From an uncultured Flavobacteriaceae bacterium (GTDB lineage: Bacteria > Bacteroidota > Bacteroidia > Flavobacteriales > Flavobacteriaceae), in NCBI GenBank assembly GCA_947502975.1, contig CANNBV010000003.1, forward strand, positions 372,001 to 436,000: a DNA stretch of 64,000 nt, given 5' to 3'. A program made the position numbers and the translations under genes. A model generated the notes under the pieces. That model made no database searches and had not been told where the DNA came from. It saw only the letters and a program-made list of their open reading frames with translations. Below are positions 1-64,000 of this stretch, piece by piece (position 1 is the stretch's first letter; each line of letters starts with the position of its first letter).

Positions 1-1647
1 AGGAAGTTTGCCTTTTGACGGTAAAGCTCCAAAAATAATCTGAGCCGATTTTTCCTGAGCAATCTTACTATTTTGATAACTTACTACTATACTTTCAATA
101 TTTTCTATGGTTTTTAAGTCATCTAAAGCATATGGCTTTACAAATGCATCTAAGACAACATCATGAGTTCTAGCAATTTCATAAAGCCAAACAAGTTCTT
201 CGTTCTCAAACTTATAAGATTTCCATGGATTTGCATCAGAACGGTGAAGCCCAACTACTACAGTATTATAGGATTTCAATTTGTTCATTAATTCATCGAG
301 TTTATCAGCTTCAATCTTATGAACTTTTGTGTATTTTTTCAATTCATTATAAAAATGACTTCCATCATCCTCACCCAAGGCCACGTAAGCTATTTTTTTA
401 GTTTCCAAACGCGTAAAAGGCACTAAATCATTTTTATTTTTAACAACGGTAATGGCATTTTCTAATAGCTCTTCATATAAAATATCATCTTTCTGCCTAT
501 TTAAATGCTTGTGCAAATCGTATAGGCCAACTGGTTCGTAGTTATGTAAACCTACCTTATATTTAGCCATTAAAATCTTTTTTACAGAATGCGCTAAACG
601 ATCTTCCGTAATTTCACCTTTATTATATGCCTCAATAATTTTTCCAACACCAATTTCTACATCTTCAGACATTAACATAACATCATTACCAGCTTTAAAG
701 GCTGCTAAGTCTATATCGCCAGTATCACTAAAGTTTGCAGCCCCTTTCATGGTTAAAGCATCTGTAAAGATCAAACCTTTAAACCCTAAGGAATCTTTTA
801 AAATATCAGTAACTATATGTTTTGACAAAGAAGAAGGATATCCCTCTCTAGATTCTAAGCTAGGTACATTTAAATGCGCAACCATAACGCTTGACAAACC
901 TTTTTGGATAAGTTTTTTATAAGGGTATAACTCTACTGAATCAATACGTTTAGCACTAAAATTAATTGTTGGCAACGTGTGATGTGAATCTGCTTCTGTA
1001 TCGCCATGACCAGGAAAATGTTTCGCATTTGCTAAAACACCAGCACTTTGCATGCCTTTCATAAAGGCTAAGGCTTTTTCAGTAACATTGTCTCTGTCTT
1101 CCCCAAAAGAACGATTACCAATAATTGGGTTTTTTGGATTTGTATTAATATCAACAACAGGAGCAAAATTAAAATGAACCCCTAAACGCTTGCAGTGTTC
1201 ACCTATTTGTCTTCCTGTTTGTTCCACAAGTGTATTGTTCTTAATTGCACCTAAAGCCATGTTATATGGAAAAGCGTATGTAGAATCTAAACGCATACTT
1301 AAGCCCCATTCAGCATCCATACCAATAAGCATGGGTAATTTTGATATAGCCTGTAATTCGTTATTTAAAATTGCTTGACGCTTTGGCCCACCATTTGAAT
1401 AAATAATACCTCCAATATGGTGATTTTGAATTAAGTCAATCACCTTATTTTTAGCAATTGCATTTTGATTAGACATTACCTGAACCATATACAACTGCCC
1501 CACTTTTTCTTTAAGTGACATTATTTTATAGATACTATCAACCCATTTTTCCTGAGCTTTAGCATCTTTAGTTAGCAATGGATTTAAAATATTTTGCCCA
1601 CTTAAGAGAGAACATGAAAATAATAGGATATAAAAGATATGGCGCAT
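1..1647 (-). CDS. Glycoside hydrolase family 3 (beta-N-acetylhexosaminidase/NagZ-like), secreted; C-terminus truncated by window edge
   Basis: Minus-strand frame open from 1647 (MRHIFYILLFSCSLLSGQN...) to the left edge, so absent from the ORF track; motifs LKEKVGQLYMVQ, GMDAEWGLSMRL, KHFPGHGDTEADSHHTLP, GFKGLIFTDALTMKGA are GH3-type. Confidence 0.9.
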   Translation of the reverse strand, partial: MRHIFYILLFSCSLLSGQNILNPLLTKDAKAQEKWVDSIYKIMSLKEKVGQLYMVQVMSNQNAIAKNKVIDLIQNHHIGGIIYSNGGPKRQAILNNELQAISKLPMLIGMDAEWGLSMRLDSTYAFPYNMALGAIKNNTLVEQTGRQIGEHCKRLGVHFNFAPVVDINTNPKNPIIGNRSFGEDRDNVTEKALAFMKGMQSAGVLANAKHFPGHGDTEADSHHTLPTINFSAKRIDSVELYPYKKLIQKGLSSVMVAHLNVPSLESREGYPSSLSKHIVTDILKDSLGFKGLIFTDALTMKGAANFSDTGDIDLAAFKAGNDVMLMSEDVEIGVGKIIEAYNKGEITEDRLAHSVKKILMAKYKVGLHNYEPVGLYDLHKHLNRQKDDILYEELLENAITVVKNKNDLVPFTRLETKKIAYVALGEDDGSHFYNELKKYTKVHKIEADKLDELMNKLKSYNTVVVGLHRSDANPWKSYKFENEELVWLYEIARTHDVVLDAFVKPYALDDLKTIENIESIVVSYQNSKIAQEKSAQIIFGALPSKGKLP

Positions 1648-1765
1648 AGGGGATTAATTAAGCAAAATGAATTAGTTAAATAATAACTAATAATCATGCC
1701 AAAATAACACTTTTAAAAAAAAGAGGAAAATACTTTAAGATAGTTTTATGTAGGCAATGATTTAT

Positions 1766-3163
1766 CTAAAACTTCAAGTTGATTTTGAACACGTTTGCAT
1801 TATCATCTAAATCAACTTCTTGGAGTTGTAATTCTAAAGCTTTTGAAGTGTGATTAAATTCAATATTACTTCCACTGCCTAAATGTGTGATATTTAAAAT
1901 ATCTCCATCTTTTAACTTAAAGGAATTATTGAGTGCTTTTATTTTTAAAATATCATTTGCTTTCCCTAAACATGTAGCATAAAGTGTATTCCCGTTTACT
2001 GTGAATCTAATATCATTTTCATCATACTGAATAGCTGCAAAATGATTATTATGATGAAAATTATTGCCTATTGAGATTTCATTGGGCCCCTCTCCATATA
2101 TAAACCATGGTGATGTATCATATATAGCTTCCCCGTTTTTTTGTAACCAATTCCCTAAATTTGTGAGATTTTTTATTACTACATCTGGAAACGAACCATC
2201 TGCCTTAGGAGGAATATTTAAAAGAAATATTCCATTTTTACTAACAACATCTACTAACATATCTATTAATTCATTTGTAGATCGTAACGGTGTCCCTTCT
2301 CTATAAAACCATCCATGAGTTTCCCAATCTGGCGGTACTGACATATCCATATCGGTAATCCAAGTATCATATGCAGTTTCATTTAAAATGCCATTCTCTA
2401 AGTCACGCATACCAATTCCAGGAGGTATATCATTAGATTTATACATAAACTCTACTTGCTTATCGTTTGTAATTGCGTTATTATAAAAATGAGTAATAAA
2501 ATCACGTTGGTATTTTTCAGGGAACACCTTGAAATCATCATCAAATTCTCCAATATATTTTGTACGATTTAATACTTTTTTATGATTTGCACCTTTAGTT
2601 CCTCCAAAACTTGCATCAACCCAAAAAATATCAGGATTATACTTATCCACACCTTCCTTAGCATAATTAATCCAATCGTCATTTTTTATGGAATGATAGG
2701 ATACCAAAGTTTTGAGTCCTTTTTTCTCTAAGGCTTGGAATACTTGACCAACGATATCAATTTTTGGCCCCATTTTAGCAGAATTATAATTAGAATATTG
2801 ACTATCCCAATGTTTAAAATCACTTCCATGCCAACCAATAACCCCTCCAAATTTAGCACCTGCCATTTTAAAAACATCAGCCCAATTATCAGCATTAAAG
2901 CTCTCCCCTTTAAAAAGCGCTATACGTTCATCATCTGAATAATCTTTGTACTCAGGAATGTATTGAAGTGTTTGGATACCCCAATGACAATAAATGCCAA
3001 ATTTTGCATTGATTAACCATTCTGGAGTTTGATGTTTTCGTAGTGATGTCCAATCAGATTCAAAGTACTCTTTTTGTTCTTGAGATTCTTCTTGATTTAT
3101 TGGTGCTTTACATGAAACATTAAAAATAATTATTATAACTAATGATACTGATAGTCTTCTCAT
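1766..3163 (-). CDS. GH29 alpha-L-fucosidase family lipoprotein
   Basis: WLINAKFGIYCHWGIQTL, GVIGWHGSDFKHWDSQYSNYNSAKMGPKIDIVGQ, DIFWVDASFGG; lipobox NVSCKAP. Confidence 0.85.
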   Translation of the reverse strand: MRRLSVSLVIIIIFNVSCKAPINQEESQEQKEYFESDWTSLRKHQTPEWLINAKFGIYCHWGIQTLQYIPEYKDYSDDERIALFKGESFNADNWADVFKMAGAKFGGVIGWHGSDFKHWDSQYSNYNSAKMGPKIDIVGQVFQALEKKGLKTLVSYHSIKNDDWINYAKEGVDKYNPDIFWVDASFGGTKGANHKKVLNRTKYIGEFDDDFKVFPEKYQRDFITHFYNNAITNDKQVEFMYKSNDIPPGIGMRDLENGILNETAYDTWITDMDMSVPPDWETHGWFYREGTPLRSTNELIDMLVDVVSKNGIFLLNIPPKADGSFPDVVIKNLTNLGNWLQKNGEAIYDTSPWFIYGEGPNEISIGNNFHHNNHFAAIQYDENDIRFTVNGNTLYATCLGKANDILKIKALNNSFKLKDGDILNITHLGSGSNIEFNHTSKALELQLQEVDLDDNANVFKINLKF

Positions 3164-3175
3164 TCTTTTTTGGTT

Positions 3176-4060
3176 TTAGTCTACTAACTTCCATGAGCGC
3201 ACCCAATCATATTTAGTTGTTCTATCTTCAAAAGAACCAGTCATTCCTCCATCAGCAGGCACGGGGTTCCAATTATAAGTTTCGACAACTAATCTTAGAT
3301 ACATAGGCAAGTCAAAATCTGCTGCTGGAGTTACTTTAGTATGAAATTTTCCATCCAAAAAGAAAAGTACTTCATCTTTGCTTTTCCACCAAACACCAAA
3401 CACATGATAATCATCATACACTTTCCCACCTAATTCTGTCTTTGCCCCGGCAATACCTTTAACCACATCACAACCATCAGGGATATTCCTACTATGCGTA
3501 TTAGAATTCATAGTATGATCAAATTTTTGAACAAACTCTTCTGTTCCTGTAATTTGGCCTATACTTTCTTGAATGTCTAATTCAGTGGTTCTTTTATCGC
3601 AGCCAGAAGCATCATCACGATCATTTATTAACCAAAATGTAGAAGACATAAATGTTTTATTGGCTTTCATACGGCATTCATAATAACCATAGGTCATACT
3701 TTTCCTTGAACCAGCATAACCACCTCCATGAGTAAATGTCTTTCCTTGTTTAATGATAGGGTTAGGCATTTTAGTTGTTGTAATTTGAAGATTACCATCA
3801 GCCACAGTAACATTATTTGCTAAAAATAGTCCTGGCGCTCTACCAATCCATCCTTGTCCAGAAATTTGCCATTTTTTAGTATCAACTTTATCACCTTCAA
3901 ACTCATCCGACATTTTTTTGATAGGTTTCCATTTACTATTAGTTGGCCTAGGATCTTCACCTTCCAAGAAAAAAGGTCCAGATATACTGCTTTCCTGCGC
4001 ACAAGACAAAGTCATGGATAATAAGAAAAGTACTAAGAATATTGATTTGAAAAGTTTCAT
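3176..4060 (-). CDS. GH16 endo-hydrolase lipoprotein (agarase/porphyranase-like)
   Basis: Catalytic motif ELDIQE, SGQGWIGRAPGLFLANNVTVADGNL, YGYYECRMKA; lipobox LSCAQ. Confidence 0.85.
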   Translation of the reverse strand: MKLFKSIFLVLFLLSMTLSCAQESSISGPFFLEGEDPRPTNSKWKPIKKMSDEFEGDKVDTKKWQISGQGWIGRAPGLFLANNVTVADGNLQITTTKMPNPIIKQGKTFTHGGGYAGSRKSMTYGYYECRMKANKTFMSSTFWLINDRDDASGCDKRTTELDIQESIGQITGTEEFVQKFDHTMNSNTHSRNIPDGCDVVKGIAGAKTELGGKVYDDYHVFGVWWKSKDEVLFFLDGKFHTKVTPAADFDLPMYLRLVVETYNWNPVPADGGMTGSFEDRTTKYDWVRSWKLVD

Positions 4061-4180
4061 AAGAATGTAGTTTAGTTTAGATAGTTTAAATCAGAAATAC
4101 ACTTACCAAACTTAATAAGATCAATATAATTCAATGACAATAAATGAACTTAAGTAGGTAATAAATATACTATTTAATAA

Positions 4181-4214
4181 AAAAGCCCTTAACTAAAATT
4201 AGTTAAGGGCTTTT
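4181..4214 (-). terminator. Rho-independent terminator downstream of the SSS symporter
   Basis: AAAAGCCCTTAACTA-AAAT-TAGTTAAGGGCTTTT perfect stem with flanking A/T tracts. Confidence 0.85.
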
Positions 4215-4234
4215 AAATATATTAGATTTAAAAT

Positions 4235-5902
4235 TTACCAGAACTTTGTGTAAAGGAATGCTAAAATTATCATTACAACAAAAGAGCCAATGTTAAATAA
4301 TGGTGTTGTTTTGAAAAGATCTTTTGAGAAATGAATTCCCTTTTCGTCATTTTCTCCCTTATTCTCTAAATAACTCACGATCATAATTACTACTATAGAC
4401 AGAAGAGTAGCAATTCCCATTTGATGCATCCATGGGGCTAACCATTCAAATGCATCTAACTTTTGAGGTAAAACCTTTAGCGTAAGAGCAATCGGAATTG
4501 ATAATATCGCTCCCCAAATAGCACCAGAATTTGTAGTTTTCTTCCAGAATAAGCCTAACAAGAACACAGCTAGAATACCAGGACTTACTAAGCCTGTATA
4601 CTCTTGAATATCTTGGAATACTTGATCTGAACCATCAAGTAATGGCGCAATTAAAACTGCAATAACTAAGGCAACAGCTCCCGTAATTCTACCAACATTA
4701 ACTGTCTTTTTATCGTTAGCATCTTTATCAAAATATTGTTTGTAAATATCCATTGTGAATATAGTAGATGTTGAGTTCAACATTGAGGCCAAGGACGACA
4801 CCACCGCAGCTGCTAATGCCGCAAATGCCACACCTTTAAGTCCTGTTGGTAAAAATTGTAGTAACCAAGGATAGGCTTTATCTGCCTTATCTGCTGATGG
4901 CAAATTCATTTGTCCCATTTCACCTAATCGTGCCATAATTTCTGGATCGTTAACCATAACATAAGCTGCAATCCCAGGAATCACCACAATTAAAGGAATT
5001 ACTAATTTTAATGCAGCAGCTAAAAGAATGCCTTTTTGAGACTCTTTCAACGATTTTGCAGCTAAGGTTCGTTGGATAATGTATTGATTGAACCCCCAAT
5101 AATAAATATTAGCAACCCATAGGCCTCCGATCAATACCCAAATCCCAGGTAAATCTAAATAATTTTTGTTCTTTGAACCATCACTATTAAATTCATCTAA
5201 AACCATATGGAATTTTTCAGGAGCCGCATCCAATACTTTGTTAAATCCAGCTATGATCCCTTCCCCATCTGAAACGGTATTTAAAGCTAAATAGGTAGTA
5301 ACTATACCTCCTAAAACCAAAAACACTACTTGAATAACATCTGTCCATGCTACAGCCGATAGACCTCCGTATAAAGAATACGCTGCTGCAAACAATGCCA
5401 AACCAATCATAGCATACATTATATCTACTCCCAATATAGTCTGAATTGCTAAACCACCTAAATACAATACTGTTGTTAAATTTATGAAAACATACAAAGC
5501 TAACCAGAAGCAAGCCAAAATTGTTTTCAATGTGGTTGAAAAACGTTTTTCAACAAACTCAGGAATAGTGTAAAGCCCTTTTTCTATAAAAATTGGTAAA
5601 AAATACTTACCAACTATAATTAAAGTTAGCGCAGCCATCCATTCATAAGAAGCAATTGCCAAACCTAGTGCAAAACCAGATCCAGACATTCCAATAAATT
5701 GTTCTGCTGAAATATTCGCAGCAATTAATGATGCGCCAATGGCCCACCATGGTAAAGATTTACTTGCTAAAAAATAGTCTTCTGCATTTTTTTGATGCCC
5801 CTTTTTATCACGGGACACCCATAATCCTACACCTAGAATTAAAACGGCGTATGCAACAAATACTACGTAATCCCAAGTATCAAACCCTGATGTCATAATC
5901 AA
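4235..5902 (-). CDS. Sodium:solute symporter (SSS family), probably sugar/galactose
   Basis: Multi-TM SSS sequence (DYFLASKSLPWWAIGASLIAANISAEQFIGMSGSGFA, YSLYGGLSAVAWTDVIQ); next to gal genes. Confidence 0.9.
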   Translation of the reverse strand: MIMTSGFDTWDYVVFVAYAVLILGVGLWVSRDKKGHQKNAEDYFLASKSLPWWAIGASLIAANISAEQFIGMSGSGFALGLAIASYEWMAALTLIIVGKYFLPIFIEKGLYTIPEFVEKRFSTTLKTILACFWLALYVFINLTTVLYLGGLAIQTILGVDIMYAMIGLALFAAAYSLYGGLSAVAWTDVIQVVFLVLGGIVTTYLALNTVSDGEGIIAGFNKVLDAAPEKFHMVLDEFNSDGSKNKNYLDLPGIWVLIGGLWVANIYYWGFNQYIIQRTLAAKSLKESQKGILLAAALKLVIPLIVVIPGIAAYVMVNDPEIMARLGEMGQMNLPSADKADKAYPWLLQFLPTGLKGVAFAALAAAVVSSLASMLNSTSTIFTMDIYKQYFDKDANDKKTVNVGRITGAVALVIAVLIAPLLDGSDQVFQDIQEYTGLVSPGILAVFLLGLFWKKTTNSGAIWGAILSIPIALTLKVLPQKLDAFEWLAPWMHQMGIATLLSIVVIMIVSYLENKGENDEKGIHFSKDLFKTTPLFNIGSFVVMIILAFLYTKFW

Positions 5903-6001
5903 ATTAGTTTAGTTAGTTAAAGTTCCAAATATATGTATTTAAATTTAAAATATAAGGCACTCAGCTTTCATATATACAGAACAAATCGTTCAAAAACCCA
6001 A

Positions 6002-6019
6002 CTAGTAGGGTCTAGTAGG
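6002..6019. promoter_or_regulatory. Candidate operator: CTAGTAGG direct repeat with 10-bp period
   Basis: CTAGTAGG-GT-CTAGTAGG in the divergent intergenic region between the symporter and the GntR regulator. Confidence 0.45.
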
Positions 6020-6037
6020 TTTTTATGTAAATTTTTA

Positions 6038-6045
6038 TATCTTTG
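6038..6045 (+). promoter_or_regulatory. Bacteroidetes -7 promoter element for the GntR-type regulator
   Basis: TATCTTTG matches TAnnTTTG, 10 nt upstream of the likely ATG at 6055. Confidence 0.5.
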
Positions 6046-6054
6046 AAAACTCTT

Positions 6055-7047
6055 ATGATTGACGTAAAAGACAAAATAGGCATTCCTAAATATCAACAAA
6101 TTGTATTTTCTGTTGAAAAAGCAATTATCCGTGGTCAATTAAAAAAAGGAGATCAAATTCCATCTATTAATACTATAAGAGAACAACATAGTCTCTCAAG
6201 AGATACTGTTTTAATGGCTTTTAATGAGCTAAAAAGTAGAGGAATTATTCAATCGGTAGTAGGAAAAGGCTATTATGTTACCAGTGAAAATATCAGTGTA
6301 AAACAAAAAGTACTATTATTATTTGATGAACTCAATTCATTCAAGGAAGATTTATACAACAGCTTAATAAACAATCTAAATATAGATGTTGAAGTAGACA
6401 TTTACTTTCATCATTTTAACCATAACGTTTTCAGCAAGATAATAGAAGATAATATTGGAGACTATAACACTTATATTATAATGCCTGCGAATTTGAAAGG
6501 CACCAACAAACTACTTAAAAAATTACCAGAAGGTAGCGTCTATATTTTGGATCAAATGCCAAAAGAACTCAATAAGTATCCTGGAATTTATCAGAATTTT
6601 GAGAATGATATTTATACTAATCTAGATAAGGCTTTTGATTATATCAAAAAATATCAAAAACTGGTTTTAGTGTTTTCTAAAGATAGACAACCTAAAGGTA
6701 TGAAAGATGGATTTGTTTTATTTTGTAAGGACAAAAATCTTCCATATGGTATTTTAGATTCTATGAAGCATGAAATGCCAAAAAAGGGAGAATTGTATAT
6801 TGTTCCTGATGATAAAAATCTGCTTCGTATTATAAAAAAGATGAAGTCATCTGAACTTTCTTTGGTAAAAGATATTGGGATTATTTCTTATAATGATACA
6901 TTGCTCAAAGAAATTGTAGAAGGAGGTATTACTACTATCTCAACTGACTTTACTACGATGGGGGAACGTTTAGCAGAAATGATTCAAAACAACGAACACA
7001 AACACATAGAAAACCCTAATCACCTCATTTTAAGACATTCACTTTAA
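6055..7047 (+). CDS. GntR-family transcriptional regulator with periplasmic-binding-protein-like domain
   Basis: YQQIVFSVEKAIIRGQLKKGDQIPSINTIREQHSLSRDTVLMAFNELKSRGIIQSVVGKGYYV; ATG at 6055 preferred over track TTG at 6043. Confidence 0.9.
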   Translation: MIDVKDKIGIPKYQQIVFSVEKAIIRGQLKKGDQIPSINTIREQHSLSRDTVLMAFNELKSRGIIQSVVGKGYYVTSENISVKQKVLLLFDELNSFKEDLYNSLINNLNIDVEVDIYFHHFNHNVFSKIIEDNIGDYNTYIIMPANLKGTNKLLKKLPEGSVYILDQMPKELNKYPGIYQNFENDIYTNLDKAFDYIKKYQKLVLVFSKDRQPKGMKDGFVLFCKDKNLPYGILDSMKHEMPKKGELYIVPDDKNLLRIIKKMKSSELSLVKDIGIISYNDTLLKEIVEGGITTISTDFTTMGERLAEMIQNNEHKHIENPNHLILRHSL

Positions 7048-7057
7048 ACATTTACAA

Positions 7058-7948
7058 TTGTATACCATTCAACACATTAAAGCGCAAAATATTATAGAAG
7101 TAACAAATGCTAAAGCTTCTGTTTACGGAAAGATTTACTTAGACCAAGGTGCAAGTCTTCAAGAGTTAACACTTAATGGGCATGAAATCATCCAAGACTT
7201 AAAACCTCTAGAATATAAAGATTCTTACGCATCTTCTATTTTATTTCCCTTTGCAAATAGAATAAAAGACGGTATTTACGAATTTAAAGGACAATCATTT
7301 CAGTTTAAAAAAAATCAAACAGAAGAACAAAATGCATTACATGGCTTAGTTTATAATAAAACCTTTGAAATTTCAGAACAAAATGTTTCAGAAGACAGTG
7401 CAATAATTTCACTAGAATATACTGAAAATAATATATCTGCAGGTTTTCCATATACTTATAAAATCAAGCTAGAATATGTATTCAAAAACTCATCTTTCAA
7501 TTTAAACGTCACAGTAGAGAATACTGATAAAAAAGCGTTTCCTTTTACTATCGGGTGGCATCCTTATTTTACAAGTTCTAATTTATTCGATAGTGAGATA
7601 GTAATGGATAGCAAAGAAAAAGTGGTTTTAGGTGAACGTAATATAACCACAGGAACTGAGGCTATTTCGGGAGAGAATACAATTAAAATCAAAGATCAAT
7701 TTTTAGATGACTGTTGGATTTTAAATTCTGATAAAGTACTATTTAAAACTCCTAAATATGATTTAGAATTTAATGCGACTGGTAATAATAACTTTTTGCA
7801 AGCCTATACACCTCCGAGAAAAAACACTATAGCCATAGAGCCTACTACTGGGGTTTCAGACAGTTTCAACAACAAAATTGGATTAAACATTTTACAGCCA
7901 AGCAATGCTTATAATATTTCTTGGTCATTAAACATACATAATAACTAA
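7058..7948 (+). CDS. galM: Aldose 1-epimerase
   Basis: SSILFPFANRIKDG, NALHGLVYN, GWHPYF, NNFLQAYTPP...IAIEPTTGVSDSFNN; TTG start. Confidence 0.85.
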   Translation: MYTIQHIKAQNIIEVTNAKASVYGKIYLDQGASLQELTLNGHEIIQDLKPLEYKDSYASSILFPFANRIKDGIYEFKGQSFQFKKNQTEEQNALHGLVYNKTFEISEQNVSEDSAIISLEYTENNISAGFPYTYKIKLEYVFKNSSFNLNVTVENTDKKAFPFTIGWHPYFTSSNLFDSEIVMDSKEKVVLGERNITTGTEAISGENTIKIKDQFLDDCWILNSDKVLFKTPKYDLEFNATGNNNFLQAYTPPRKNTIAIEPTTGVSDSFNNKIGLNILQPSNAYNISWSLNIHNN

Positions 7949-7960
7949 ACTATAACTAAA

Positions 7961-9109
7961 ATGAGTAAAGCATTAATTAATGATGTAAAGAATGCATTTA
8001 TAAATACCTTTAAACAAGACCCATTGCTTGTATTTTCTCCTGGCAGAATTAATATCATAGGGGAACATACCGATTACAATGACGGATTTGTATTTCCAGC
8101 TGCTGTGGATAAAGGTATTGCCGCTGCAATTCAAAAAAGCGATTCAGGAATTTCAACAGCTATTGCATTAGATTTAGACAGTACGATTGAGTTTGAACTA
8201 AATAAATTAAGCCCTTCAAAACAAGGAAATTGGGAAAACTATGTATTTGGTGTAGTTGCCGAAATACAAAATCGAAATATTGTAGTTGGTGACTTTAACA
8301 TCATTTTTAAAGGAAATATCCCAGGTGGTGCAGGCATGTCGTCATCTGCAGCTTTAGAAAATAGTGTGGTTTATGGATTAAACGAGCTTTTTGATTTAGG
8401 CCTTTCTAAACACGATATGATTTTAATATCTCAGAAAGCGGAACACAACTATGTTGGTGTAAAATGTGGTATTATGGACCAATATGCGAGCATGTTTGGG
8501 ATTAAAAACAATGCTTTACATTTAGATTGTCGTACTGTAGAATCGAAACCTTATGAGATTAATTTTAAGGATCATCAATTAATGCTAATTAATACAAATG
8601 TAAAGCACAGTCTTTCAGATAGTGCTTATAATGACAGACGATCTGCTTGTGAAAGTATTTCTGAATTACTAGGCGTAAAAGCATTAAGAGATGCTACAGA
8701 AGCAGATTTAGAAACTATAATCAATAAGGTAACACCTTCTAACTATCTTAAGGCGCTATATGTAATTCAAGAGAATGATCGCACATTAAAAGCAGCAAAA
8801 GCTATCGAAGATGGTGATTTAGAAAAACTTGGGAAGTTAATATATCAATCTCATGCAGGCTTATCAGATCAATATAAGGTAAGTTGTGATGAATTAGATT
8901 TCCTTGTAGCACAAGCGAAGAAAAACAAACATGTTCTAGGCGCTAGAATGATGGGTGGTGGCTTTGGTGGCTGCACAATTAACTTAGTTGCAAAGAGTGA
9001 AGCTAAAGTATTCGCAGAGACAGCTTCAAAAGCATACAAGAAAAAATTTGATAAAGAATGCTCAGTCTATTTCATTCAATTATCAGACGGTACACATTTA
9101 GTTAAATAA
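7961..9109 (+). CDS. galK: Galactokinase
   Basis: SPGRINIIGEHTDYNDGFVFPAA, GAGMSSSAALE, GARMMGGGFGGCTINL. Confidence 0.97.
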   Translation: MSKALINDVKNAFINTFKQDPLLVFSPGRINIIGEHTDYNDGFVFPAAVDKGIAAAIQKSDSGISTAIALDLDSTIEFELNKLSPSKQGNWENYVFGVVAEIQNRNIVVGDFNIIFKGNIPGGAGMSSSAALENSVVYGLNELFDLGLSKHDMILISQKAEHNYVGVKCGIMDQYASMFGIKNNALHLDCRTVESKPYEINFKDHQLMLINTNVKHSLSDSAYNDRRSACESISELLGVKALRDATEADLETIINKVTPSNYLKALYVIQENDRTLKAAKAIEDGDLEKLGKLIYQSHAGLSDQYKVSCDELDFLVAQAKKNKHVLGARMMGGGFGGCTINLVAKSEAKVFAETASKAYKKKFDKECSVYFIQLSDGTHLVK

Positions 9110-9135
9110 ATACATCACACCGCAATATATTTAAA

Positions 9136-10158
9136 ATGGAAAATACCAATTTACAAGATTATTCACATAAAAGATTTAACATTCTTACAGGAGAATGGGT
9201 TTTGGTTTCGCCTCATCGTGCCAAACGTCCGTGGCAAGGTCAAAACGAAGCTGTAAATAATGAGAAACGCCCAGAATATGATGAAAAATGCTATCTATGT
9301 GCAGGAAACACTAGAATTAATGGTGAAGTAAACCCTAAATATGAGAATGTGTTTATTTTTACTAATGATTTTGCTGCATTACAAAGTGACTCTCCAACCT
9401 TTTCTGTCAATGATGGACTTCTAGTAGCTGAAAGCGAAACAGGAATTTGTAAAGTCATTTGTTTTAGTCCAGACCACTCTAAAAGTTTGGCAGACATGTC
9501 CCCTTCTGAAATCCAGAAAGTGGTTCATGCATGGCAAGAACAATACAAAGAATTAGGGGATAACTCAAAAATCAACTATGTTCAAATCTTTGAAAATAAG
9601 GGAGCTGTTATGGGATGTAGCAACCCGCATCCACACGGGCAGATATGGAGCCAATCAACATTACCTAATGAAGTTGAAAAAAAGAACACACAGCAATTTG
9701 ATTATTTTAACAAAAATAAGAGCAGTCTGTTAGGGGATTACCTGACACAAGAATTAGAAAAACAGGAACGCATCATTTTTGAAAATGATAGCTTTGTCGT
9801 ATTAATTCCGTTTTGGGCTATTTGGCCATTTGAAGCAATGATTGTCCCTAAACGTCATATGGCAAGTATTTCTGAAATGAACGATGATGAAACGCTACAA
9901 TATGCTGAAGCAATTGCTGTATTAACAAAAGCATATGACAAAATTTTCAATACATCTTTCCCCTATTCTAGTGGTATTCATCAAGCACCAACTGACGGAA
10001 AAGATAATAAACATTGGCACTGGCACATGAGTTTCTACCCACCATTATTGAGAAGTGCTTCGGTTAAAAAATTTATGGTAGGTTATGAAATGTTTGGGTC
10101 TCCACAGCGAGATATTACTGCAGAAAGTGCAGTAAAAATGATAAAAGCATTATTGTAA
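9136..10158 (+). CDS. galT: UDP-glucose--hexose-1-phosphate uridylyltransferase
   Basis: GEWVLVSPHRAKRPWQG, CSNPHPHGQIW, HWHWHMSFYPPLLRS. Confidence 0.97.
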   Translation: MENTNLQDYSHKRFNILTGEWVLVSPHRAKRPWQGQNEAVNNEKRPEYDEKCYLCAGNTRINGEVNPKYENVFIFTNDFAALQSDSPTFSVNDGLLVAESETGICKVICFSPDHSKSLADMSPSEIQKVVHAWQEQYKELGDNSKINYVQIFENKGAVMGCSNPHPHGQIWSQSTLPNEVEKKNTQQFDYFNKNKSSLLGDYLTQELEKQERIIFENDSFVVLIPFWAIWPFEAMIVPKRHMASISEMNDDETLQYAEAIAVLTKAYDKIFNTSFPYSSGIHQAPTDGKDNKHWHWHMSFYPPLLRSASVKKFMVGYEMFGSPQRDITAESAVKMIKALL

Positions 10159-10181
10159 ACTATAACTAAACTCTATTATAC

Positions 10182-10215
10182 AAAACCCGATAAGTATTTA
10201 AACTTATCGGGTTTT
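10182..10215 (+). terminator. Terminator of the gal operon
   Basis: AAAACCCGATAAGT-N6-ACTTATCGGGTTTT perfect stem. Confidence 0.9.
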
Positions 10216-10315
10216 ATATGTTAAGAGTTCATTAAAATAGCTGTTAAAGTATCTTAATATAGATATTAGTGAGACCTAAATAACTTTAATTTGAAGGCAA
10301 CTAGTCAATCTATTC

Positions 10316-11080
10316 GTGAAATATCTGATTCTGTTTTTACTTCCTTTAAGTATTTTTTCTCAAAATATAATAGGAAAGGTTTACGATCATCAAACTACGG
10401 TAAAAGGTATCAAGGTTTATAATTTAAGTAAACAAACCAAAACATATACTGATGGTAGTGGCGAATTCTCTATAGCAGCTTCAGTAAATGACACATTATT
10501 TTTTGAATCTCTATTTCATCATCCTAAACAAATCAAATTACATCAAATAGATTTTGAAGACATAAAAGTTTTTGAATTAAAAAAGATATTAAATGAGCTT
10601 GGAGAAGTATTATTGAGCAATGAAAAAGCTAAGGAATTCAGTGCTATAGAATACACTGATGGAGTTGGACTTCAACTTGCCAATGACATTAAAAACAATC
10701 CGCATCTATATATGCCCAAAGAATCCTATTCTAATGGTGCTAATATATTTGCTTTAATAGGAATGGCTGCAAAACTATTCAAAAGAAAAAATAAGAAGAA
10801 ATATAAACCTATTGAGTACATTGAATACAAACATTTAGATTCTTTATTTAAAAAAGATGATTTTTTCGATTTGAGATTGCTAAATCAAGATTTGATGATT
10901 CCAGAAGAGTATGCACATCTGTTTCTAGATTATTGTGAAACTAAATTCTTAAATAAAAAATTAATTTCTGAAGAAAACAAGGTTGTTTTATTAGATTCTC
11001 TAGTAGAATTCAGTAGAGAGTTTCTGCAAGTAACCCAAGCTTATGAAGTTTCTAAAGATTCGTTACTCATAAAAAATTAA
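10316..11080 (+). CDS. Secreted carboxypeptidase-regulatory-like (CarboxypepD_reg-like) protein, paralog 1
   Basis: Signal peptide then IIGKVYDHQTTVKGIKVYNLSKQTKTYTDGSGEFSI; GTG start; strong similarity to the next ORF. Confidence 0.75.
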   Translation: MKYLILFLLPLSIFSQNIIGKVYDHQTTVKGIKVYNLSKQTKTYTDGSGEFSIAASVNDTLFFESLFHHPKQIKLHQIDFEDIKVFELKKILNELGEVLLSNEKAKEFSAIEYTDGVGLQLANDIKNNPHLYMPKESYSNGANIFALIGMAAKLFKRKNKKKYKPIEYIEYKHLDSLFKKDDFFDLRLLNQDLMIPEEYAHLFLDYCETKFLNKKLISEENKVVLLDSLVEFSREFLQVTQAYEVSKDSLLIKN

Positions 11081-11090
11081 TATGACAACA

Positions 11091-11118
11091 ATTCTTAGTT
11101 TCAAAAGTTATATTTTTA
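11091..11118 (+). repeat. 28-bp intergenic direct repeat copy A (promoter region of paralog 2)
   Basis: ATTCTTAGTTTCAAAAGTTATATTTTTA; 27/28 identical to 11928-11955. Confidence 0.8.
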
Positions 11119-11122
11119 TTGA

Positions 11123-11917
11123 ATGAAGACCCCTTGTTATAATTTACATATAAAATCTCTAGTAAAATACCTGATTCTATTTTTACTACCGACTTGTATA
11201 TTTTCCCAAACCATTACTGGAAAAGTTTACGATAACGAATCTACTGTAAAAGGTATAAAAGTCTATAATATCAGTCAAAAAACATTGACGTATACCAACA
11301 ATGAAGGTGATTTTGCAATTTCGGCAGTCATTAATGATACATTGTTATTCGAATCATTATTTCATCATACTAAAATGGTAAAATTAAAACAAACAGATTT
11401 TGAAGATGTTGCTGTTTTTGAATTAACAAAGTCAGTTAACACATTAGGTGAAGTTCTAATTAGTGATGATGTTGTAGATTTTAATCCATTAGAATATACA
11501 CAAAATGCCGAAAACGCACTGGAAAGAGATATGAAAAATAACATGCAGTTGTATATACCAAAATCATCATACTCTAATGGAATGAATTTTGTGAAAATAG
11601 CGCAAATGATAGGAAAGCTATTTAAAAAGAAAGACAAAGGTAAACCCATTGAATATATTACCCACAAGCATCTAGATTCACTATTCAAAAAAGATGATTT
11701 ATTTAATTTAAAATTGATTAAAGAAGATTTAAATATTCCTGAAAAATATGCGCTTTTATTTTTAGATTATTGTGAAACCAAAAATCTGAATAAAGATTTA
11801 ATTTCTGAAGAAAATAAAGTGATTTTATTAGATTCTATGGTGAATTTCAGCAAAGACTTTTTAAAAATAACTGAAACCTTCGAAGCTTCTAAAGATTCAC
11901 TTTCTTTAAAAAACTAA
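11123..11917 (+). CDS. Secreted carboxypeptidase-regulatory-like protein, paralog 2
   Basis: ITGKVYDNESTVKGIKVYNISQKTLTYTNNEGDFAISAVINDTLLFESLFHH; tandem duplicate of 10316-11080. Confidence 0.75.
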   Translation: MKTPCYNLHIKSLVKYLILFLLPTCIFSQTITGKVYDNESTVKGIKVYNISQKTLTYTNNEGDFAISAVINDTLLFESLFHHTKMVKLKQTDFEDVAVFELTKSVNTLGEVLISDDVVDFNPLEYTQNAENALERDMKNNMQLYIPKSSYSNGMNFVKIAQMIGKLFKKKDKGKPIEYITHKHLDSLFKKDDLFNLKLIKEDLNIPEKYALLFLDYCETKNLNKDLISEENKVILLDSMVNFSKDFLKITETFEASKDSLSLKN

Positions 11918-11927
11918 TATTATACTA

Positions 11928-11955
11928 ATTCTTCGTTTCAAAAGTTATATTTTTA
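11928..11955 (+). repeat. 28-bp intergenic direct repeat copy B (promoter region of the beta-helix lipoprotein)
   Basis: ATTCTTCGTTTCAAAAGTTATATTTTTA. Confidence 0.8.
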
Positions 11956-11975
11956 GCCATAATTATTTTTGCTGA

Positions 11976-13541
11976 ATGAAGAACTACATCTACCCCATAC
12001 TTACGATATGTTTTTTAATGCTTTGGAGCTCCTGTAGAAAAGATTTTGAATTCTCACCAAGCACAGGAAGTCTTGAGTTCTCTAGAGACACTGTGTATTT
12101 AGACACCATTTTCACAAACATCGGCTCTAGTACCTATAATCTTAAAGTATATAACAAAAGTGATGATGATATTTTAATTCCAACCGTAAGATTAGGCTTA
12201 GGTGATGCTTCTCAATACCGCTTGAGTGTAGATGGACTTGCAGGGAAAACTTTTGAAAATATTGAACTACTAGCAAACGACAGTCTATTCATTTTTGTAG
12301 AAACTACTGTCGATATCAATAATTTCCCAAATCCTAACGGAGAATATCTATACACAGACCAAATAGAATTTGATTCTGGTGGGAATTTACAAGAAGTAGA
12401 ATTGGTAACATTGATAAAAGATGCTGTATTTATATATCCAGATAGAGACAATACCACTAAAATTATTGAAACCCTCACACTGAATATTGATGGTGATCAA
12501 GTTGAAACCGAATTGCAAGGTCGAGAACTTCTTGCAGAGGAATTGACCTTAACCAACGAAAAACCTTATGTAATTTATGGTTTTGCAGCTGTTCCTTCAG
12601 GAGAAACACTAACGATTGATCCTGGTGCACGTTTACATTTTCATGAAAATTCTGGAATAATTGTACAATCCGGGGCTTCAATAGCAGTGAATGGGGCATT
12701 TAGTACAGATCAAGAACTACTAGAAAATGAAGTCATTATGGAAGGTGATCGACTGGAACCTAGCTTCTCTAATAGACCAGGGCAATGGGGCACCATTTGG
12801 TTATTAGATGGTAGTTTGAATAACACTTTTAATTATGTAACAATTAAAAATGCTTTAGTTGGCATTCTATGTGATGGTAATGCAGATGCCACCAATGATA
12901 AATTAACAATTACAAACTCTCAAATTTATAGCTCAGGGAGTTTTGGGATTTTAGGACGAAATACTTCTATAAGAGGGGAAAATCTAGTGTTGAATAATGC
13001 TGGACAGTCGACCTTAGCAGTAACATTTGGTGGGAAATATAACTTTACGCACTCAACCATAGCCAATTATTGGGAAAATGGCCCTCGTCCTTTACCTGCA
13101 CTTTTAATTAACAATTTTATTGTTGACGAAGATGAAACAGCTATAGTTACAGATTTGGTTGAAGCTAACTTTAACAACTGTATTATTTATGGTAATGACA
13201 ATCCTGAGTTTCTTTTAGATGAAATTGAAGATGATGCAGTTAGCTTTAACTTTAAATTCACAAATTGTTTAGTGCTATTTGATGATAGAAATAACAACTT
13301 TTCTGGACCTAATTTTGATTTTGAAAATACAGCTTTGTATGAAAATGTAATTTTTAATCAAGATCCTAATTTTAAAGACCCTAGAGAAAACATGTTGATT
13401 ATTGGTGATGATTCTGCAGCTAATGGACAAGGGAATACAACCTTTGCGAGTCAAGTTCCAACCGATATTTTAAATGTAAATAGGACAGCTTCTCCTGATA
13501 TTGGTGCATATCAGCATGTTACGTTTCCTGAAGAGCAATGA
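11976..13541 (+). CDS. Lipoprotein with right-handed parallel beta-helix-like domain
   Basis: Lipobox LWSSCRK; GTIWLLDGSLNNTFNYVTIKNALVGILC...NSQIYSSGSFGILGRN; C-terminal SPDIGAYQ. Confidence 0.75.
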   Translation: MKNYIYPILTICFLMLWSSCRKDFEFSPSTGSLEFSRDTVYLDTIFTNIGSSTYNLKVYNKSDDDILIPTVRLGLGDASQYRLSVDGLAGKTFENIELLANDSLFIFVETTVDINNFPNPNGEYLYTDQIEFDSGGNLQEVELVTLIKDAVFIYPDRDNTTKIIETLTLNIDGDQVETELQGRELLAEELTLTNEKPYVIYGFAAVPSGETLTIDPGARLHFHENSGIIVQSGASIAVNGAFSTDQELLENEVIMEGDRLEPSFSNRPGQWGTIWLLDGSLNNTFNYVTIKNALVGILCDGNADATNDKLTITNSQIYSSGSFGILGRNTSIRGENLVLNNAGQSTLAVTFGGKYNFTHSTIANYWENGPRPLPALLINNFIVDEDETAIVTDLVEANFNNCIIYGNDNPEFLLDEIEDDAVSFNFKFTNCLVLFDDRNNNFSGPNFDFENTALYENVIFNQDPNFKDPRENMLIIGDDSAANGQGNTTFASQVPTDILNVNRTASPDIGAYQHVTFPEEQ

Positions 13542-13542
13542 T

Positions 13543-15825
13543 TTATTTCTTAGGGTTATCTACATCATCTCCATCCCAAATTCGCATTTGAAACCATTTT
13601 CCCGCTGGGTCAGTCCAGAACTTGTCATAAGCAGGAATTCCTAAATGCATAAATCCCATTGCAGCCATATATAGTGCGCCTGTGAAGTTATAGCTGTCTC
13701 TGGATCTTTCCTGTTTTCCAACAATTCCTGCATTTAGCCAACCATTACTATCAAAAGTCCCAGGGGCTTCCATCATGTTTCTAATCACTTTAGTTAAAGC
13801 AGTTCGTGTAGCTCCAGGATTTAAAGATTCTGGTAAACCCCATCTGTATCCCATATAACCTAAATGTTGAAATGTAGCTATACGATATACAGAAGATCTT
13901 CCCATTACTGGAAATGTACCATTAGGAGAAATCAAGTGTTCCTGAATTTCGGCATAACGTATACCATGTTTTATTACTTCACTTAAATACTTTCCTAGAT
14001 CATGTCCTTTTTCATCACAAACTTTTAAAATCTCTAACAACATTGGTTGTATCACATAACTATTGTAATAATCCCAATGAAATTGTGGACCATCTCCATA
14101 AACGCCATCTCCTAAATACCATTGCATATGTTTTCCAACAGCATATGTTATTGGGGCCATTTTGCATTCTCCAGTAAGTTCCCAAATTGCTGCCTCTGTA
14201 ATAGCAGAAAACAATAGCCAGTTGGTATCTATATTCTTTAAGCCGCGATATGATTTTAAAGCGTCTAAAACCTGTTGCTTTTCTTTTTTTGATAATGGTG
14301 ACCAAAGTTGATCCTTAGCTGTAAGTATAGGATAAGCGACAAATGCCGTATGTACTATGTGTTCTTGAATCCGTTTTTCAAACATATAGTCAGGAGATTT
14401 GGGGTTTGTCGCATTCTTTAATCCTTGTACAGCTAGATCTATGTATTTTTTGCGTAATTTACCTTCCTTGGTATCATCTACACCTAATGATAACCATGGT
14501 GCCATCCCTGAGAGTGTTCTACCAAAAGCCTGTAAGCTAGTGGTATGAAATGCGCCATCATTAGTCTCCCAATTTCTACGAGGAATTGAGTTCTTTAAAT
14601 TATTATCGTTTAAGCTATTCAAAACTGGATCTACTAACTTTTGCATAACCGATATTGTATAAGCTCTGTCGGCGGTACCTTTACCAATCTGATTTCCAAT
14701 AACAGATTTATTACCATTTAAGAATTTGTAAATCTCTGTGCCAGCTAATATCATAGCCCCTGCACCGTATGATTCTGTATCGTCAAAACTCACATCGGTT
14801 GGTGAATCCCCAACTTCCTGTACATATCCTAACATACCATTAGGATGAACTGATTCTTTTAAAAAACTCCAAGCTTTGTCAATAATTGGTAAAAAAGTTT
14901 TAGTCTCTAATAAACCATTATTAATACCCCACATCATACCATAAACAAAGAATGCCGTCCCACTTGATTCTTTTTGCGGATGGTTCTCTGCATCAAGTAA
15001 ACTTTGTCCCCAATAACCACCAGCAGTTTGAATACTTGCCAGTTTATACATCATTTCAATAAACTGTTTTTCAAACTTATTCCTTTCTGGATAATCTTTT
15101 GGCATGTAAGTAAGCACCCGTGCTAATCCTCCAATAACCCAACCATTTCCTCTAGACCAAAATATTTTTTCTCCATTTTTAGATCGCTTTTTAAAAAATC
15201 TATCATCTCTAAAGTAAAGACTATCGGTTTTGCTATACAAATAATCTGATGTTTCCCACCAGCGTTCCGTCATAAACTTCATATACTTTGGTTCATTTAA
15301 AACCGTGGCTGCTCTTGCATAGGCTGGTGGTGCCATATATAAAGCGTCACACCAGGTCCACCATTCCCACCAATATTTATTATCAGAAAATGTTACATCG
15401 TTTTTTAATCGTCTACTCATCGGAGCATCCAACAAGTAATTTGATTTATCTATCATGTATTCTTCTCCAGTTAGCTCATATAATTCATAAAAAGTTTGGC
15501 TAATAGCAAACACATTGGCATCATATGGCCTAGCTCTAGGTGTCCAATTCACCTTTTCGCCCATCTCCATTAACATAGTAAAATATTTAGCATCATTGGT
15601 TAATTTGTATTCTGCCATAATTCCGTGGAAAAATGGTGCATAATCCCATGTATTAAATCCTTTACCTGTTGGATTTTCATGCATCCAATTAGTTACTTTA
15701 TCAATTGTCTCTAAAACTTCATTTTTATCAATTTTTAATTTATTTTTTTGTCCAGATATATGGTTTATTGAAAATGCAACTAATAACAGTATTAAAACTT
15801 TAATTAGGTTTATATTTATACTCAT
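13543..15825 (-). CDS. Two-domain secreted enzyme: N-terminal GH105-type unsaturated glucuronyl/rhamnogalacturonyl hydrolase fused to C-terminal DUF2264
   Basis: N-terminal WWEWWTWCDALYMAPPAYARAA, FWSRGNGWVIGGLARVL, SSGTAFFVYGMMWGIN; C-terminal GDGVYGDGPQFHWDYYNSYVIQPMLLEIL, PVMGRSSVYR. Confidence 0.85.
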   Translation of the reverse strand: MSININLIKVLILLLVAFSINHISGQKNKLKIDKNEVLETIDKVTNWMHENPTGKGFNTWDYAPFFHGIMAEYKLTNDAKYFTMLMEMGEKVNWTPRARPYDANVFAISQTFYELYELTGEEYMIDKSNYLLDAPMSRRLKNDVTFSDNKYWWEWWTWCDALYMAPPAYARAATVLNEPKYMKFMTERWWETSDYLYSKTDSLYFRDDRFFKKRSKNGEKIFWSRGNGWVIGGLARVLTYMPKDYPERNKFEKQFIEMMYKLASIQTAGGYWGQSLLDAENHPQKESSGTAFFVYGMMWGINNGLLETKTFLPIIDKAWSFLKESVHPNGMLGYVQEVGDSPTDVSFDDTESYGAGAMILAGTEIYKFLNGNKSVIGNQIGKGTADRAYTISVMQKLVDPVLNSLNDNNLKNSIPRRNWETNDGAFHTTSLQAFGRTLSGMAPWLSLGVDDTKEGKLRKKYIDLAVQGLKNATNPKSPDYMFEKRIQEHIVHTAFVAYPILTAKDQLWSPLSKKEKQQVLDALKSYRGLKNIDTNWLLFSAITEAAIWELTGECKMAPITYAVGKHMQWYLGDGVYGDGPQFHWDYYNSYVIQPMLLEILKVCDEKGHDLGKYLSEVIKHGIRYAEIQEHLISPNGTFPVMGRSSVYRIATFQHLGYMGYRWGLPESLNPGATRTALTKVIRNMMEAPGTFDSNGWLNAGIVGKQERSRDSYNFTGALYMAAMGFMHLGIPAYDKFWTDPAGKWFQMRIWDGDDVDNPKK

Positions 15826-15947
15826 AATTAAGAATTTTGTTTTTTATTTATTATCAAATTTAAAACATCAACTAATTAAAAAATAGTTAATAACATGAAT
15901 ATCAGACAATAAATACCTGTTTTTCAGTGTTTTAAAATTCAAGTTAT

Positions 15948-15955
15948 TAACTTTG
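15948..15955 (+). promoter_or_regulatory. -7 promoter element for the membrane winged-helix regulator
   Basis: TAACTTTG matches TAnnTTTG, 26 nt upstream of ATG 15981; overlaps a 9-bp inverted-repeat arm. Confidence 0.45.
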
Positions 15956-15980
15956 TTAATTAAGATTAAGCCGCAGTAAT

Positions 15981-17117
15981 ATGACGAATGATGTCATTCA
16001 GAAACTATTAAAAAGTAAAACTTTAAAGAATAAAGAAGTTTTAAAATCAGTATTGCTATATATGTTTGAAAGTGAATCTAAAAAAAAAAGAATCACAGAA
16101 CAAAGTATAGCACTAGATGTATTTAAAAGAAAAGATTTTGATGGAACAGATGACACTATAGTAAGAGTGAATGTATTCAAACTTCGTCAAGCACTTGAAA
16201 AATATTATTTAGAAGAAGGTAAAACAGATACAATAAAAGTAGAAATTCCCAAAGGGTCATATAGTCTTAAATTCAGAGAAAATTCTGATGGTATACTCTT
16301 AAAAACTGTAAAGAACAATTCAAAATTAGTTTTTATTCAAAGTTCTGTTTTAACTTCATCATTGATTTTAGGTTTAGCTTTATTTTATGTCTTTAATAAT
16401 AAACAGTCTGTAATATGGGATAGTTTCAATAATAAATTACCAACTAAGGTTATTCTTTGTCAACCACATTTTCAAAAATACGAGCATAAACTAGATAGTC
16501 GTGTTTTGGTTGTTAGGGAAATGGGGATTAACTCTGCCAAAGACGATAGTATTACACAGAGTATTTTCCCTTCTGATCAATTTAATCATCCCGATTTAGA
16601 ATTCTCCTATTTTATGCCTACCAATGTATATCCCTTACCACACATCTTCAAGGGATTAAATCAATCTGACGTAAAAGATATTGATATATTTTCCCTGCAG
16701 GAATATTCTAGTAAAGAATTAAATAATACTAATACTGTATTTGTTGGATCTTTTAAATCTATGGGATATACAGCAGACTTGCTAGATAGAACTTCAATTA
16801 AAATTAGAGAAAATCCTTTACAAATAATTTTGCATGATTCAATTAACCTCATTCCTGAAAACCTTCCTCAAGATAAATTTACAGACTATGCTTTAGCAGT
16901 AAAATACAAGGGTGAAAGTGATAATTATATTATGTTATTTTCATCACTATATTCAACAGGTATAACAAGTATTGTTAAAAAATTAAACGACAAAAGATTT
17001 TTAACTGAACTTGAAAAAATTAACAAAATACCTGAACAATTTGAATTAATTCTTAAAGTTGAAGGGGTTAATTATTCTAGTCTTAATTTTGAAATAGTCC
17101 ATTTTAATAAACTTTAG
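15981..17117 (+). CDS. Membrane-anchored winged-helix transcriptional regulator
   Basis: N-terminal ITEQSIALDVFKRKDFDGTDDTIVRVNVFKLRQALEKYY...IPKGSYSLKF; one TM (LVFIQSSVLTSSLILGLALFYVF); C-terminal about 240 aa. Confidence 0.6.
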   Translation: MTNDVIQKLLKSKTLKNKEVLKSVLLYMFESESKKKRITEQSIALDVFKRKDFDGTDDTIVRVNVFKLRQALEKYYLEEGKTDTIKVEIPKGSYSLKFRENSDGILLKTVKNNSKLVFIQSSVLTSSLILGLALFYVFNNKQSVIWDSFNNKLPTKVILCQPHFQKYEHKLDSRVLVVREMGINSAKDDSITQSIFPSDQFNHPDLEFSYFMPTNVYPLPHIFKGLNQSDVKDIDIFSLQEYSSKELNNTNTVFVGSFKSMGYTADLLDRTSIKIRENPLQIILHDSINLIPENLPQDKFTDYALAVKYKGESDNYIMLFSSLYSTGITSIVKKLNDKRFLTELEKINKIPEQFELILKVEGVNYSSLNFEIVHFNKL

Positions 17118-17123
17118 CAATAA

Positions 17124-18026
17124 CTACTCACGCTCCAACTGTGCCTTATAAACATCCAAATTAGCCTTAGTCTCATCATCCAATTCTGGTTCTTTAATAT
17201 CATCATATTGTTTTAATACATCTAGTACTATTTTGGCAACTATGTATCTTGCACTTGGCTTGTCATCTGCAGGAATTGCATACCATGGTGCGTATGGCTT
17301 AGATGTTCTATTTATTGCCTCTTCATAACACGCCTGATATTTATCCCATAGCTTACGCTCCTTTAAATCGCCTGCAGAAAATTTCCAATTTTTCTCTTGT
17401 TTGTTTAAACGCCTCAATAGTCTATTCTTTTGTTCGTCTTTGGAAAGGTTTAAAAAGAATTTAAAGATAAGCGTTCCGTTTTCAGCTACATGTTTTTCAA
17501 AATTATTAATTTGTTCAAAACGAGCATCCCAAAAGGCATCATTCACATCAGCGACCGAATCTACTCCAGGAATATTTTCTCCCATAATATATCCAGGGTG
17601 TACTCTGGTTACCAATACATTTTCATAATGTGTTCTGTTAAAGACGCCAAACTTACCTCTAGCTGGAAGCGCAATATAGTGTCGCCATAAATAGTCATGT
17701 TTTAGCTCTAATTCTGTAGGTACTTTAAAGCTATGTACTTCTACTCCTCTTGCATTAAAATCTTTAAACACTTCTCTTATTAAACTATCTTTTCCTGCAG
17801 TATCCATGCCCTGTAGGCATATTAAAACTGCATACTTTCCGTGAGCATATAAAGTGTCTTGTAATTCACCTAACTCCCTCCTTGTTGATTTAAGTTTTTT
17901 CTTTGCATCTTCAATCACTACTTTAGTTTGGGTGTCTTTTAAAGCTATTGTTTCTGTTACTTTATACTCACTCATAAATATTGGTTTTAATATTTTATAA
18001 ATATAATAAAACAATAATTTCGACAA
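17124..18026 (-). CDS. PPK2-family polyphosphate:nucleotide phosphotransferase
   Basis: VLICLQGMDTAGKDSLIREVFKDFNARGVEVHSFKVPT, DYLWRHYIALPARGKFGVFNRTHYENVLVTRVHP. Confidence 0.93.
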   Translation of the reverse strand: MSKLLFYYIYKILKPIFMSEYKVTETIALKDTQTKVVIEDAKKKLKSTRRELGELQDTLYAHGKYAVLICLQGMDTAGKDSLIREVFKDFNARGVEVHSFKVPTELELKHDYLWRHYIALPARGKFGVFNRTHYENVLVTRVHPGYIMGENIPGVDSVADVNDAFWDARFEQINNFEKHVAENGTLIFKFFLNLSKDEQKNRLLRRLNKQEKNWKFSAGDLKERKLWDKYQACYEEAINRTSKPYAPWYAIPADDKPSARYIVAKIVLDVLKQYDDIKEPELDDETKANLDVYKAQLERE

Positions 18027-18093
18027 ACGGTTAAATCATCAAATATGTTTTTTATACATTTACCTCACCTACTTATAACCAACCCCAAATAAT

Positions 18094-18738
18094 ATGAAAA
18101 AAATCTACTTTTTTTTATTTGCACTACTTAGTGTTTCTCATTTTTATGCTCAAAACTTTTGCGAAGACGCAGATTCCTACCTTGTATATGCCTTTTCGAA
18201 TGCTAAACGCTCCTTCGAATCTAATAATATACAGCATGTAAAACACTATTCTGAAAAGTCTTTAAAATCTCTAGAAAAAGCTAAATTTAATTTGAAGAAA
18301 TGTGGAGATAACACTTCTTATGAATTAGCGTATGACGGTATAGAAATTTTAGAAAAAGTTGAATATCAAGACAAATATGAAGAAGCTGTGTTTTTTGCAA
18401 AAAAGGCTAAAGGTATTATAGAAAATTGTATGGATGCACTTAGCAATTATACGTATGCAGAAACAAGTGACGACGATTCGGAAATAACGAAACAACAAAT
18501 AGAAACAGCTAATATTGAAAAGCGAAAAATAATCAACACATACGAAGAGATACTTTTATCAAATATCAATAGCTTCAATGAAATTTTAAAACGATGTGGA
18601 AGCACATCTATACTTGAATCTGAAAATATTGATAAAGATAAACTGGAAGATAAAAGTGCTGTAGAAATTAAAACGTATTATATGGAACGTATAACAGAAT
18701 TAACCAATTCTTATTTGACTGAACTTAAAAATATTTAA
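18094..18738 (+). CDS. Secreted hypothetical helical protein
   Basis: Signal peptide MKKIYFFLFALLSVSHFYAQ; 214-aa ORF between terminator-bounded neighbours. Confidence 0.6.
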   Translation: MKKIYFFLFALLSVSHFYAQNFCEDADSYLVYAFSNAKRSFESNNIQHVKHYSEKSLKSLEKAKFNLKKCGDNTSYELAYDGIEILEKVEYQDKYEEAVFFAKKAKGIIENCMDALSNYTYAETSDDDSEITKQQIETANIEKRKIINTYEEILLSNINSFNEILKRCGSTSILESENIDKDKLEDKSAVEIKTYYMERITELTNSYLTELKNI

Positions 18739-18741
18739 AAT

Positions 18742-18768
18742 AAAAAAGCGATGTTACACATCGCTTTT
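18742..18768. terminator. Bidirectional terminator between convergent genes
   Basis: AAAAAAGCGATGT-TAC-ACATCGCTTTTT. Confidence 0.85.
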
Positions 18769-18773
18769 TAAGT

Positions 18774-19937
18774 TTATTTTGAAGCAAATAGCTTTACGTC
18801 TTCTTCGCTAACTTCTGCGCTTCCCAAAATAATGAGACGCTCAATCACATTACGTAATTCTCGAATATTTCCTGTCCAATCATAATCTTGTAATAATTTG
18901 ATGGCTTTATCAGAAAAACTCTTTTGCGCAGTTCCTTGCTCATCGGCAATCTTCTTAGCAAAATGATTCACCAATAACGGAATATCATCACGTCTCTCAT
19001 TCAATGCGGGTACTTTAATTAAAATAACTGCAAGTCTATGGTATAAATCCTCACGAAACTTACCATCTTCAATTTCTTTTTTAAGGTTTTTATTGGTAGC
19101 AGCTACTACCCTTACATTCACCTTAATATCCTTATCACTACCAACGCGCTGAATTCTACTTTCCTGCAGTGCACGCAAAACTTTTGCTTGTGCAGACAAA
19201 CTCATATCTCCTATTTCATCTAAAAAAATTGTACCACCATTAGCTGCTTCAAACTTACCTGCTCTGTCTTTATTGGCACTAGTAAACGCACCCTTTACAT
19301 GCCCAAACAACTCACTCTCAATAAGTTCACTTGGTATAGCAGCACAATTTACTTCTATCATTGGACCTTTAACACGATCACTTTTTTCATGTAACCAATG
19401 CGCAACTAATTCTTTTCCTGTTCCGTTAGGACCAGTAATTAGTACTCTAGCATCTGTGGGCGCTACCTTATCAATCATGTCCTTAATTCGAGAGATAGAA
19501 TCACTCTCTCCTATCATTTCGTATTTTTTACTTACCTTCTTTTTAAGAATTTTGTTTTCTACAACAAGTTCTTTTCTATCTAAGGCAATTCTAACGGTAT
19601 TTAATAATCTATTTAAATCTGGCGGTTTAGAGATATAATCAAAAGCACCTAAACGCATGGTATTTACCGCGGTATCCAAATCACCATGACCAGATATCAT
19701 AACCACAGGAATTTCTGGTTTTATCTTTCTAGTAGCTTCTAATACTTCAACACCATCCATTTTTGGCATTTTAATATCACAAAGCACTAAATCGTAATCG
19801 TCTTTTTTAATTTTCCCCATTCCGGCTAAACCATCTTCAGCTTCTTCAACTTCGTATGTATCACTTTCCTCTGAAAGAATTTTAACTAATACACGCCTAA
19901 TAGCGGCTTCATCTTCAATAATCAATATTTTTGGCAT
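18774..19937 (-). CDS. Sigma-54-dependent NtrC/AtoC-family response regulator
   Basis: Receiver MPKILIIEDEAAIRRVL...DLVLCDIKMPKMDG; AAA+ GPNGTGKELVAHWLHEKS, GAFTSANKDRAGKFEAANGGTIFLDEIGDM. Confidence 0.95.
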   Translation of the reverse strand: MPKILIIEDEAAIRRVLVKILSEESDTYEVEEAEDGLAGMGKIKKDDYDLVLCDIKMPKMDGVEVLEATRKIKPEIPVVMISGHGDLDTAVNTMRLGAFDYISKPPDLNRLLNTVRIALDRKELVVENKILKKKVSKKYEMIGESDSISRIKDMIDKVAPTDARVLITGPNGTGKELVAHWLHEKSDRVKGPMIEVNCAAIPSELIESELFGHVKGAFTSANKDRAGKFEAANGGTIFLDEIGDMSLSAQAKVLRALQESRIQRVGSDKDIKVNVRVVAATNKNLKKEIEDGKFREDLYHRLAVILIKVPALNERRDDIPLLVNHFAKKIADEQGTAQKSFSDKAIKLLQDYDWTGNIRELRNVIERLIILGSAEVSEEDVKLFASK

Positions 19938-19940
19938 ACT

Positions 19941-20825
19941 CTAAATTTTAAATTTTATTCCTGTTCTTAAATAGAATGCATTTATTTCGTCTAATTTAAA
20001 AACTTCATCTCTATTTTCATCACGTAAAACGTTATTTAATCTGAAAGTATATCCAGTGTACAAATACCCTACCAAATTTTTCGTAAAAAGGTATTCATAT
20101 CCTAGTCCTCCAACAGCCACCGAAAGTGAAATATGATCAACTTCCTGATTTCCAATAGCATATTTGTCTTGTATATGTGCTAAATACCCATCTAAAGCCA
20201 CAAATGCTTGTAAGCTATTTTTGGTGTTTATTGTATATTTTAAATTCGATTTTGGTACTCCAGCATTAAAACTCCAGTTCTCATTAATATTTCTAAAATA
20301 ACTAATAAATGGTAAAGGAAAAGGGATACCAGTTGTTGCATTATAAGTTAACCCTAAAATGAGACGATATGGACGCTTTAACGAAGTATCATCTCGTCTA
20401 TCATGAATTAAAAATACGCCTCCATTTAAAAAATAATCGTCTGACCCTAATTTTCTCGTAAGCGTTGATGCTATTCTTGGATTAAAATTTAATCCCACGC
20501 GCCATCTATCGTTCCATTTAAAGGTATATCCTAAATTTAAATCTATAATGTGAATCCTATTTAATGCAGACGTATCAAAAGGATAATCTTCTTCTAAATT
20601 TAAAATGACTCTATTATACTCTGCTCCTATAATCAGGTAGCAATCTTTTTTAGTTTCAATAGGGTAATTTAGCAATGCCCGTAAACGATTATAGCTATCA
20701 TCAGATTTACTTTGTGGTATAAAAGAATATTCTAGTCGTACAAGATCTGTTAACTGTGCATAACATTGCTTTATTCCTGTTAGAAAAACAAATAAGCTCA
20801 TTAAAAATATTAACCGATACGACAT
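19941..20825 (-). CDS. Outer-membrane beta-barrel protein (DUF6268-like)
   Basis: Signal peptide; alternating beta-strand sequence ending in FYLRTGIKFKI. Confidence 0.6.
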   Translation of the reverse strand: MSYRLIFLMSLFVFLTGIKQCYAQLTDLVRLEYSFIPQSKSDDSYNRLRALLNYPIETKKDCYLIIGAEYNRVILNLEEDYPFDTSALNRIHIIDLNLGYTFKWNDRWRVGLNFNPRIASTLTRKLGSDDYFLNGGVFLIHDRRDDTSLKRPYRLILGLTYNATTGIPFPLPFISYFRNINENWSFNAGVPKSNLKYTINTKNSLQAFVALDGYLAHIQDKYAIGNQEVDHISLSVAVGGLGYEYLFTKNLVGYLYTGYTFRLNNVLRDENRDEVFKLDEINAFYLRTGIKFKI

Positions 20826-20836
20826 CTAGCTGCTGC

Positions 20837-21775
20837 TTACTTATTTTCTAGGGGTTTTGAAATAATATGAATATCTCTTTGAGGAAAAGGAATGGTAATA
20901 TTATGCTCTCTGAATAATTTATCTATTTCGAAACGAATATCACTTTTAGGAATTACTCCAATAAAACTATCATTTAAAGTAAAGATGAGTCGAAATTCAA
21001 GAGCACTATCTCCAAAGTTTTCAAATAAAACTATAGGTGCTGGGTGTTTTAAAACCATTTCATGCGACTTTGCTGCCTGTAATAATAACGACTTTACTAG
21101 GTTAACATCACTGCCATAAGCAACTCCAACAGACACACTTTCTCTAGTTGTTTTTCCATTTTGTGTCCAATTATACAGGCTGTTTGTAAGGTATTGATGA
21201 TTAGGTATTATTAAAACTTTATTGTCAATCGTAACAGCTCTAGTGGTTCGTAACTTAATTTCTTCTACACGCCCTATCTTACCTTCTAACTCAATAATAT
21301 CACCAACTTGCACCGAACGATCTATAAGTATAAAAATTCCAGATATGATATCTTGAAATAATGTTTGCAGCGCTAAACCAACCCCGATTAGTAATGCTGC
21401 TGAGGCTGCAAAAACAGCAGTTACATTAAAACCTATAGCGTCTAAAACAACTAAAATTACAATGAGGTAAATTATCCACCTTGTGAATGAAAACACTGTA
21501 TTGAACTTCACTTTGTCTTCCTTAGGTAGTCTTCTAGTCACCAGTTTCTTTGTCCACCTTAAAATAAAAGTGGTTACAATCATCACAAGGATAACTAACA
21601 ACAAGTATTTCATCTTAAGTACTATTTGGTGCGCATTTTCACCAGTACCGTAAGTGAAATCTAAAATATTAAACTCAAGAAAATCATGAATAGCTTGTCC
21701 TACAGAGGTTTCCTGTAACACCTCATGCACGCTATCATTTTCATTATCTATTTTATCCTTAAGCTTATCTTGCAT
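20837..21775 (-). CDS. MscS-family mechanosensitive channel
   Basis: AASAALLIGVGLALQTLFQDIISGIFILIDRSVQVGDIIELEGKIGRVEEIKLRTTRAVTIDNKVLIIPN. Confidence 0.93.
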   Translation of the reverse strand: MQDKLKDKIDNENDSVHEVLQETSVGQAIHDFLEFNILDFTYGTGENAHQIVLKMKYLLLVILVMIVTTFILRWTKKLVTRRLPKEDKVKFNTVFSFTRWIIYLIVILVVLDAIGFNVTAVFAASAALLIGVGLALQTLFQDIISGIFILIDRSVQVGDIIELEGKIGRVEEIKLRTTRAVTIDNKVLIIPNHQYLTNSLYNWTQNGKTTRESVSVGVAYGSDVNLVKSLLLQAAKSHEMVLKHPAPIVLFENFGDSALEFRLIFTLNDSFIGVIPKSDIRFEIDKLFREHNITIPFPQRDIHIISKPLENK

Positions 21776-23088
21776 TAATATTTAATCCATTTAATTAATT
21801 CTTTATATGTTGGCTTTTTACCGTACATTAATATACCTACTCTGTATATTTTTGCCGCTACCCAAACCGTAAATATAAATGTACCAATCAACAATCCTAA
21901 AGATAATAATTGTTGCCAAATAGGGACTCCAAATGGTATGCGCATTAACATCACAACAGGAGATGTAAAGGGTATAAACGAAAATACTGTAGAAACGGTG
22001 CCATGTGGATCTTCAATTACTGTGAAAACTCCAATATAAACAGCTAAAATAAGTGGCATTATGATAGGCAACATAAATTGCTGTGTATCTGTTTCATTAT
22101 CTACAGCAGCACCTATAGCTGCGTATAGAGAACTATATAAAAAATACCCACTAATGAAAAACAAAATAAAGGCAATAATTAAATTGGCTAATGGTAGATT
22201 AAAAAGACTTTGTAATCCTTCGGTTAATTTTTTGTTTAATTCCGATTGATCAAGACTTTGTTCTAAAATAGCTTGTTGGGGCGTTTGCAACTGATTTAAA
22301 TCTATATCAAAAATTACAGAAACCACTACTAAAAGTACACTTCCTAAAACAATCCAAATTGCAAATTGTGTCACACCTGCTAGAGATGTGCCAATAATTT
22401 TACCAAGCATTAACTGGAGAGGCTTTACCGATGACACAATAACTTCGATGATTCTACTTGTCTTCTCTTCAATTACACTCCGCATTATCATATTGCCGTA
22501 AATAATAATAAACATGAAGAGCAAATAGCCTGCAGCTCCACCAAAAACGAGTTTAACATAACCATCAACCTTAGATGATGCCTCGCCTTCAAAATTTTCT
22601 TGAAAAATATCTATACTTATCTTTGAAGACTCTATTTTCTCAATATCTATATCTAGCTGTTCATAATTAAGAGACGTCAAATGGTCCTCTAATTTACGTT
22701 CTAAAGTGTTTATAAAAGTCAAAGAAGGAGCGTCTTCTGAGTAAAATTTAATACTTTTTGACAATAATTTTATACTACTTTCATCTTTGATATGTAATAA
22801 ACCATAGCCTGAAGATTCAGTAACCAAAGTCTTTGCTTCCTCTATAGACATCTCTGGTAGTTTGTTATAAGTCAGATTTTCAGAATTCTCAAAAATATCT
22901 TTCACAATACCAGATTCATCTAAAACAGAAACAACTCTTACTGCATCACTATTTAATTGCGTTAAATACGCTACAACAGTAATAAATGCTATCATGATAA
23001 GGGGACTCAAAATCGTCATTACTATAAACGATTTGTTTTTAACCTTTGATAAATATTCACGCTTAATAATAAGAGGTAAATGATTCAT
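21775..23088 (-). CDS. ABC-2 type transporter permease (NatB-like)
   Basis: IIKREYLSKVKNKSFIVMTILSPLIM, IMRSVIEEKTSRIIEVIVSSVKPLQLMLGKIIG. Confidence 0.9.
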   Translation of the reverse strand: MNHLPLIIKREYLSKVKNKSFIVMTILSPLIMIAFITVVAYLTQLNSDAVRVVSVLDESGIVKDIFENSENLTYNKLPEMSIEEAKTLVTESSGYGLLHIKDESSIKLLSKSIKFYSEDAPSLTFINTLERKLEDHLTSLNYEQLDIDIEKIESSKISIDIFQENFEGEASSKVDGYVKLVFGGAAGYLLFMFIIIYGNMIMRSVIEEKTSRIIEVIVSSVKPLQLMLGKIIGTSLAGVTQFAIWIVLGSVLLVVVSVIFDIDLNQLQTPQQAILEQSLDQSELNKKLTEGLQSLFNLPLANLIIAFILFFISGYFLYSSLYAAIGAAVDNETDTQQFMLPIIMPLILAVYIGVFTVIEDPHGTVSTVFSFIPFTSPVVMLMRIPFGVPIWQQLLSLGLLIGTFIFTVWVAAKIYRVGILMYGKKPTYKELIKWIKY

Positions 23089-23090
23089 AA

Positions 23091-24026
23091 TTATTGCAGG
23101 TTATTATTAGTTACTGTTTGAATAAAAATATCGTTTACACTAGGAATCAACTCTACAAAATGAGACACTTCTCCTTTTGACACTAAATAATTAAGTAAAT
23201 CATTAGCGCTTTGATTTTTATTAAGTTGAATGTTTAATTTCAACTCTTCATCCAAAGTTTTAAAATTAGCAGGCGATGTTTTAAATGTATCGGAAAGCTC
23301 TTTTTCTAGACTAGCTTTATTTGTAGTATTAATGCCGACTTCAAACGTATTAGATTTATAAGCACGTTTAACATCTAATATTTTACCGTCCAAAATTTTA
23401 TTCGATTTATGGATAAGCGCTATATCGTCGCATAACTCTTCAACTGATTCCATACGATGTGTAGAAAATATTACAGTAGCGCCATTGTCTCGTAATCTTA
23501 AAATTTCGTCTTTAATTAAATTTGCATTAATCGGGTCAAACCCAGAAAATGGTTCATCAAAAATCAACAATTTTGGTTCGTGTAGTACGGTAACAACAAA
23601 TTGTATTTTTTGCGCCATACCTTTAGAAAGCTCTTGTATTTTTTTATTCCACCAATCTCCAATCTCTAAACGCTCAAACCAATATTTTAATCGTTTCTTC
23701 GCCTCAGATTTAGGTAATCCTTTCAACTGTGCTAGATATAGAGCTTGCTCCCCTACTTTCATAGACTTGTACAAACCACGTTCTTCTGGTAAATAGCCAA
23801 TATCCTTAATGTGCGACGCTTTTAAAGCTTCACCATCAAGAATTACAGAACCAGAATCTGGTAATGTAATTTGGTTAATAATTCGGATTAAAGTTGTTTT
23901 CCCTGCTCCATTGGGGCCTAAGAGCCCATAAATACTACCTTTAGGTACTGAAATAGAAACATTATTTAAAGCTGTAAAGTTTCCAAATTTCTTACTAGCA
24001 CCTTTAACTTCTAATAGGTTGTTCAT
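23091..24026 (-). CDS. ABC transporter ATP-binding protein (NatA-like)
   Basis: Walker A GLLGPNGAGKTTLI, LSKGMAQKIQFV, Walker B LLIFDEPFSGFDP. Confidence 0.93.
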   Translation of the reverse strand: MNNLLEVKGASKKFGNFTALNNVSISVPKGSIYGLLGPNGAGKTTLIRIINQITLPDSGSVILDGEALKASHIKDIGYLPEERGLYKSMKVGEQALYLAQLKGLPKSEAKKRLKYWFERLEIGDWWNKKIQELSKGMAQKIQFVVTVLHEPKLLIFDEPFSGFDPINANLIKDEILRLRDNGATVIFSTHRMESVEELCDDIALIHKSNKILDGKILDVKRAYKSNTFEVGINTTNKASLEKELSDTFKTSPANFKTLDEELKLNIQLNKNQSANDLLNYLVSKGEVSHFVELIPSVNDIFIQTVTNNNLQ

Positions 24027-24242
24027 TCACAATTTTTAATTATAAGAAATGTAAAGATATTAAATGTATACGAGTTCATTAAACGGAAATGGTGTAAAAT
24101 ATTTGGGGAAGAATTGACATGTAAGTTCAATATCATTATCATGTTTTAATTTAATATACCACCAAATTCAAGATTAGTTCAATGAACTATATTTAATGCG
24201 TTACTACGTAACTTTAAAACTAAAATCCCACTAAAAACAAAA

Positions 24243-24270
24243 CCCACCCTCAATCGAAATTAAGGATGGG
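24243..24270 (-). terminator. Candidate minus-strand terminator (stem uses G-U pairs only on the minus strand)
   Basis: Minus strand CCCATCCTTAAT-TTCG-ATTGAGGGTGGG followed by TTTTGTTTTT; the plus-strand version would have two C-A mismatches. Confidence 0.65.
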
Positions 24271-24549
24271 AAAAAAATTGCTATGAAAAAGAAAAATTAT
24301 CACTAAAGTTAATTAGCGATAATCAAAGATAGTTTTTTTTTCTTAACTAATAGCAAAACTATTAAGATAAGTTGCTACCCATATAAAAAAATACCGTTTT
24401 ACAACGTAATTTCTTAATCTGTTACATTATCTTCAATCTCCTAATAATTTTTGTAGAAAATATAAATAAAAGTGCAAGTTTTAATGAACAAGCTTTCTCT
24501 CAAACGCGTTCAAATGGTAAATATATATGCCTATCAAAGCTTTATCTCA

Positions 24550-25668
24550 CTAAGAAAACATATCTTTTACTTTTTCGAAGAACGATTTATCAGAACTTTC
24601 TGGTTTTGGGGAAAAATGGTCATCTTCTAACATGTCTTCAAAAAACTCTTTTTGTTGCTTATTGAGCGTTTTTGGCGTCCAAACATTAACATGCACTAAT
24701 AAATCCCCTTTACCATATCCATTTATGCTTGGAATACCTTTTCCGCGCAAGCGTAAAATTTTACCAGATTGCACTCCAGCTTCTACTTTGATACGTACTT
24801 TTCCAGTAACAGTATCAATCTCTTTAGATGTTCCTAAAACAGCTTCAGGAAAACTCACATAAAGGTCGTAATGTAAATTATCACCTTCACGCTGTAAATT
24901 TTCGTGATCTATTTCTTCAATAGCCACTAACAAATCACCAGAAATACCATTTCCAGGAGCCTCATTACCCTTTCCTGTAACCTTAAGCTGCATACCATCA
25001 ACAACACCTGCTGGTATTTTGATAGATACAGTTTCTTCAGCAACTTTTAAACCTTGTGCATCAGCATCTGAAGGTTTTCTATCTATGGTTTGCCCTGCAC
25101 CCCCACAAACATTACAAGGTGCAGAAGTTTGCATTCTACCTAAAATAGTGTTTGTGATTCTAGTAACTTGTCCAGTACCTTGGCATGTAGAACAGGTTTT
25201 ATAAGTAGTTCCTGGTGCCTGTATTTTGCGTTTTACTTTTATTTTCTTTTCAACACCATTAGCAATCTCTTCTAAAGTAAGCTTAACACGAATACGAAGA
25301 TTACTACCTTTAACGCGTCGTTGTCCACCACCGCCGCCAAAGCCAGAGAAACCACCGCCACCAAACGCACCGCCAAATATATCTCCAAACTGACTAAAGA
25401 TGTCATCCATATTCATTCCACCACCACCGAAGCCGCCGCCGCCTTCAAAGGCTTGGTGTCCAAACTGATCGTAGCGTGCTTTTTTATCAGCATCACTTAA
25501 TACCTCATAAGCTTCAGCTGCTTCTTTAAATTTTGCTTCTGCTTCCTTATTATCAGGATTTTTGTCTGGGTGAAATTCAATTGCCTTTTTCCTGTAAGCT
25601 TTTTTTATCTCACTGGCACTTGCTCCCTTGCTAATCCCTAAAATTTCGTAATAATCTCTCTTTGCCAT
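24550..25668 (-). CDS. dnaJ: Chaperone DnaJ
   Basis: [38 protein letters not shown]-rich region; CxxCxGxG zinc motifs. Confidence 0.98.
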
Positions 25669-25677
25669 AGTGCTATT

Positions 25678-26238
25678 TTATTGACCTACAACTACTTTTG
25701 GGAAACGAATAATCGTATCTCCTAATTTATATCCTTTTTCTACGACATCTACAACCTTGCCCTTTAAATCATCACTAGGAGCAGGAATTTGTGTTATTGC
25801 AGTATGTATTTCAGCATCAAAGGTATCCCCTTGTGATACTTCTGCAACAGAAAGTCCTTTTTTCTCTAAAGTTGACAATAATTTTTGGTAGATTAATAAC
25901 ACACCTTTGCGTAATTCTTCAGCTTCTTTATCATCTTCAATGTGTGTTAGCGCTCTTTCAAAATCATCAAGAACAGGTAATAACTCTATCATTATTTCCT
26001 TACCAGCTGTTTTGAATAACTCTACACGTTCTCTAGAAGTACGCTTTTTATAATTTTCAAACTCAGCAAATAAGCGTAAAAACTTATCTTTTTCATTTTG
26101 AAGTTCTGCTTTCAGTTTCTCCTCAGCGGATACTTCTTCAACAATTTCTTGCTCTTGTTCTTCAACAGCTACAGCTTCTTTCTCTATACCGTTAGCTTGC
26201 TCGTCTTTTATATCCTTTGCCTTATTTTTTTTACTCAT
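25678..26238 (-). CDS. grpE: Nucleotide exchange factor GrpE
   Basis: DKFLRLFAEFENYKKRTSRERVELFKTAGKEIMIELLPVLDDFERAL; start MSKKNK at 26238 preferred to the track start 26325. Confidence 0.96.
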   Translation of the reverse strand: MSKKNKAKDIKDEQANGIEKEAVAVEEQEQEIVEEVSAEEKLKAELQNEKDKFLRLFAEFENYKKRTSRERVELFKTAGKEIMIELLPVLDDFERALTHIEDDKEAEELRKGVLLIYQKLLSTLEKKGLSVAEVSQGDTFDAEIHTAITQIPAPSDDLKGKVVDVVEKGYKLGDTIIRFPKVVVGQ

Positions 26239-26407
26239 TTTGTATCCAATTAATACTTCTATATTTCGGTTGGCAAAAGTACTGCCATTATTATTAAAAT
26301 GCCATATTGTCACAAAAAAATACACAAAAAATTTTGTTTAACTTTTTATTTATATTGTACAACAAATTTGTTACTTTTGACTCATTAACGCTAAAAATTG
26401 ATTAATA

Positions 26408-27064
26408 ATGAAAATTAAATTCAAAACTATATTATTCGTAAGTGCTTTAGCCGTAGCATTTGTAGGATGCAAAGACAAAGCTAAAGAAGCTAAAACTTCT
26501 TCAGCAGAAGCTGCTGCAAAAGCAGAAGCTGCCACAGTAAAATATGTGGCAGATGCAGAAGCATCTACTATTGAGTGGAAAGGTTTTAAGCCAACAGGAA
26601 CCCATAACGGAACTATAAAATTAGATTCTGGTGTAGTAAACGTAAGTGGTAGTACTGTTGAAAGCGGTTCTTTTTTAGTAGATATGGGAACTATTACTGT
26701 TTTGGATATCCCTGCTGATAATGAAGGTAATGGCAAATTACTAGGGCACTTAAAAAGTCCTGACTTTTTCGATGTTGAAAACCACGCCAATGCTGCATTT
26801 GAAGTAACTGGCATTAGCGAAGCGGAAGGCAAAACTATGCTTTCAGGTAACTTAGCTATAAAGGGTATTAAACAAAATGTTACATTCCCTGTGAATGTAA
26901 GCATGGATGGCGATACTATGATGTTGACAAGTGAAGCATTTACTATCGATAGAACAAAATGGGATATTAAATATAAGTCTAAATCTATCTTCGGAGATTT
27001 AGGCGATAAATTCATAAATGACGAAATTGAACTAAAGGTTAATATAACCGCTAAAAAAGCTTAA
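26408..27064 (+). CDS. YceI-family lipoprotein
   Basis: Lipobox FVGCKDK; ASTIEWKGFKPTGTHNGTIKL, FAVTGISEAEG-type YceI core; Ala-rich linker. Confidence 0.88.
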   Translation: MKIKFKTILFVSALAVAFVGCKDKAKEAKTSSAEAAAKAEAATVKYVADAEASTIEWKGFKPTGTHNGTIKLDSGVVNVSGSTVESGSFLVDMGTITVLDIPADNEGNGKLLGHLKSPDFFDVENHANAAFEVTGISEAEGKTMLSGNLAIKGIKQNVTFPVNVSMDGDTMMLTSEAFTIDRTKWDIKYKSKSIFGDLGDKFINDEIELKVNITAKKA

Positions 27065-27092
27065 TAACGAGTAGTGACTAACTCAAATAATT

Positions 27093-27126
27093 AAAAAACC
27101 ATCTTGTAAAAACAGGGTGGTTTTTT
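27093..27126 (+). terminator. Terminator downstream of the YceI gene
   Basis: AAAAAACCATC...GGGTGGTTTTTT hairpin with T tract. Confidence 0.7.
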
Positions 27127-27264
27127 GTTTTTCTATGTTAACCAGATTGATTTTATTAATAGTTTAAAGTATATTAGTTAAGTAAGACATAAATCTTATC
27201 TAACAGAACATCAATTTATTAATTTAAAAGAAATTCTTAAACAAAGTAATGGTCATTATTTGAC

Positions 27265-28083
27265 ATGAAAAAATTAATTTATACACCATTCCCAAGGCCC
27301 AAGGGAAATATCAGAAATATTCTGAACGTTTTTTTGTTGGGGTTCATAGCTAGTTTATTCATTATTTTTTTTAAACCATTTGGGATTGAACACAATGGCA
27401 TTTTATATTACAAGTTAATACTAATCCTAATGGGGTTAATTTTCTCTCTGTCTATCTATCTTATGGAGTTTCTTATTCCAAGCGTTTTCAAAAGAATATT
27501 TCTAAAGTGGACTTTTGGAAAAGCAATTTTATGGTATACTTGGATGATACTTTATGTTAGTGCCATAATGTTCACTGTTAAGAGCTTTCTAGCAGGGTTT
27601 AATGACTTTACAATACTCGAATACACAAATGTTATAGGAAGAATTTCCGGTATAGGGTTAATCGTAACCTTTTTTACCTTAGGAATAATTAATTATTTCA
27701 ATCGTCAAAAGATTTCTTTGATATCTTCAAGAGAAAAATATCAAATTACCGCCCCTAAAGTAAAACCTTTAGAACTCAACCTGAATGAAGTCATGTATAT
27801 TATGAGTGATGATAATTATGTTGATATTCACCTTAACTCAAATGGTAAAAGAGATAAAATAATTTTTCGTTCTAGCCTTAAGAATATTGAAGATCAAATT
27901 GTAAATCCGTTATCTCCTATATATCGTTGTCATCGTCAATTTTTAATTAATATTAATTTCTTCAAAATAAAAAGTAGAAAAGCTAGAAACACGTTACTTA
28001 CACTTAAAGAATTTGAAGACGAAATACCTGTATCCAATAAATATTCAAAGGATATTTTAAACCTTATGCAAGTTCGCCCCTAA
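27265..28083 (+). CDS. Membrane LytTR-domain transcriptional regulator
   Basis: Four N-terminal TM segments; C-terminal LNLNEVMYIMSDDNYVDIHLNSNGKRDKIIFRSSLKNIEDQI...YRCHRQFLIN. Confidence 0.85.
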   Translation: MKKLIYTPFPRPKGNIRNILNVFLLGFIASLFIIFFKPFGIEHNGILYYKLILILMGLIFSLSIYLMEFLIPSVFKRIFLKWTFGKAILWYTWMILYVSAIMFTVKSFLAGFNDFTILEYTNVIGRISGIGLIVTFFTLGIINYFNRQKISLISSREKYQITAPKVKPLELNLNEVMYIMSDDNYVDIHLNSNGKRDKIIFRSSLKNIEDQIVNPLSPIYRCHRQFLININFFKIKSRKARNTLLTLKEFEDEIPVSNKYSKDILNLMQVRP

Positions 28084-28177
28084 ATCTTGCTCATTGCCCA
28101 CAAAGCCTTTAAAATATTGATTTTTAAGTTTTCTGTGTTATTCATTTGTAACATATAACTTTAAAAATATTCATCAA

Positions 28178-29011
28178 ATGAAAACATTAAAAACTTTTAT
28201 TGCCATAGCATTTTATGGTTTATTTACAACGATTACATTAGCTCAAAGCATTAGCATTTCAACTGTAATATCAAGTATTACAAATGAAACCAAAAAAGAA
28301 GCAGAAAGAATTATAGCTTCTTTTGTTAATGATTATAAAAATGATAGACATGCAACCGAAACACGCATTGTTGGTATTGAAATTCCTGAAGTAAATGGTC
28401 AATGGACTATTAGTGTTACTGGTAAGGAAATTGATAAAAAGAAATGGGAGGTTATACTTGAAGATGGCTTACCTAATATTAAAACCTATGTTTATCGTAT
28501 TGAATTTGAAACATTGAAAGCGATCAATGAAGGTAGAATAAATGCACTTACTGCACAAGCTAAGGCCTTTTCTAGCGATTATGCACCAATGGATGTCTAT
28601 GAAATTAATGATTACAGCCCAACTGAAGATGAAGATAGTGCTTTAAATTCATTTTCGTTTCATTTTTGGACTAGAGGCTTTCCTGAAGTAATTCCTTTTC
28701 GTCCAGATGCTACGCGAAGAGCTCACGGTTCTGGAGTTACTATTTTTTATTATGAAAAAGGATTACGTACTGGTTGGTACAATATTCTTCCAGGCGAGCG
28801 AGTACGTGAAGATGCTAGAGAACAAGCAATGCCTTTTCCTATGATGGGTGTAATGATTAAAGGAACCGCAAAAGGTATTGTAGATGGAGAATCCATTACA
28901 GTTTCTGAAGGAAATACTGTATTTATACCTGCAAATGTACACCATAAATGGTGGAATGAATCTGACACACCAGTAGAATTGATCCTTATTATGTTTGGCA
29001 AAGGTGCTTAA
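28178..29011 (+). CDS. Secreted cupin-domain protein
   Basis: Signal peptide; GWYNILPGERV...GTAKGIVDGESITVSEGNTVFIPANVHHKWWNES. Confidence 0.75.
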   Translation: MKTLKTFIAIAFYGLFTTITLAQSISISTVISSITNETKKEAERIIASFVNDYKNDRHATETRIVGIEIPEVNGQWTISVTGKEIDKKKWEVILEDGLPNIKTYVYRIEFETLKAINEGRINALTAQAKAFSSDYAPMDVYEINDYSPTEDEDSALNSFSFHFWTRGFPEVIPFRPDATRRAHGSGVTIFYYEKGLRTGWYNILPGERVREDAREQAMPFPMMGVMIKGTAKGIVDGESITVSEGNTVFIPANVHHKWWNESDTPVELILIMFGKGA

Positions 29012-29084
29012 TATTTGTAGCGTTACATTAGACAAATTGTATCTAATAATAACCGTACTACTTTATAAAAATATATCAAAAAAC

Positions 29085-29116
29085 AAAAAACGCTCTATCT
29101 AAATAGAGCGTTTTTT
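29085..29116. terminator. Bidirectional terminator between convergent genes
   Basis: AAAAAACGCTCTAT-CTAA-ATAGAGCGTTTTTT. Confidence 0.9.
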
Positions 29117-29141
29117 CTTTTTCATAGCAGTTTCCTCCCAA

Positions 29142-29654
29142 TTACTTAGGCATCACTACCGAATCAATTACGTGAATAACACCATTACTCCCCATTACAT
29201 CTGTCATAATTATTTCACTATAATTTCCGTTTTGGTCTTTCAACCATATTTTCCCGTCTTTTTGCTTAACAGTTAACTTTTGTCCATTTAGCGTCTTTAA
29301 GGTTACCATACCTTTATTCTTTTTTAAAGCTGCCACTACTGCTTTAGCATCTAACTTTCCAGATACAACATGGTAAGTTAATATGTTGGTTAAAGCTTTT
29401 TTGTTTTCTGGCTTTAACAAAGAATTTAAGGTATTGGAATCAATTTTTCCAAAAGCACTATTGTTTGGCGCAAATACTGTAAACGGCCCATCACCTTGTA
29501 AGGCTCCCACTAAATCAGCAGCTTTTAATGCTGCCACTAATGTTGAGAAATCTTCGTTACCAACGGCAACATCAACAATTGTTTTTTGAGCAGTTGCAAA
29601 TTGACTTACTGTTAAAGCCACTACTGTAGTTAAAATAAACACTAACTTTTTCAT
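29142..29654 (-). CDS. Fasciclin (FAS1) domain secreted protein
   Basis: LVGALQGDGPFTVFAPNNSAFGKI, LTNILTYHVVSGKL, GVIHVIDSVVMPK. Confidence 0.93.
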   Translation of the reverse strand: MKKLVFILTTVVALTVSQFATAQKTIVDVAVGNEDFSTLVAALKAADLVGALQGDGPFTVFAPNNSAFGKIDSNTLNSLLKPENKKALTNILTYHVVSGKLDAKAVVAALKKNKGMVTLKTLNGQKLTVKQKDGKIWLKDQNGNYSEIIMTDVMGSNGVIHVIDSVVMPK

Positions 29655-29782
29655 AATAATTATATTTTTTGGTTAAACTAAATTGCACTTTTTTCGTTTT
29701 TTGAAGTGCTTTCATTTATATTTACACAGGTTTGTTTCCTCTGGATGAATCACTCCCATTTTTTGGGAAATCTTTAACATTT

Positions 29783-30340
29783 ATGCGTAACGACAAGGCA
29801 CTCATATCTAATCTTAAAAACAAAGATGAAGCTGCGCTATCACAGCTTTATGATGCTTATGCACCTGCTATTTATGGAGTTATCGTAAGAATGTGCAGAG
29901 ATGAACAACAGGCACAAAATATTTTACAGGATACGTTTTTAACCATTTGGGAGAAAGCACATCAGTACAATCCGGAAAAAGGAAAGTTTTATACTTGGGC
30001 ATATAGAATTGCGAAGAACAAAACACTAAACTTTTTACGAGCAGATAAGAAGCTCATCCAAACCGAGGATTTAAGTGTATATAAAGATAAAACCCAAACA
30101 GTAAAAAGTGAAGTTGACACGTTTCAGCTTAAGGGATATTTAAATCAATTAGAGCCGCATCACAGAAAAGCTCTAGAATTGGTCTACTTTAATGGCTTAA
30201 CACACAGAGAAGCCCATGAGGAAATGAATGTGCCTCTAGGAACCTTTAAGTCATATATAAAACAAGCCTTAAAAAAACTTAAATTGAGTTACGATAAGGC
30301 CATTGTATGGTTGTTGATTATAATTGAAGTGATACGATGA
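29783..30340 (+). CDS. ECF-type RNA polymerase sigma factor
   Basis: ALSQLYDAYAPAIYGVIVRMCRDEQQAQNILQDTFLTIWEKA...HREAHEEMNVPLGTFKSYIKQALKKL; ATG at 29783 preferred. Confidence 0.93.
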   Translation: MRNDKALISNLKNKDEAALSQLYDAYAPAIYGVIVRMCRDEQQAQNILQDTFLTIWEKAHQYNPEKGKFYTWAYRIAKNKTLNFLRADKKLIQTEDLSVYKDKTQTVKSEVDTFQLKGYLNQLEPHHRKALELVYFNGLTHREAHEEMNVPLGTFKSYIKQALKKLKLSYDKAIVWLLIIIEVIR

Positions 30341-31113
30341 TGGATAAAGCCTACATATTAAAAAACGGCATAATAGAGCAATATCTATTGGGTGAGCTTT
30401 CTTCTGAAGATGAGCTTATTCTTGAACGTCTATTGAAAACAGATGAAGAATTAAAAACTAGGTTTAATGTAGTTGAATCTAATTTTGAAGCTATGGCTTT
30501 TGATAATGCTATTGTTCCTCCAGATGATGTAAAAGCACATTTAATGTCAAGTGTAAAAGGTGCTGAGACAAAAGTTGTATCATTACCAAAAAGGAATTCA
30601 TCAAAAAATTATTTAGCCGTTGTCGCTAGTATTGCAGCAGTTTTAGTGATTGGTAGTGTTTGGATGTATTCACAATTAAATGACACCAAACAGCAATTAC
30701 AGATTGCTGAAGAAAAAAACTCACTATTATTAAAAGATCTTGAAGGTTTAAAAACTAATATGGTAAAAGCTACAGCTTGGTTAGATCTACTAAATTCTCC
30801 AGATACTAAACAATATATCCTAAACGGAAATGCACTGTCTCCTGAAGCCAAAGTAGTTAGTTATGTGAATCACAAGGAAAAAAGAGTTGTTGTAAATACA
30901 TTAGCGCTACCAAAATTAGATGCTGAACACGATTATCAAATGTGGGCTGATGTTGATGGTGAAATGATTGATATGGGCGTCATTAAAAAAGATGCTCATT
31001 TATTAGCTATGAATTATATTGAAAATGCTGCATCTCTTAATATCACTATTGAACCTACTGGAGGCAGCGACCATCCCACAGTTTCTAGACTTATAACTAA
31101 TGTGTATTTGTAA
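30337..31113 (+). CDS. Anti-sigma factor (RskA-like)
   Basis: Overlaps the sigma gene; EQYLLGELSSEDE, single TM, C-terminal HDYQMWADVDGEMIDMGVI...ITIEPTGGSDHPT. Confidence 0.88.
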   Translation: MMDKAYILKNGIIEQYLLGELSSEDELILERLLKTDEELKTRFNVVESNFEAMAFDNAIVPPDDVKAHLMSSVKGAETKVVSLPKRNSSKNYLAVVASIAAVLVIGSVWMYSQLNDTKQQLQIAEEKNSLLLKDLEGLKTNMVKATAWLDLLNSPDTKQYILNGNALSPEAKVVSYVNHKEKRVVVNTLALPKLDAEHDYQMWADVDGEMIDMGVIKKDAHLLAMNYIENAASLNITIEPTGGSDHPTVSRLITNVYL

Positions 31114-31119
31114 TGAATA

Positions 31120-32025
31120 CTAGTCTAATAAATCTTCTAGGGCTGGTTTTAAATGATGGAACTTAAATTTAAAACCTTTATTTTCTATCTCTTTAGAACT
31201 TACACGCTGGCTTTCAAATAATATAATATGCATTTCACCTAAAACCAGTTTCATCATAAATTTTGGAATATTAGGGAGAAACAAAGGTTTTTTAAGCACT
31301 TTTGCTGCAGTTTTGGTGAGTTCAGCATTGGTAACTGGGTTTGGCGCAACACCATTGTAAATACCTTCAAGTCCACTTTCTAAAACAAATAAAAACGTTC
31401 TTGCTAAATCATAAATATGTATCCAAGATTGCCATTGTTTACCGCTTCCAAAAGCAGCACCTGCTCCAAGTTTAATAGGTTTTACTATTTCTTTTAATGC
31501 GCCTCCACTATCTGATAAAACTAACCCTATTCTAACTTTTGAGACCTTAATATTTAATTTTGAAAAGCCATCAACCGCTTTTTCCCAAGCCTGTACCACT
31601 TCTCCAAGAAAAGAATCACTGTCTTCTTTATGGGTTTGATCGTAATAGTTTACGAGTGAATCTGGATAAATACCAATGGCACTAGCTGATACAATTTGTT
31701 TTATGGAATGCGATTCTCCTTTTAGTGTATCTATGAGTAATTGCGTGCTTTCTACTCTACTATTTATTACTTCTGTTTTATAAGATTCTGTCCACCGCTT
31801 AGAAATTGAGGCTCCAGCTAGATGGATAATAGCATCTACATCTTTAAAACAGTTTATGTCTATTTCTCGGGTATCTATATTCCAATAAAATCCTTTATAG
31901 TTATCGCTTTGAGATAGTTTAGACTTACGAGTTGTAAGATAATTGACTTGTATATTTTTAACATGGCAGAGCTTGACAATTTCTTGTCCGACTAATCCCG
32001 TAGCTCCTGTAATTAATACGCGCAT
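31120..32025 (-). CDS. TIGR01777/YfcH-family NAD-dependent epimerase
   Basis: RVLITGATGLVGQEIV, AIIHLAGASISKRWTESYKTEV, GKQWQSWIHIYDLA. Confidence 0.93.
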   Translation of the reverse strand: MRVLITGATGLVGQEIVKLCHVKNIQVNYLTTRKSKLSQSDNYKGFYWNIDTREIDINCFKDVDAIIHLAGASISKRWTESYKTEVINSRVESTQLLIDTLKGESHSIKQIVSASAIGIYPDSLVNYYDQTHKEDSDSFLGEVVQAWEKAVDGFSKLNIKVSKVRIGLVLSDSGGALKEIVKPIKLGAGAAFGSGKQWQSWIHIYDLARTFLFVLESGLEGIYNGVAPNPVTNAELTKTAAKVLKKPLFLPNIPKFMMKLVLGEMHIILFESQRVSSKEIENKGFKFKFHHLKPALEDLLD

Positions 32026-32149
32026 TTACTTTTTTATATAAATTTACGAAATGGTAAAGGCTAAGACTGAAAGTTTAAGTTAGGTTTAACAGAAATAATC
32101 TAGAAGTTTTTAATTTTCAAGGGTTACTTGCTATCCCTTAGGCTATAAA

Positions 32150-32857
32150 CTATTTCGTTGCACGAAGCATTTCTCGTTTTCCAGGAGGGCCTGGTAACCT
32201 TTCGACTGTAAAACCTACAGATTGCATAGCACGCCGCACACTACCTTTTGCAGAATACGTAACCAACACGCCTTTTTCTTTTAAAGCCATGTACATTTTT
32301 TTAAAGATAGTTTCTGTCCATAGTTCAGGTTGTACTCTAGCGCCGAATGCATCAAAATAGATGAGGTTGAATTTGTTTTTATCATCAATATCGTCAAACA
32401 TTTTTTCTTGCTTTGTAAGTGTAAAGTTTTCATTTATTTGATGTTGGTTTTCCCAACTTATATTGTGAATGTTTTGGAATACCATATCATGTGCTTCTGC
32501 GTTTAATTCTGTTACGTAATTGAGATGTACGATTTCATTTGAAGCTACTGGATAGCCTTCTACTCCAACATAATCAATCTTTAAATTTAGCTTTTTGGCC
32601 TCAAAAAAAGTGATGAATGCGTTAAGACCAGTGCCGAAGCCTATTTCAAGTATTGAAATATCTTGAGACTTTTCGACTGCGCTCGAAGTGACATCGGATT
32701 CTTTTTTTAGAGTATGAAATACATGATGCAGACCATGTTTAATAAACACATGATAGGCTTCTTGTATAGCACCGTGTTTAGAATGGTATTGCTCATTCCA
32801 CTCTGGAATATGAATGGTTGATGAACCATCTGCTGTAATGATGATTTCACGTTTCAT
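32150..32857 (-). CDS. mnmD: tRNA (5-methylaminomethyl-2-thiouridine) methyltransferase MnmD-like
   Basis: ILEIGFGTGLNAFITF, FNLIYFDAFGARVQPELWTETIF, YSAKGSVRRAMQSVGFTVERLPGPPGKREMLRA. Confidence 0.9.
   Translation of the reverse strand: MKREIIITADGSSTIHIPEWNEQYHSKHGAIQEAYHVFIKHGLHHVFHTLKKESDVTSSAVEKSQDISILEIGFGTGLNAFITFFEAKKLNLKIDYVGVEGYPVASNEIVHLNYVTELNAEAHDMVFQNIHNISWENQHQINENFTLTKQEKMFDDIDDKNKFNLIYFDAFGARVQPELWTETIFKKMYMALKEKGVLVTYSAKGSVRRAMQSVGFTVERLPGPPGKREMLRATK
32670..32695. repeat. Dispersed flavobacterial repeat fragment in frame within mnmD
   Basis: TTTTCGACTGCGCTCGAAGTGACATC with TTCGA...TCGAA arms; encodes SDVTSSAVEK in an otherwise conserved N-terminal region. Confidence 0.5.
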
Positions 32858-32889
32858 GTGTGTCGCGATTAAAGTTCAAAGGTTGATTT

Positions 32890-32976
32890 GCGTTAGGGAT
32901 TGAACGGCATGTTTGAAATCCCCGACGAAGGAGGGATTGAGTAGTGAAAGCCCGACCCTTGTGGTAACGCCCAAAC
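32890..32976. repeat. REP-like dispersed repeat family A, copy 1
   Basis: GCGTTAGGGATTG...GAAAGCCCGACCCTTGTGGTAACGCCCAAAC; same ends as 44947-45014. Confidence 0.8.
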
Positions 32977-32985
32977 AAAAATATA

Positions 32986-33447
32986 CTATTGTGACACTAA
33001 AACACCATCTGCTTCAAAAGAATACGTGCGTTTAGGTGCTGTAATTGCAGCAATTTCTTCAGCTGATTTTCCTGCATCTTCTGCATAATGGCGTTGCTCA
33101 TCAACTGAAACCTCCTTGACATAGGCTTTGCCATTAATAACGACTTCTTTTCCTGCAATATCTGTAGGCACAAAAAAGCCATAATCTTTGAATTTTACCA
33201 TCACTTTTTTGTCTTCTCCCAGATCTAAAGTCATCCAACATCCTTTTGCTTGACAAACTTCAGTCACTTTTGCCTTCATTTTAGCGTCTATACTATCACC
33301 TTGTTGCATAGTCTCGTAATGTGCTGCCATAGATTTGGCAATTACTGCATCGTCTGTCACTATTTTTTTTCCGAATGATGTATAAGCGCTATCTTGGCAC
33401 GACCCTAAGGCTAAAACACATATTATCAGTAGTATTACAAATCTCAT
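32986..33447 (-). CDS. DUF4920-type lipoprotein
   Basis: Lipobox LGSCQDS; AKVTEVCQAKGCWMTLDLGEDKKVMVKFKDYGFFVPTDIAGKEV. Confidence 0.8.
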   Translation of the reverse strand: MRFVILLIICVLALGSCQDSAYTSFGKKIVTDDAVIAKSMAAHYETMQQGDSIDAKMKAKVTEVCQAKGCWMTLDLGEDKKVMVKFKDYGFFVPTDIAGKEVVINGKAYVKEVSVDEQRHYAEDAGKSAEEIAAITAPKRTYSFEADGVLVSQ

Positions 33448-33538
33448 AGTATAAAAAATTTTATTTTAAAGCATTTATGTAAATATACCGCTTTTTTGAG
33501 AATGAATTTTATAAATTTGTAGGCTAAATCAATGTATT

Positions 33539-34606
33539 ATGAGTGCTATAATCAACGCTATTGAGATTATAAAAACAGAGTCTAGCAAAATTAACGAGGT
33601 AGATTTTGATAATTTGAAGTTTGGAAGTGTATTTTCCGACCATATGTTGGTATGTGATTATAAAAATGGCAAGTGGGAGGCGCCAAAAATTATGCCTTAT
33701 CAACCACTTACTTTGGATCCTTCTTCTAAGATTTTCCATTATGGACAATCGGTCTTTGAGGGTATGAAAGCATATAAAGATGATAACAATAAAATTTGGC
33801 TGTTTAGACCTGAAGATAATTGTAAGCGCTTAAATATTTCGTCAAATCGTATGGCTATTCCTGAACTTCCTGAAGCATACTTCATGGATGGTTTGGTTGC
33901 TCTATTACAGTTAGATGAAGCTTGGATTCCTACTAATGAGGGTAGCTCATTATATGTACGTCCGTTTGTGTTTGCATCAGGAAATGGTTTCCATGCCTCT
34001 CCTGCAGATGAGTACAAGTTTATAATTTGTACTGCGCCTTCTGGCTCTTATTTTTCTGGTGAAGTTCGTGTATTGATTGAAGAGAAATATTCAAGATCTG
34101 CGGATGGTGGTGTTGGTTTTGCAAAAGCTGGTGGAAATTATGCAGGGCAGTTTTATCCAACACAATTGGCAAAAGCTAAAGGCTATCAACAAGTAATTTG
34201 GACAGACGACCATAAGCATGAATATATTGAAGAAGCTGGTGCCATGAATATTTTTGTGCGTATTGGTGACACTCTAATAACTGGTCCGACTAGCGACAGA
34301 ATACTGGATGGTATCACGCGTAAAAGTATTATTGAACTTGCTGAAAGTGAAAATATTGCTGTAGAAGTTAGAAAACTAACTGTTACTGAAGTGGTTGAAG
34401 CTGCTAAAAATGGGACGTTAAAAGAAATGTTTGGTGCCGGAACTGCTGCTGTAATTTCTCCTATTTCTGGTTTTGGTTATAAAGGTGAAGATTATGAGTT
34501 ACCAAAATTAGAAACGACGTATGCTGACTATTTGAAAAAGCGCATTACAGATATACAAACAAATAAAGCCGATGATCCTTTTGGATGGCGTTATGAGGTG
34601 AAATAA
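33539..34606 (+). CDS. ilvE: Branched-chain amino acid aminotransferase
   Basis: HYGQSVFEGMKAYKDDNNKIWLFRPEDNCKRLN, RPFVFASGNGFHASPADEYKF, EEAGAMNIFVRIGD. Confidence 0.96.
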   Translation: MSAIINAIEIIKTESSKINEVDFDNLKFGSVFSDHMLVCDYKNGKWEAPKIMPYQPLTLDPSSKIFHYGQSVFEGMKAYKDDNNKIWLFRPEDNCKRLNISSNRMAIPELPEAYFMDGLVALLQLDEAWIPTNEGSSLYVRPFVFASGNGFHASPADEYKFIICTAPSGSYFSGEVRVLIEEKYSRSADGGVGFAKAGGNYAGQFYPTQLAKAKGYQQVIWTDDHKHEYIEEAGAMNIFVRIGDTLITGPTSDRILDGITRKSIIELAESENIAVEVRKLTVTEVVEAAKNGTLKEMFGAGTAAVISPISGFGYKGEDYELPKLETTYADYLKKRITDIQTNKADDPFGWRYEVK

Positions 34607-34626
34607 GCCCTATAGCCCACCTATCC

Positions 34627-34651
34627 TCTTCGACTGAGCTCAGTGCAGGCT
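34627..34651. repeat. Dispersed repeat fragment related to the mnmD insert
   Basis: TCTTCGACTGAGCTCAGTGCAGGCT. Confidence 0.4.
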
Positions 34652-34677
34652 TGGGAGAGTGATACTCGAACTTATAA

Positions 34678-34706
34678 AAAAGAGGAGCAAAATTTGCTCC
34701 TCTTTT
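34678..34706. terminator. Bidirectional terminator between convergent ilvE and the MazG-like gene
   Basis: AAAAGAGGAGCAAA-A-TTTGCTCCTCTTTT. Confidence 0.88.
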
Positions 34707-34727
34707 GTTTTGTTCTAAATGACAAAG

Positions 34728-35114
34728 TTATTTCTCTAAAATAGATTCTATATTCGGTTTAAAATAATTTGGACCTTTGAGTACTTTACCATCTTCCCGA
34801 TAAATAGGCTGTCCATCCTCTCCTAGTTTACTCATATTGCTACGTTGTATTTCATCAAATACTTCTTCTATTTTATGTTGCATTCCATGTTCTATAATTG
34901 TACCACATAAAATATAAAGCATATCGCCGAGCGCATCAGCTACTTCTACCAAATCATTATTGTTAGCAGCCTCAAAGTATTCTTCATTTTCTTCTTTCAT
35001 CAAATTGAAACGTAGTGTGTTTTTGTCTGAACCCAAATCTGCCTTAGGTGTTTCTCTATGTCCAATTTTAAATGCAGTATGAAATGCTTTTACAGCTTCA
35101 ATTTTATTTTTCAT
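34728..35114 (-). CDS. MazG/HisE-like nucleoside triphosphate pyrophosphohydrolase
   Basis: EAVKAFHTAFKIG, KEENEEYFEAANNNDLVEVADALGDMLYILCGTIIEHG. Confidence 0.85.
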   Translation of the reverse strand: MKNKIEAVKAFHTAFKIGHRETPKADLGSDKNTLRFNLMKEENEEYFEAANNNDLVEVADALGDMLYILCGTIIEHGMQHKIEEVFDEIQRSNMSKLGEDGQPIYREDGKVLKGPNYFKPNIESILEK

Positions 35115-35130
35115 AAATAGGTGTTTTGTC

Positions 35131-35150
35131 TTTCCCGCGAAGGCGGAAAT
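35131..35150. repeat. Short palindromic dispersed repeat
   Basis: TTTCCCGCGAAGGCGGAAAT, near-palindrome just upstream of the MazG-like gene. Confidence 0.5.
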
Positions 35151-35170
35151 CTCATCATTATTAATTAAAT

Positions 35171-35371
35171 TTGCATAAAAATAGCTATATGTTTAGTAAA
35201 GGTCAAATCATTTTCGGAATTATATTTTTTGTGATCTTTGCTATCATCATTGGCTATACCTATCGCAAAGATTTAAAACTCCATAAACGCTTTTATGCTG
35301 GGAGTATTTGGATACTTATCGCTTTTATTGGATTTATCTTACTTATTAGTGCAATTAAATTTTTATTGTAA
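35171..35371 (+). CDS. Small membrane protein (66 aa), unknown function
   Basis: Two hydrophobic helices (IIFGIIFFVIFAIIIGYTY; SIWILIAFIGFILLISAIKFLL); probable start MFSKGQ. Confidence 0.6.
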   Translation: MHKNSYMFSKGQIIFGIIFFVIFAIIIGYTYRKDLKLHKRFYAGSIWILIAFIGFILLISAIKFLL

Positions 35372-35447
35372 ATAAAACTTTACACCTATTTTTTTTGCTT
35401 TTTATCTAGCATTTCCCTTTAACGCTACTTTTCTTTCTAAATTCAAA

Positions 35448-35473
35448 GGGTAAATATACCCAGTGTTGGGTAT
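35448..35473. promoter_or_regulatory. NarL-like operator cluster upstream of the protease/two-component operon
   Basis: GGGTA-AATA-TACCCAGTGTTGGGTA; core ATACCCA-GTGT-TGGGTAT (35456-35473) is a perfect palindrome; TTTG at 35500-35503. Confidence 0.65.
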
Positions 35474-35531
35474 TTTTTCACATTCACCAAGTCTTCATAT
35501 TTGTAACATCAATTAATTAACCATTACCCTC

Positions 35532-35867
35532 ATGAAAAAATTAGTCTCTCCTATTACCATGTTTTTCTTTGGTATTATCACCTTTGCTGTGATTATGATT
35601 ATTACTCATAAAAAGGAATTAGATTTTCAGGATACCTATTGTTGGTTTTGCAGAGTACTAATAGCCCTAACTTCAGCATCAATATGTATTTCTATTCCTG
35701 GAATGCTCAAACTAGATTATAATACAAAAGGAGATGGGATTAAAACATTTACTGACGCCGATAATAATCCATTAAAAATGTCTCTTTTAGAAAAGGAACC
35801 TACAATTAGTACTTCTGGCGCTATTGCTGTATTTGTTTTGGTGTGTTTGTTTAATCCTTTGGTTTAA
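35532..35867 (+). CDS. Small multi-TM membrane protein, first gene of the protease/two-component operon
   Basis: MFFFGIITFAVIMIITHKK...LIALTSASICISIPGMLKLDY...TISTSGAIAVFVLVCLFNPLV. Confidence 0.7.
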   Translation: MKKLVSPITMFFFGIITFAVIMIITHKKELDFQDTYCWFCRVLIALTSASICISIPGMLKLDYNTKGDGIKTFTDADNNPLKMSLLEKEPTISTSGAIAVFVLVCLFNPLV

Positions 35868-35873
35868 CAAGTT

Positions 35874-37397
35874 ATGACTATTGAGGAAAAAGCTAATAAA
35901 TCATTGGATTTTTTTGCACCAGTTTTTATGCAGCAAAACCTTAACTGTGATTTTATGGCTGTTTTAAATGAAAATAAAGAGGCAGTATTCTTAATTGCTG
36001 TCTATGATAAAAAAAAAGAATTAGATAAAATAGATGAATATCTAATAAGTATAGGCTTAGAAAATGAGGACAAAATATATTATTTAGATCTTAATGAAAA
36101 CTACAATAATACCTCATATTTATATGATTATATATCTTCCAAGGATAATGACAAAGTACAAATAAGAATTATATTCGAAGAATTTTATAATGATTTACCA
36201 AAGAATAAAAAAACCTTAAAAGCCAACCCTTTTCAATTATATGATATAAGAAAAGGGGGGCATGACATTGGCAAAATATCTGATTGTGATAACCGCGGGA
36301 CACTTGGAGCAGTTCTTACTGATGTAAATGACGAGGCATATATAATTACTTGCTATCATTGTGTTGAAACAAAAATAAACGGTAAAGTGAATTCACCTAC
36401 AAACATGACATCTGATGACAATTGCTCAAAAAAAAATATAATAGGAAGTCTATATTGGTACAAATATGAAAGCGTTAATAGTGAATATGATATTGCCTTG
36501 ATAAAAGTTAATGATAAAAAAAGAGTTGATAGTGGAGTAATTAAATTTGATTTAGCAGATAATATTGGGGATAAACCTATTTTGGGTGATGATATAATGT
36601 TTTTTGGTACTGGTAGTGTACAGATACAGAAAGGTAAAGTAATCAATTGCAACAGTTATAAACGAAGAAATAAAAACTGTAACCATGTCTTAAATAAGTG
36701 TTATATGTCATTAATAAATTCAAAAGAAGGAGATTCAGGCTCTCTGGTAGCAAAAGTTCCTAAAACTAATGAGTTACCAATACCTGTAGGTTTACTCCAC
36801 TCTAAATCAGGACCTTTTTCATTTTTTCAAGATTTGGAAATATTAAAGACTTCTATAAACGACGTTATAGATGGTAACAATGTTATTTTTAATTTTAAAC
36901 AATTTAACTTAAATAAATTAAATATTATGGCTAAAAAAAAGTTTCCTACAGCTCGATTAAGATATGATTTTAAACTAAATAAATACCAACCGGTTTTTTA
37001 TGGGCATATTTTTGGAACAACATTTACAATTGCTGCCAAACTCAATATGATTAAAAAAGATGGTAATACTTATATTAGAGGGTACTTTGTTAGTAAGAAT
37101 ATGGGAGGATTGATTAAATTTTCATTAAGTTCTATAGGTAGTGATGTAAATACAGATGGGCAGAAGTATCAATTAAATGTCAAGATGAATGCCTTTACTA
37201 ATCATGATACAAATATTGGGGAATCTGTAATTAATCTTGGTAAAGATTTTGACCCTGCAAAAAATCACTTTATTAATATAAATATTGCAGATGAAGATAT
37301 AATTAATTTAATACCAAAAAAGCATATTTTTGTTTGTGATAAGAATGAGATTAACGATGATCGCTCATGTGATATCACACCAGTTACTGGTCCTTAA
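35874..37397 (+). CDS. Trypsin-like (S1-fold) serine protease, predicted cytosolic, with uncharacterised N- and C-terminal domains
   Basis: GTLGAVLTDVNDEAYIITCYHCVE (His), SEYDIALIKV (Asp), EGDSGSLVAKV...VGLLHS (Ser); no signal peptide or TM. Confidence 0.75.
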   Translation: MTIEEKANKSLDFFAPVFMQQNLNCDFMAVLNENKEAVFLIAVYDKKKELDKIDEYLISIGLENEDKIYYLDLNENYNNTSYLYDYISSKDNDKVQIRIIFEEFYNDLPKNKKTLKANPFQLYDIRKGGHDIGKISDCDNRGTLGAVLTDVNDEAYIITCYHCVETKINGKVNSPTNMTSDDNCSKKNIIGSLYWYKYESVNSEYDIALIKVNDKKRVDSGVIKFDLADNIGDKPILGDDIMFFGTGSVQIQKGKVINCNSYKRRNKNCNHVLNKCYMSLINSKEGDSGSLVAKVPKTNELPIPVGLLHSKSGPFSFFQDLEILKTSINDVIDGNNVIFNFKQFNLNKLNIMAKKKFPTARLRYDFKLNKYQPVFYGHIFGTTFTIAAKLNMIKKDGNTYIRGYFVSKNMGGLIKFSLSSIGSDVNTDGQKYQLNVKMNAFTNHDTNIGESVINLGKDFDPAKNHFININIADEDIINLIPKKHIFVCDKNEINDDRSCDITPVTGP

Positions 37398-37409
37398 GAA
37401 TAAAACCAT

Positions 37410-39293
37410 ATGATAAAATTAAAATATGTTATAGTTTTATCTCTTTGCTTTTTGGTGCAAATCTCGGCACAAAATAACACTACCATAAAAGCTTTATTAA
37501 ATACTCTAAGGCAATATGAATTAGAGGAATTCAACCCTTCTCTTAACTTGTTTAACCCAAAAGATTCTTTGGGAATAAAGTTGAGAGAAGCTTTTATTTG
37601 GAAGTACAACTATCTAGCCTTTGGAAATTTAGAAAAAAGGAACTTTAAGCCAGAAAAGGATAATTATACTTTAGAAAATGGTCTCCTAAATATTTATTAT
37701 GGTGATTATTTGATATCGAAGGGAACTGAGGAGTCTATTCCTTATAATTACTATCAAAAGTCTCAAGAAATTGCAGACGCAATTAACTCACCAGTTTTGC
37801 TTTGTGAAGCTCTGAAACGAATGACAAGCATCATAAATAAAAATGAAAAAAACCTAGATGACTTAAAGAATCTATTAAAAAAATATAAAGATGCAGCTTA
37901 TGATGATTTTGAAAAAGATTTATCAACTTTGGCTAAAATTAGAGCCTATTCGTACATTGAACAAAAGCCATATATTCAGGAATTAAACCAGGGGTTGTCT
38001 AGTGCTCTTGCTAATGAAAATAAAACTATTATTGCTTCATATTATAAGCTCTTGGGGGTTAAGCACGATGTATATGCTAGATATTTAGAAACCAACAATA
38101 TTTCTAAAAACAATTATTCAAAATCTTTAAATTATTACGATAAGTCTTTAAATATTTGGCAATCCTACAACTACGCTTTTTCTAAAAAAAAACAAATAGG
38201 AATAATTATTAACAAGGGAATAGTTCATTATTTCAGCAACAATCAAAAAGAAGCACAAAAGTATTTAAATAAAGCAAAGGAATCGATTGATTCTACAGAT
38301 TATAATAATAATATCTTATATTATCAATGGTATTCTTTAAGCTTAGCAAAAGAGAAAAAATACAAATCTGCATACAAACATAAATTTGATGAAAACCAAT
38401 TACGGGAAGACAGATATCAAGAAAAATCTGAAATCACAGTCGCAGAAATTAATACTAAATATGAAACTGAAAAAAAAGAAAAACAATTATTAATCGAACA
38501 GCAACAAAAAAAACAAAATAAAAATATAGCTATTGGACTTGGAATAAGTCTATTATTTGGTAGTATTATAGCTCTTCTACTATTTAAAAACACCCGCAAA
38601 AAACAACGTTTAGCAGAACAAGCCAAAGCATTAGAAAGTCAAAAACTAGCCACTGTTCTGAAGGAACAAGAATTGGTTAGTATAGATGCAATGATAGAGG
38701 GCCAAGAAAAAGAACGCCAACGTATTGCCAATGATTTACATGATGACTTAGGCGGATTGATGGCTACAGTAAAATTACATTTTAATGCACTGAAGGAAAA
38801 ACAAACGCCTGACTTGTTTGATAAAACCACTACCCTTTTAGATGAAGCGTATCACAAAATACGTTCTATTGCACACACTAAAAACTCTGGTGTTATAGCC
38901 AAACAAGGACTACTTATCGCTTTACAAAATATGGCCGATAAAATCTCAACATCTAATAAAATTAGTGTTGATGTTATAGATCATGGTTTAGAAAATAGAC
39001 TTGAAAATAGTTTAGAACTTACTATTTTTAGAATCGTTCAAGAATTGATTACAAACGTAATTAAACATGCCGAAGCTACTGAAGCAGTTATTCATCTTAC
39101 CAATCATGACGATATACTTAACATAATGATTGAAGATAATGGCAAAGGTTTCAATCCAAATCAAATTACCACAAAAAACAAAGGTATGGGGCTCAGCAGT
39201 ATTGATAAACGCGTAGAGCATCTTAATGGTAAAATGACCATAGAGTCAGAACAAGGATCAGGCACAACAATAATAATAGATATTCCCACATGA
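37410..39293 (+). CDS. TPR-containing sensor histidine kinase (HisKA_3/NarX-LiaS type)
   Basis: Signal peptide, helical-repeat region, TM (NIAIGLGISLLFGSIIALLLF), EKERQRIANDLHDDLGGLMATVKLHF, NVIKHAEAT, MIEDNGKGF, GMGLSSIDKRVE. Confidence 0.93.
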   Translation: MIKLKYVIVLSLCFLVQISAQNNTTIKALLNTLRQYELEEFNPSLNLFNPKDSLGIKLREAFIWKYNYLAFGNLEKRNFKPEKDNYTLENGLLNIYYGDYLISKGTEESIPYNYYQKSQEIADAINSPVLLCEALKRMTSIINKNEKNLDDLKNLLKKYKDAAYDDFEKDLSTLAKIRAYSYIEQKPYIQELNQGLSSALANENKTIIASYYKLLGVKHDVYARYLETNNISKNNYSKSLNYYDKSLNIWQSYNYAFSKKKQIGIIINKGIVHYFSNNQKEAQKYLNKAKESIDSTDYNNNILYYQWYSLSLAKEKKYKSAYKHKFDENQLREDRYQEKSEITVAEINTKYETEKKEKQLLIEQQQKKQNKNIAIGLGISLLFGSIIALLLFKNTRKKQRLAEQAKALESQKLATVLKEQELVSIDAMIEGQEKERQRIANDLHDDLGGLMATVKLHFNALKEKQTPDLFDKTTTLLDEAYHKIRSIAHTKNSGVIAKQGLLIALQNMADKISTSNKISVDVIDHGLENRLENSLELTIFRIVQELITNVIKHAEATEAVIHLTNHDDILNIMIEDNGKGFNPNQITTKNKGMGLSSIDKRVEHLNGKMTIESEQGSGTTIIIDIPT

Positions 39294-39913
39294 TACGATT
39301 AGCTATTGCAGAAGATCATCAATCACTTATTGATGGTATAAAACTACTCTTAGATTATGAAGACGGGATCTCTATTGTTGGTACTGCAAATGATGGCGAA
39401 GCACTATTGGAAATTGTGGAGCGTAAACAACCCAATGTCATTCTTATGGATATAAGAATGCCCAAATTAAATGGCATTGAAGCCACAAAAGAAATTAAGA
39501 AAAAGTTTCCTCATACAAAAGTACTAGCTTTTACAATGTTTGATCAAGTTGAAGCTATTCAACAAATGTTAGATGCTGGTGCATCTGGCTATATATTAAA
39601 AAACTCTGCATTAAAAGAAGTCCATGAAGCCATTTTAGCAGTTTATAAAGGGGAAACATACTTCGACGCTAACATAAATACCAACATATTACATTCAAAA
39701 AGTTCTAATAAATCTAAAGGGCTTTTAACTAAGCGGCAAATAGAAATTCTAGAGCTGATTGGTCAAGGAAAAACCTCTAGAGAAATTGCAGATATATTGT
39801 TTATAGGGATTCACACTGTAGATACGCACAGAAAGAATATGGCTAGAATACTTGGTTTACAAGGTAAAGGAGAGTTAATGCGTTATGCCTTAGAAAAGAA
39901 ATATAAGTTTTAA
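39290..39913 (+). CDS. NarL/FixJ-family response regulator
   Basis: ATGA overlap with kinase; LAIAEDHQSLIDGIKLLL, VILMDIRMPKLNGIEAT, LTKRQIEILELIGQGKTSREIADILFIGIHTVDTHRKN. Confidence 0.96.
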   Translation: MIRLAIAEDHQSLIDGIKLLLDYEDGISIVGTANDGEALLEIVERKQPNVILMDIRMPKLNGIEATKEIKKKFPHTKVLAFTMFDQVEAIQQMLDAGASGYILKNSALKEVHEAILAVYKGETYFDANINTNILHSKSSNKSKGLLTKRQIEILELIGQGKTSREIADILFIGIHTVDTHRKNMARILGLQGKGELMRYALEKKYKF

Positions 39914-39916
39914 TAT

Positions 39917-39934
39917 TTACCCAATATCGGGTAT
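39917..39934. promoter_or_regulatory. NarL-like operator upstream of the LuxR-HTH gene
   Basis: TTACCCA-ATAT-CGGGTAT followed by TTACCC; TTTG at 39961-39964, identical spacing to the 35456-35473 site. Confidence 0.6.
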
Positions 39935-39986
39935 TACCCTTTTGTGTTTTTTCATTGAATTTTGTTATTTAAACATACCCAAATCA

Positions 39987-40379
39987 ATGAACGCCCACAA
40001 AGAAATCATAACAACTATAAACAACCTAAAGTGTAATAACAAAACACTTTCGAAAGATGGCATAATAAAAGTTTTAAAAGCAACAAAATCTATAACGAAT
40101 CATAAAGATAAAATAGATGCAATAATTCATTTTTTTATTACATCTGAAAAAGTTAAAATCTATAAAAACAAACCACTTACAAGAAGAGAAATACAAGTTT
40201 TAATGTTAATTGGAAATGGAGAAAGTTCATTATGCATTGCAAATACCTTAAATTTAAGTGTCCATACAATTGAAACCCATAGAAAAAATATATGTAAAAA
40301 ATTACAATTAAAAGGTAATGGCAAACTGCTTCAATTTGCTATTCTTTATAATTTAAAAACATGCTCTTTAAAAACATGA
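39987..40379 (+). CDS. Small LuxR-type HTH protein without receiver domain
   Basis: LTRREIQVLMLIGNGESSLCIANTLNLSVHTIETHRKNICKKLQLKGNGKLLQFA; ATG 39987 preferred to track TTG 39942. Confidence 0.85.
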   Translation: MNAHKEIITTINNLKCNNKTLSKDGIIKVLKATKSITNHKDKIDAIIHFFITSEKVKIYKNKPLTRREIQVLMLIGNGESSLCIANTLNLSVHTIETHRKNICKKLQLKGNGKLLQFAILYNLKTCSLKT

Positions 40380-40403
40380 AGTAGGAAAAAATAAAGCTGG
40401 CTT

Positions 40404-40480
40404 GTTATATAATAAAGGAGGCGAAAAATAATAAATTATTTCACGCAACCTTTTAAAAAAAATTGCATCTATTATATAAC
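40404..40480. repeat. 10-bp inverted repeat pair flanking a 57-nt intergenic stretch
   Basis: GTTATATAAT at 40404-40413 and ATTATATAAC at 40471-40480. Confidence 0.6.
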
Positions 40481-40495
40481 ATCAACAGCAGCAAC

Positions 40496-40582
40496 ATGAA
40501 GATATTACTAATAATTAGCTTACTCATTGTTGTAAACTTAATACTATTAGCTTTTAGTGTTAATAAAAAAACAGAACCTTAA
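40496..40582 (+). CDS. Putative 28-aa single-pass membrane peptide
   Basis: MKILLIISLLIVVNLILLAFSVNKKTEP*; too short for the track; stop codon lies in a strong terminator. Confidence 0.5.
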   Translation: MKILLIISLLIVVNLILLAFSVNKKTEP

Positions 40583-40599
40583 TTAAGGTTCTGTTTTTT
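40565..40599. terminator. Bidirectional terminator
   Basis: AAAAAACAGAACCTTAATTAAGGTTCTGTTTTTT. Confidence 0.9.
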
Positions 40600-40622
40600 G
40601 TTTTTATAAGAAGTATTATAAC

Positions 40623-42656
40623 TTAATTCACTTCTGGTAAAAAGCTATATCTCTCACTGTAGTTCAACATTTGTTCAGCAAACGATTTTGGCTGCTCTAT
40701 GCGAATGGTCGAAATTTCACCATATTCGTTATCGGCAACTAAGACAGGATTTACAAAACCACTATATGGTGGTGAAGGAAACTGTTCATTACGCTTCAAA
40801 ACTTCAGCATGAATATCTTGGTCTACTTTTACACCATAACCTTCAACTAAAGCTTCTACTGCAGCATAATCGCCTTCAGATTTTATACGTTGCGTTTCTC
40901 TTAATAATTCACCAAAAAGGGCATGTAATTTTTCATAATCGTAAATATTGAAATATGTTTTTCCATCTTTGGTTACTTTCTCAATAACCTTATCTTTTTT
41001 TCCTTTTTCAAATACCCAAGCAGAAACCCATTGCCTGTTGCGCATGTGTGCTTCTTCAACATCATCACCCAGATTCAGTCTAATTAATTGCATCATTAAA
41101 CCATTTCTGATATAACCATCATAGGCTGCTATACCTACTTTTTTCCAATCTTCAACTAATCCTAATTCTTGTAATTTTGGATTGTACAAGTAATAAAGCC
41201 CAACTAAATCTGCACGCCCTTCTTCTAAAGTAGATGCGTAGTTTTTTAAAGTTTCTTTGGTCTCTCCCACACCTGGGTTTAATTGTCCAGATGCATGCCC
41301 TATCACTTCGTGAAGAGCTGTATGTAACTTATCAGCCAATTGACCATACGTTTTTTCTAATTCGTATTCTTCGTCATCATGTACAAATTCCTTTAAACGT
41401 CCGGTGCTTCCAGCGTTATTGTAGGCATGAATGATATTTCCAAGTGAAACAGATTTACTTCCTACCTCTTTTCTAATCCAGTTAGCATTTGGCAAGTTTA
41501 CACCAATTGGCGTACTTGGCGAAGCATCACCAGCTTCTCCTGCTACCGTAACCACTTTATAGGTTACGCCTACTACATTTTTCTTTTTGTGCGCCTCTAT
41601 CAAAGGTGAATTATCCTCAAACCATTGCGCATTATCAGATAACACTTTCATTTTTTGAGACATATCAAAATCATTAATCTGAACGATAGTTTCATAAGAA
41701 CCTCTATATCCTAAAGGATCGTTGTACACCTCAATAAAACTATTGATATAATCGATATTTCCTGCCGTAGCAGCAGTCCAAGCTACATTATAATCATCCC
41801 ATGTTTGTAAATTACCTGTTTTGTAATATGCGATTAATAAATCAAGTGCGTCGCCTTGTGCTTCATTCTCTGCAACACCTTTAGCCAATTCTAGCCATTT
41901 GATGATTTCATCAATTGCAGCACCATATAAACCACCTGATTTATATACACGCTCTTTTAAAATACCATTCTCTTTTACCAATTGTGAATTTAATCCGTAT
42001 GATAATGGCTTATCAGCATTTGGTGATTTCTTCTGCTTGTAGAAACTAATCACATCGTCATTTGTAACATTTGGACCATAAAAATTAACTGCGGATAATG
42101 CCACATTATCAACACCCTTACCTTGGTTTACTTTTTTAGCATCTTTATCATTAAAAATCACTTCAAAAGGTTCGCCTTCTAAACTAGTATTAGTCTCAGC
42201 TAATAATTCATTTAGATAATCTGCAGAAAACTCAGGTTTTATTTTATCATTTGAATAGTGATGATGAATACCATTACTGAACCACACACGCTTTAAATAA
42301 GTCTCAAAAGCAGTCCAATTTCCTGAAGTTTTATCACCTTTATAGTTTTTGTAAATGTTTTCTAAAGCATTTCTAATTTTAAGGTTATGACGGTAATTTT
42401 GATCCCACATAATATCACGACCCGATAATCCAGCTTGAGTTAAATAATACACTAGCTTTTGCTCTTTTAAAGAGAGTTGATCCCATCCTGGAATTTGATA
42501 ATGCAATATTTTAATATCAGCAAATTGCTCAACATTAAAATCGAAATCCTTTTTAATTTCTGTTTCACCTTCAGATTTTGCTATAGTTTTTTTATCCTCG
42601 TTACATGAGAAAAAAAATGCAATACATAAAAAAAGAAAAATGGGTTTTAGTTTCAT
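40623..42656 (-). CDS. Dipeptidyl-peptidase III-like (M49) lipoprotein
   Basis: Lipobox FFSCNED; zinc motif HEVIGHASGQ and EEGRADLVGLYYL. Confidence 0.92.
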   Translation of the reverse strand: MKLKPIFLFLCIAFFFSCNEDKKTIAKSEGETEIKKDFDFNVEQFADIKILHYQIPGWDQLSLKEQKLVYYLTQAGLSGRDIMWDQNYRHNLKIRNALENIYKNYKGDKTSGNWTAFETYLKRVWFSNGIHHHYSNDKIKPEFSADYLNELLAETNTSLEGEPFEVIFNDKDAKKVNQGKGVDNVALSAVNFYGPNVTNDDVISFYKQKKSPNADKPLSYGLNSQLVKENGILKERVYKSGGLYGAAIDEIIKWLELAKGVAENEAQGDALDLLIAYYKTGNLQTWDDYNVAWTAATAGNIDYINSFIEVYNDPLGYRGSYETIVQINDFDMSQKMKVLSDNAQWFEDNSPLIEAHKKKNVVGVTYKVVTVAGEAGDASPSTPIGVNLPNANWIRKEVGSKSVSLGNIIHAYNNAGSTGRLKEFVHDDEEYELEKTYGQLADKLHTALHEVIGHASGQLNPGVGETKETLKNYASTLEEGRADLVGLYYLYNPKLQELGLVEDWKKVGIAAYDGYIRNGLMMQLIRLNLGDDVEEAHMRNRQWVSAWVFEKGKKDKVIEKVTKDGKTYFNIYDYEKLHALFGELLRETQRIKSEGDYAAVEALVEGYGVKVDQDIHAEVLKRNEQFPSPPYSGFVNPVLVADNEYGEISTIRIEQPKSFAEQMLNYSERYSFLPEVN

Positions 42657-42841
42657 GATTTTAATTAAAGTTTTAGTTTGTATTTAATAAAGTGAGTCTT
42701 TATTTCATTTTAGTTATGGATTAACAGTAAATACCAGTAAATGGTTATCAGAACTATGATTTTACTGAACAAATGTAACAAATAATAATTCCAAATTTTA
42801 AAATTAACTATATTTGTTTTGAACAAACTAAACCTATAAAA

Positions 42842-43861
42842 ATGAAAGCTTTAAAGTACATTTTTTTTCTTCTGCTTATTACCATAATTGGATTGGCAAT
42901 TTATATAGCAGTGCAACCAAACTCTTTTGAAGTGACACGAACTAAAACCTTGAATGCTCCTGCTTCTGTGGTATATAACAATGTAATTGATTATAAAAAC
43001 TGGGAATCTTGGTCATCTTGGGCTGAGGCAGATCCTGATATGGTAATTACACTTCCAGAAAAAACCGCTGGTGTAGGAAGTTCTTACCAATGGGAAGATA
43101 AGGATGGTATTGGTACTATGAAAACCATAAAGGCCATTCCTAGCACATCTATAAATCAAGAAATGCAATTTGCTGATTTCCCGGCTTCTGACATTACTTG
43201 GAACTTTACACCGAACGCAGATGGTACTACTGAAGCTATTTGGACGATTTCTGGTAAAGATTTGCCATTTGGCTTTAAAGCCTTTGCAACTTTTATGGGA
43301 GGTATGGAAAAACAAATTGGTCCACATTACGAACGCAGTTTAGAAAAATTAGATAGTGTTTTGGTGGCAAGTATGAAAGCATACAACATTACTGTAAATG
43401 GAGAGACAGAACATAGCGGTGGTTTTTATATATACAACACTGTATCTTGTAAAATTCCAGATATGCCAAAACATATTCAACAAATGATGCCTAAGTTAGG
43501 CGATTATGCTATGAAGAATAATATACAAATGGCTGGCGCACCCTTTAACTATTACCATAAATGGGATGAAGCTAATAACACCGTAATGTTTTCGTGTTGT
43601 ATCCCAACTACGACTAAAATTAACTCTAATGATCCTGAGATTCTAACAGGACAATTAAAACCATTTAAAGCTTTAAAAACAACGTTAAAAGGCAACTACG
43701 ATAATTTAAAAGAAGCTTGGGAAACTACCATGGCGCATATTGAAAAAAATGGATTGGTTACTGATGAAAACGGACCTGCATTAGAAGCATATGTGAACGA
43801 CCCCATGCAACATGCAAACCCAGCTGATTGGTTAACTGAAATCTATATTGCTCTAAAATAA
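42842..43861 (+). CDS. SRPBCC domain fused to GyrI-like effector-binding domain, membrane-anchored
   Basis: N-terminal TM; VTRTKTLNAPASVVYNNVIDYKNWESWSSWAE; C-terminal GyrI-like region ending YVNDPMQHANPADWLTEIYIAL. Confidence 0.82.
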   Translation: MKALKYIFFLLLITIIGLAIYIAVQPNSFEVTRTKTLNAPASVVYNNVIDYKNWESWSSWAEADPDMVITLPEKTAGVGSSYQWEDKDGIGTMKTIKAIPSTSINQEMQFADFPASDITWNFTPNADGTTEAIWTISGKDLPFGFKAFATFMGGMEKQIGPHYERSLEKLDSVLVASMKAYNITVNGETEHSGGFYIYNTVSCKIPDMPKHIQQMMPKLGDYAMKNNIQMAGAPFNYYHKWDEANNTVMFSCCIPTTTKINSNDPEILTGQLKPFKALKTTLKGNYDNLKEAWETTMAHIEKNGLVTDENGPALEAYVNDPMQHANPADWLTEIYIALK

Positions 43862-43869
43862 CAATAGTT

Positions 43870-43939
43870 GTTACCCTGAGCTTGTTTCTGGGTCTATTTT
43901 AATAACTTGCTAAGATGCTGAAATAAGTTTAGCATGACA
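43870..43939. repeat. Dispersed imperfect inverted repeat, family B copy 1
   Basis: GTTACCCTGAGCTTGTTTCTGGGTC...AAGATGCTGAAATAAGTTTAGCATGACA; aligns in reverse complement to 58909-58980. Confidence 0.7.
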
Positions 43940-43944
43940 TAAAT

Positions 43945-44310
43945 ATGAAGCAAATTTTATTAGTGTTTTTAGGTGGCGGTTTTGGTAGTGTGTTACGTTA
44001 TCTTATTGGCAAATTTTTGAATAGTACTGAAAACGGTATACCCTATGGTACTTTTTTGGCAAACATTTTAGGGAGTTTGCTCATTGGTATTATTCTAGGA
44101 TTAGCAGCGAAAAATGATTCGCTTTCACAGAACCAAACCTTATTATTAGCCACTGGATTTTGTGGTGGTTTTACTACCTTCTCGACTTTTGCTTATGAAA
44201 ACCATGTGTTTCTGAAAAGTGGTGATTTTATGAGTTTTGCGCTTTATACGATTGCTAGTTTTATTATTGGGTTTTTGGCTGTTTTTGCGGGGATGTATTT
44301 GGTGAAGTAA
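43945..44310 (+). CDS. crcB: Fluoride exporter CrcB/FluC
   Basis: GGGFGSVLRYLIGKFLN, PYGTFLANILGSLLIGI, GFCGGFTTFSTFAYE. Confidence 0.96.
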   Translation: MKQILLVFLGGGFGSVLRYLIGKFLNSTENGIPYGTFLANILGSLLIGIILGLAAKNDSLSQNQTLLLATGFCGGFTTFSTFAYENHVFLKSGDFMSFALYTIASFIIGFLAVFAGMYLVK

Positions 44311-44317
44311 TCGTTAG

Positions 44318-45049
44318 TTAATGCTTCCCAAAAGTCTTAACCCCAGCCTCTACTCTAGTTTTTAAATAGTTTACCCTCGGTACAATTGGGCAGGAATATT
44401 TATCATTGTAAGCACAATAAGGATTATAAGCTTCATTAAAATCAATTACTAAATTATTACCGTTTGGCATTGCGGTGTTAATGTAACGACCACCACCATA
44501 ACTTTCTAATCCGTTAGTTTCGTCTAAAAATGGTAAAAATAAAAAGGGCTTGTAATCGTCTTTTGCTTTGTAATCCAGGTTTTCATAAACATTTAATGTG
44601 AATGTTTCTCCTTTTAAATTAAATGTCGCTTCACCATATTTAATATATATTGGCTTTCTATCGGTTGTAGTTTTCATCTCAAAAGGTTGCTCATCTGGTG
44701 TTCTTTTAAATTGTGCTGTAACCTTATAGGCTGAATCGAATTTAAAGAAATCTAAACCTTCAAAATGCTTTAAATCTTTCTTTTTTAAAGGTGAAGTTGA
44801 AGCATCTTTATAAAAGGTATTCAGCTCTCTTTGAAATTCTGTATCGCCTTGTATAGGGCGCTTTTTTTGTGTACAGCTCGTACTAAACAAAACCAACACA
44901 AGTACTACTGATATGAGTGATTTACCAACTGCTAGCTGATATGCCCGCGTTAGGGATTGTAGCAAGCTACCGTGTAGCGCGGAAAGCCCGACCCCTTGTG
45001 GGTAACGCCCAAACCTTTTTAATTTTTTTAAGACTTTAGATTCTTGCAT
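44318..45049 (-). CDS. DUF1684-type lipoprotein with in-frame repeat insertion near the N-terminus
   Basis: DLKHFEGLDFFKFDSAYKVTAQFKRTP, GRYINTAMPNGNNLVIDFNEAYNPYCAYNDKYSCPIVPRVNYL; lipobox STSCTQ; N-terminal RFGRYPQGVGLSALHGSLLQSLTRA is translated repeat. Confidence 0.85.
   Translation of the reverse strand: MQESKVLKKLKRFGRYPQGVGLSALHGSLLQSLTRAYQLAVGKSLISVVLVLVLFSTSCTQKKRPIQGDTEFQRELNTFYKDASTSPLKKKDLKHFEGLDFFKFDSAYKVTAQFKRTPDEQPFEMKTTTDRKPIYIKYGEATFNLKGETFTLNVYENLDYKAKDDYKPFLFLPFLDETNGLESYGGGRYINTAMPNGNNLVIDFNEAYNPYCAYNDKYSCPIVPRVNYLKTRVEAGVKTFGKH
44947..45014. repeat. REP-like dispersed repeat family A, copy 2 (inside a CDS)
   Basis: GCGTTAGGGATTGTAGCAAGCTACC...GGAAAGCCCGACCCCTTGTGGGTAACGCCCAAAC. 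Confidence 0.8.
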
Positions 45050-45051
45050 TA

Positions 45052-45576
45052 CTACTGAGGGTTAAACGATGGATTTAAATTTGTGTTATAATTCTGCAAC
45101 AAATCACTTGAAAATGCATTGAATGTATCTTCGTCTGCAAAAGATTTAATTTTTTCTGGATCGAAGTTACCTTGTAAATAGTATGCTGCAACATCGGTGC
45201 CCTTATTTATAAAAATAATAGCGTCGGTTACCACAACACCAGCTTCTTTTACTGAAATAATTCTTGTATTTTCTAATTCATTTTTTCTAAAAACATCTAA
45301 ATAACCGTTGTTTGTAATAGCATTCATTTCGGTAATTAAACTTTGACGTTTTTGGGCAGAAACATTTTCGAATTTAATGTATTTAAAGTCTGAAATATTA
45401 CCGATAGCGTTTTTTACTTCTGGTGAAATAGTGCTTAAAACGGCTTTCATGAAATTAGGCACTTGAAAGGATGTTGTCCCTAAATCTGCCTTATGGTTAT
45501 TATAAAACCCTTGAAAACTACTACCACAAGACAGCAGCAAAAAACTAATACAAATAAGTAAAACTGATTTCTTCAT
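45052..45576 (-). CDS. DUF4252-type lipoprotein
   Basis: Lipobox LLSCGSS; FRKNELENTRIISVKEAGVVVTDAIIFINKGTDVAAYYLQGNFDPEKI. Confidence 0.7.
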   Translation of the reverse strand: MKKSVLLICISFLLLSCGSSFQGFYNNHKADLGTTSFQVPNFMKAVLSTISPEVKNAIGNISDFKYIKFENVSAQKRQSLITEMNAITNNGYLDVFRKNELENTRIISVKEAGVVVTDAIIFINKGTDVAAYYLQGNFDPEKIKSFADEDTFNAFSSDLLQNYNTNLNPSFNPQ

Positions 45577-45622
45577 TCTAAAAAATTATCATTGTAAAAA
45601 TACAACTTACAATTATTTTACC

Positions 45623-45630
45623 TAAGTTTG
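45623..45630 (+). promoter_or_regulatory. -7 promoter element of candidate ncRNA
   Basis: TAAGTTTG matches TAnnTTTG; no good -33 element seen. Confidence 0.35.
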
Positions 45631-45635
45631 AACTT

Positions 45636-45789
45636 TAGAAATAGATAAAAATGCGTTACAACGTCACAATTTGTAGAAAACAATGGACCGCTTCTTTAAA
45701 GCAAAGGAGTTGGACTTACTATGTTTTGTGATGTTATAAGATAAACGTTTACAGATATAAAAAAGTCCGACTTCACAGTCGGACTTTTT
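45636..45789 (+). ncRNA. Candidate structured small RNA with its own terminator
   Basis: Intergenic, no convincing ORF; AACGTCACAA (45660-45669) pairs with TTGTGATGTT (45726-45735), extended outward by CGTT/AACG; ends in a strong terminator. Confidence 0.45.
45759..45789 (+). terminator. Orphan intrinsic terminator
   Basis: AAAAAGTCCGAC-TTCACA-GTCGGACTTTTT with no annotated gene upstream on the + strand. Confidence 0.88.
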
Positions 45790-45847
45790 GTTTTTAGTGA
45801 AACTATCAATTTAAAAGCTTGCGAATTAAATTGATATAGTTGAACTA

Positions 45848-45866
45848 ATCCCGCTAAAAGCGGGAT
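45848..45866. repeat. Short palindromic repeat
   Basis: ATCCCGCT-AAA-AGCGGGAT. Confidence 0.6.
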
Positions 45867-45920
45867 ATAATTGAGTTTTAAAATAAATCAAATATTAAAT
45901 ATGTAGTACAATTAGAACTA

Positions 45921-47123
45921 ATGAAAACACTTTTTAACAATTACCTGAACACTTTTAGAGGCTTATCTACCGAAGTATGGTGGCTTGCTTTAATTACTTT
46001 AATTAACAGAGCTGGCACCATGGTTATTCCTTTTTTATCGTTGTATCTAACTGAGGACTTAAAGTTTACTTTAGGAAATGTTGGTACGATTATGATGTGT
46101 TTTGGTTTGGGATCTGTGGCTGGATCATGGCTCGGCGGAAAATTAACCGACACCATTGGCTACTACAAAGTTATGGTTCGAAGCCTTTTAAGTACAGGTG
46201 TTCTATTTGTTGCTTTGCAATTCCTAACTACATTTTATGCGTTATGTTTAGGTGTGTTTTTGGTAATGTTAGTTGCTGATATGTTTCGTCCTGCTATGTT
46301 TGTAGCACTGAGTGCTTACAGTAAGCCAGAAAACAAAACACGAAGTGTAACCTTAATTCGTTTGGCAATTAATCTAGGATTTTCTGCTGGACCTGCCATT
46401 GGCGGCATAATTATTACAACTTTAGGGTATGGTGGTTTATTTTGGATTGATGGTATTACTTGTATTTTGGCAACTATTGTATTGGTAATAGTATTAAATC
46501 CAAAAAAATCCAGGGAAATAGATGATATAGTAGTTACCAATCCAGAATCGGCTTATAAAGATAAAGCATTCACAACTTTTTTAATTGCAATGTTTTTATT
46601 TGGAGTTATATTTTTACAGTATTTCTCTACGATGCCTGTTTATTATAGAGAAGCTCATATACTATCTGAATTAGAAATTGGTTTGCTTTTAGGTGCCAAC
46701 GGATTTATAATTTTTCTATTAGAAATGCCTTTGATAAAATGGCTGGAAAATTCTGGTTTGTCTAAAGTAAAATTGATGATTATGGGAGCTATATTAACAT
46801 CTATAAGTTTCATTATTTTGAATATTACAACGTGGTCGGGTATTTTGATTGTAGGTATGTTTTTTATGACCATAGGGGAAATGATAACCTTTCCGTTTTC
46901 AAATGCATTTGCTATGGAGCGCGCTAAAAAAGGTAACCAAGGGGAATATATGGCACTGTATTCCATTGCTTTTTCTATGGCACATATATTTGGACATAAA
47001 GCTGGAATGCAAATGGTTGATGGTTGGGGTTTTGATAATACTTGGTATATGATAACACTTATAGGAGGCTTTTGTGTACTTTTATTACTTATTTTAAAGT
47101 CTCAATTAAGAACAAAAACATAG
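45921..47123 (+). CDS. MFS transporter (MdtH/YajR-like)
   Basis: INRAGTMVIPFLSLYLTEDLKFTLGNVGTIMMCFGLGSVAGSWLGGKLTDTIGYYKVM. Confidence 0.9.
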   Translation: MKTLFNNYLNTFRGLSTEVWWLALITLINRAGTMVIPFLSLYLTEDLKFTLGNVGTIMMCFGLGSVAGSWLGGKLTDTIGYYKVMVRSLLSTGVLFVALQFLTTFYALCLGVFLVMLVADMFRPAMFVALSAYSKPENKTRSVTLIRLAINLGFSAGPAIGGIIITTLGYGGLFWIDGITCILATIVLVIVLNPKKSREIDDIVVTNPESAYKDKAFTTFLIAMFLFGVIFLQYFSTMPVYYREAHILSELEIGLLLGANGFIIFLLEMPLIKWLENSGLSKVKLMIMGAILTSISFIILNITTWSGILIVGMFFMTIGEMITFPFSNAFAMERAKKGNQGEYMALYSIAFSMAHIFGHKAGMQMVDGWGFDNTWYMITLIGGFCVLLLLILKSQLRTKT

Positions 47124-47134
47124 GTGAATTTTAA

Positions 47135-48100
47135 ATGAAAGATGTTATTATTATCGGCGGAGGGCCCATTGGTATTGCCTGCGCTTTAGAATGTAAAAAA
47201 CATAACTGGAATTATCTTATAATTGAAAAGGGAGCCTTAACCAACTCTCTTTTCAATTACCCCAAAAATATGACGTTCTTTTCAACTTCTGAAAAGTTGG
47301 AAATTGATAACATTCCATTTATTAGTAAAAATCCGAAACCAAATAGAGATGAGGCTTTAGAGTATTATAGACGTGTCGCTACTACAAACGATATAAATAT
47401 TAACCTTTTTGAGACTGTGGAGACGATTTCAAAAGAAAACAATCATTTCACCGTTACTACCGATAAAAATACGTACAACTCAAAAAAAATAGTATTAGCT
47501 ACTGGTTTTTACGATATACCTAACTTACTTAATGTTCCAGGAGAAGACTTACCAAAAGTAACGCATTATTATAAAGAAGCACATCCTTACGCCATGCAGC
47601 ATATTGTGGTTGTTGGCGCAAGCAATTCCTCTGTAGATGCAGCTTTAGAAATTTATAGAAAAGGAGGAAATGTGACTATGATTATTCGAGGTGATGCCGT
47701 TGGAGAACGTGTTAAATATTGGGTGCGGCCAGATATTATCAATCGCATAGAAGAAGGTAGTATTAAAGCATATTTTAATGCGGAAATAACAGAAATTAAG
47801 GATAATGAATTGTCCTTTACATCTCCCGAAGGTGTTAAAACTATTCCCAATGATTTTGTAATTGCTCTAACAGGTTATATGCCTAATTTTGATTTGTTAG
47901 ATCAACTTGGTGTTAACTTATCCAATGACGATAAAAAACTACCCACTTATAATAAAGATACTATGGAAACAAATATTGAAGGGTTGTATTTAGCTGGTGT
48001 TATCTGTGGTGGTATGGAGACACACAAGTGGTTTATTGAAAATAGTAGAATACACGCAAAACAAATAGCTACTCATATTGCATCTACTTTAGTTGAATAG
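47135..48100 (+). CDS. YpdA-family FAD-dependent disulfide reductase-like oxidoreductase
   Basis: VIIIGGGPIGIACALECKKHNWNYLIIEKG, VVGASNSSVDAALEIYRKGGNVTMIIRG, LYLAGVICGGMETHKWFIENSR. Confidence 0.87.
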   Translation: MKDVIIIGGGPIGIACALECKKHNWNYLIIEKGALTNSLFNYPKNMTFFSTSEKLEIDNIPFISKNPKPNRDEALEYYRRVATTNDININLFETVETISKENNHFTVTTDKNTYNSKKIVLATGFYDIPNLLNVPGEDLPKVTHYYKEAHPYAMQHIVVVGASNSSVDAALEIYRKGGNVTMIIRGDAVGERVKYWVRPDIINRIEEGSIKAYFNAEITEIKDNELSFTSPEGVKTIPNDFVIALTGYMPNFDLLDQLGVNLSNDDKKLPTYNKDTMETNIEGLYLAGVICGGMETHKWFIENSRIHAKQIATHIASTLVE

Positions 48101-48112
48101 AAAATAACCCCT

Positions 48113-48832
48113 ATGAAAAACATAATCATATTAATTCTAGCTATATTTTTTTTGGGATGTAATTCTTCTAACAAGAATACAAAAAAAGAACTTCCAAAAT
48201 TAGAACCCAACAGGTATAATGTAGCTTTTCTAATCATGAATGGCACCTACAATACTGAGTTTACAGCACCTTTTGATATTTTTCAGCATACCATATTTAG
48301 AGATAATATAAAAGCTATGAATGTGTTTTCTGTAGCTAATACTGATCAACCCATTACAACTTTTGAAGGCTTAAAAATCATACCTGACTTTAATTATGTA
48401 ACTGATGATTTACCAAAAATTGACATTCTAGTAGTGCCAAGTGCAGAACATCATTTAGATTCTGATCTTGAAGATACAGCTATGATTGATTTTGTGAAAA
48501 AAGTAGATAAGGATGCGCTTTTCATAACATCACATTGTGACGGTGCGTTCGTTCTAGCTAAAGCGGGTTTATTAAATAATGTAGTCTCAACAACTTTTCC
48601 AAGTGATATTGATAAAATGAAAAATATGTTCCCGAGTTTGGATATTAGAAAAAATGTGCTTTTCGTCCACGATGGAAAATATATTACATCAGCTGGCGGT
48701 GCAAAAAGCTTTGAGGCTGCTTTATATTTGTGCGAGTATCTGTATGGCAAGAAGGTTGCTGAATCTTTAGCTGGCGGCTTAGTAATTGATTGGGATTTAA
48801 AAGAAGTCCCGCATTTAGTTCTTAAAAACTAG
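48113..48832 (+). CDS. DJ-1/PfpI-family lipoprotein
   Basis: Lipobox FLGCNSS; ALFITSHCDGAFVLAKAGLLNNVVSTTFPSDIDKM. Confidence 0.87.
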   Translation: MKNIIILILAIFFLGCNSSNKNTKKELPKLEPNRYNVAFLIMNGTYNTEFTAPFDIFQHTIFRDNIKAMNVFSVANTDQPITTFEGLKIIPDFNYVTDDLPKIDILVVPSAEHHLDSDLEDTAMIDFVKKVDKDALFITSHCDGAFVLAKAGLLNNVVSTTFPSDIDKMKNMFPSLDIRKNVLFVHDGKYITSAGGAKSFEAALYLCEYLYGKKVAESLAGGLVIDWDLKEVPHLVLKN

Positions 48833-48835
48833 TTC

Positions 48836-49279
48836 TTATTTTATTGGGATTATTTCTTTCTGTTTGACAACCCTCGATAATACAATTTGAGTTTTTGACT
48901 CACCATAAATAATCAAATCGTCTATAAAAGCTTCTAAATGATTTTGATTTTTTAAGACCACCTCCATAACTATATTCTCATCGCCAGTAATACGATAACA
49001 GTTTACAACTTCGTCAAGCGACTTTACTTTATTCAAAAATGGTTTTAACTTTCCCATAAAAGCACGTAATGTGATAATTGCTTTTAACTGATATCCAATT
49101 TCAAAAGGTGAAATAAGAGCTTTATAACCTTCAATAACTCCTAAATCCTCCATTTTTTTTATACGTTCAGAAACTGCTGGAGAACTTATCCCAACTTGTC
49201 GTCCAATTTCCGCATTAGATTGTCTAGCGTTCTCTTGTAAACACTTCAAAATCTTTGCATTAAGTTTATCTATTAACAT
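48836..49279 (-). CDS. Lrp/AsnC family transcriptional regulator
   Basis: LNAKILKCLQENARQSNAEIGRQVGISSPAVSERIKKMEDLGVIEGYKALI. Confidence 0.95.
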   Translation of the reverse strand: MLIDKLNAKILKCLQENARQSNAEIGRQVGISSPAVSERIKKMEDLGVIEGYKALISPFEIGYQLKAIITLRAFMGKLKPFLNKVKSLDEVVNCYRITGDENIVMEVVLKNQNHLEAFIDDLIIYGESKTQIVLSRVVKQKEIIPIK

Positions 49280-49404
49280 TTAAAGATATTTAATTAATAA
49301 AACATAGTATTTAAAGCAAAAATACAATTTTACTTTAAATATTAAAGTTGAATATAAAATCTAGTAACTAATTTTGATGTAATTGCTAATGAAATTATTT
49401 AAAA

Positions 49405-49797
49405 ATGCACAATACCCCAGTAAATCTATCGGAATTACCGATTTATCAAAAAGCCATTGAGATTTTTGCATTGTCTCAAAGCATTTCTTCGTATTTAAAT
49501 GAAGACCTTTCTGCTCTAAAAGAAGATGGTTCAGAAGATACTAATATTTACTTTTCTGGAGATATTATTCAGCAGTCTGTTTCACTAGCTCCTGAGATAG
49601 AAAATGCTGAGCGTGAACGTTATTCAGAAAGAAAGCACAGACATATAGCTTCTCTAAGAAGGTTAACAAATATGCTTTATAAAAACTCTTATCGCTTGGA
49701 AAGAAGTAATAGCAATGGTAAGGATTTCTTACCTGTTTTACGTCGTGAATTAAAGAAATTTAAAAAGCTACAGCACAATTGGATGTTGACACTTTAG
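49405..49797 (+). CDS. Conserved helical protein, possibly S23/four-helix-bundle related
   Basis: LPIYQKAIEIFALSQSISSYL...QQSVSLAPEIENAERERYSERKHRHIASLRRLTNMLYKNSYRL. Confidence 0.55.
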   Translation: MHNTPVNLSELPIYQKAIEIFALSQSISSYLNEDLSALKEDGSEDTNIYFSGDIIQQSVSLAPEIENAERERYSERKHRHIASLRRLTNMLYKNSYRLERSNSNGKDFLPVLRRELKKFKKLQHNWMLTL

Positions 49798-50228
49798 TCT
49801 ATTTTTTGAAATTTCTGACCACAAGGTTCAATACACTGGTACCATAAAATTAAATGTCCACTTAAAGGCAAATCAAAATATACTTTTGCAGAACGTGAAT
49901 CGCTAGTGTTTGGTATAATTTCACCGTCATGAGTTGTATCTGCAGTATGATCACTTGTTATCTGGTAAGTGCCACGTTCTTCTTCTCCTACTTCACTTGC
50001 CATAAAACATAATTCGCCATTTATTTTCAAAGTACCATCGCTAAAAAATTCAATAACACGTTCACTATTTATAGTTTGAAATGTACCACTTCCATCTCCG
50101 GGATCTAATAGTTGTTCTATGAGTTGCCATTTTCCTAAAAGTTGATTGTCTTCAGAAGGTTTACCTTCATCAGATGAACAATTAAAAACTATGGCTGCTG
50201 TTAGCAATACAAAGACTATCTTTTTCAT
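49794..50228 (-). CDS. Lipocalin-like lipoprotein
   Basis: Lipobox VFNCSSD; LLGKWQLIEQLLDPGDGSGTFQTINSERVIEFFSDGTLKING. Confidence 0.75.
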   Translation of the reverse strand: MKKIVFVLLTAAIVFNCSSDEGKPSEDNQLLGKWQLIEQLLDPGDGSGTFQTINSERVIEFFSDGTLKINGELCFMASEVGEEERGTYQITSDHTADTTHDGEIIPNTSDSRSAKVYFDLPLSGHLILWYQCIEPCGQKFQKID

Positions 50229-50372
50229 TTAAACCGATTTGTTTCTTTATTAAGATGAAAAAACTTTAAATTGGTTGCGTTAATTATTCGATTAATATAG
50301 CTTTTCACAAATGGATATCATAAAAAAAATGAAAGACTATAAATACTTTTGAAGATTGATTAAAATTATTTT

Positions 50373-51062
50373 ATGATGGAAGCACTAAGAGATAACACTG
50401 ATAGAAGTAAACATATACTCATAATATTTGCGATTTTAGCTTTTATTGATGTTTCACAAATAGGGTTTCATTTATATCAAAATAATGTTTTAAATGGCTA
50501 CGAAAATGGAGAATATAGCATAGAATTAATCGAATCACTAGATATTGTATCTGTTGTAATTGGACTATTACAAAGCGTATGTATTATCTTCGCAATAGTA
50601 TTTTTTATAAGATGGTTTAGAAGGGCTTATGGTAACTTAATTCGGTTAGGAGTTAGTATGGAATATAATGAAAATATAGCTGTTTGGGGATATTTTATTC
50701 CTTTTATTAATTGGGTAAGACCAATAAAAACTATGAAAGAAATTTATACAAAAACACAAGATACACTTAAAAACTATGACACTAGCTTAATTGTAGACAA
50801 CAATACAGGTTTTATAGTACTTTGGTGGGTTTTTTATATTGGAAATGGAGTTGTTAGTAATTATGCTGCAAAAAGATTAAATAGAGCAGAAACAATTGAA
50901 GCATTTGTAGAAGCAAATAACGCATACATCATATCGGATTTGGTAGATTTAGCCTCTATTACTTTAGCTATAGTTGTAATTCAAAAAATAGCAAAACTTG
51001 AATTATCACTTAAAAACGCAGATAAATCACTTTCGGTTATTGACCAAATTGGAATGGCGTAA
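50373..51062 (+). CDS. DUF4328-type membrane protein
   Basis: IRWFRRAYGNLIRLGVSMEYNENIAVWGYFIPFINWVRPIKTMKEIY. Confidence 0.8.
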   Translation: MMEALRDNTDRSKHILIIFAILAFIDVSQIGFHLYQNNVLNGYENGEYSIELIESLDIVSVVIGLLQSVCIIFAIVFFIRWFRRAYGNLIRLGVSMEYNENIAVWGYFIPFINWVRPIKTMKEIYTKTQDTLKNYDTSLIVDNNTGFIVLWWVFYIGNGVVSNYAAKRLNRAETIEAFVEANNAYIISDLVDLASITLAIVVIQKIAKLELSLKNADKSLSVIDQIGMA

Positions 51063-51067
51063 CTAAC

Positions 51068-54000
51068 TTACATGTTTCTGCGATACTGCCCTCCTACTTC
51101 AAATAATGCTTTCGTTATTTCACCTAAGGAACAGACTTTACATACTTCCATTAAAGTTTCAAATATATTTTCATTATTAACAGCTGTTTCTTGAAGCTTT
51201 TTCAAAAGTGCATCTGTATTATTCGCCTTATGCAAGTTTTCTAAAGTTGTGATTTGAAGCTTTTTTTCTTCTTCTGTCGCTCTAATAACTTCTGCAGGTA
51301 GAACAGTTGGAGATCCTTTACTGCTCAAAAAGGTATTGACACCAATAATCGGAAACTTTCCATTATGCTTTAAGGTTTCATAATATAGGCTTTCTTCTTG
51401 AATTTTAGAACGTTGGTACATGGTTTCCATAGCCCCAAGAACACCGCCTCGTTCTGTAATACGATCGAATTCTAATAACACAGCTTCTTCAACTAAATCT
51501 GTTAATTCTTCAATGATAAAGGCACCTTGAATCGGATTTTCATTTTTAGCTAAACCTAATTCTTTGTTTATAATGAGTTGAATTGCCATAGCACGACGTA
51601 CCGATTCTTCTGTAGGTGTTGTGATAGCTTCATCATAAGCATTTGTGTGCAGTGAATTACAATTGTCATAAATTGCATAGAGTGCTTGAAGTGTTGTTCT
51701 TATGTCATTAAAATCAATCTCTTGGGCATGCAAACTTCTACCTGAAGTTTGTATATGATATTTCAACATCTGCGCCCTAGCATTTGCATCGTATTTTTCT
51801 TTCATCGCTTTTGACCAAATTTTACGGGCTACTCGACCTATAACAGCATATTCTGGATCGATACCATTAGAGAAAAAGAATGATAGATTCGGACCAAATT
51901 TGTTAATATCCATACCTCTACTCAAATAGTATTCTACATAGGTAAAACCATTGGATAATGTTAGAGCCAACTGCGTAATTGGATTTGCGCCTGCTTCTGC
52001 AATATGATACCCGGAAATAGATACCGAATAAAAATTCCTGATATTATTTTCAATAAAATATTCTTGCACATCACCCATTAGGCGCAATGCAAATTCAGTA
52101 GAGAAAATACAGGTATTCTGTGCTTGATCTTCTTTTAGAATATCTGCTTGAACCGTCCCTCTAACTTGTGCAATTGTATTTTTTTTAATTTCAGAATACA
52201 CATTTTCAGGTAAAACTTGATCTCCAGTAACTCCCAAAAGCATTAGTCCTAAGCCATTATTACTTTCTGGTAACTTACCACTATATCTTGGTCGTTCTTT
52301 ATCTCTGTATAGCTTTTCAATTTTGGATTCAACCTCGGCCTCAAGATTATTTTTTTTGATATAAATTTCACATTGTTGATCTATGGCTGCATTCATAAAA
52401 AAGCCCAATAACATTGGAGCGGGTCCATTAATGGTCATACTCACAGAAGTCATCGGATTTGCCAAATTAAATCCTGAGTAGAGCTTTTTCGCATCATCTA
52501 AACAGCAGATAGATACACCTGCATTCCCTATTTTACCATAAATATCTGGACGATAATCAGGATCATTACCATAAAGCGTCACACTATCAAAAGCCGTTGA
52601 CAATCGCTTTGCAGGCATGCCAGCACTTACATAGTGAAAACGTTTATTTGTCCGTTCTGGGCCACCTTCACCTGCAAACATTCGAGCTGGATCCTCACCA
52701 GTTCTTTTAAATGGATACAATCCAGACGTATAAGGAAACTCTCCTGGAACATTTTCCTGCAAACACCATTTTAAAATATCTCCCCAAGCCTTATATTTTG
52801 GAAGAGAAACCTTAGGGATTTGAGTGTGCGATAAAGACTCCGTATGTGTTTCAATTTTAATGTCTTTATCTCTTACTTTAAATTCATAAATTGGGTTTTT
52901 GTAACGGCTTACTTTTTCTGTCCAGCCTAAAATTATTTCCCAGTTGTATGGACTTAAATCCATTTTTACTCTATCAAATTCAGAAATAAGTAATTTTAAA
53001 AAATCGGTATTATCATGCTGAGCTTGTTTTAAAATTTCTTCTTCATTTAACCCCGAATTAGTTAAGTGAGATGTTTCATTTTCATTAGAAATGATAGCTA
53101 CTGAGCAAATAGTTTTAAAAATACCATATAACTTTTGAGCGACTTCCACTTGCTTGTCTACTTTCTTATCGTACCCTCTATTACTTTCTGCTATCTCAGA
53201 TAAATACCGTGTTCTTGAAGGCGGAATTACAAATATTTTTTCACTCATTTCATCGCTAACAGAAAAAGAAGATTTCAAATCAGTTTTTGTTTTTTCTACT
53301 AGCTTATCCATCACTGCTTTGTAGAGCGTATTCATACCAGGATCGTTAAACTGAGAAGCGATTGTACCAAAAACAGGCAATTCGTCTTGTGGTGTATCCC
53401 AAAGATTGTTATTACGCATATATTGCTTCTTAACATCTCGTAATGCATCTAAAGATCCGCGTTTATCAAACTTATTTATAGCAACCAAATCTGCAAAATC
53501 AAGCATGTCGATTTTCTCCAATTGGGTTGCTGCTCCAAATTCTGGAGTCATTACATATAGAGATATATCAGAATGTTCAATAATTTCTGTATCACTTTGT
53601 CCTATCCCTGAAGTTTCTAAAATAATCAAATCATATGCTGCAGCTTTTAACACTTCTACAGCTTCATTTACATGTTTAGACAAAGCCAAATTAGATTGGC
53701 GCGTAGCCAAACTTCTCATATATACTCTAGAATTATTAATAGAATTCATTCTAATTCTATCTCCTAACAAAGCGCCACCTGTTTTACGTTTAGACGGATC
53801 AACAGAAATAATCCCGACTGTTTTCTCTGGAAAATCCATCAGGTAGCGTCTCACCAACTCATCAACTAGGCTCGATTTTCCAGCACCTCCTGTACCGGTA
53901 ATCCCTAAGACAGGTGTTTTTGAATTTTTATTTTTTATATGAATGCGCTCAAGTGTATCTTTTGCTATTTCTGAAAAATTTTCAGCAGAAGAAATTACTC

Positions 54001-54505
54001 GTGCTATATCTTTTATATTCTTATTTTTAAGGCTTTCAACATCTATACTTAATTTATCTCCTATTGCAAAGTCAGAGGTCTCAACCAAATCATTGATCAT
54101 ACCTTGTAAGCCCATTTCTCGGCCATCATCAGGAGAATAAATACGTGTGATGCCATAGTCCATAAGATCTTTAATTTCTGAAGGAAGAATAACACCGCCG
54201 CCGCCGCCAAAAATTTTAATATGCTCTGCTCCTCTTTCTTTTAAAAGATCGAACATATATTTAAAGTACTCATTATGTCCACCTTGATACGATGTGAGAC
54301 AGATAGCATTTACATCTTCTTGAATTGCAGTATTTACAACATCTTCTACACTCCTATCATGACCCAAATGAATCACCTCTACACCAGTAGCTTGTATAAT
54401 GCGTCTCATAATATTAATGGAAGCATCGTGACCATCAAAAAGTGAAGCTGCAGTTACAACTCTTATTTTATGTTTTGGCTTATATGGAGATTCTTGATTC
54501 ATCAA
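51068..54505 (-). CDS. icmF: Fused isobutyryl-CoA mutase (B12-binding + MeaB-like GTPase + mutase)
   Basis: [90 protein letters not shown]. Confidence 0.93.
53011..53040. repeat. Family B repeat end, in frame within the icmF linker
   Basis: TATCATGCTGAGCTTGTTTTAAAATTTCTT; encodes [11 protein letters not shown]; resembles TGTCATGCTAAACTTATTTCAGCATCTT. Confidence 0.45.
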
Positions 54506-54644
54506 TAAAAAATAATTAGTTTATTGGCTGCAATTTACGAATAATTCAAAAAAAATTAATGATTTAGAAAAATATTGCAAAATTTAATTAAAAAGTGTCC
54601 TCGAAATTGTTTTTATTTATTTTTGAAGCGCTAAATTAGGCTTC

Positions 54645-55499
54645 ATGAAGAAGATTACCATATTAATTCACTGTAAAGATCGACCAAACATCATTGCAAC
54701 CGTTACCAATTTTATTGCAAGTAAAGATGGCAATATTATTTATCTAGACCAACATGTAGATAGACAACAAGATATATTTTTTATGCGTCTTGAAAGTGAG
54801 TTTATGAGTGATGATTTTTCAGCTGACACTTTTAAAGCGTACTTTAAAAAAGAACTAGCAGACAAATTAGAAATGAAATGGCGTATTTATTCTTCAGATA
54901 AAAAGCCAAAAATGGCGCTTTTCATTTCTAAATATGATCATTGTTTATATGACATCTTAGGGCGTTATAATTCTGGCGAACTAAATTTAGAAATAGCGTT
55001 TATTATTAGTAACCATTCTGATTTAAAGCCTATTGCTGATAATTTTAAAATTCCTTTCCACCATATACCTGTTTCAAAAGATACAAAAGCTGAAGCCGAA
55101 GAAAAACAATTACAATTATTACAAGAGTACAATATTGATTTTATTGTTCTAGCGCGATATATGCAAATAGTATCATCCAAGCTTATTAGTAAATACACTA
55201 ATAAGATTATAAATATTCATCATTCATTCCTACCAGCCTTCGTAGGTGCAAAACCATACCATTCTGCATATGAAAGAGGTGTGAAAATTATTGGAGCTAC
55301 AAGCCACTATGTTACTGAAGAATTAGATGCTGGCCCGATTATAGAGCAAGATGTATCACGTGTAACTCATGCCTATACTATTAAAGACTTAATTGCAAAG
55401 GGGCGTGATTTAGAAAAAATTGTTTTAGCCAATGCTATTAAACTTCATTCAGAAAGAAAAGTAATGGTTTATAATAACAAGACAGTTATTTTTTCTTAA
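54645..55499 (+). CDS. purU: Formyltetrahydrofolate deformylase
   Basis: ILIHCKDRPNIIATVTNFIASKDGNIIYLDQHVD; IINIHHSFLPAFVGAKPYHSAYERGVKIIGATSHYVTEELDAGPIIEQ. Confidence 0.95.
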   Translation: MKKITILIHCKDRPNIIATVTNFIASKDGNIIYLDQHVDRQQDIFFMRLESEFMSDDFSADTFKAYFKKELADKLEMKWRIYSSDKKPKMALFISKYDHCLYDILGRYNSGELNLEIAFIISNHSDLKPIADNFKIPFHHIPVSKDTKAEAEEKQLQLLQEYNIDFIVLARYMQIVSSKLISKYTNKIINIHHSFLPAFVGAKPYHSAYERGVKIIGATSHYVTEELDAGPIIEQDVSRVTHAYTIKDLIAKGRDLEKIVLANAIKLHSERKVMVYNNKTVIFS

Positions 55500-55654
55500 A
55501 TAAAGTAAGTATATAAAGCTAATTCAAGCTGCTTAAATTTCAGTAGTTCTTACTATTTCATAACATTAACAAAAAGTTAATTGTGACTATATTCTTGATT
55601 TTGTGTCTTAACAAATGAATATATCATTAACCATTAACTAATTTTTTAATTTTT

Positions 55655-56752
55655 ATGAAATCAAATTTTATTTTATGCCTAACATTTTTATTAGGCTTTG
55701 GAATGTCCCAAGCACAAAACTTACCTGCAAATCCAGATCCAGGTAAATGTTACGTTAAATGTATTACAAAAGATGAGTTTAAGACAGTTGAAGAAACTAT
55801 TGAAGTTTATCCTGCTTATTCTAGGCTTGAAGTGGTACCTGCTACTTACAGAACCGTTGAAGAGCGCGTTTTAATAAAAGAAGCATCTAAAAAGTTTGTG
55901 TATGTACCTGCTACTTACGAAACTATCAATGTACCTTACGTTGGCAAAGAAGGCAGAACTGACTTAAATGTAATTCCAGCTTCATTTGGTTCTGACTCAA
56001 GAACTTTTGAAACTTATCCAAAAACTTCTGGATGGGAATACAGAGAAACTGCGTGTGATTCTCCTAACAAAGAGGATTGTATGGTAGCATGTTTTGTTGA
56101 ATATCCTGCTCAATTTAGAGATGTAAGCTTTACTACGCTTTCTAATGATGCATCTACAAGCAATGTTCCTGTTCCTGAACAAGGAGCATCTTACAAAAAA
56201 AGAGTAATTAAAACACCAGCTAGAATGGATGAAATTGAAATTCCTGCGGAATACAAAACGATTAAACGTCAAGTTTTAGCAACTCCTGCTTCTACAAGAA
56301 GCGTAACTGTGCCTTCTAAGAGCAAAACTGTAACAAGAACCGTTTTGGCTAAGAAAGGTGGTTTAACGACTTGGGAAGAAGTAGATTGTGGATTATTGAA
56401 TGCTAACGTTTTACCAATTTTTTACGAATTAGGTAGCGCTCGTATTACTCCAGCGTCTAAAAAGATTATTGATGAAACATTATTACCATTATTAAATAGC
56501 AAGCCTGTGAGCATCGAGTTAATGTCGCATACAGACTCAAGAGGTAACGATGATTTCAACATGTCTTTATCTCAACAACGTGCTAATTCAGTTGTAAACT
56601 ATTTAGTATCTAAAGGTATTTCTAGAAGTAGATTATCTGCAAAAGGATACGGAGAGTCTAGATTAGTAAACCGTTGTTCTAATGGTGTAGACTGTTCTGA
56701 AACTGAACACCAAAAGAATAGAAGAACTGAGTTTAGAGTTATTGGTAACTAA
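55655..56752 (+). CDS. OmpA-family outer membrane protein with N-terminal VPATY-type repeats
   Basis: C-terminal ELMSHTDSRGNDDFNMSLSQQRANSVVNYLVSKGISRSRLSAKGYGE; N-terminal repeated YPAYSRLEVVPATYRTVEE / VPATYETINVP. Confidence 0.9.
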   Translation: MKSNFILCLTFLLGFGMSQAQNLPANPDPGKCYVKCITKDEFKTVEETIEVYPAYSRLEVVPATYRTVEERVLIKEASKKFVYVPATYETINVPYVGKEGRTDLNVIPASFGSDSRTFETYPKTSGWEYRETACDSPNKEDCMVACFVEYPAQFRDVSFTTLSNDASTSNVPVPEQGASYKKRVIKTPARMDEIEIPAEYKTIKRQVLATPASTRSVTVPSKSKTVTRTVLAKKGGLTTWEEVDCGLLNANVLPIFYELGSARITPASKKIIDETLLPLLNSKPVSIELMSHTDSRGNDDFNMSLSQQRANSVVNYLVSKGISRSRLSAKGYGESRLVNRCSNGVDCSETEHQKNRRTEFRVIGN

Positions 56753-56772
56753 AACAAACTTAGTTTAAATAT

Positions 56773-56800
56773 AAAAGGCGCCTATTATGGCGCCTTTTTT
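56773..56800. terminator. Bidirectional terminator overlapping the 3' end of the TlpA-like gene
   Basis: AAAAGGCGCC-TATTAT-GGCGCCTTTTTT. Confidence 0.92.
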
Positions 56801-57900
56801 GTTATCATATACTTAGGATATTCACTAATCTTCTTTTCTATCTTGATACCATACGTATCTTTTAAACTCGATGACATTAAATCAAAATATTTATAATGTA
56901 TTTCCCAATCGTGTAACTCGTTAGCCATGCTATTATCACTAGCAATTACAGGTAGTTCTAATAAGTTAGCTAGTTGAAAACTAACCTGATTTAATGATAC
57001 ATTATCAGCCTTGATATCGGCATCTCCTATTAAAAAATTGGGTGTATCATTTCCCCAATCAATTTGATTTACATCCCAGAAGTGAGCACCAGATAAATTA
57101 AAAAAGAGTACTTCTCCATTTGCTAAAGTATCTTGTTGTTTTAGTTTTAAATGTCGCAAAACAATCTCATCTATTTTATACAATACGCTGGTATTATTCT
57201 TAAAACGCATACGATACGTCTTGTTTAACTTAGATGTAATATTAATTTGATTTGTGTAAACATTATTTGCATATGCCATAATATCTTTTAGGCTTCCTGA
57301 TAATTCTAAAAAATTCGGTTTCTTAACAACCTGTAGTCTTTCAATAGTTTCATCAATCTCCTTAATATCATAATCTCCGTTTAAAGTTATGTCTTTTGTA
57401 ACTGCTAGAGGTTTATAAGATTGTAGTTTAAACATCTTCTCTACTGAAAGTTGTTTAGTATTGGTGTTTAAATAACCATCTAGATGATATGTTTTAAAAT
57501 CTGCGGGATGTCCTTCCCAAAGTTTTTCTCCTTTTGCATTCAATAAAATACCATAAGGAAGGCTAGCGATGTTGTAATTAGAAAATGTTTCGCCATTATA
57601 ATCAATTGCAACTCCAAGTTGTAAATCATGCTTTTTCATATAGCGCCTAACCACTTCAGGGCTTTCCTGAGACAAAGACATGACATAAAAATTCTTTGGA
57701 TATTGTCGTTGTAGACTAGCCAATTGTTTTTCTGCTGCAATACATGGTCCACACCAAGTTGCCCAAAAGTCTACAAAATATAAGGCATTGTTTTCATCAG
57801 ATGCTATAGAAGACATTTTGATGGTTTCTGATATTCGTATCTGTCCGAAAAAAACCATCGGTACCAATAATAATAGGAGTAATAAGCGTTTAATTTTCAT
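56785..57900 (-). CDS. TlpA/thioredoxin-like secreted protein with uncharacterised C-terminal region
   Basis: Signal peptide; YFVDFWATWCGPCIAAEKQLASLQRQYPKNFYVMSLSQESPEVVRRYM. Confidence 0.85.
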   Translation of the reverse strand: MKIKRLLLLLLLVPMVFFGQIRISETIKMSSIASDENNALYFVDFWATWCGPCIAAEKQLASLQRQYPKNFYVMSLSQESPEVVRRYMKKHDLQLGVAIDYNGETFSNYNIASLPYGILLNAKGEKLWEGHPADFKTYHLDGYLNTNTKQLSVEKMFKLQSYKPLAVTKDITLNGDYDIKEIDETIERLQVVKKPNFLELSGSLKDIMAYANNVYTNQINITSKLNKTYRMRFKNNTSVLYKIDEIVLRHLKLKQQDTLANGEVLFFNLSGAHFWDVNQIDWGNDTPNFLIGDADIKADNVSLNQVSFQLANLLELPVIASDNSMANELHDWEIHYKYFDLMSSSLKDTYGIKIEKKISEYPKYMITKKAP

Positions 57901-58169
57901 TTCAAATTTTTAAAACTAAGATTTGCTTAACATATAACAAGGATTATGCTAAAATAGTATTTTGATGATATTTCTTTATAATTTAAACAAAATAAGTAAA
58001 AAACAAGCTCTAAATGTGACTTGTTATTTTTTTGAGTGTCTAATAATCAAACAGAAATCAAATTAATTGAGGGATTAGTTAGATTTATACATACAAGGAC
58101 ATCCAATTTTATATTGGGTGTCTTCATTTTTTTAAAGAAGTGTATCTTTGAAAATAAAACCCAAACATC

Positions 58170-58883
58170 ATGATTCGTAAAATTTTATTCGTCTTTTTAA
58201 TTTTTAACGCTACTGCTTGTGCAGAATTACAAGGTGTTATCGATCAATTGCCACAAGGTGGCGTACTTACAAATGCTGAAATAGGTTCTGGATTGCGACA
58301 AGCTTTGGACTTTGGTATAGACAAACAAGTGACTAAGCTTACTCAAAAAGATGGATTCTTTAAAAATGAACTAGTAAAAATTCTATTACCTCAAGAATTA
58401 AGAAAAGTTGATAAAGCGTTGAGAGATATTGGTTTAAGCAAACTTGCTGATGAAGGCTTAAAAGTATTAAATAGAGCTGCAGAGGATGCTGTTAAAGAAG
58501 CCACTCCTATTTTTATTGATGCAGTAAAAGGCATCACATTTGCAGACGCCAAAAATATTTTATTAGGAAATGATGATGCAGCAACACAATATTTAACTTC
58601 TAGAACGCAAACATCACTATATTCAAAGTTTAATCCAGTTATTAAAAACTCATTTAATAAAGTTGGTGCAGATGAAATTTGGAGCAACCTAATTAACAAA
58701 TACAATACCCTTCCTTTTACGAACAATGTAAACCCCGATTTAACAGATTATGTGACCAACGAAGCTTTAAAAGGTGTATACACAATGATTGCTGTTGAAG
58801 AAAAAGAAATAAGAAACAAGATAGGTTCTAGAACTACCGATTTATTAAAGCGCGTTTTTGCGTTACAGGATAATAAATCTTAA
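58170..58883 (+). CDS. DUF4197 lipoprotein
   Basis: LTNAEIGSGLRQALDFGIDKQVTKLTQKDGFFKNELVKILLPQELRKVDKALRDIG; lipobox-like TACAE. Confidence 0.88.
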   Translation: MIRKILFVFLIFNATACAELQGVIDQLPQGGVLTNAEIGSGLRQALDFGIDKQVTKLTQKDGFFKNELVKILLPQELRKVDKALRDIGLSKLADEGLKVLNRAAEDAVKEATPIFIDAVKGITFADAKNILLGNDDAATQYLTSRTQTSLYSKFNPVIKNSFNKVGADEIWSNLINKYNTLPFTNNVNPDLTDYVTNEALKGVYTMIAVEEKEIRNKIGSRTTDLLKRVFALQDNKS

Positions 58884-58908
58884 AAATTTTCATAAAAAAC
58901 AAAACATA

Positions 58909-58980
58909 TGTCATTCTGAATTTATTTCAGAATCTCAATAGCAGATCATTTATAGAATCTGAGACGAGTTCAGATTGACA
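58909..58980. repeat. Dispersed imperfect inverted repeat, family B copy 2
   Basis: TGTCATTCTGAATTTATTTCAGAATCTC...AATCTGAGACGAGTTCAGATTGACA. Confidence 0.75.
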
Positions 58981-58992
58981 AATACTCATTTT

Positions 58993-59496
58993 TCAATCAG
59001 TGGTCTTTTTATACAATCCATCAAAAGCTACAGTAATATCCTTGTCATTTGTGACAGTTTCCCAATATTGTCTTACGGTTCCATCATCATTCAAAGTCCA
59101 TGTAACTCTATGATAATAGGGTTCTCCTTTTTGATTCTTAGCAACATCCGTTTTTAAAATCATTTGGTTATCTACTCTATTTCCTTTTAAATGTAAATTT
59201 CCACCTTGGTTATCAATCCATATTTGCTCCCATTGTTTTTTTGCGTAATTGTAAAAGTTATGGCTTGTACCAGTAAAATTACCTTTAGCACTGGTCCAAT
59301 TCTCTCTTAAAATACAGTTATCTTGAATTTTATCAATTACATTTTTACCTGCCAAACTACCATCTGGGTTTGTAACGCTCCATGAACCAATCCAAAAATC
59401 AAATTCGGCATGAGTTTCTGTACAGCAATTGCATTTTTTTTCTTGAGAATTAACAGTTAGCGTAAACATTAAAAAGACTAAAATAAATATTCTCAT
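58993..59496 (-). CDS. Secreted hypothetical protein (DUF1579-like)
   Basis: Signal peptide; EFDFWIGSWSVTNPDGSLAGKNVIDKIQDNCILRENW. Confidence 0.65.
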   Translation of the reverse strand: MRIFILVFLMFTLTVNSQEKKCNCCTETHAEFDFWIGSWSVTNPDGSLAGKNVIDKIQDNCILRENWTSAKGNFTGTSHNFYNYAKKQWEQIWIDNQGGNLHLKGNRVDNQMILKTDVAKNQKGEPYYHRVTWTLNDDGTVRQYWETVTNDKDITVAFDGLYKKTTD

Positions 59497-59670
59497 AATC
59501 CTATATGTTTCAAATTAATTATTTAAATTTAAAGAAGTTATGGCTTTTCAAATATAAATTAACACAACATTATCAATTATCATAGTGTTGAAAATGCATA
59601 ATTATTGAATAGAGAAGTACATAATTGGTTTTGATAAATAAAACATAAAAACCCTCAAAATTAATCTGGC

Positions 59671-59868
59671 ATGAGCGAGTTTAAATCTTTGAAACAAAAA
59701 CAATTAGAGATTGTTAAAAAGTACAAAATACTTATAGAACAAGCTTACAACTTAAGGCAAACTGATGCGCCACTAAGTGACGTTTCAGAATACAAGGCTA
59801 TTAAGTTGCTAAACAAGCTTAATAAGCTAGAATATCTTTACAGGGATAGCCAACAAACTGCAGTTTAA
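59671..59868 (+). CDS. Small conserved flavobacterial protein (Lacal_2735-like)
   Basis: KSLKQKQLEIVKKYKILIEQAYNLRQTDAPLSDVSEYKAIKLLNKLNKLEYL. Confidence 0.7.
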   Translation: MSEFKSLKQKQLEIVKKYKILIEQAYNLRQTDAPLSDVSEYKAIKLLNKLNKLEYLYRDSQQTAV

Positions 59869-59944
59869 AGTTTAGCGTTTCCTTAACATTTGTATTACAT
59901 CTAAAACACTGAAATACTCGTAATTAATATTAAAAGAGGAAATT

Positions 59945-60091
59945 ATGAGTCCACATTTCTGTAAAGTTGGCAAAATCAAAGTCAACAACAATAAATTTAT
60001 AAATCTAAAAGATATTGAAAAGCGAATTACAAACTTTGTAGATGATATTAGCAAAGTTGAATTTCCTAAAGATATCCACGAAGCAATTTAA
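59945..60091 (+). CDS. Putative 48-aa small protein
   Basis: MSPHFCKVGKIKVNNNKFINLKDIEKRITNFVDDISKVEFPKDIHEAI*; 26-nt convergent overlap with 60066-60854; below track cutoff. Confidence 0.4.
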   Translation: MSPHFCKVGKIKVNNNKFINLKDIEKRITNFVDDISKVEFPKDIHEAI

Positions 60092-60854
60092 AATATTGAA
60101 ACGCTTTAGTTAATCTTGAGCCGTACCAAGAAAACATTTCGCCATCTACTAAGTGTATTTTTGCATTAGGATAAAATGTTTTCAACTCACTTACATGTGC
60201 TTCTTTGAATGGGTAAGGTTCACTAGATAATAATACCAATTCTACATCTTCTTCTGCTTTTAATTGAATCTCAGGATAACGCGTATCAGTTTTATAATAG
60301 TTTTCAAATTTATTCAATCCCATCAAGTAATTAATAAATGTATTATTAGCGGCAACCATCCATGGAGATTTCCAAATAAAGTAAACCGTTTTGTAGCTCA
60401 CTCGATGTTCAATAAAATTCTTAAAGTCCTCCAACTCTTGCATCACTTTAGTAATGATGTTTCTCGCTTCTTTTTCTTTTTGAAATAGTATACCATACTG
60501 ATTAATAAGTGCTAAACTATCTTCTATAGTATAAATATCAGAAATATGAACTGGAGCTATACCTTCACAAGCTTCAACTATATCTTTAGTGTTTTCTTCT
60601 TTGTTACATAGAATGATATCAGGCTTTAGCGCTTTAATTTTTTCAATATGAAGCTGCTTCGTTCCTCCAACAATTTTAGATTTCGATTTGATATAATTTG
60701 GATGTACGCAGAATTTCGTAACTCCAACTATAACTCTTTCTAAACCTAAATCGCAAAGTAATTCTGTTTGACTAGGCACAAGAGAAACAATTCGTTTTGG
60801 AATAGTATCTAAACGAATTGTTCTTTGTAATTGATCTCTAATTTCTATTGACAT
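60066..60854 (-). CDS. ABC transporter substrate-binding protein (BtuF-like helical-backbone metal receptor)
   Basis: PKRIVSLVPSQTELLCDLGLERVIVGVTKFCVHP, IKALKPDIILCNKEEN. Confidence 0.87.
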   Translation of the reverse strand: MSIEIRDQLQRTIRLDTIPKRIVSLVPSQTELLCDLGLERVIVGVTKFCVHPNYIKSKSKIVGGTKQLHIEKIKALKPDIILCNKEENTKDIVEACEGIAPVHISDIYTIEDSLALINQYGILFQKEKEARNIITKVMQELEDFKNFIEHRVSYKTVYFIWKSPWMVAANNTFINYLMGLNKFENYYKTDTRYPEIQLKAEEDVELVLLSSEPYPFKEAHVSELKTFYPNAKIHLVDGEMFSWYGSRLTKAFQYFKLLRGYL

Positions 60855-60857
60855 AAA

Positions 60858-62264
60858 CTAAACTTGCACTTTTTTCCACGCGCCTTTTTTAAACCAAATT
60901 ATTGCTATTACTGCAATAAGCACTTCGGCTAGAGTTATAGCCCAAAATACTCCAGATGGCCCAAAATCTAACGTTATAGCCATAACATAGGCAAATGGTA
61001 GTTGCAACATCCAAAAGCAGAAAAAATTAATATATGTAGGCGTTTTTGTATCACCTGCTCCATTAAAGGCATTTACGACTACCATACCATAGGCATAAAA
61101 AATATAACCTGCAGCCAAAACACGCAAACACAAACTACCATATTTTACAACATCAGGTGTTTGGTTAAATAGTGTAATAATCTGAGGTGCAAAAACTAGG
61201 TAAATAATAGAAACAAACCCCATAAAAATGGCGCAATATTTTCCTGTTTTCCATACAGATTGTTCTGCTCTATCTGGCTTTTGAGCACCTAAATTTTGTC
61301 CAACTAAAGTTGCGGCAGCATTACTCATACCCCATGCTGGCATTAAAGTAAACATCATTACACGAATAGCTATCGTATAACCTGCCAATACTTCACTGCC
61401 AAATTCACTCATGATACGCATTAAAAATACCCAAGAAGAGGTTCCGATTAAAAATTGACCAATACCGCCTAATGATACTTTTATCAAATTAAGCATCACT
61501 CCTATTTGCAGTACCAAATCTTTAACACCAACTTTTATTTTACTAAAACCAAAAAATAGAATAGCTAGTTGAAAAATAACAGCTGTTCCACGTCCAATTG
61601 TTGTAGCTATTGCTGCACCTTCTACACCAAATGCAGGAATTGGTCCGAATCCAAAAATAAAAATTGGGTCCAGAATAATATTTAATCCGTTGGATAATAC
61701 TAAAGTCCACATAGCCACAGAAGCATTTCCTGCGCCACGAAAAATAGCATTGATTAAAAATAAGAGCATTATGGTAACATTGCCTCCAAGAAGAATTTTT
61801 GTGTAACCGTAACCTTCGGCTATTAAATCTGGCTCTCCTCCCATAAGTCCAAGAATTTCTTTTGGATATAGTATTCCAAAAACACTTATTATTATAGCGA
61901 CAGCCACACCAAGAAAAATAACCTGAACCGCAGCGTTTGAAGCTCCTTTTATATCTTTCTCACCAACTCTTCTAGCTACTACAGCAGTAGCTGCCATACT
62001 TAGTCCTATAGCTACAGCATAAACTAAAGTAATAACAGATTCTGTTAAACCAATGGTTGCTACGGCATTGACACTTACTTGAGATACAAACATAATATCT
62101 ACAAGTGCGAATATAGATTCCATGAGCATTTCTAAAATCATGGGAATCGATAGCATAAAAACAGCGCGCCTAATACTGCCAGATGTAAATTCTTGTTCCT
62201 TACCAGTTATGGCAATTTTGAAATACTGTAAAAATTGTTTGAATGTAATTTTATTTGATTGCAT
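60858..62264 (-). CDS. MATE family efflux transporter
   Basis: VFMLSIPMILEMLMESIFALVDIMFVSQVSVNAVATIGLTESV; NAIFRGAGNASVAMWTLVLSNGLNIILDPIFIFGFG. Confidence 0.94.
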   Translation of the reverse strand: MQSNKITFKQFLQYFKIAITGKEQEFTSGSIRRAVFMLSIPMILEMLMESIFALVDIMFVSQVSVNAVATIGLTESVITLVYAVAIGLSMAATAVVARRVGEKDIKGASNAAVQVIFLGVAVAIIISVFGILYPKEILGLMGGEPDLIAEGYGYTKILLGGNVTIMLLFLINAIFRGAGNASVAMWTLVLSNGLNIILDPIFIFGFGPIPAFGVEGAAIATTIGRGTAVIFQLAILFFGFSKIKVGVKDLVLQIGVMLNLIKVSLGGIGQFLIGTSSWVFLMRIMSEFGSEVLAGYTIAIRVMMFTLMPAWGMSNAAATLVGQNLGAQKPDRAEQSVWKTGKYCAIFMGFVSIIYLVFAPQIITLFNQTPDVVKYGSLCLRVLAAGYIFYAYGMVVVNAFNGAGDTKTPTYINFFCFWMLQLPFAYVMAITLDFGPSGVFWAITLAEVLIAVIAIIWFKKGAWKKVQV

Positions 62265-62457
62265 TTTGATAATATAAAAAATGATAAATTACTAAATGTA
62301 AGACATTTAGCTTATAAAGTTTCGAGAGAACCTCGATATATCCGGAAGTGGTTTATACAATCATCAGGTACAAATATGTTGATTTAATTTCAATCTACAA
62401 AATAATTTTTCTAGGTGATTCATGGCAGTTGATATATCTTCGCAAAAAAATCTCAAA

Positions 62458-63129
62458 ATGCTCAAAGCTGTAATTTTTGATATGGATGGTGTTATCATAG
62501 ATAGTGAACCTATGCACAATAAGGCCTATCATGATATGTTTGATGAAGTTGGAATTGAAGTTTCCAAAGCACTTTACGAATCCTTTACAGGTCAATCTAC
62601 ATTAAATATTTGTAAACGCTTGTGTGATCATTTTAGTTTAAATGAAGCTCCTGAAGCTTTAGTTGCTATTAAGCGCAAACATTACAAACAGTTTTTTGAT
62701 AAGAATTCAGATTTAGGATTAATTGATGGCGTTTTAGAGTTGATAGAGGATTATCATGAAAACGGACTCACCTTAGTTTTAGGATCATCAGCAGCCATGA
62801 CAAGTATTAATATGATTTTTGAACGCTTTAATTTGAACCAATATTTTAAGGCAAAGCTGAGTGGTGCAGATTTAAAACAATCAAAACCACATCCAGAAAT
62901 TTTTGAAAAAGCTGCAAATGCATCAGGTTTTGAAAGACATGAATGTATTGTGATTGAAGATTCTACTAATGGTATACAAGCAGCAAAATCTGCTGGAATT
63001 TATTGCATAGGTTATGATAGCTTTCATTCTAAAAACCAAGATTATTCTAAAGCTGACAAAGTAGTGACTGATTTTAAAGACATCTATTTTGACAAAATTT
63101 CAGCAGAGCTTAATAAAACTCTAGCTTAA
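62458..63129 (+). CDS. HAD hydrolase, beta-phosphoglucomutase-like
   Basis: MLKAVIFDMDGVIIDSEPMHNKAYHDMF; VIEDSTNGIQAAKSAG; internal ATG 62458 preferred to the track start 62422. Confidence 0.9.
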   Translation: MLKAVIFDMDGVIIDSEPMHNKAYHDMFDEVGIEVSKALYESFTGQSTLNICKRLCDHFSLNEAPEALVAIKRKHYKQFFDKNSDLGLIDGVLELIEDYHENGLTLVLGSSAAMTSINMIFERFNLNQYFKAKLSGADLKQSKPHPEIFEKAANASGFERHECIVIEDSTNGIQAAKSAGIYCIGYDSFHSKNQDYSKADKVVTDFKDIYFDKISAELNKTLA

Positions 63130-63191
63130 TCCAAAGTCAGTTCGAGTAATTTTCAACTTTAAACTGAAATTGTACGAGAACCATCATAAAT

Positions 63192-63653
63192 CTAAAAGTG
63201 ATACTCCGTAGTCGCTTTTATTTCCTTTAAGACGAAATAACTTTCTAAAACACCAATATTTTCAATTTTCGAGAGTTTCAATCTTACAAATTCATGATAT
63301 TCTTCTAAACCACGCAAGTTTATTTTTAAAAAAAAATCAACCTTACCAGCCATATGGTAGCACTCTTGCACTTCAGGTAAAGCCTTTATTTGTCTATCAA
63401 ATTTATCAATAAACCCTTCATCATGATAACGCAAAGACACCATACAAACCGCAGTAATAGGACACCCAACTAATTTTTTGTTAATTAATGCAACATACTG
63501 CTTTATGTATCCTTTTTTCTCCAAACGCCTAATGCGTTCATATACAGGTGATGCTGTAAGATTCAAAAGTTTAGCAACCTCTTTAGTTGTTTTCTTAGAA
63601 TCTTTTTGAAGAATTCGCAGTATTTTAAGATCAATATCATCAAGTCGTTCCAT
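63192..63653 (-). CDS. Lrp/AsnC family transcriptional regulator
   Basis: LDDIDLKILRILQKDSKKTTKEVAKLLNLTASPVYERIRRLEKKGYIKQYVALI; start MERLDD at 63653. Confidence 0.95.
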   Translation of the reverse strand: MERLDDIDLKILRILQKDSKKTTKEVAKLLNLTASPVYERIRRLEKKGYIKQYVALINKKLVGCPITAVCMVSLRYHDEGFIDKFDRQIKALPEVQECYHMAGKVDFFLKINLRGLEEYHEFVRLKLSKIENIGVLESYFVLKEIKATTEYHF

Positions 63654-63823
63654 GTTCAGTAAAAATATCTTTAAATTTATTAAAAACATATATTAATAAA
63701 GTAAATATACATTCAAAATTTAATAATTACAGAATAAAACACTTATTTAACCGTAATTAACAGAATTTTTAATGGTTATATTTAGCATATAAGTAATTTT
63801 GTACTAGCATTATTCTGATTAAA

Positions 63824-64000
63824 ATGAAAGACAAAATATTAATTACTGGTGCAAACGGACAACTGGGTTCTGTTTTAACGAAATCACTTCAAAAGAAATA
63901 TGGTATTGAAAATGTTCTTGCCACTGATATAAAATTCAATGCAGCTTTTGAGGGTAATTTTGAATTTCTTGATGCCACAGATTTTAATAGCATAGAATAT
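63824..64000 (+). CDS. NAD-dependent epimerase/dehydratase family (threonine dehydrogenase-like), truncated by window edge
   Basis: MKDKILITGANGQLGSVLTKSLQKKYGIENVLATDIKFNAAFEGNFEFLDATDFNSIEY open to the right edge. Confidence 0.8.
   Translation, partial: MKDKILITGANGQLGSVLTKSLQKKYGIENVLATDIKFNAAFEGNFEFLDATDFNSIEY

Follow-up and report, generated by a model that had tools for sequence, protein, structure and literature searches.

Two palindromes in the genome of a marine flavobacterium, one upstream of a two-component operon and one just past it, are probably operators of the NarL-type response regulator (RR) that is encoded between them. Acting from a fixed spacing to the promoter, this RR would activate its own operon (autoregulation), an orphan LuxR gene and the operons that follow two further copies of the palindrome, S3 and S4.

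The locus and its two palindromes

The window, i.e. the whole stretch of DNA that was analysed, covers 64 kb (G000:C3:372001-436000) of a 4.55-Mb flavobacterial genome. The features on which the analysis is built are:

35448..35461, + strand: extra half-site overlapping site 1, GGGTAAATATACCC; not kept in relatives
35456..35473, + strand: candidate operator S1, ATACCCA-GTGT-TGGGTAT; inverted repeat of 7-4-7 form (7-2-7 if read from TACCC)
35496..35503, + strand: -7 box CATATTTG, 22 nt past S1, with TTTG at 35500-35503
35525..35529, + strand: TACCC half-site just 5' of the first start codon; not conserved
35532..35867, + strand: hydrophobic protein of 111 aa, encoded by the gene that opens the operon; without Pfam match
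35874..37397, + strand: 507-aa trypsin-like protease (PF00089)
37410..39293, + strand: sensor kinase (HisKA_3/HATPase) with a signal-peptide-like start and one apparent transmembrane helix
39290..39913, + strand: NarL/LuxR-type RR (Response_reg + GerE), proposed binder of both operators
39917..39934, + strand: candidate operator S2, TTACCCA-ATAT-CGGGTAT, 3 nt past the regulator gene
39929-39939: extra half-site at site 2, GGGTATTACCC
39957..39964, + strand: -7 box GAATTTTG, 22 nt past S2, with TTTG at 39961-39964
39976..39980, + strand: TACCC half-site 5' of the orphan LuxR start codon; not conserved
39987..40379, + strand: orphan LuxR-type (GerE) protein of 130 aa that lacks a receiver domain; put forward as a target and as a secondary regulator
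40566..40599, + strand: strong intrinsic-terminator-like hairpin of 15 pairs, past the orphan LuxR gene

S1 lies 5' of the membrane protein/protease/kinase/regulator operon. Both palindromes, first pointed out in an earlier note on this DNA, were recovered at their coordinates, and the TTTG that the note had placed 27 nt past each of them starts exactly there (35500 and 39961). The description of S1 as a perfect palindrome holds for its 7-nt arms, but the central GTGT is not self-complementary; the arms of S2 are imperfect. The kinase sequence, with its signal-peptide-like start and single hydrophobic stretch, suggests a periplasmic sensing part. The RR matches PF00072 (E 2.5e-28) and PF00196 (E 7.4e-14), i.e. 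the receiver and C-terminal LuxR/GerE helix-turn-helix of the NarL/FixJ family, and the structure of NarL matches it over residues 5-195. It is not NarL in the strict sense of the nitrate regulator, as it scores 102 bits against a cut-off of 250 for the NCBIfam NarL equivalog; its best NCBIfam equivalog is MctR (187 of 300 bits).

The pattern WTACCCA-N4-YGGGTAW matched twice in the 64-kb window, at S1 and S2, and never in 100 dinucleotide shuffles of it. Whole genomes were then scanned by pattern. The earlier note had called for such a scan and held that many unrelated genome-wide copies would speak against its reading; TACCCA-N4-YGGGTA occurs at only three exact places in the 4.55 Mb, two of them being S1 and S2. 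Given this rarity and the empty shuffles, S1 and S2 are not chance occurrences. The third exact copy, S3 (C3:290543), is intergenic and lies 98 nt 5' of a three-gene operon without Pfam matches. S4 (C2:405289), a one-mismatch copy, is likewise intergenic, 55 nt 5' of a papain-like peptidase gene, and all other one-mismatch places in the genome lie inside or overlap predicted genes.

Spacing to the promoter and conservation in relatives

At all four sites, S1-S4, a -7-like box starts exactly 22 nt past the 18-bp palindrome (CATATTTG, GAATTTTG, TAATATTA and TATTATTG, respectively). The boxes of S1 and S2 match the flavobacterial sigma-A promoter sequence TAnnTTTG (PMC9723704) at five of its six fixed positions and deviate at the first base, while those of S3 and S4 depart further from it. 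Unlike in the usual sigma-A promoters, the first base of the box is often C or G at the operon promoters, and an operator sits just upstream of the -33 region. In Flavobacterium psychrophilum, the sigma-A box occupies -12 to -5 (PMC9723704), which would place the palindrome at -52 to -35, with its centre at -43.5. This agrees with the position near -43 that had been suggested beforehand, and comparison across relatives gives independent support to a NarL-like operator fixed there. With start sites predicted in this way, the arrangement is class-II-like, i.e. an activator site centred at about -41 to -45 at a fixed spacing to the core promoter. For comparison, the 7-2-7 site from which E. coli NarL activates ogt lies at -44.5 and abuts the -35 element (PMC7419079).

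Conservation was assessed in 26 loci: that of the window, its orthologs in seven genomes (G001, G002, G006, G008, G030, G013 and G023), a second copy in G006 and 17 loci from named species (L124-L140). The RR orthologs are 84-89% identical to that of the window in G001, G002, G006, G008 and G030, 71% in G013, 63% in G023, 61% for the second copy in G006 and 53-82% in the named loci, the nearest named relatives with the RR being Psychroserpens, Lacinutrix and Winogradskyella. The 111-aa hydrophobic protein is 65-68% identical in G002 and G030. We defined a module as the palindrome core followed at +22 by a box with at least four of the six fixed bases. Such a module lies upstream of the operon in 21 of the 26 loci and within 250 nt past the RR stop codon in 16. 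The core TACC-N8-GGTA was found 44 times against 1.85 expected from shuffles, and a TAnnTTTG box with at least five of the six fixed bases stands exactly at +22 in 28 of the 44 cores, compared to 0.56 on average, and never more than 4, at each of the 59 other offsets. Since the species are related, counts across these loci are not fully independent of one another.

Over the 26 loci, the information content of the 22-nt spacer is near zero. The layout is conserved across many genera while the sequence between operator and box drifts, and the module is kept although the cargo genes differ. The operator consensus over these loci is ATACCCAnTAtTGGGTAT, written ATACC(C/T)anTAtTGGGTAT, with A-rich and T-rich flanks. 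The pattern fits selection on a DNA site at a fixed spacing and not shared descent of the intergenic region.

The extra half-sites fared differently. They are present in the window much as first described (one TACCC starts at 35525, one base off the 35524 given before), but the design is not conserved in this respect: of 37 module sites in the orthologous loci, only 4 carry any, and four of the six occurrences are the window's own. Six occurrences against 1.6 expected, with a maximum of 8 in 500 shuffles, is a weak signal, and conserved flanking half-sites were rejected.

Binding protein and direction of control

Exact palindromes and RR co-occur. Among 301 genomes of the family, with RR orthologs called at E <= 1e-50, the palindrome is present in 30 of the 63 genomes with an ortholog and in 32 of the 238 without (Fisher p = 2.9e-8), and a reversed-pattern control gave p = 0.15. 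About half of the RR-bearing genomes are without an exact palindrome, probably because arm columns 5-7 vary. When the gap of the palindrome-and-box pattern was varied from 8 to 38 in 400 genomes, 42 matches fell at the spacing of the window and 27 over all 30 other gaps (about 0.9 each). Modules number 8.1 per 100 kb in orthologous RR loci, 0.5 in paralogous and 0.1 in distant ones. This genome alone holds 33 matches to the window RR. The module is almost never seen in 20 paralogous NarL-type RR loci. A free scan of these loci, open to every palindrome placed at +22 from a -7 box, returned essentially nothing, and a rule covering NarL-type RR operons at large was rejected on that ground.

The exactly spaced module was, however, found in 14 genomes of the 301-genome sample with an RR ortholog and in 14 without. 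The operator is therefore wider than the RR, some of the genomes without an ortholog having LuxR-type genes next to it, and exclusive ownership by the RR was rejected. The operator must apparently serve other LuxR-type proteins too, and could serve them here. PAS_3-GerE genes adjoin the palindrome in G248, G263 and G165, and other LuxR-type genes do so in G012 and G032. One-component regulators of the PAS_3-GerE type stand beside the same palindrome (L278, L281, L282, L096 and L093) in genomes with and without the RR. In two genomes of one genus without an RR ortholog, an exact palindrome with a +22 box (L107:4084 and L283:3097) lies 5' of a gene homologous to the one at 42842-43861 in the window. 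In several species, a related palindrome without +22 box was also seen between a patatin-like gene and a gene for a long secreted protein (L095, L102, L104 and L106, at about 4010-4050).

These observations bear on who binds. Modules in genomes without an RR ortholog, the LuxR-type genes that adjoin them, and the orphan LuxR gene of G001, which has its own ATCCCCA-N4-TGGGGAT site and +22 box, are what would be expected if the main binder of the operators were some other LuxR-type protein (the orphan at 39987-40379, or a one-component PAS-LuxR regulator encoded elsewhere in the genome) and the RR were at most a co-user. We consider this unlikely at the window locus: the palindromes persist in G001, G002 and G006, where the orphan is not in the slot after the RR gene, and in G006, G013 and G023, where it is undetected, and the sites concentrate at RR loci and co-occur with the RR. 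A requirement for the orphan was rejected for the same persistence. It is also conceivable, at rather low probability, that the RR binds as a repressor and competes for the -33 region with RNA polymerase; the site abuts that region, where a bound protein could block the polymerase, and autorepression is common in bacteria. The position at about -43.5 matches, however, that of NarL-activated promoters, the spacing to the -7 box is kept more strictly than repression would need, and the -7 boxes of the operon promoters are off-consensus, as expected of activator-dependent promoters.

Two further readings dispense with a bound activator. S1 shows a stem of 7 bp, three of them G-C, with a T run behind it, and was picked up by a terminator scan, and S2 stands only 3 nt past a stop codon, as intrinsic terminators or other RNA hairpins might. 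The same scan missed S2, and folding gave modest z-scores in the window (-1.9 and -1.4). Among 37 module sites, pairs are lost at arm columns 5 and 6 (7 and 19 mismatches, respectively) with no compensating change, which speaks for a site acting at the DNA level, and a terminator would not stay at exactly 22 nt from a -7 box, 52-60 nt ahead of start codons. The uncompensated mismatches and the fixed promoter spacing led us to reject an intrinsic terminator, and we regard RNA hairpins in general as very improbable. Chance palindromes or a dispersed repeat element deserve almost no credence. Several one-mismatch genomic copies do sit in coding sequence, and such short sequences arise by chance, but the shuffles, the rarity in the genome and a spacing kept while the spacer diverged all stand against this reading, which the core count in the orthologous loci already contradicts.

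We thus favour activation by the RR, which we infer from the position of the palindrome near -43.5 and from -7 boxes that stray from consensus at the operon promoter. The sensor kinase would phosphorylate the RR, a dimer of which would bind with its centre at about -43.5, abutting the -33 region, and recruit sigma-A RNA polymerase in a class-II-like manner. Through S1, the operon would thereby be under positive autoregulation, and through S2, the orphan LuxR gene would be induced. Activation would extend to at least two unlinked operons, that of S4 with the papain-like peptidase and that of S3, of unknown function. The earlier proposal that the RR activates both promoters is largely borne out, comparison backing a NarL-like operator near -43 that is tied to the RR; the operator is not exclusive to the RR, and binding and activation themselves are predicted.

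Variants, cargo and relation to known operators

Two variant palindromes were encountered. ATACCTA-N4-TAGGTAT belongs to a paralogous RR subfamily (about 42% identical). In three genomes (G000, G008 and G029) it stands next to that subfamily's operon, in the divergent intergenic region, with a +22 box in both divergent directions in G000 and G008. Its positions are G000:C4:220176-220193 (L110:4677), L092:5786 and L108:8397, the two-way boxes being in L110 and L092. ATCCCCA-N4-TGGGGAT occurs in G001 at four sites clustered near the RR, one of them preceding the orphan LuxR gene, and a full TAnnTTTG stands at +22 in all four. The same combination at 22 nt was noted at L055:9667 and 13696, L057:5642, L127:11573, L211:1501 and L212:1501. 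The two variants look like separate channels.

Peptidases are frequent among the targets predicted in relatives; targets and cargo there include trypsin-like proteases, a caspase-like/subtilase fusion, a subtilase, a matrixin-like metalloprotease and a tyrosinase. At the position of the protease gene (35874-37397 in the window; L053, L125, L126 and L132), the gene is swapped, being trypsin-like, papain-like or unknown, and the flanking genes are constant. The second RR copy of G006 (L060:8853-14001) is followed by two caspase-domain genes and one TIR-domain gene. A known anti-phage defence system was rejected for the window operon, whose proteins had no PADLOC match except a weak helix-turn-helix match of the RR; some cargo of relatives matches PADLOC caspase, subtilase and TIR models.

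The sites resemble the 7-2-7 operators of E. coli NarL/NarP (TACYYMT-N2-AKRGGTA, as at ogt and yeaR) in their inverted TACCC heptamers 2 bp apart (PMC7419079; PMC4549865). As at ogt, a NarL-family regulator gene goes with a predicted activation site (-43.5 here, -44.5 at ogt) that abuts the -35 region (PMC7419079). TACCCA half-sites are present at 7-2-7 spacing, but the terminal T of the heptamer is absent (site 1 has G and A instead), relatives vary at column 7 and a TA centre is favoured. An engineered NarL site of high affinity is TACCCCTAAAGGGGTA (PMC4549865). In contrast to the E. coli system, a single strictly spaced site stands here beside a Bacteroidota TAnnTTTG promoter, and nothing in the sequence ties the kinase or the targets to nitrate. 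The RR shares its domain order with VraR, DesR and NarL (5hev, 4gvp, 4ldz and 1a04), a likeness that sequence comparison picks up along almost the whole protein, although it is only distantly similar to them and its best NCBIfam equivalogs fall far below cut-off. Our search of the open-access literature found no earlier description of this operator, nor an operator for any LuxR/NarL-type regulator of marine Bacteroidota.

A broader reading, which we put forward tentatively and hold to be somewhat doubtful, is that ATACCCA-N4-TGGGTAT, 22 nt and TAnnTTTG form a family-wide flavobacterial code. It would be read by two-component, orphan and PAS-sensing LuxR-type regulators, with arm changes (ATACCTA, ATCCCCA) making separate channels, and would switch on interchangeable proteases, caspases and TIR-domain proteins.

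Marine Bacteroidota have many LuxR/NarL-type regulators, and an operator sequence together with an exact promoter spacing rule would let their regulons be read from genome sequence. The rule described here ties a signalling system to a group of peptidases, some of them caspase-like, and suggests that two distant phyla employ the NarL half-site TACCC at core promoters that differ considerably.

Follow-up and report, generated by a model that had tools for sequence, protein, structure and literature searches.

A candidate autoregulated two-component locus of Flavobacteriaceae that joins a constant output half to an exchangeable recognition cassette

Introduction

What does a trypsin-like protease contribute to a locus that also encodes a membrane protein, a histidine kinase (HK) and a NarL-type response regulator (RR)? 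Such a gene array occupies positions 35532-40379 of the window, the 64,000-nt stretch of DNA from a marine bacterium analysed here. An earlier note described it as a candidate undescribed signalling module, in which the kinase would sense a periplasmic or envelope cue and the module would release or use the protease. We compared the array with about 80 orthologous loci of Flavobacteriaceae.

Results

All five open reading frames proposed by the earlier note were verified in place, and the ORFs together with Pfam confirmed one tight array. The gene of the 111-aa membrane protein is separated from the protease gene by 6 nt (35868-35873) and the protease gene from the HK gene by 12 nt (37398-37409), the HK and RR genes share an ATGA overlap (39290-39293), and a LuxR protein without receiver follows. 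The features are:

35456-35473, no strand assigned: ATACCC-N6-GGGTAT palindrome, predicted RR operator of the operon, 26 nt before TTTG (-7) at 35500-35503
35532-35867, + strand: cassette-associated membrane protein with three transmembrane (TM) segments, 111 aa, C-terminal end AVFVLVCLFNPLV (ORF, alignment, hydropathy)
35874-36296, + strand: N-terminal region of the S1 protein, residues 1-141, diverged form of a region common to other S1 members (alignment)
36297-36926, + strand: S1 (chymotrypsin-fold) protease domain, triad H162/D206/S288 (Pfam Trypsin, S1 homologues, fold matches)
36927-37397, + strand: fused type-A small all-beta protein, residues 352-507 (type-A HMM, strand order in models)
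37410-38489, + strand: HK signal peptide and predicted periplasmic TPR sensor, residues 1-360, hypervariable (Pfam, locus comparison, hydropathy)
38523-38585, + strand: HK TM segment, about residues 372-392, near the conservation switch (hydropathy, locus comparison)
38622-39293, + strand: HK kinase core, HisKA_3 and HATPase_c (Pfam; 80-90% identity within genus)
39290-39913, + strand: NarL-type RR (Pfam; 81-93% identity within genus)
39917-39934, no strand assigned: second RR palindrome, TTACCC-N6-GGGTAT, 26 nt before TTTG at 39961-39964
39987-40379, + strand: LuxR/GerE protein without receiver, 130 aa, predicted RR target (Pfam; homologues after the RR elsewhere)

The kinase contains HisKA_3 and HATPase_c domains and the adjoining RR a receiver and a GerE domain (Pfam), so that the pair belongs to the two-component systems of the HisKA_3/NarL type. 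In the LuxR protein Pfam found GerE alone. Its most likely start is ATG 39987 (130 aa), because the predicted promoter -7 element (39961-39964) lies downstream of TTG 39942. In a number of loci, L088, L162, L174, L188 and L209 among them, a homologue of this protein comes after the RR. A CARF3 identity was rejected, since the PADLOC CARF3 models match its HTH part only. The 111-aa protein has three hydrophobic segments by hydropathy, and its family was found in nine copies in 201 genomes of the family, all at this locus and one of them a relict left after operon loss. This membrane protein is specific to the module.

Pfam Trypsin matched protease residues 153-290 (E 1.9e-6). As claimed before, the protein keeps a His/Asp/Ser triad and has neither signal peptide nor TM segment, which was borne out by Pfam, alignment and hydropathy (maximum KD19 0.98). 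H162, D206 and S288 (GDSGS) are kept in related S1 proteins, with Glu at the Asp position in one exceptional relative (L087), and the triad stands in the right order and fold. This assigns the domain to S1 (PA clan), with catalysis predicted. In a fold search with the predicted structure, streptogrisin (2sfa) and rice NAL1 were the best PDB matches of the protease domain; the likeness to these proteases is in the domain fold only, with no common context. Weak Nal1_C Pfam matches occurred among relatives.

The two ends of the protease had been described as unrecognised domains. The N-terminal region is common to other S1 members; it carries a Y[IVA]A...E[IV]G motif, noted by eye and much diverged in the window copy, and was poorly modelled by AlphaFold. 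For the C-terminal domain of about 160 aa the description did not stand, as the 507-aa protein is, judged from its sequence, a fusion of an S1 protease (residues 1-351) and a small all-beta protein (residues 352-507). The small-protein part starts at an internal Met, where relatives begin a separate gene, and a type-A HMM gave it 19.9 bits versus 10.3 for the best of 1000 shuffles. AlphaFold was run on the full protease and on one type-A small protein, giving low-confidence models (mean pLDDT 46.5 and 56.3); the strand order of the small protein was alike in both, and in the full protease the S1 core was usable and the remaining parts of low confidence. With the low-confidence small-protein model as query, a fold search gave no match better than E 0.66. 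A joint alignment of the full protease and the small proteins misplaced the latter at the wrong end and was discarded. A close search for protease homologues was negative in 60 relatives and gave only one match, weak and partial, in 399 genomes of the phylum. This first suggested an orphan, which was ruled out on tracing the HK and RR orthologues instead. A phage origin was also rejected, as no phage record matches the protease.

For the sensor and core statistics the HK sequences were divided at fixed lengths, and locus L093, whose HK runs into masked sequence, was left out. Within the genus the RR is 81-93% identical, the kinase core 80-90% and the neighbouring gene 89-94%; identity of the HK sensor is 23-38% and that of the small protein near random. 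Conservation switches sharply at the HK TM segment. The constant unit across loci was found to be small protein, sensor HK and RR, with partner small proteins of 140-280 aa. The position directly before the small gene is occupied by four unrelated protease clans: S1 in 15 loci, papain-like in six, caspase in one (plus one downstream), subtilisin in one, and none in most others. Every S1 gene of this type in the surveyed operons directly precedes the small-protein gene and the HK gene (in the window it is fused to the former), so the neighbours of the protease are conserved, and the earlier proposal of a single signalling module with a protease is supported. That releasing or using the protease is the essence of the module was not supported, the protease being optional and interchangeable across loci. 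As a separate observation, the many loci without a protease in the operon also count against the reading that we prefer below.

The best sensor partner had the same small-protein type in 52 of 55 loci, the best core partner in 36 of 55, and 20.4 were expected by chance. Sensor similarity tracked small-protein type after correction for core similarity (partial r 0.38, permutation p 3e-4). In tree tests the sensor data rejected the genus trio as a clade (p-AU 7e-100) and the core data rejected type C as a clade (p 0.001), with two versus six type changes. In these comparisons the sensor type follows the small-protein type, not the species; one locus, L159, combines a type-B small protein with a type-C-like sensor. 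The best matches of the window's own sensor were weak (0.06), and the covariation therefore rests on the relatives. A C-terminal tail motif common to small proteins was found in 12 of 14 of type B, 2 of 6 of type C and 3 of 5 of type D (background 4/719), and a looser motif in type A (19/30 versus 29/719).

These results bear on a reading without any cargo-sensor link, in which the slot before a conserved HK-RR pair is a hotspot for hitch-hikers and the sensor diverges by ordinary positive selection. Many TPR-HK/NarL pairs are present in these genomes and the cargo is very variable, as this reading would have it, but the type match and the tree tests argue against it, as do the presence of the small protein in nearly all loci, the shared tails and the proteases of different clans in one slot. 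We consider it very improbable.

Small proteins of types A and B and all proteases are without signal peptides; type C and part of type D are predicted lipoproteins facing the sensor. The small protein might be an accessory, periplasmic or attached to the membrane, through which an external cue reaches the sensor in a three-component style, its level being regulated by the protease. The lipoproteins and the sensor/small-protein covariation would suit such an adaptor, yet an export signal is absent from types A and B, and the explanation seems to us improbable.

Both the operon and the gene that follows it have the palindrome at a constant distance ahead of their promoters. In the 4.5-Mb genome only three TACCCRNNNNYGGGTA were found, two of them at this locus, and none in the reversed control. 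The palindrome is located upstream of most orthologous operons, about 26 nt from TTTG; it was present in five of five genus members with the operon and in none of seven without it, and 37 genomes gave 68 sites versus 7 in the control. Its unlinked predicted targets are mostly secreted or envelope proteins. Like NarL sites, the element can be read as a 7-2-7 inverted repeat, and its position at promoters is NarL-like, making it a putative operator to which RR binding is predicted.

Discussion

The order processing protein, precursor, receptor kinase and NarL-class regulator is also that of ComQXPA, the polymorphic quorum-sensing system of Bacillus, the regulator of which is NarL-class. In the agr system of Staphylococcus, specificity groups exist and precursor, processing enzyme and receptor co-vary as here, but agr has AgrB/AgrD and another kinase family. 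The TPR domain is a peptide receptor in RRNPP proteins, in likeness to the TPR sensor here, but those TPRs are cytosolic and non-kinase. In ComQXPA, isolates differ from one another in comQ, comX and the 5' part of comP (PMC6334282). The present locus behaves similarly, with precursor, processing enzyme and kinase sensor polymorphic and kinase core and regulator conserved. It is not a ComQXPA system, as Pfam scans of the window proteins and the relatives' cargo found no ComQ-like isoprenyl transferase, and the partner of 140-280 aa replaces a short ComX precursor. It also differs in having proteases in the processing slot, a TPR sensor with predicted periplasmic topology and a Gram-negative host, and a cell-cell role here would be by inference. 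NarX/NarL and NarQ/NarP of E. coli share the HisKA_3 kinase, the NarL-type regulator and a 16-bp 7-2-7-like inverted repeat near the promoter; in contrast to these, the locus has a TPR sensor in place of a nitrate sensor and a tiny autoregulated regulon.

Interchangeable peptidase clans adjoining a partner, with possible proteolytic activation, are likewise known from trypsin/caspase/subtilisin conflict systems (eLife 2020, PMC7159879) and nuclease-protease pairs (Science 2025, PMC12799240), which centre on vWA-MoxR, STAND, NucA or MBL nucleases; no histidine kinase is reported among vWA-associated effectors (PMC7159879). Pfam found no vWA, MoxR, STAND NTPase, nuclease or Trypco partner in the window operon or the scanned relatives' cargo, so that it differs from the VMAP/vWA-MoxR, STAND and NucA peptidase systems, and no MBL-type nuclease gene of a gated nuclease-protease pair was found beside the protease. 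The locus could still be a defence module: the sensor would detect envelope attack by phage or competitor, the RR would raise the operon, the cytosolic protease and its small partner would be the effector, and an arms race would account for the diversity. Peptidases of the trypsin-like, caspase, papain-like and subtilisin kinds are found repeatedly as effectors of predicted conflict systems and also activate gated nucleases, the proteases and type A/B small proteins are predicted to be cytosolic, and one relative has two caspases and an 8xMP protein downstream. Set against this, PADLOC gave no match to a known anti-phage system for membrane protein, protease or HK; the operon has no nuclease or NTPase and many loci have no protease at all. 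The locus lies in a fixed chromosomal slot with one orthologue per genome and a core that behaves vertically, the unlinked targets are mostly secreted or envelope proteins, and the sensor swaps jointly with the small protein. We regard defence as unlikely.

Our preferred reading, with a probability of about one half, is an autoregulated two-component system whose output half is fixed and whose recognition cassette can be swapped, ComQXPA-like in build and order, with the small protein as the sensor's cognate partner. Its anatomy, the block exchange, the matching of sensor and small protein, the distribution and geometry of the operator and the choice among four protease clans are supported at the sequence level. 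The fixed half would consist of the kinase core, the RR and the palindromic operator. The half that is swapped as a block would comprise the small protein and the HK's TPR sensor, predicted to be periplasmic, together with a 3-TM protein and a protease that are each optional; the predicted location of the sensor supports the earlier view of a kinase sensing a periplasmic or envelope cue. The small protein, or a piece freed by the neighbouring protease, would act on the TPR sensor as its cognate ligand or modulator, and the binding of this partner, perhaps via the conserved disordered C-terminal tail, would set kinase activity. Phosphorylated RR, we infer, binds ATACCC-N6-GGGTAT and would thereby switch on the operon itself, the neighbouring target, which in the window is the LuxR protein, and a small number of unlinked genes for envelope or secreted proteins. 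As protease and small protein are fused in the window, processing could be intramolecular. Since types A and B and the proteases have no signal peptide and the sensor is predicted to be periplasmic, direct contact would need an export route or release by lysis, which counts against this reading.

A further-reaching version of the two-component reading, which we hold to be possible though doubtful, is that Flavobacteriaceae have a polymorphic self-recognition system, an analogue of ComQXPA/agr with an independent origin. The specific signal would be the folded small protein or a protease-released C-terminal tail and the matched reader the periplasmic TPR receptor kinase; the four unrelated protease clans would be interchangeable processing enzymes, and species would exchange the whole cassette by recombination at the kinase membrane segment.

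The earlier note's impression of an undescribed module agrees with the lack of a match to any named defence or protease system. Literature searches, incomplete in coverage and no proof of novelty, found no description of this locus, and as far as we found, a layout resembling the Gram-positive 'private language' systems is apparently undescribed in Flavobacteriaceae. To our knowledge, few if any Bacteroidota counterparts of the Bacillus pherotypes are known. If the reading is true, a large marine and aquatic bacterial group has species-specific signalling alleles comparable to these pherotypes, and it becomes testable how a receptor kinase can change its specificity with its output unaltered, and why a single operon position accepts proteases that are unrelated. 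A reporter could be built directly on the conserved operator, and nature supplies specificity variants in the form of about 80 alleles.

Gene organisation

All five genes that the earlier note had grouped into one signalling module (membrane protein, cytosolic trypsin-like protease, TPR histidine kinase, NarL-type regulator and LuxR protein) were found in their places. Pfam identified a trypsin-fold protease, a HisKA_3 kinase (HK), a NarL-type response regulator (RR) and a GerE-only protein, and the anatomy of the module as described is practically certain. The genome is Flavobacteriaceae-like (4.5 Mb), with the closest named loci in Psychroserpens, Lacinutrix and Winogradskyella. Downstream lies one further feature, probably a bidirectional terminator:

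40566-40599, perfect 17-bp inverted repeat, separating the LuxR gene from the peptidase gene that follows

A 28-aa hydrophobic ORF (40496-40582) ends within this repeat.

The three-TM membrane protein (AVFVLVYLFNP) was detected in 9 of 201 family genomes, always at this locus, so that the resemblance to components of other systems suggested in the earlier note was not borne out within the family. In one of these nine, at L257:8472-8861, it is a relict by itself in the slot, the rest of the operon being lost.

Conserved core and variable front

Members of the genus carry the HK-RR pair in the same chromosomal slot, next to a 128-aa MazG-like gene, a CcoQ-like gene and a branched-chain aminotransferase gene, but the preceding genes are completely different. 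Within the genus, identity was 81-93% for the RR, 80-90% for the kinase core and 89-94% for the MazG-like neighbour, 23-38% for the HK sensor and near random for the small protein encoded before the HK. Conservation gives way abruptly to variability, at the HK transmembrane segment. An N-terminal hydrophobic segment was found in 53/55 kinases and a TM ahead of the kinase in 55/55, which is predicted to place the TPR sensor in the periplasm. An RR orthologue was present in 58 of 251 family genomes, one copy each, and a scan of named genomes gave 19 more loci, every one in Flavobacteriaceae. A defence module is possible, as peptidases of these kinds turn up repeatedly in conflict systems (PMC7159879, PMC12799240), but no defence model matched the membrane protein, the protease or the HK, and the fixed locus and vertically behaving core are unlike mobile defence islands.

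Loci L165 and L092 each have a tandem pair of kinases, which suggests that the receptor half was duplicated. A second, unlinked module copy in genome G006 (L039:5231-11905) has a type-A small protein, HK and RR, together with an 8xMP membrane protein (PF24838) and two proteins that contain caspase domains.

Small proteins and the protease slot

Four types of small protein were distinguished, A (30 loci used), B (14), C (6) and D (6), with some proteins left unclassified. In relatives, a separate small-protein gene comes after an S1 gene of 320-470 aa, usually only a few bases away. The 507-aa window protease is a fusion of the two: the S1 part (triad H162, D206, S288) stops at about residue 351, and Met352 opens a type-A small protein (MAKKKFPTARLRYDF), scoring 19.9 bits with the type-A HMM against 10.3 for the best of 1000 shuffles. 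Strand order was consistent between two structure models, both of low confidence. No signal peptide or TM was found in the 507-aa protein. Its S1 core is similar to those of streptogrisin and rice NAL1. By our reading of the alignment, Ser or Asn stands at the position of trypsin's Asp189, so its specificity need not be trypsin's.

The slot directly ahead of the small gene held S1 proteases in 15 loci, most of which have a type-B small protein, papain-like proteases in six, all with type A, a caspase in L200 (L039 has its caspases downstream instead) and a subtilisin in L198. That four unrelated clans replace one another argues that proteolysis as such is important where a protease is present, leaving aside which substrate; processing of the small protein by the protease has slightly less than even odds. 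No proteases were found in the slot of the type C and D loci surveyed. Several type C and D small proteins are lipoproteins, which would suit a small protein acting as an adaptor.

Small proteins finish in short conserved tails. G[NAS]I[IL]VG-like tails were found in 12/14 of type B (background 4/719) and are common to part of types C and D, and a looser, Cys-containing tail in 19/30 of type A (background 29/719); these counts are descriptive and not a test, as the motifs were derived from the very proteins counted. Residues 145-193 of a modelled type-A protein were of low confidence and are probably disordered. TPR domains can bind C-terminal peptides, which makes a docking role of the tails plausible.

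Matching of sensor and small protein

With kinase-core similarity corrected for, sensor similarity over 55 non-redundant loci tracked small-protein type (partial r 0.38, permutation p 3e-4). The best-matching sensor was of the same type in 52/55 loci and the best-matching kinase core in 36/55, with a random expectation of 20.4. Trees were added because the permutation models phylogeny only in part. Sensor data rejected the genus trio L034, L035 and L036 as a clade (p-AU 7e-100), and core data rejected type C (p 0.001; one long branch in the data); type changed twice on the sensor tree versus six times on the core tree. This co-movement is best explained by cassette recombination. A mere insertion hotspot leaves the matching unexplained. 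We estimate a probability of about 0.65 that the sensor works in partnership with the small protein. L159 combines a type-B small protein, S1 protease and membrane protein, yet has a type-C-like sensor; it is possibly a recent recombinant.

Proposed mechanism

The TPR sensor would face the periplasm. The cognate small protein, protease-processed or not, would set kinase activity, and the RR would then raise expression of its targets and of the cassette. Export is the weakest point of this scheme, since types A and B have no signal peptides; they might be released by lysis, be exported with the three-TM protein or form a purely intracellular link. Cell-cell signalling is rather unlikely. The locus parallels ComQXPA in its gene order and in its choice of variable parts (PMC6334282), but the precursor and processing enzyme there are not homologous to those here.

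Predicted operator and regulon

The palindrome TACCCRNNNNYGGGTA has three copies in the window's genome, one upstream of the operon, one upstream of the LuxR gene and one at C3:290543 (reversed control 0), and occurs in 5/5 genus members with the operon versus 0/7 without it. Over 37 genomes there were 68 exact sites versus 7 for the control. With at most one mismatch, it lies upstream of most orthologous operons and in many also upstream of the gene that follows the RR, some 26 nt ahead of a TTTG element (exactly 26 nt at both window sites). The layout fits the 7-2-7 inverted repeat of NarL (PMC7419079), and the RR very probably acts at this predicted operator. Unlinked sites are mostly upstream of genes for secreted proteins, lipoproteins or outer-membrane proteins, among them a subtilisin and a matrixin-like protease. 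The system is inferred to activate its own expression and to control a small regulon that is specific to the species.

Two small proteins under the operator in other loci (L213:2783-3298, minus strand; L218:3603-4076, plus strand) have glycine-rich hydrophobic C-terminal regions, and neither a signal peptide nor a Pfam match was found in them. Behind the sole other operator in the window's genome lies an unannotated cluster (L048:6545-9650, from C3:290543 onward) with ORFs of 157 aa, a 137-aa lipoprotein, 576 aa without Pfam match and a short membrane-like ORF (KYIPSEIVAAY). It sits in a second slot adjoining gcvT, and the corresponding locus of a sister genome (L070) has other cargo behind the same operator.
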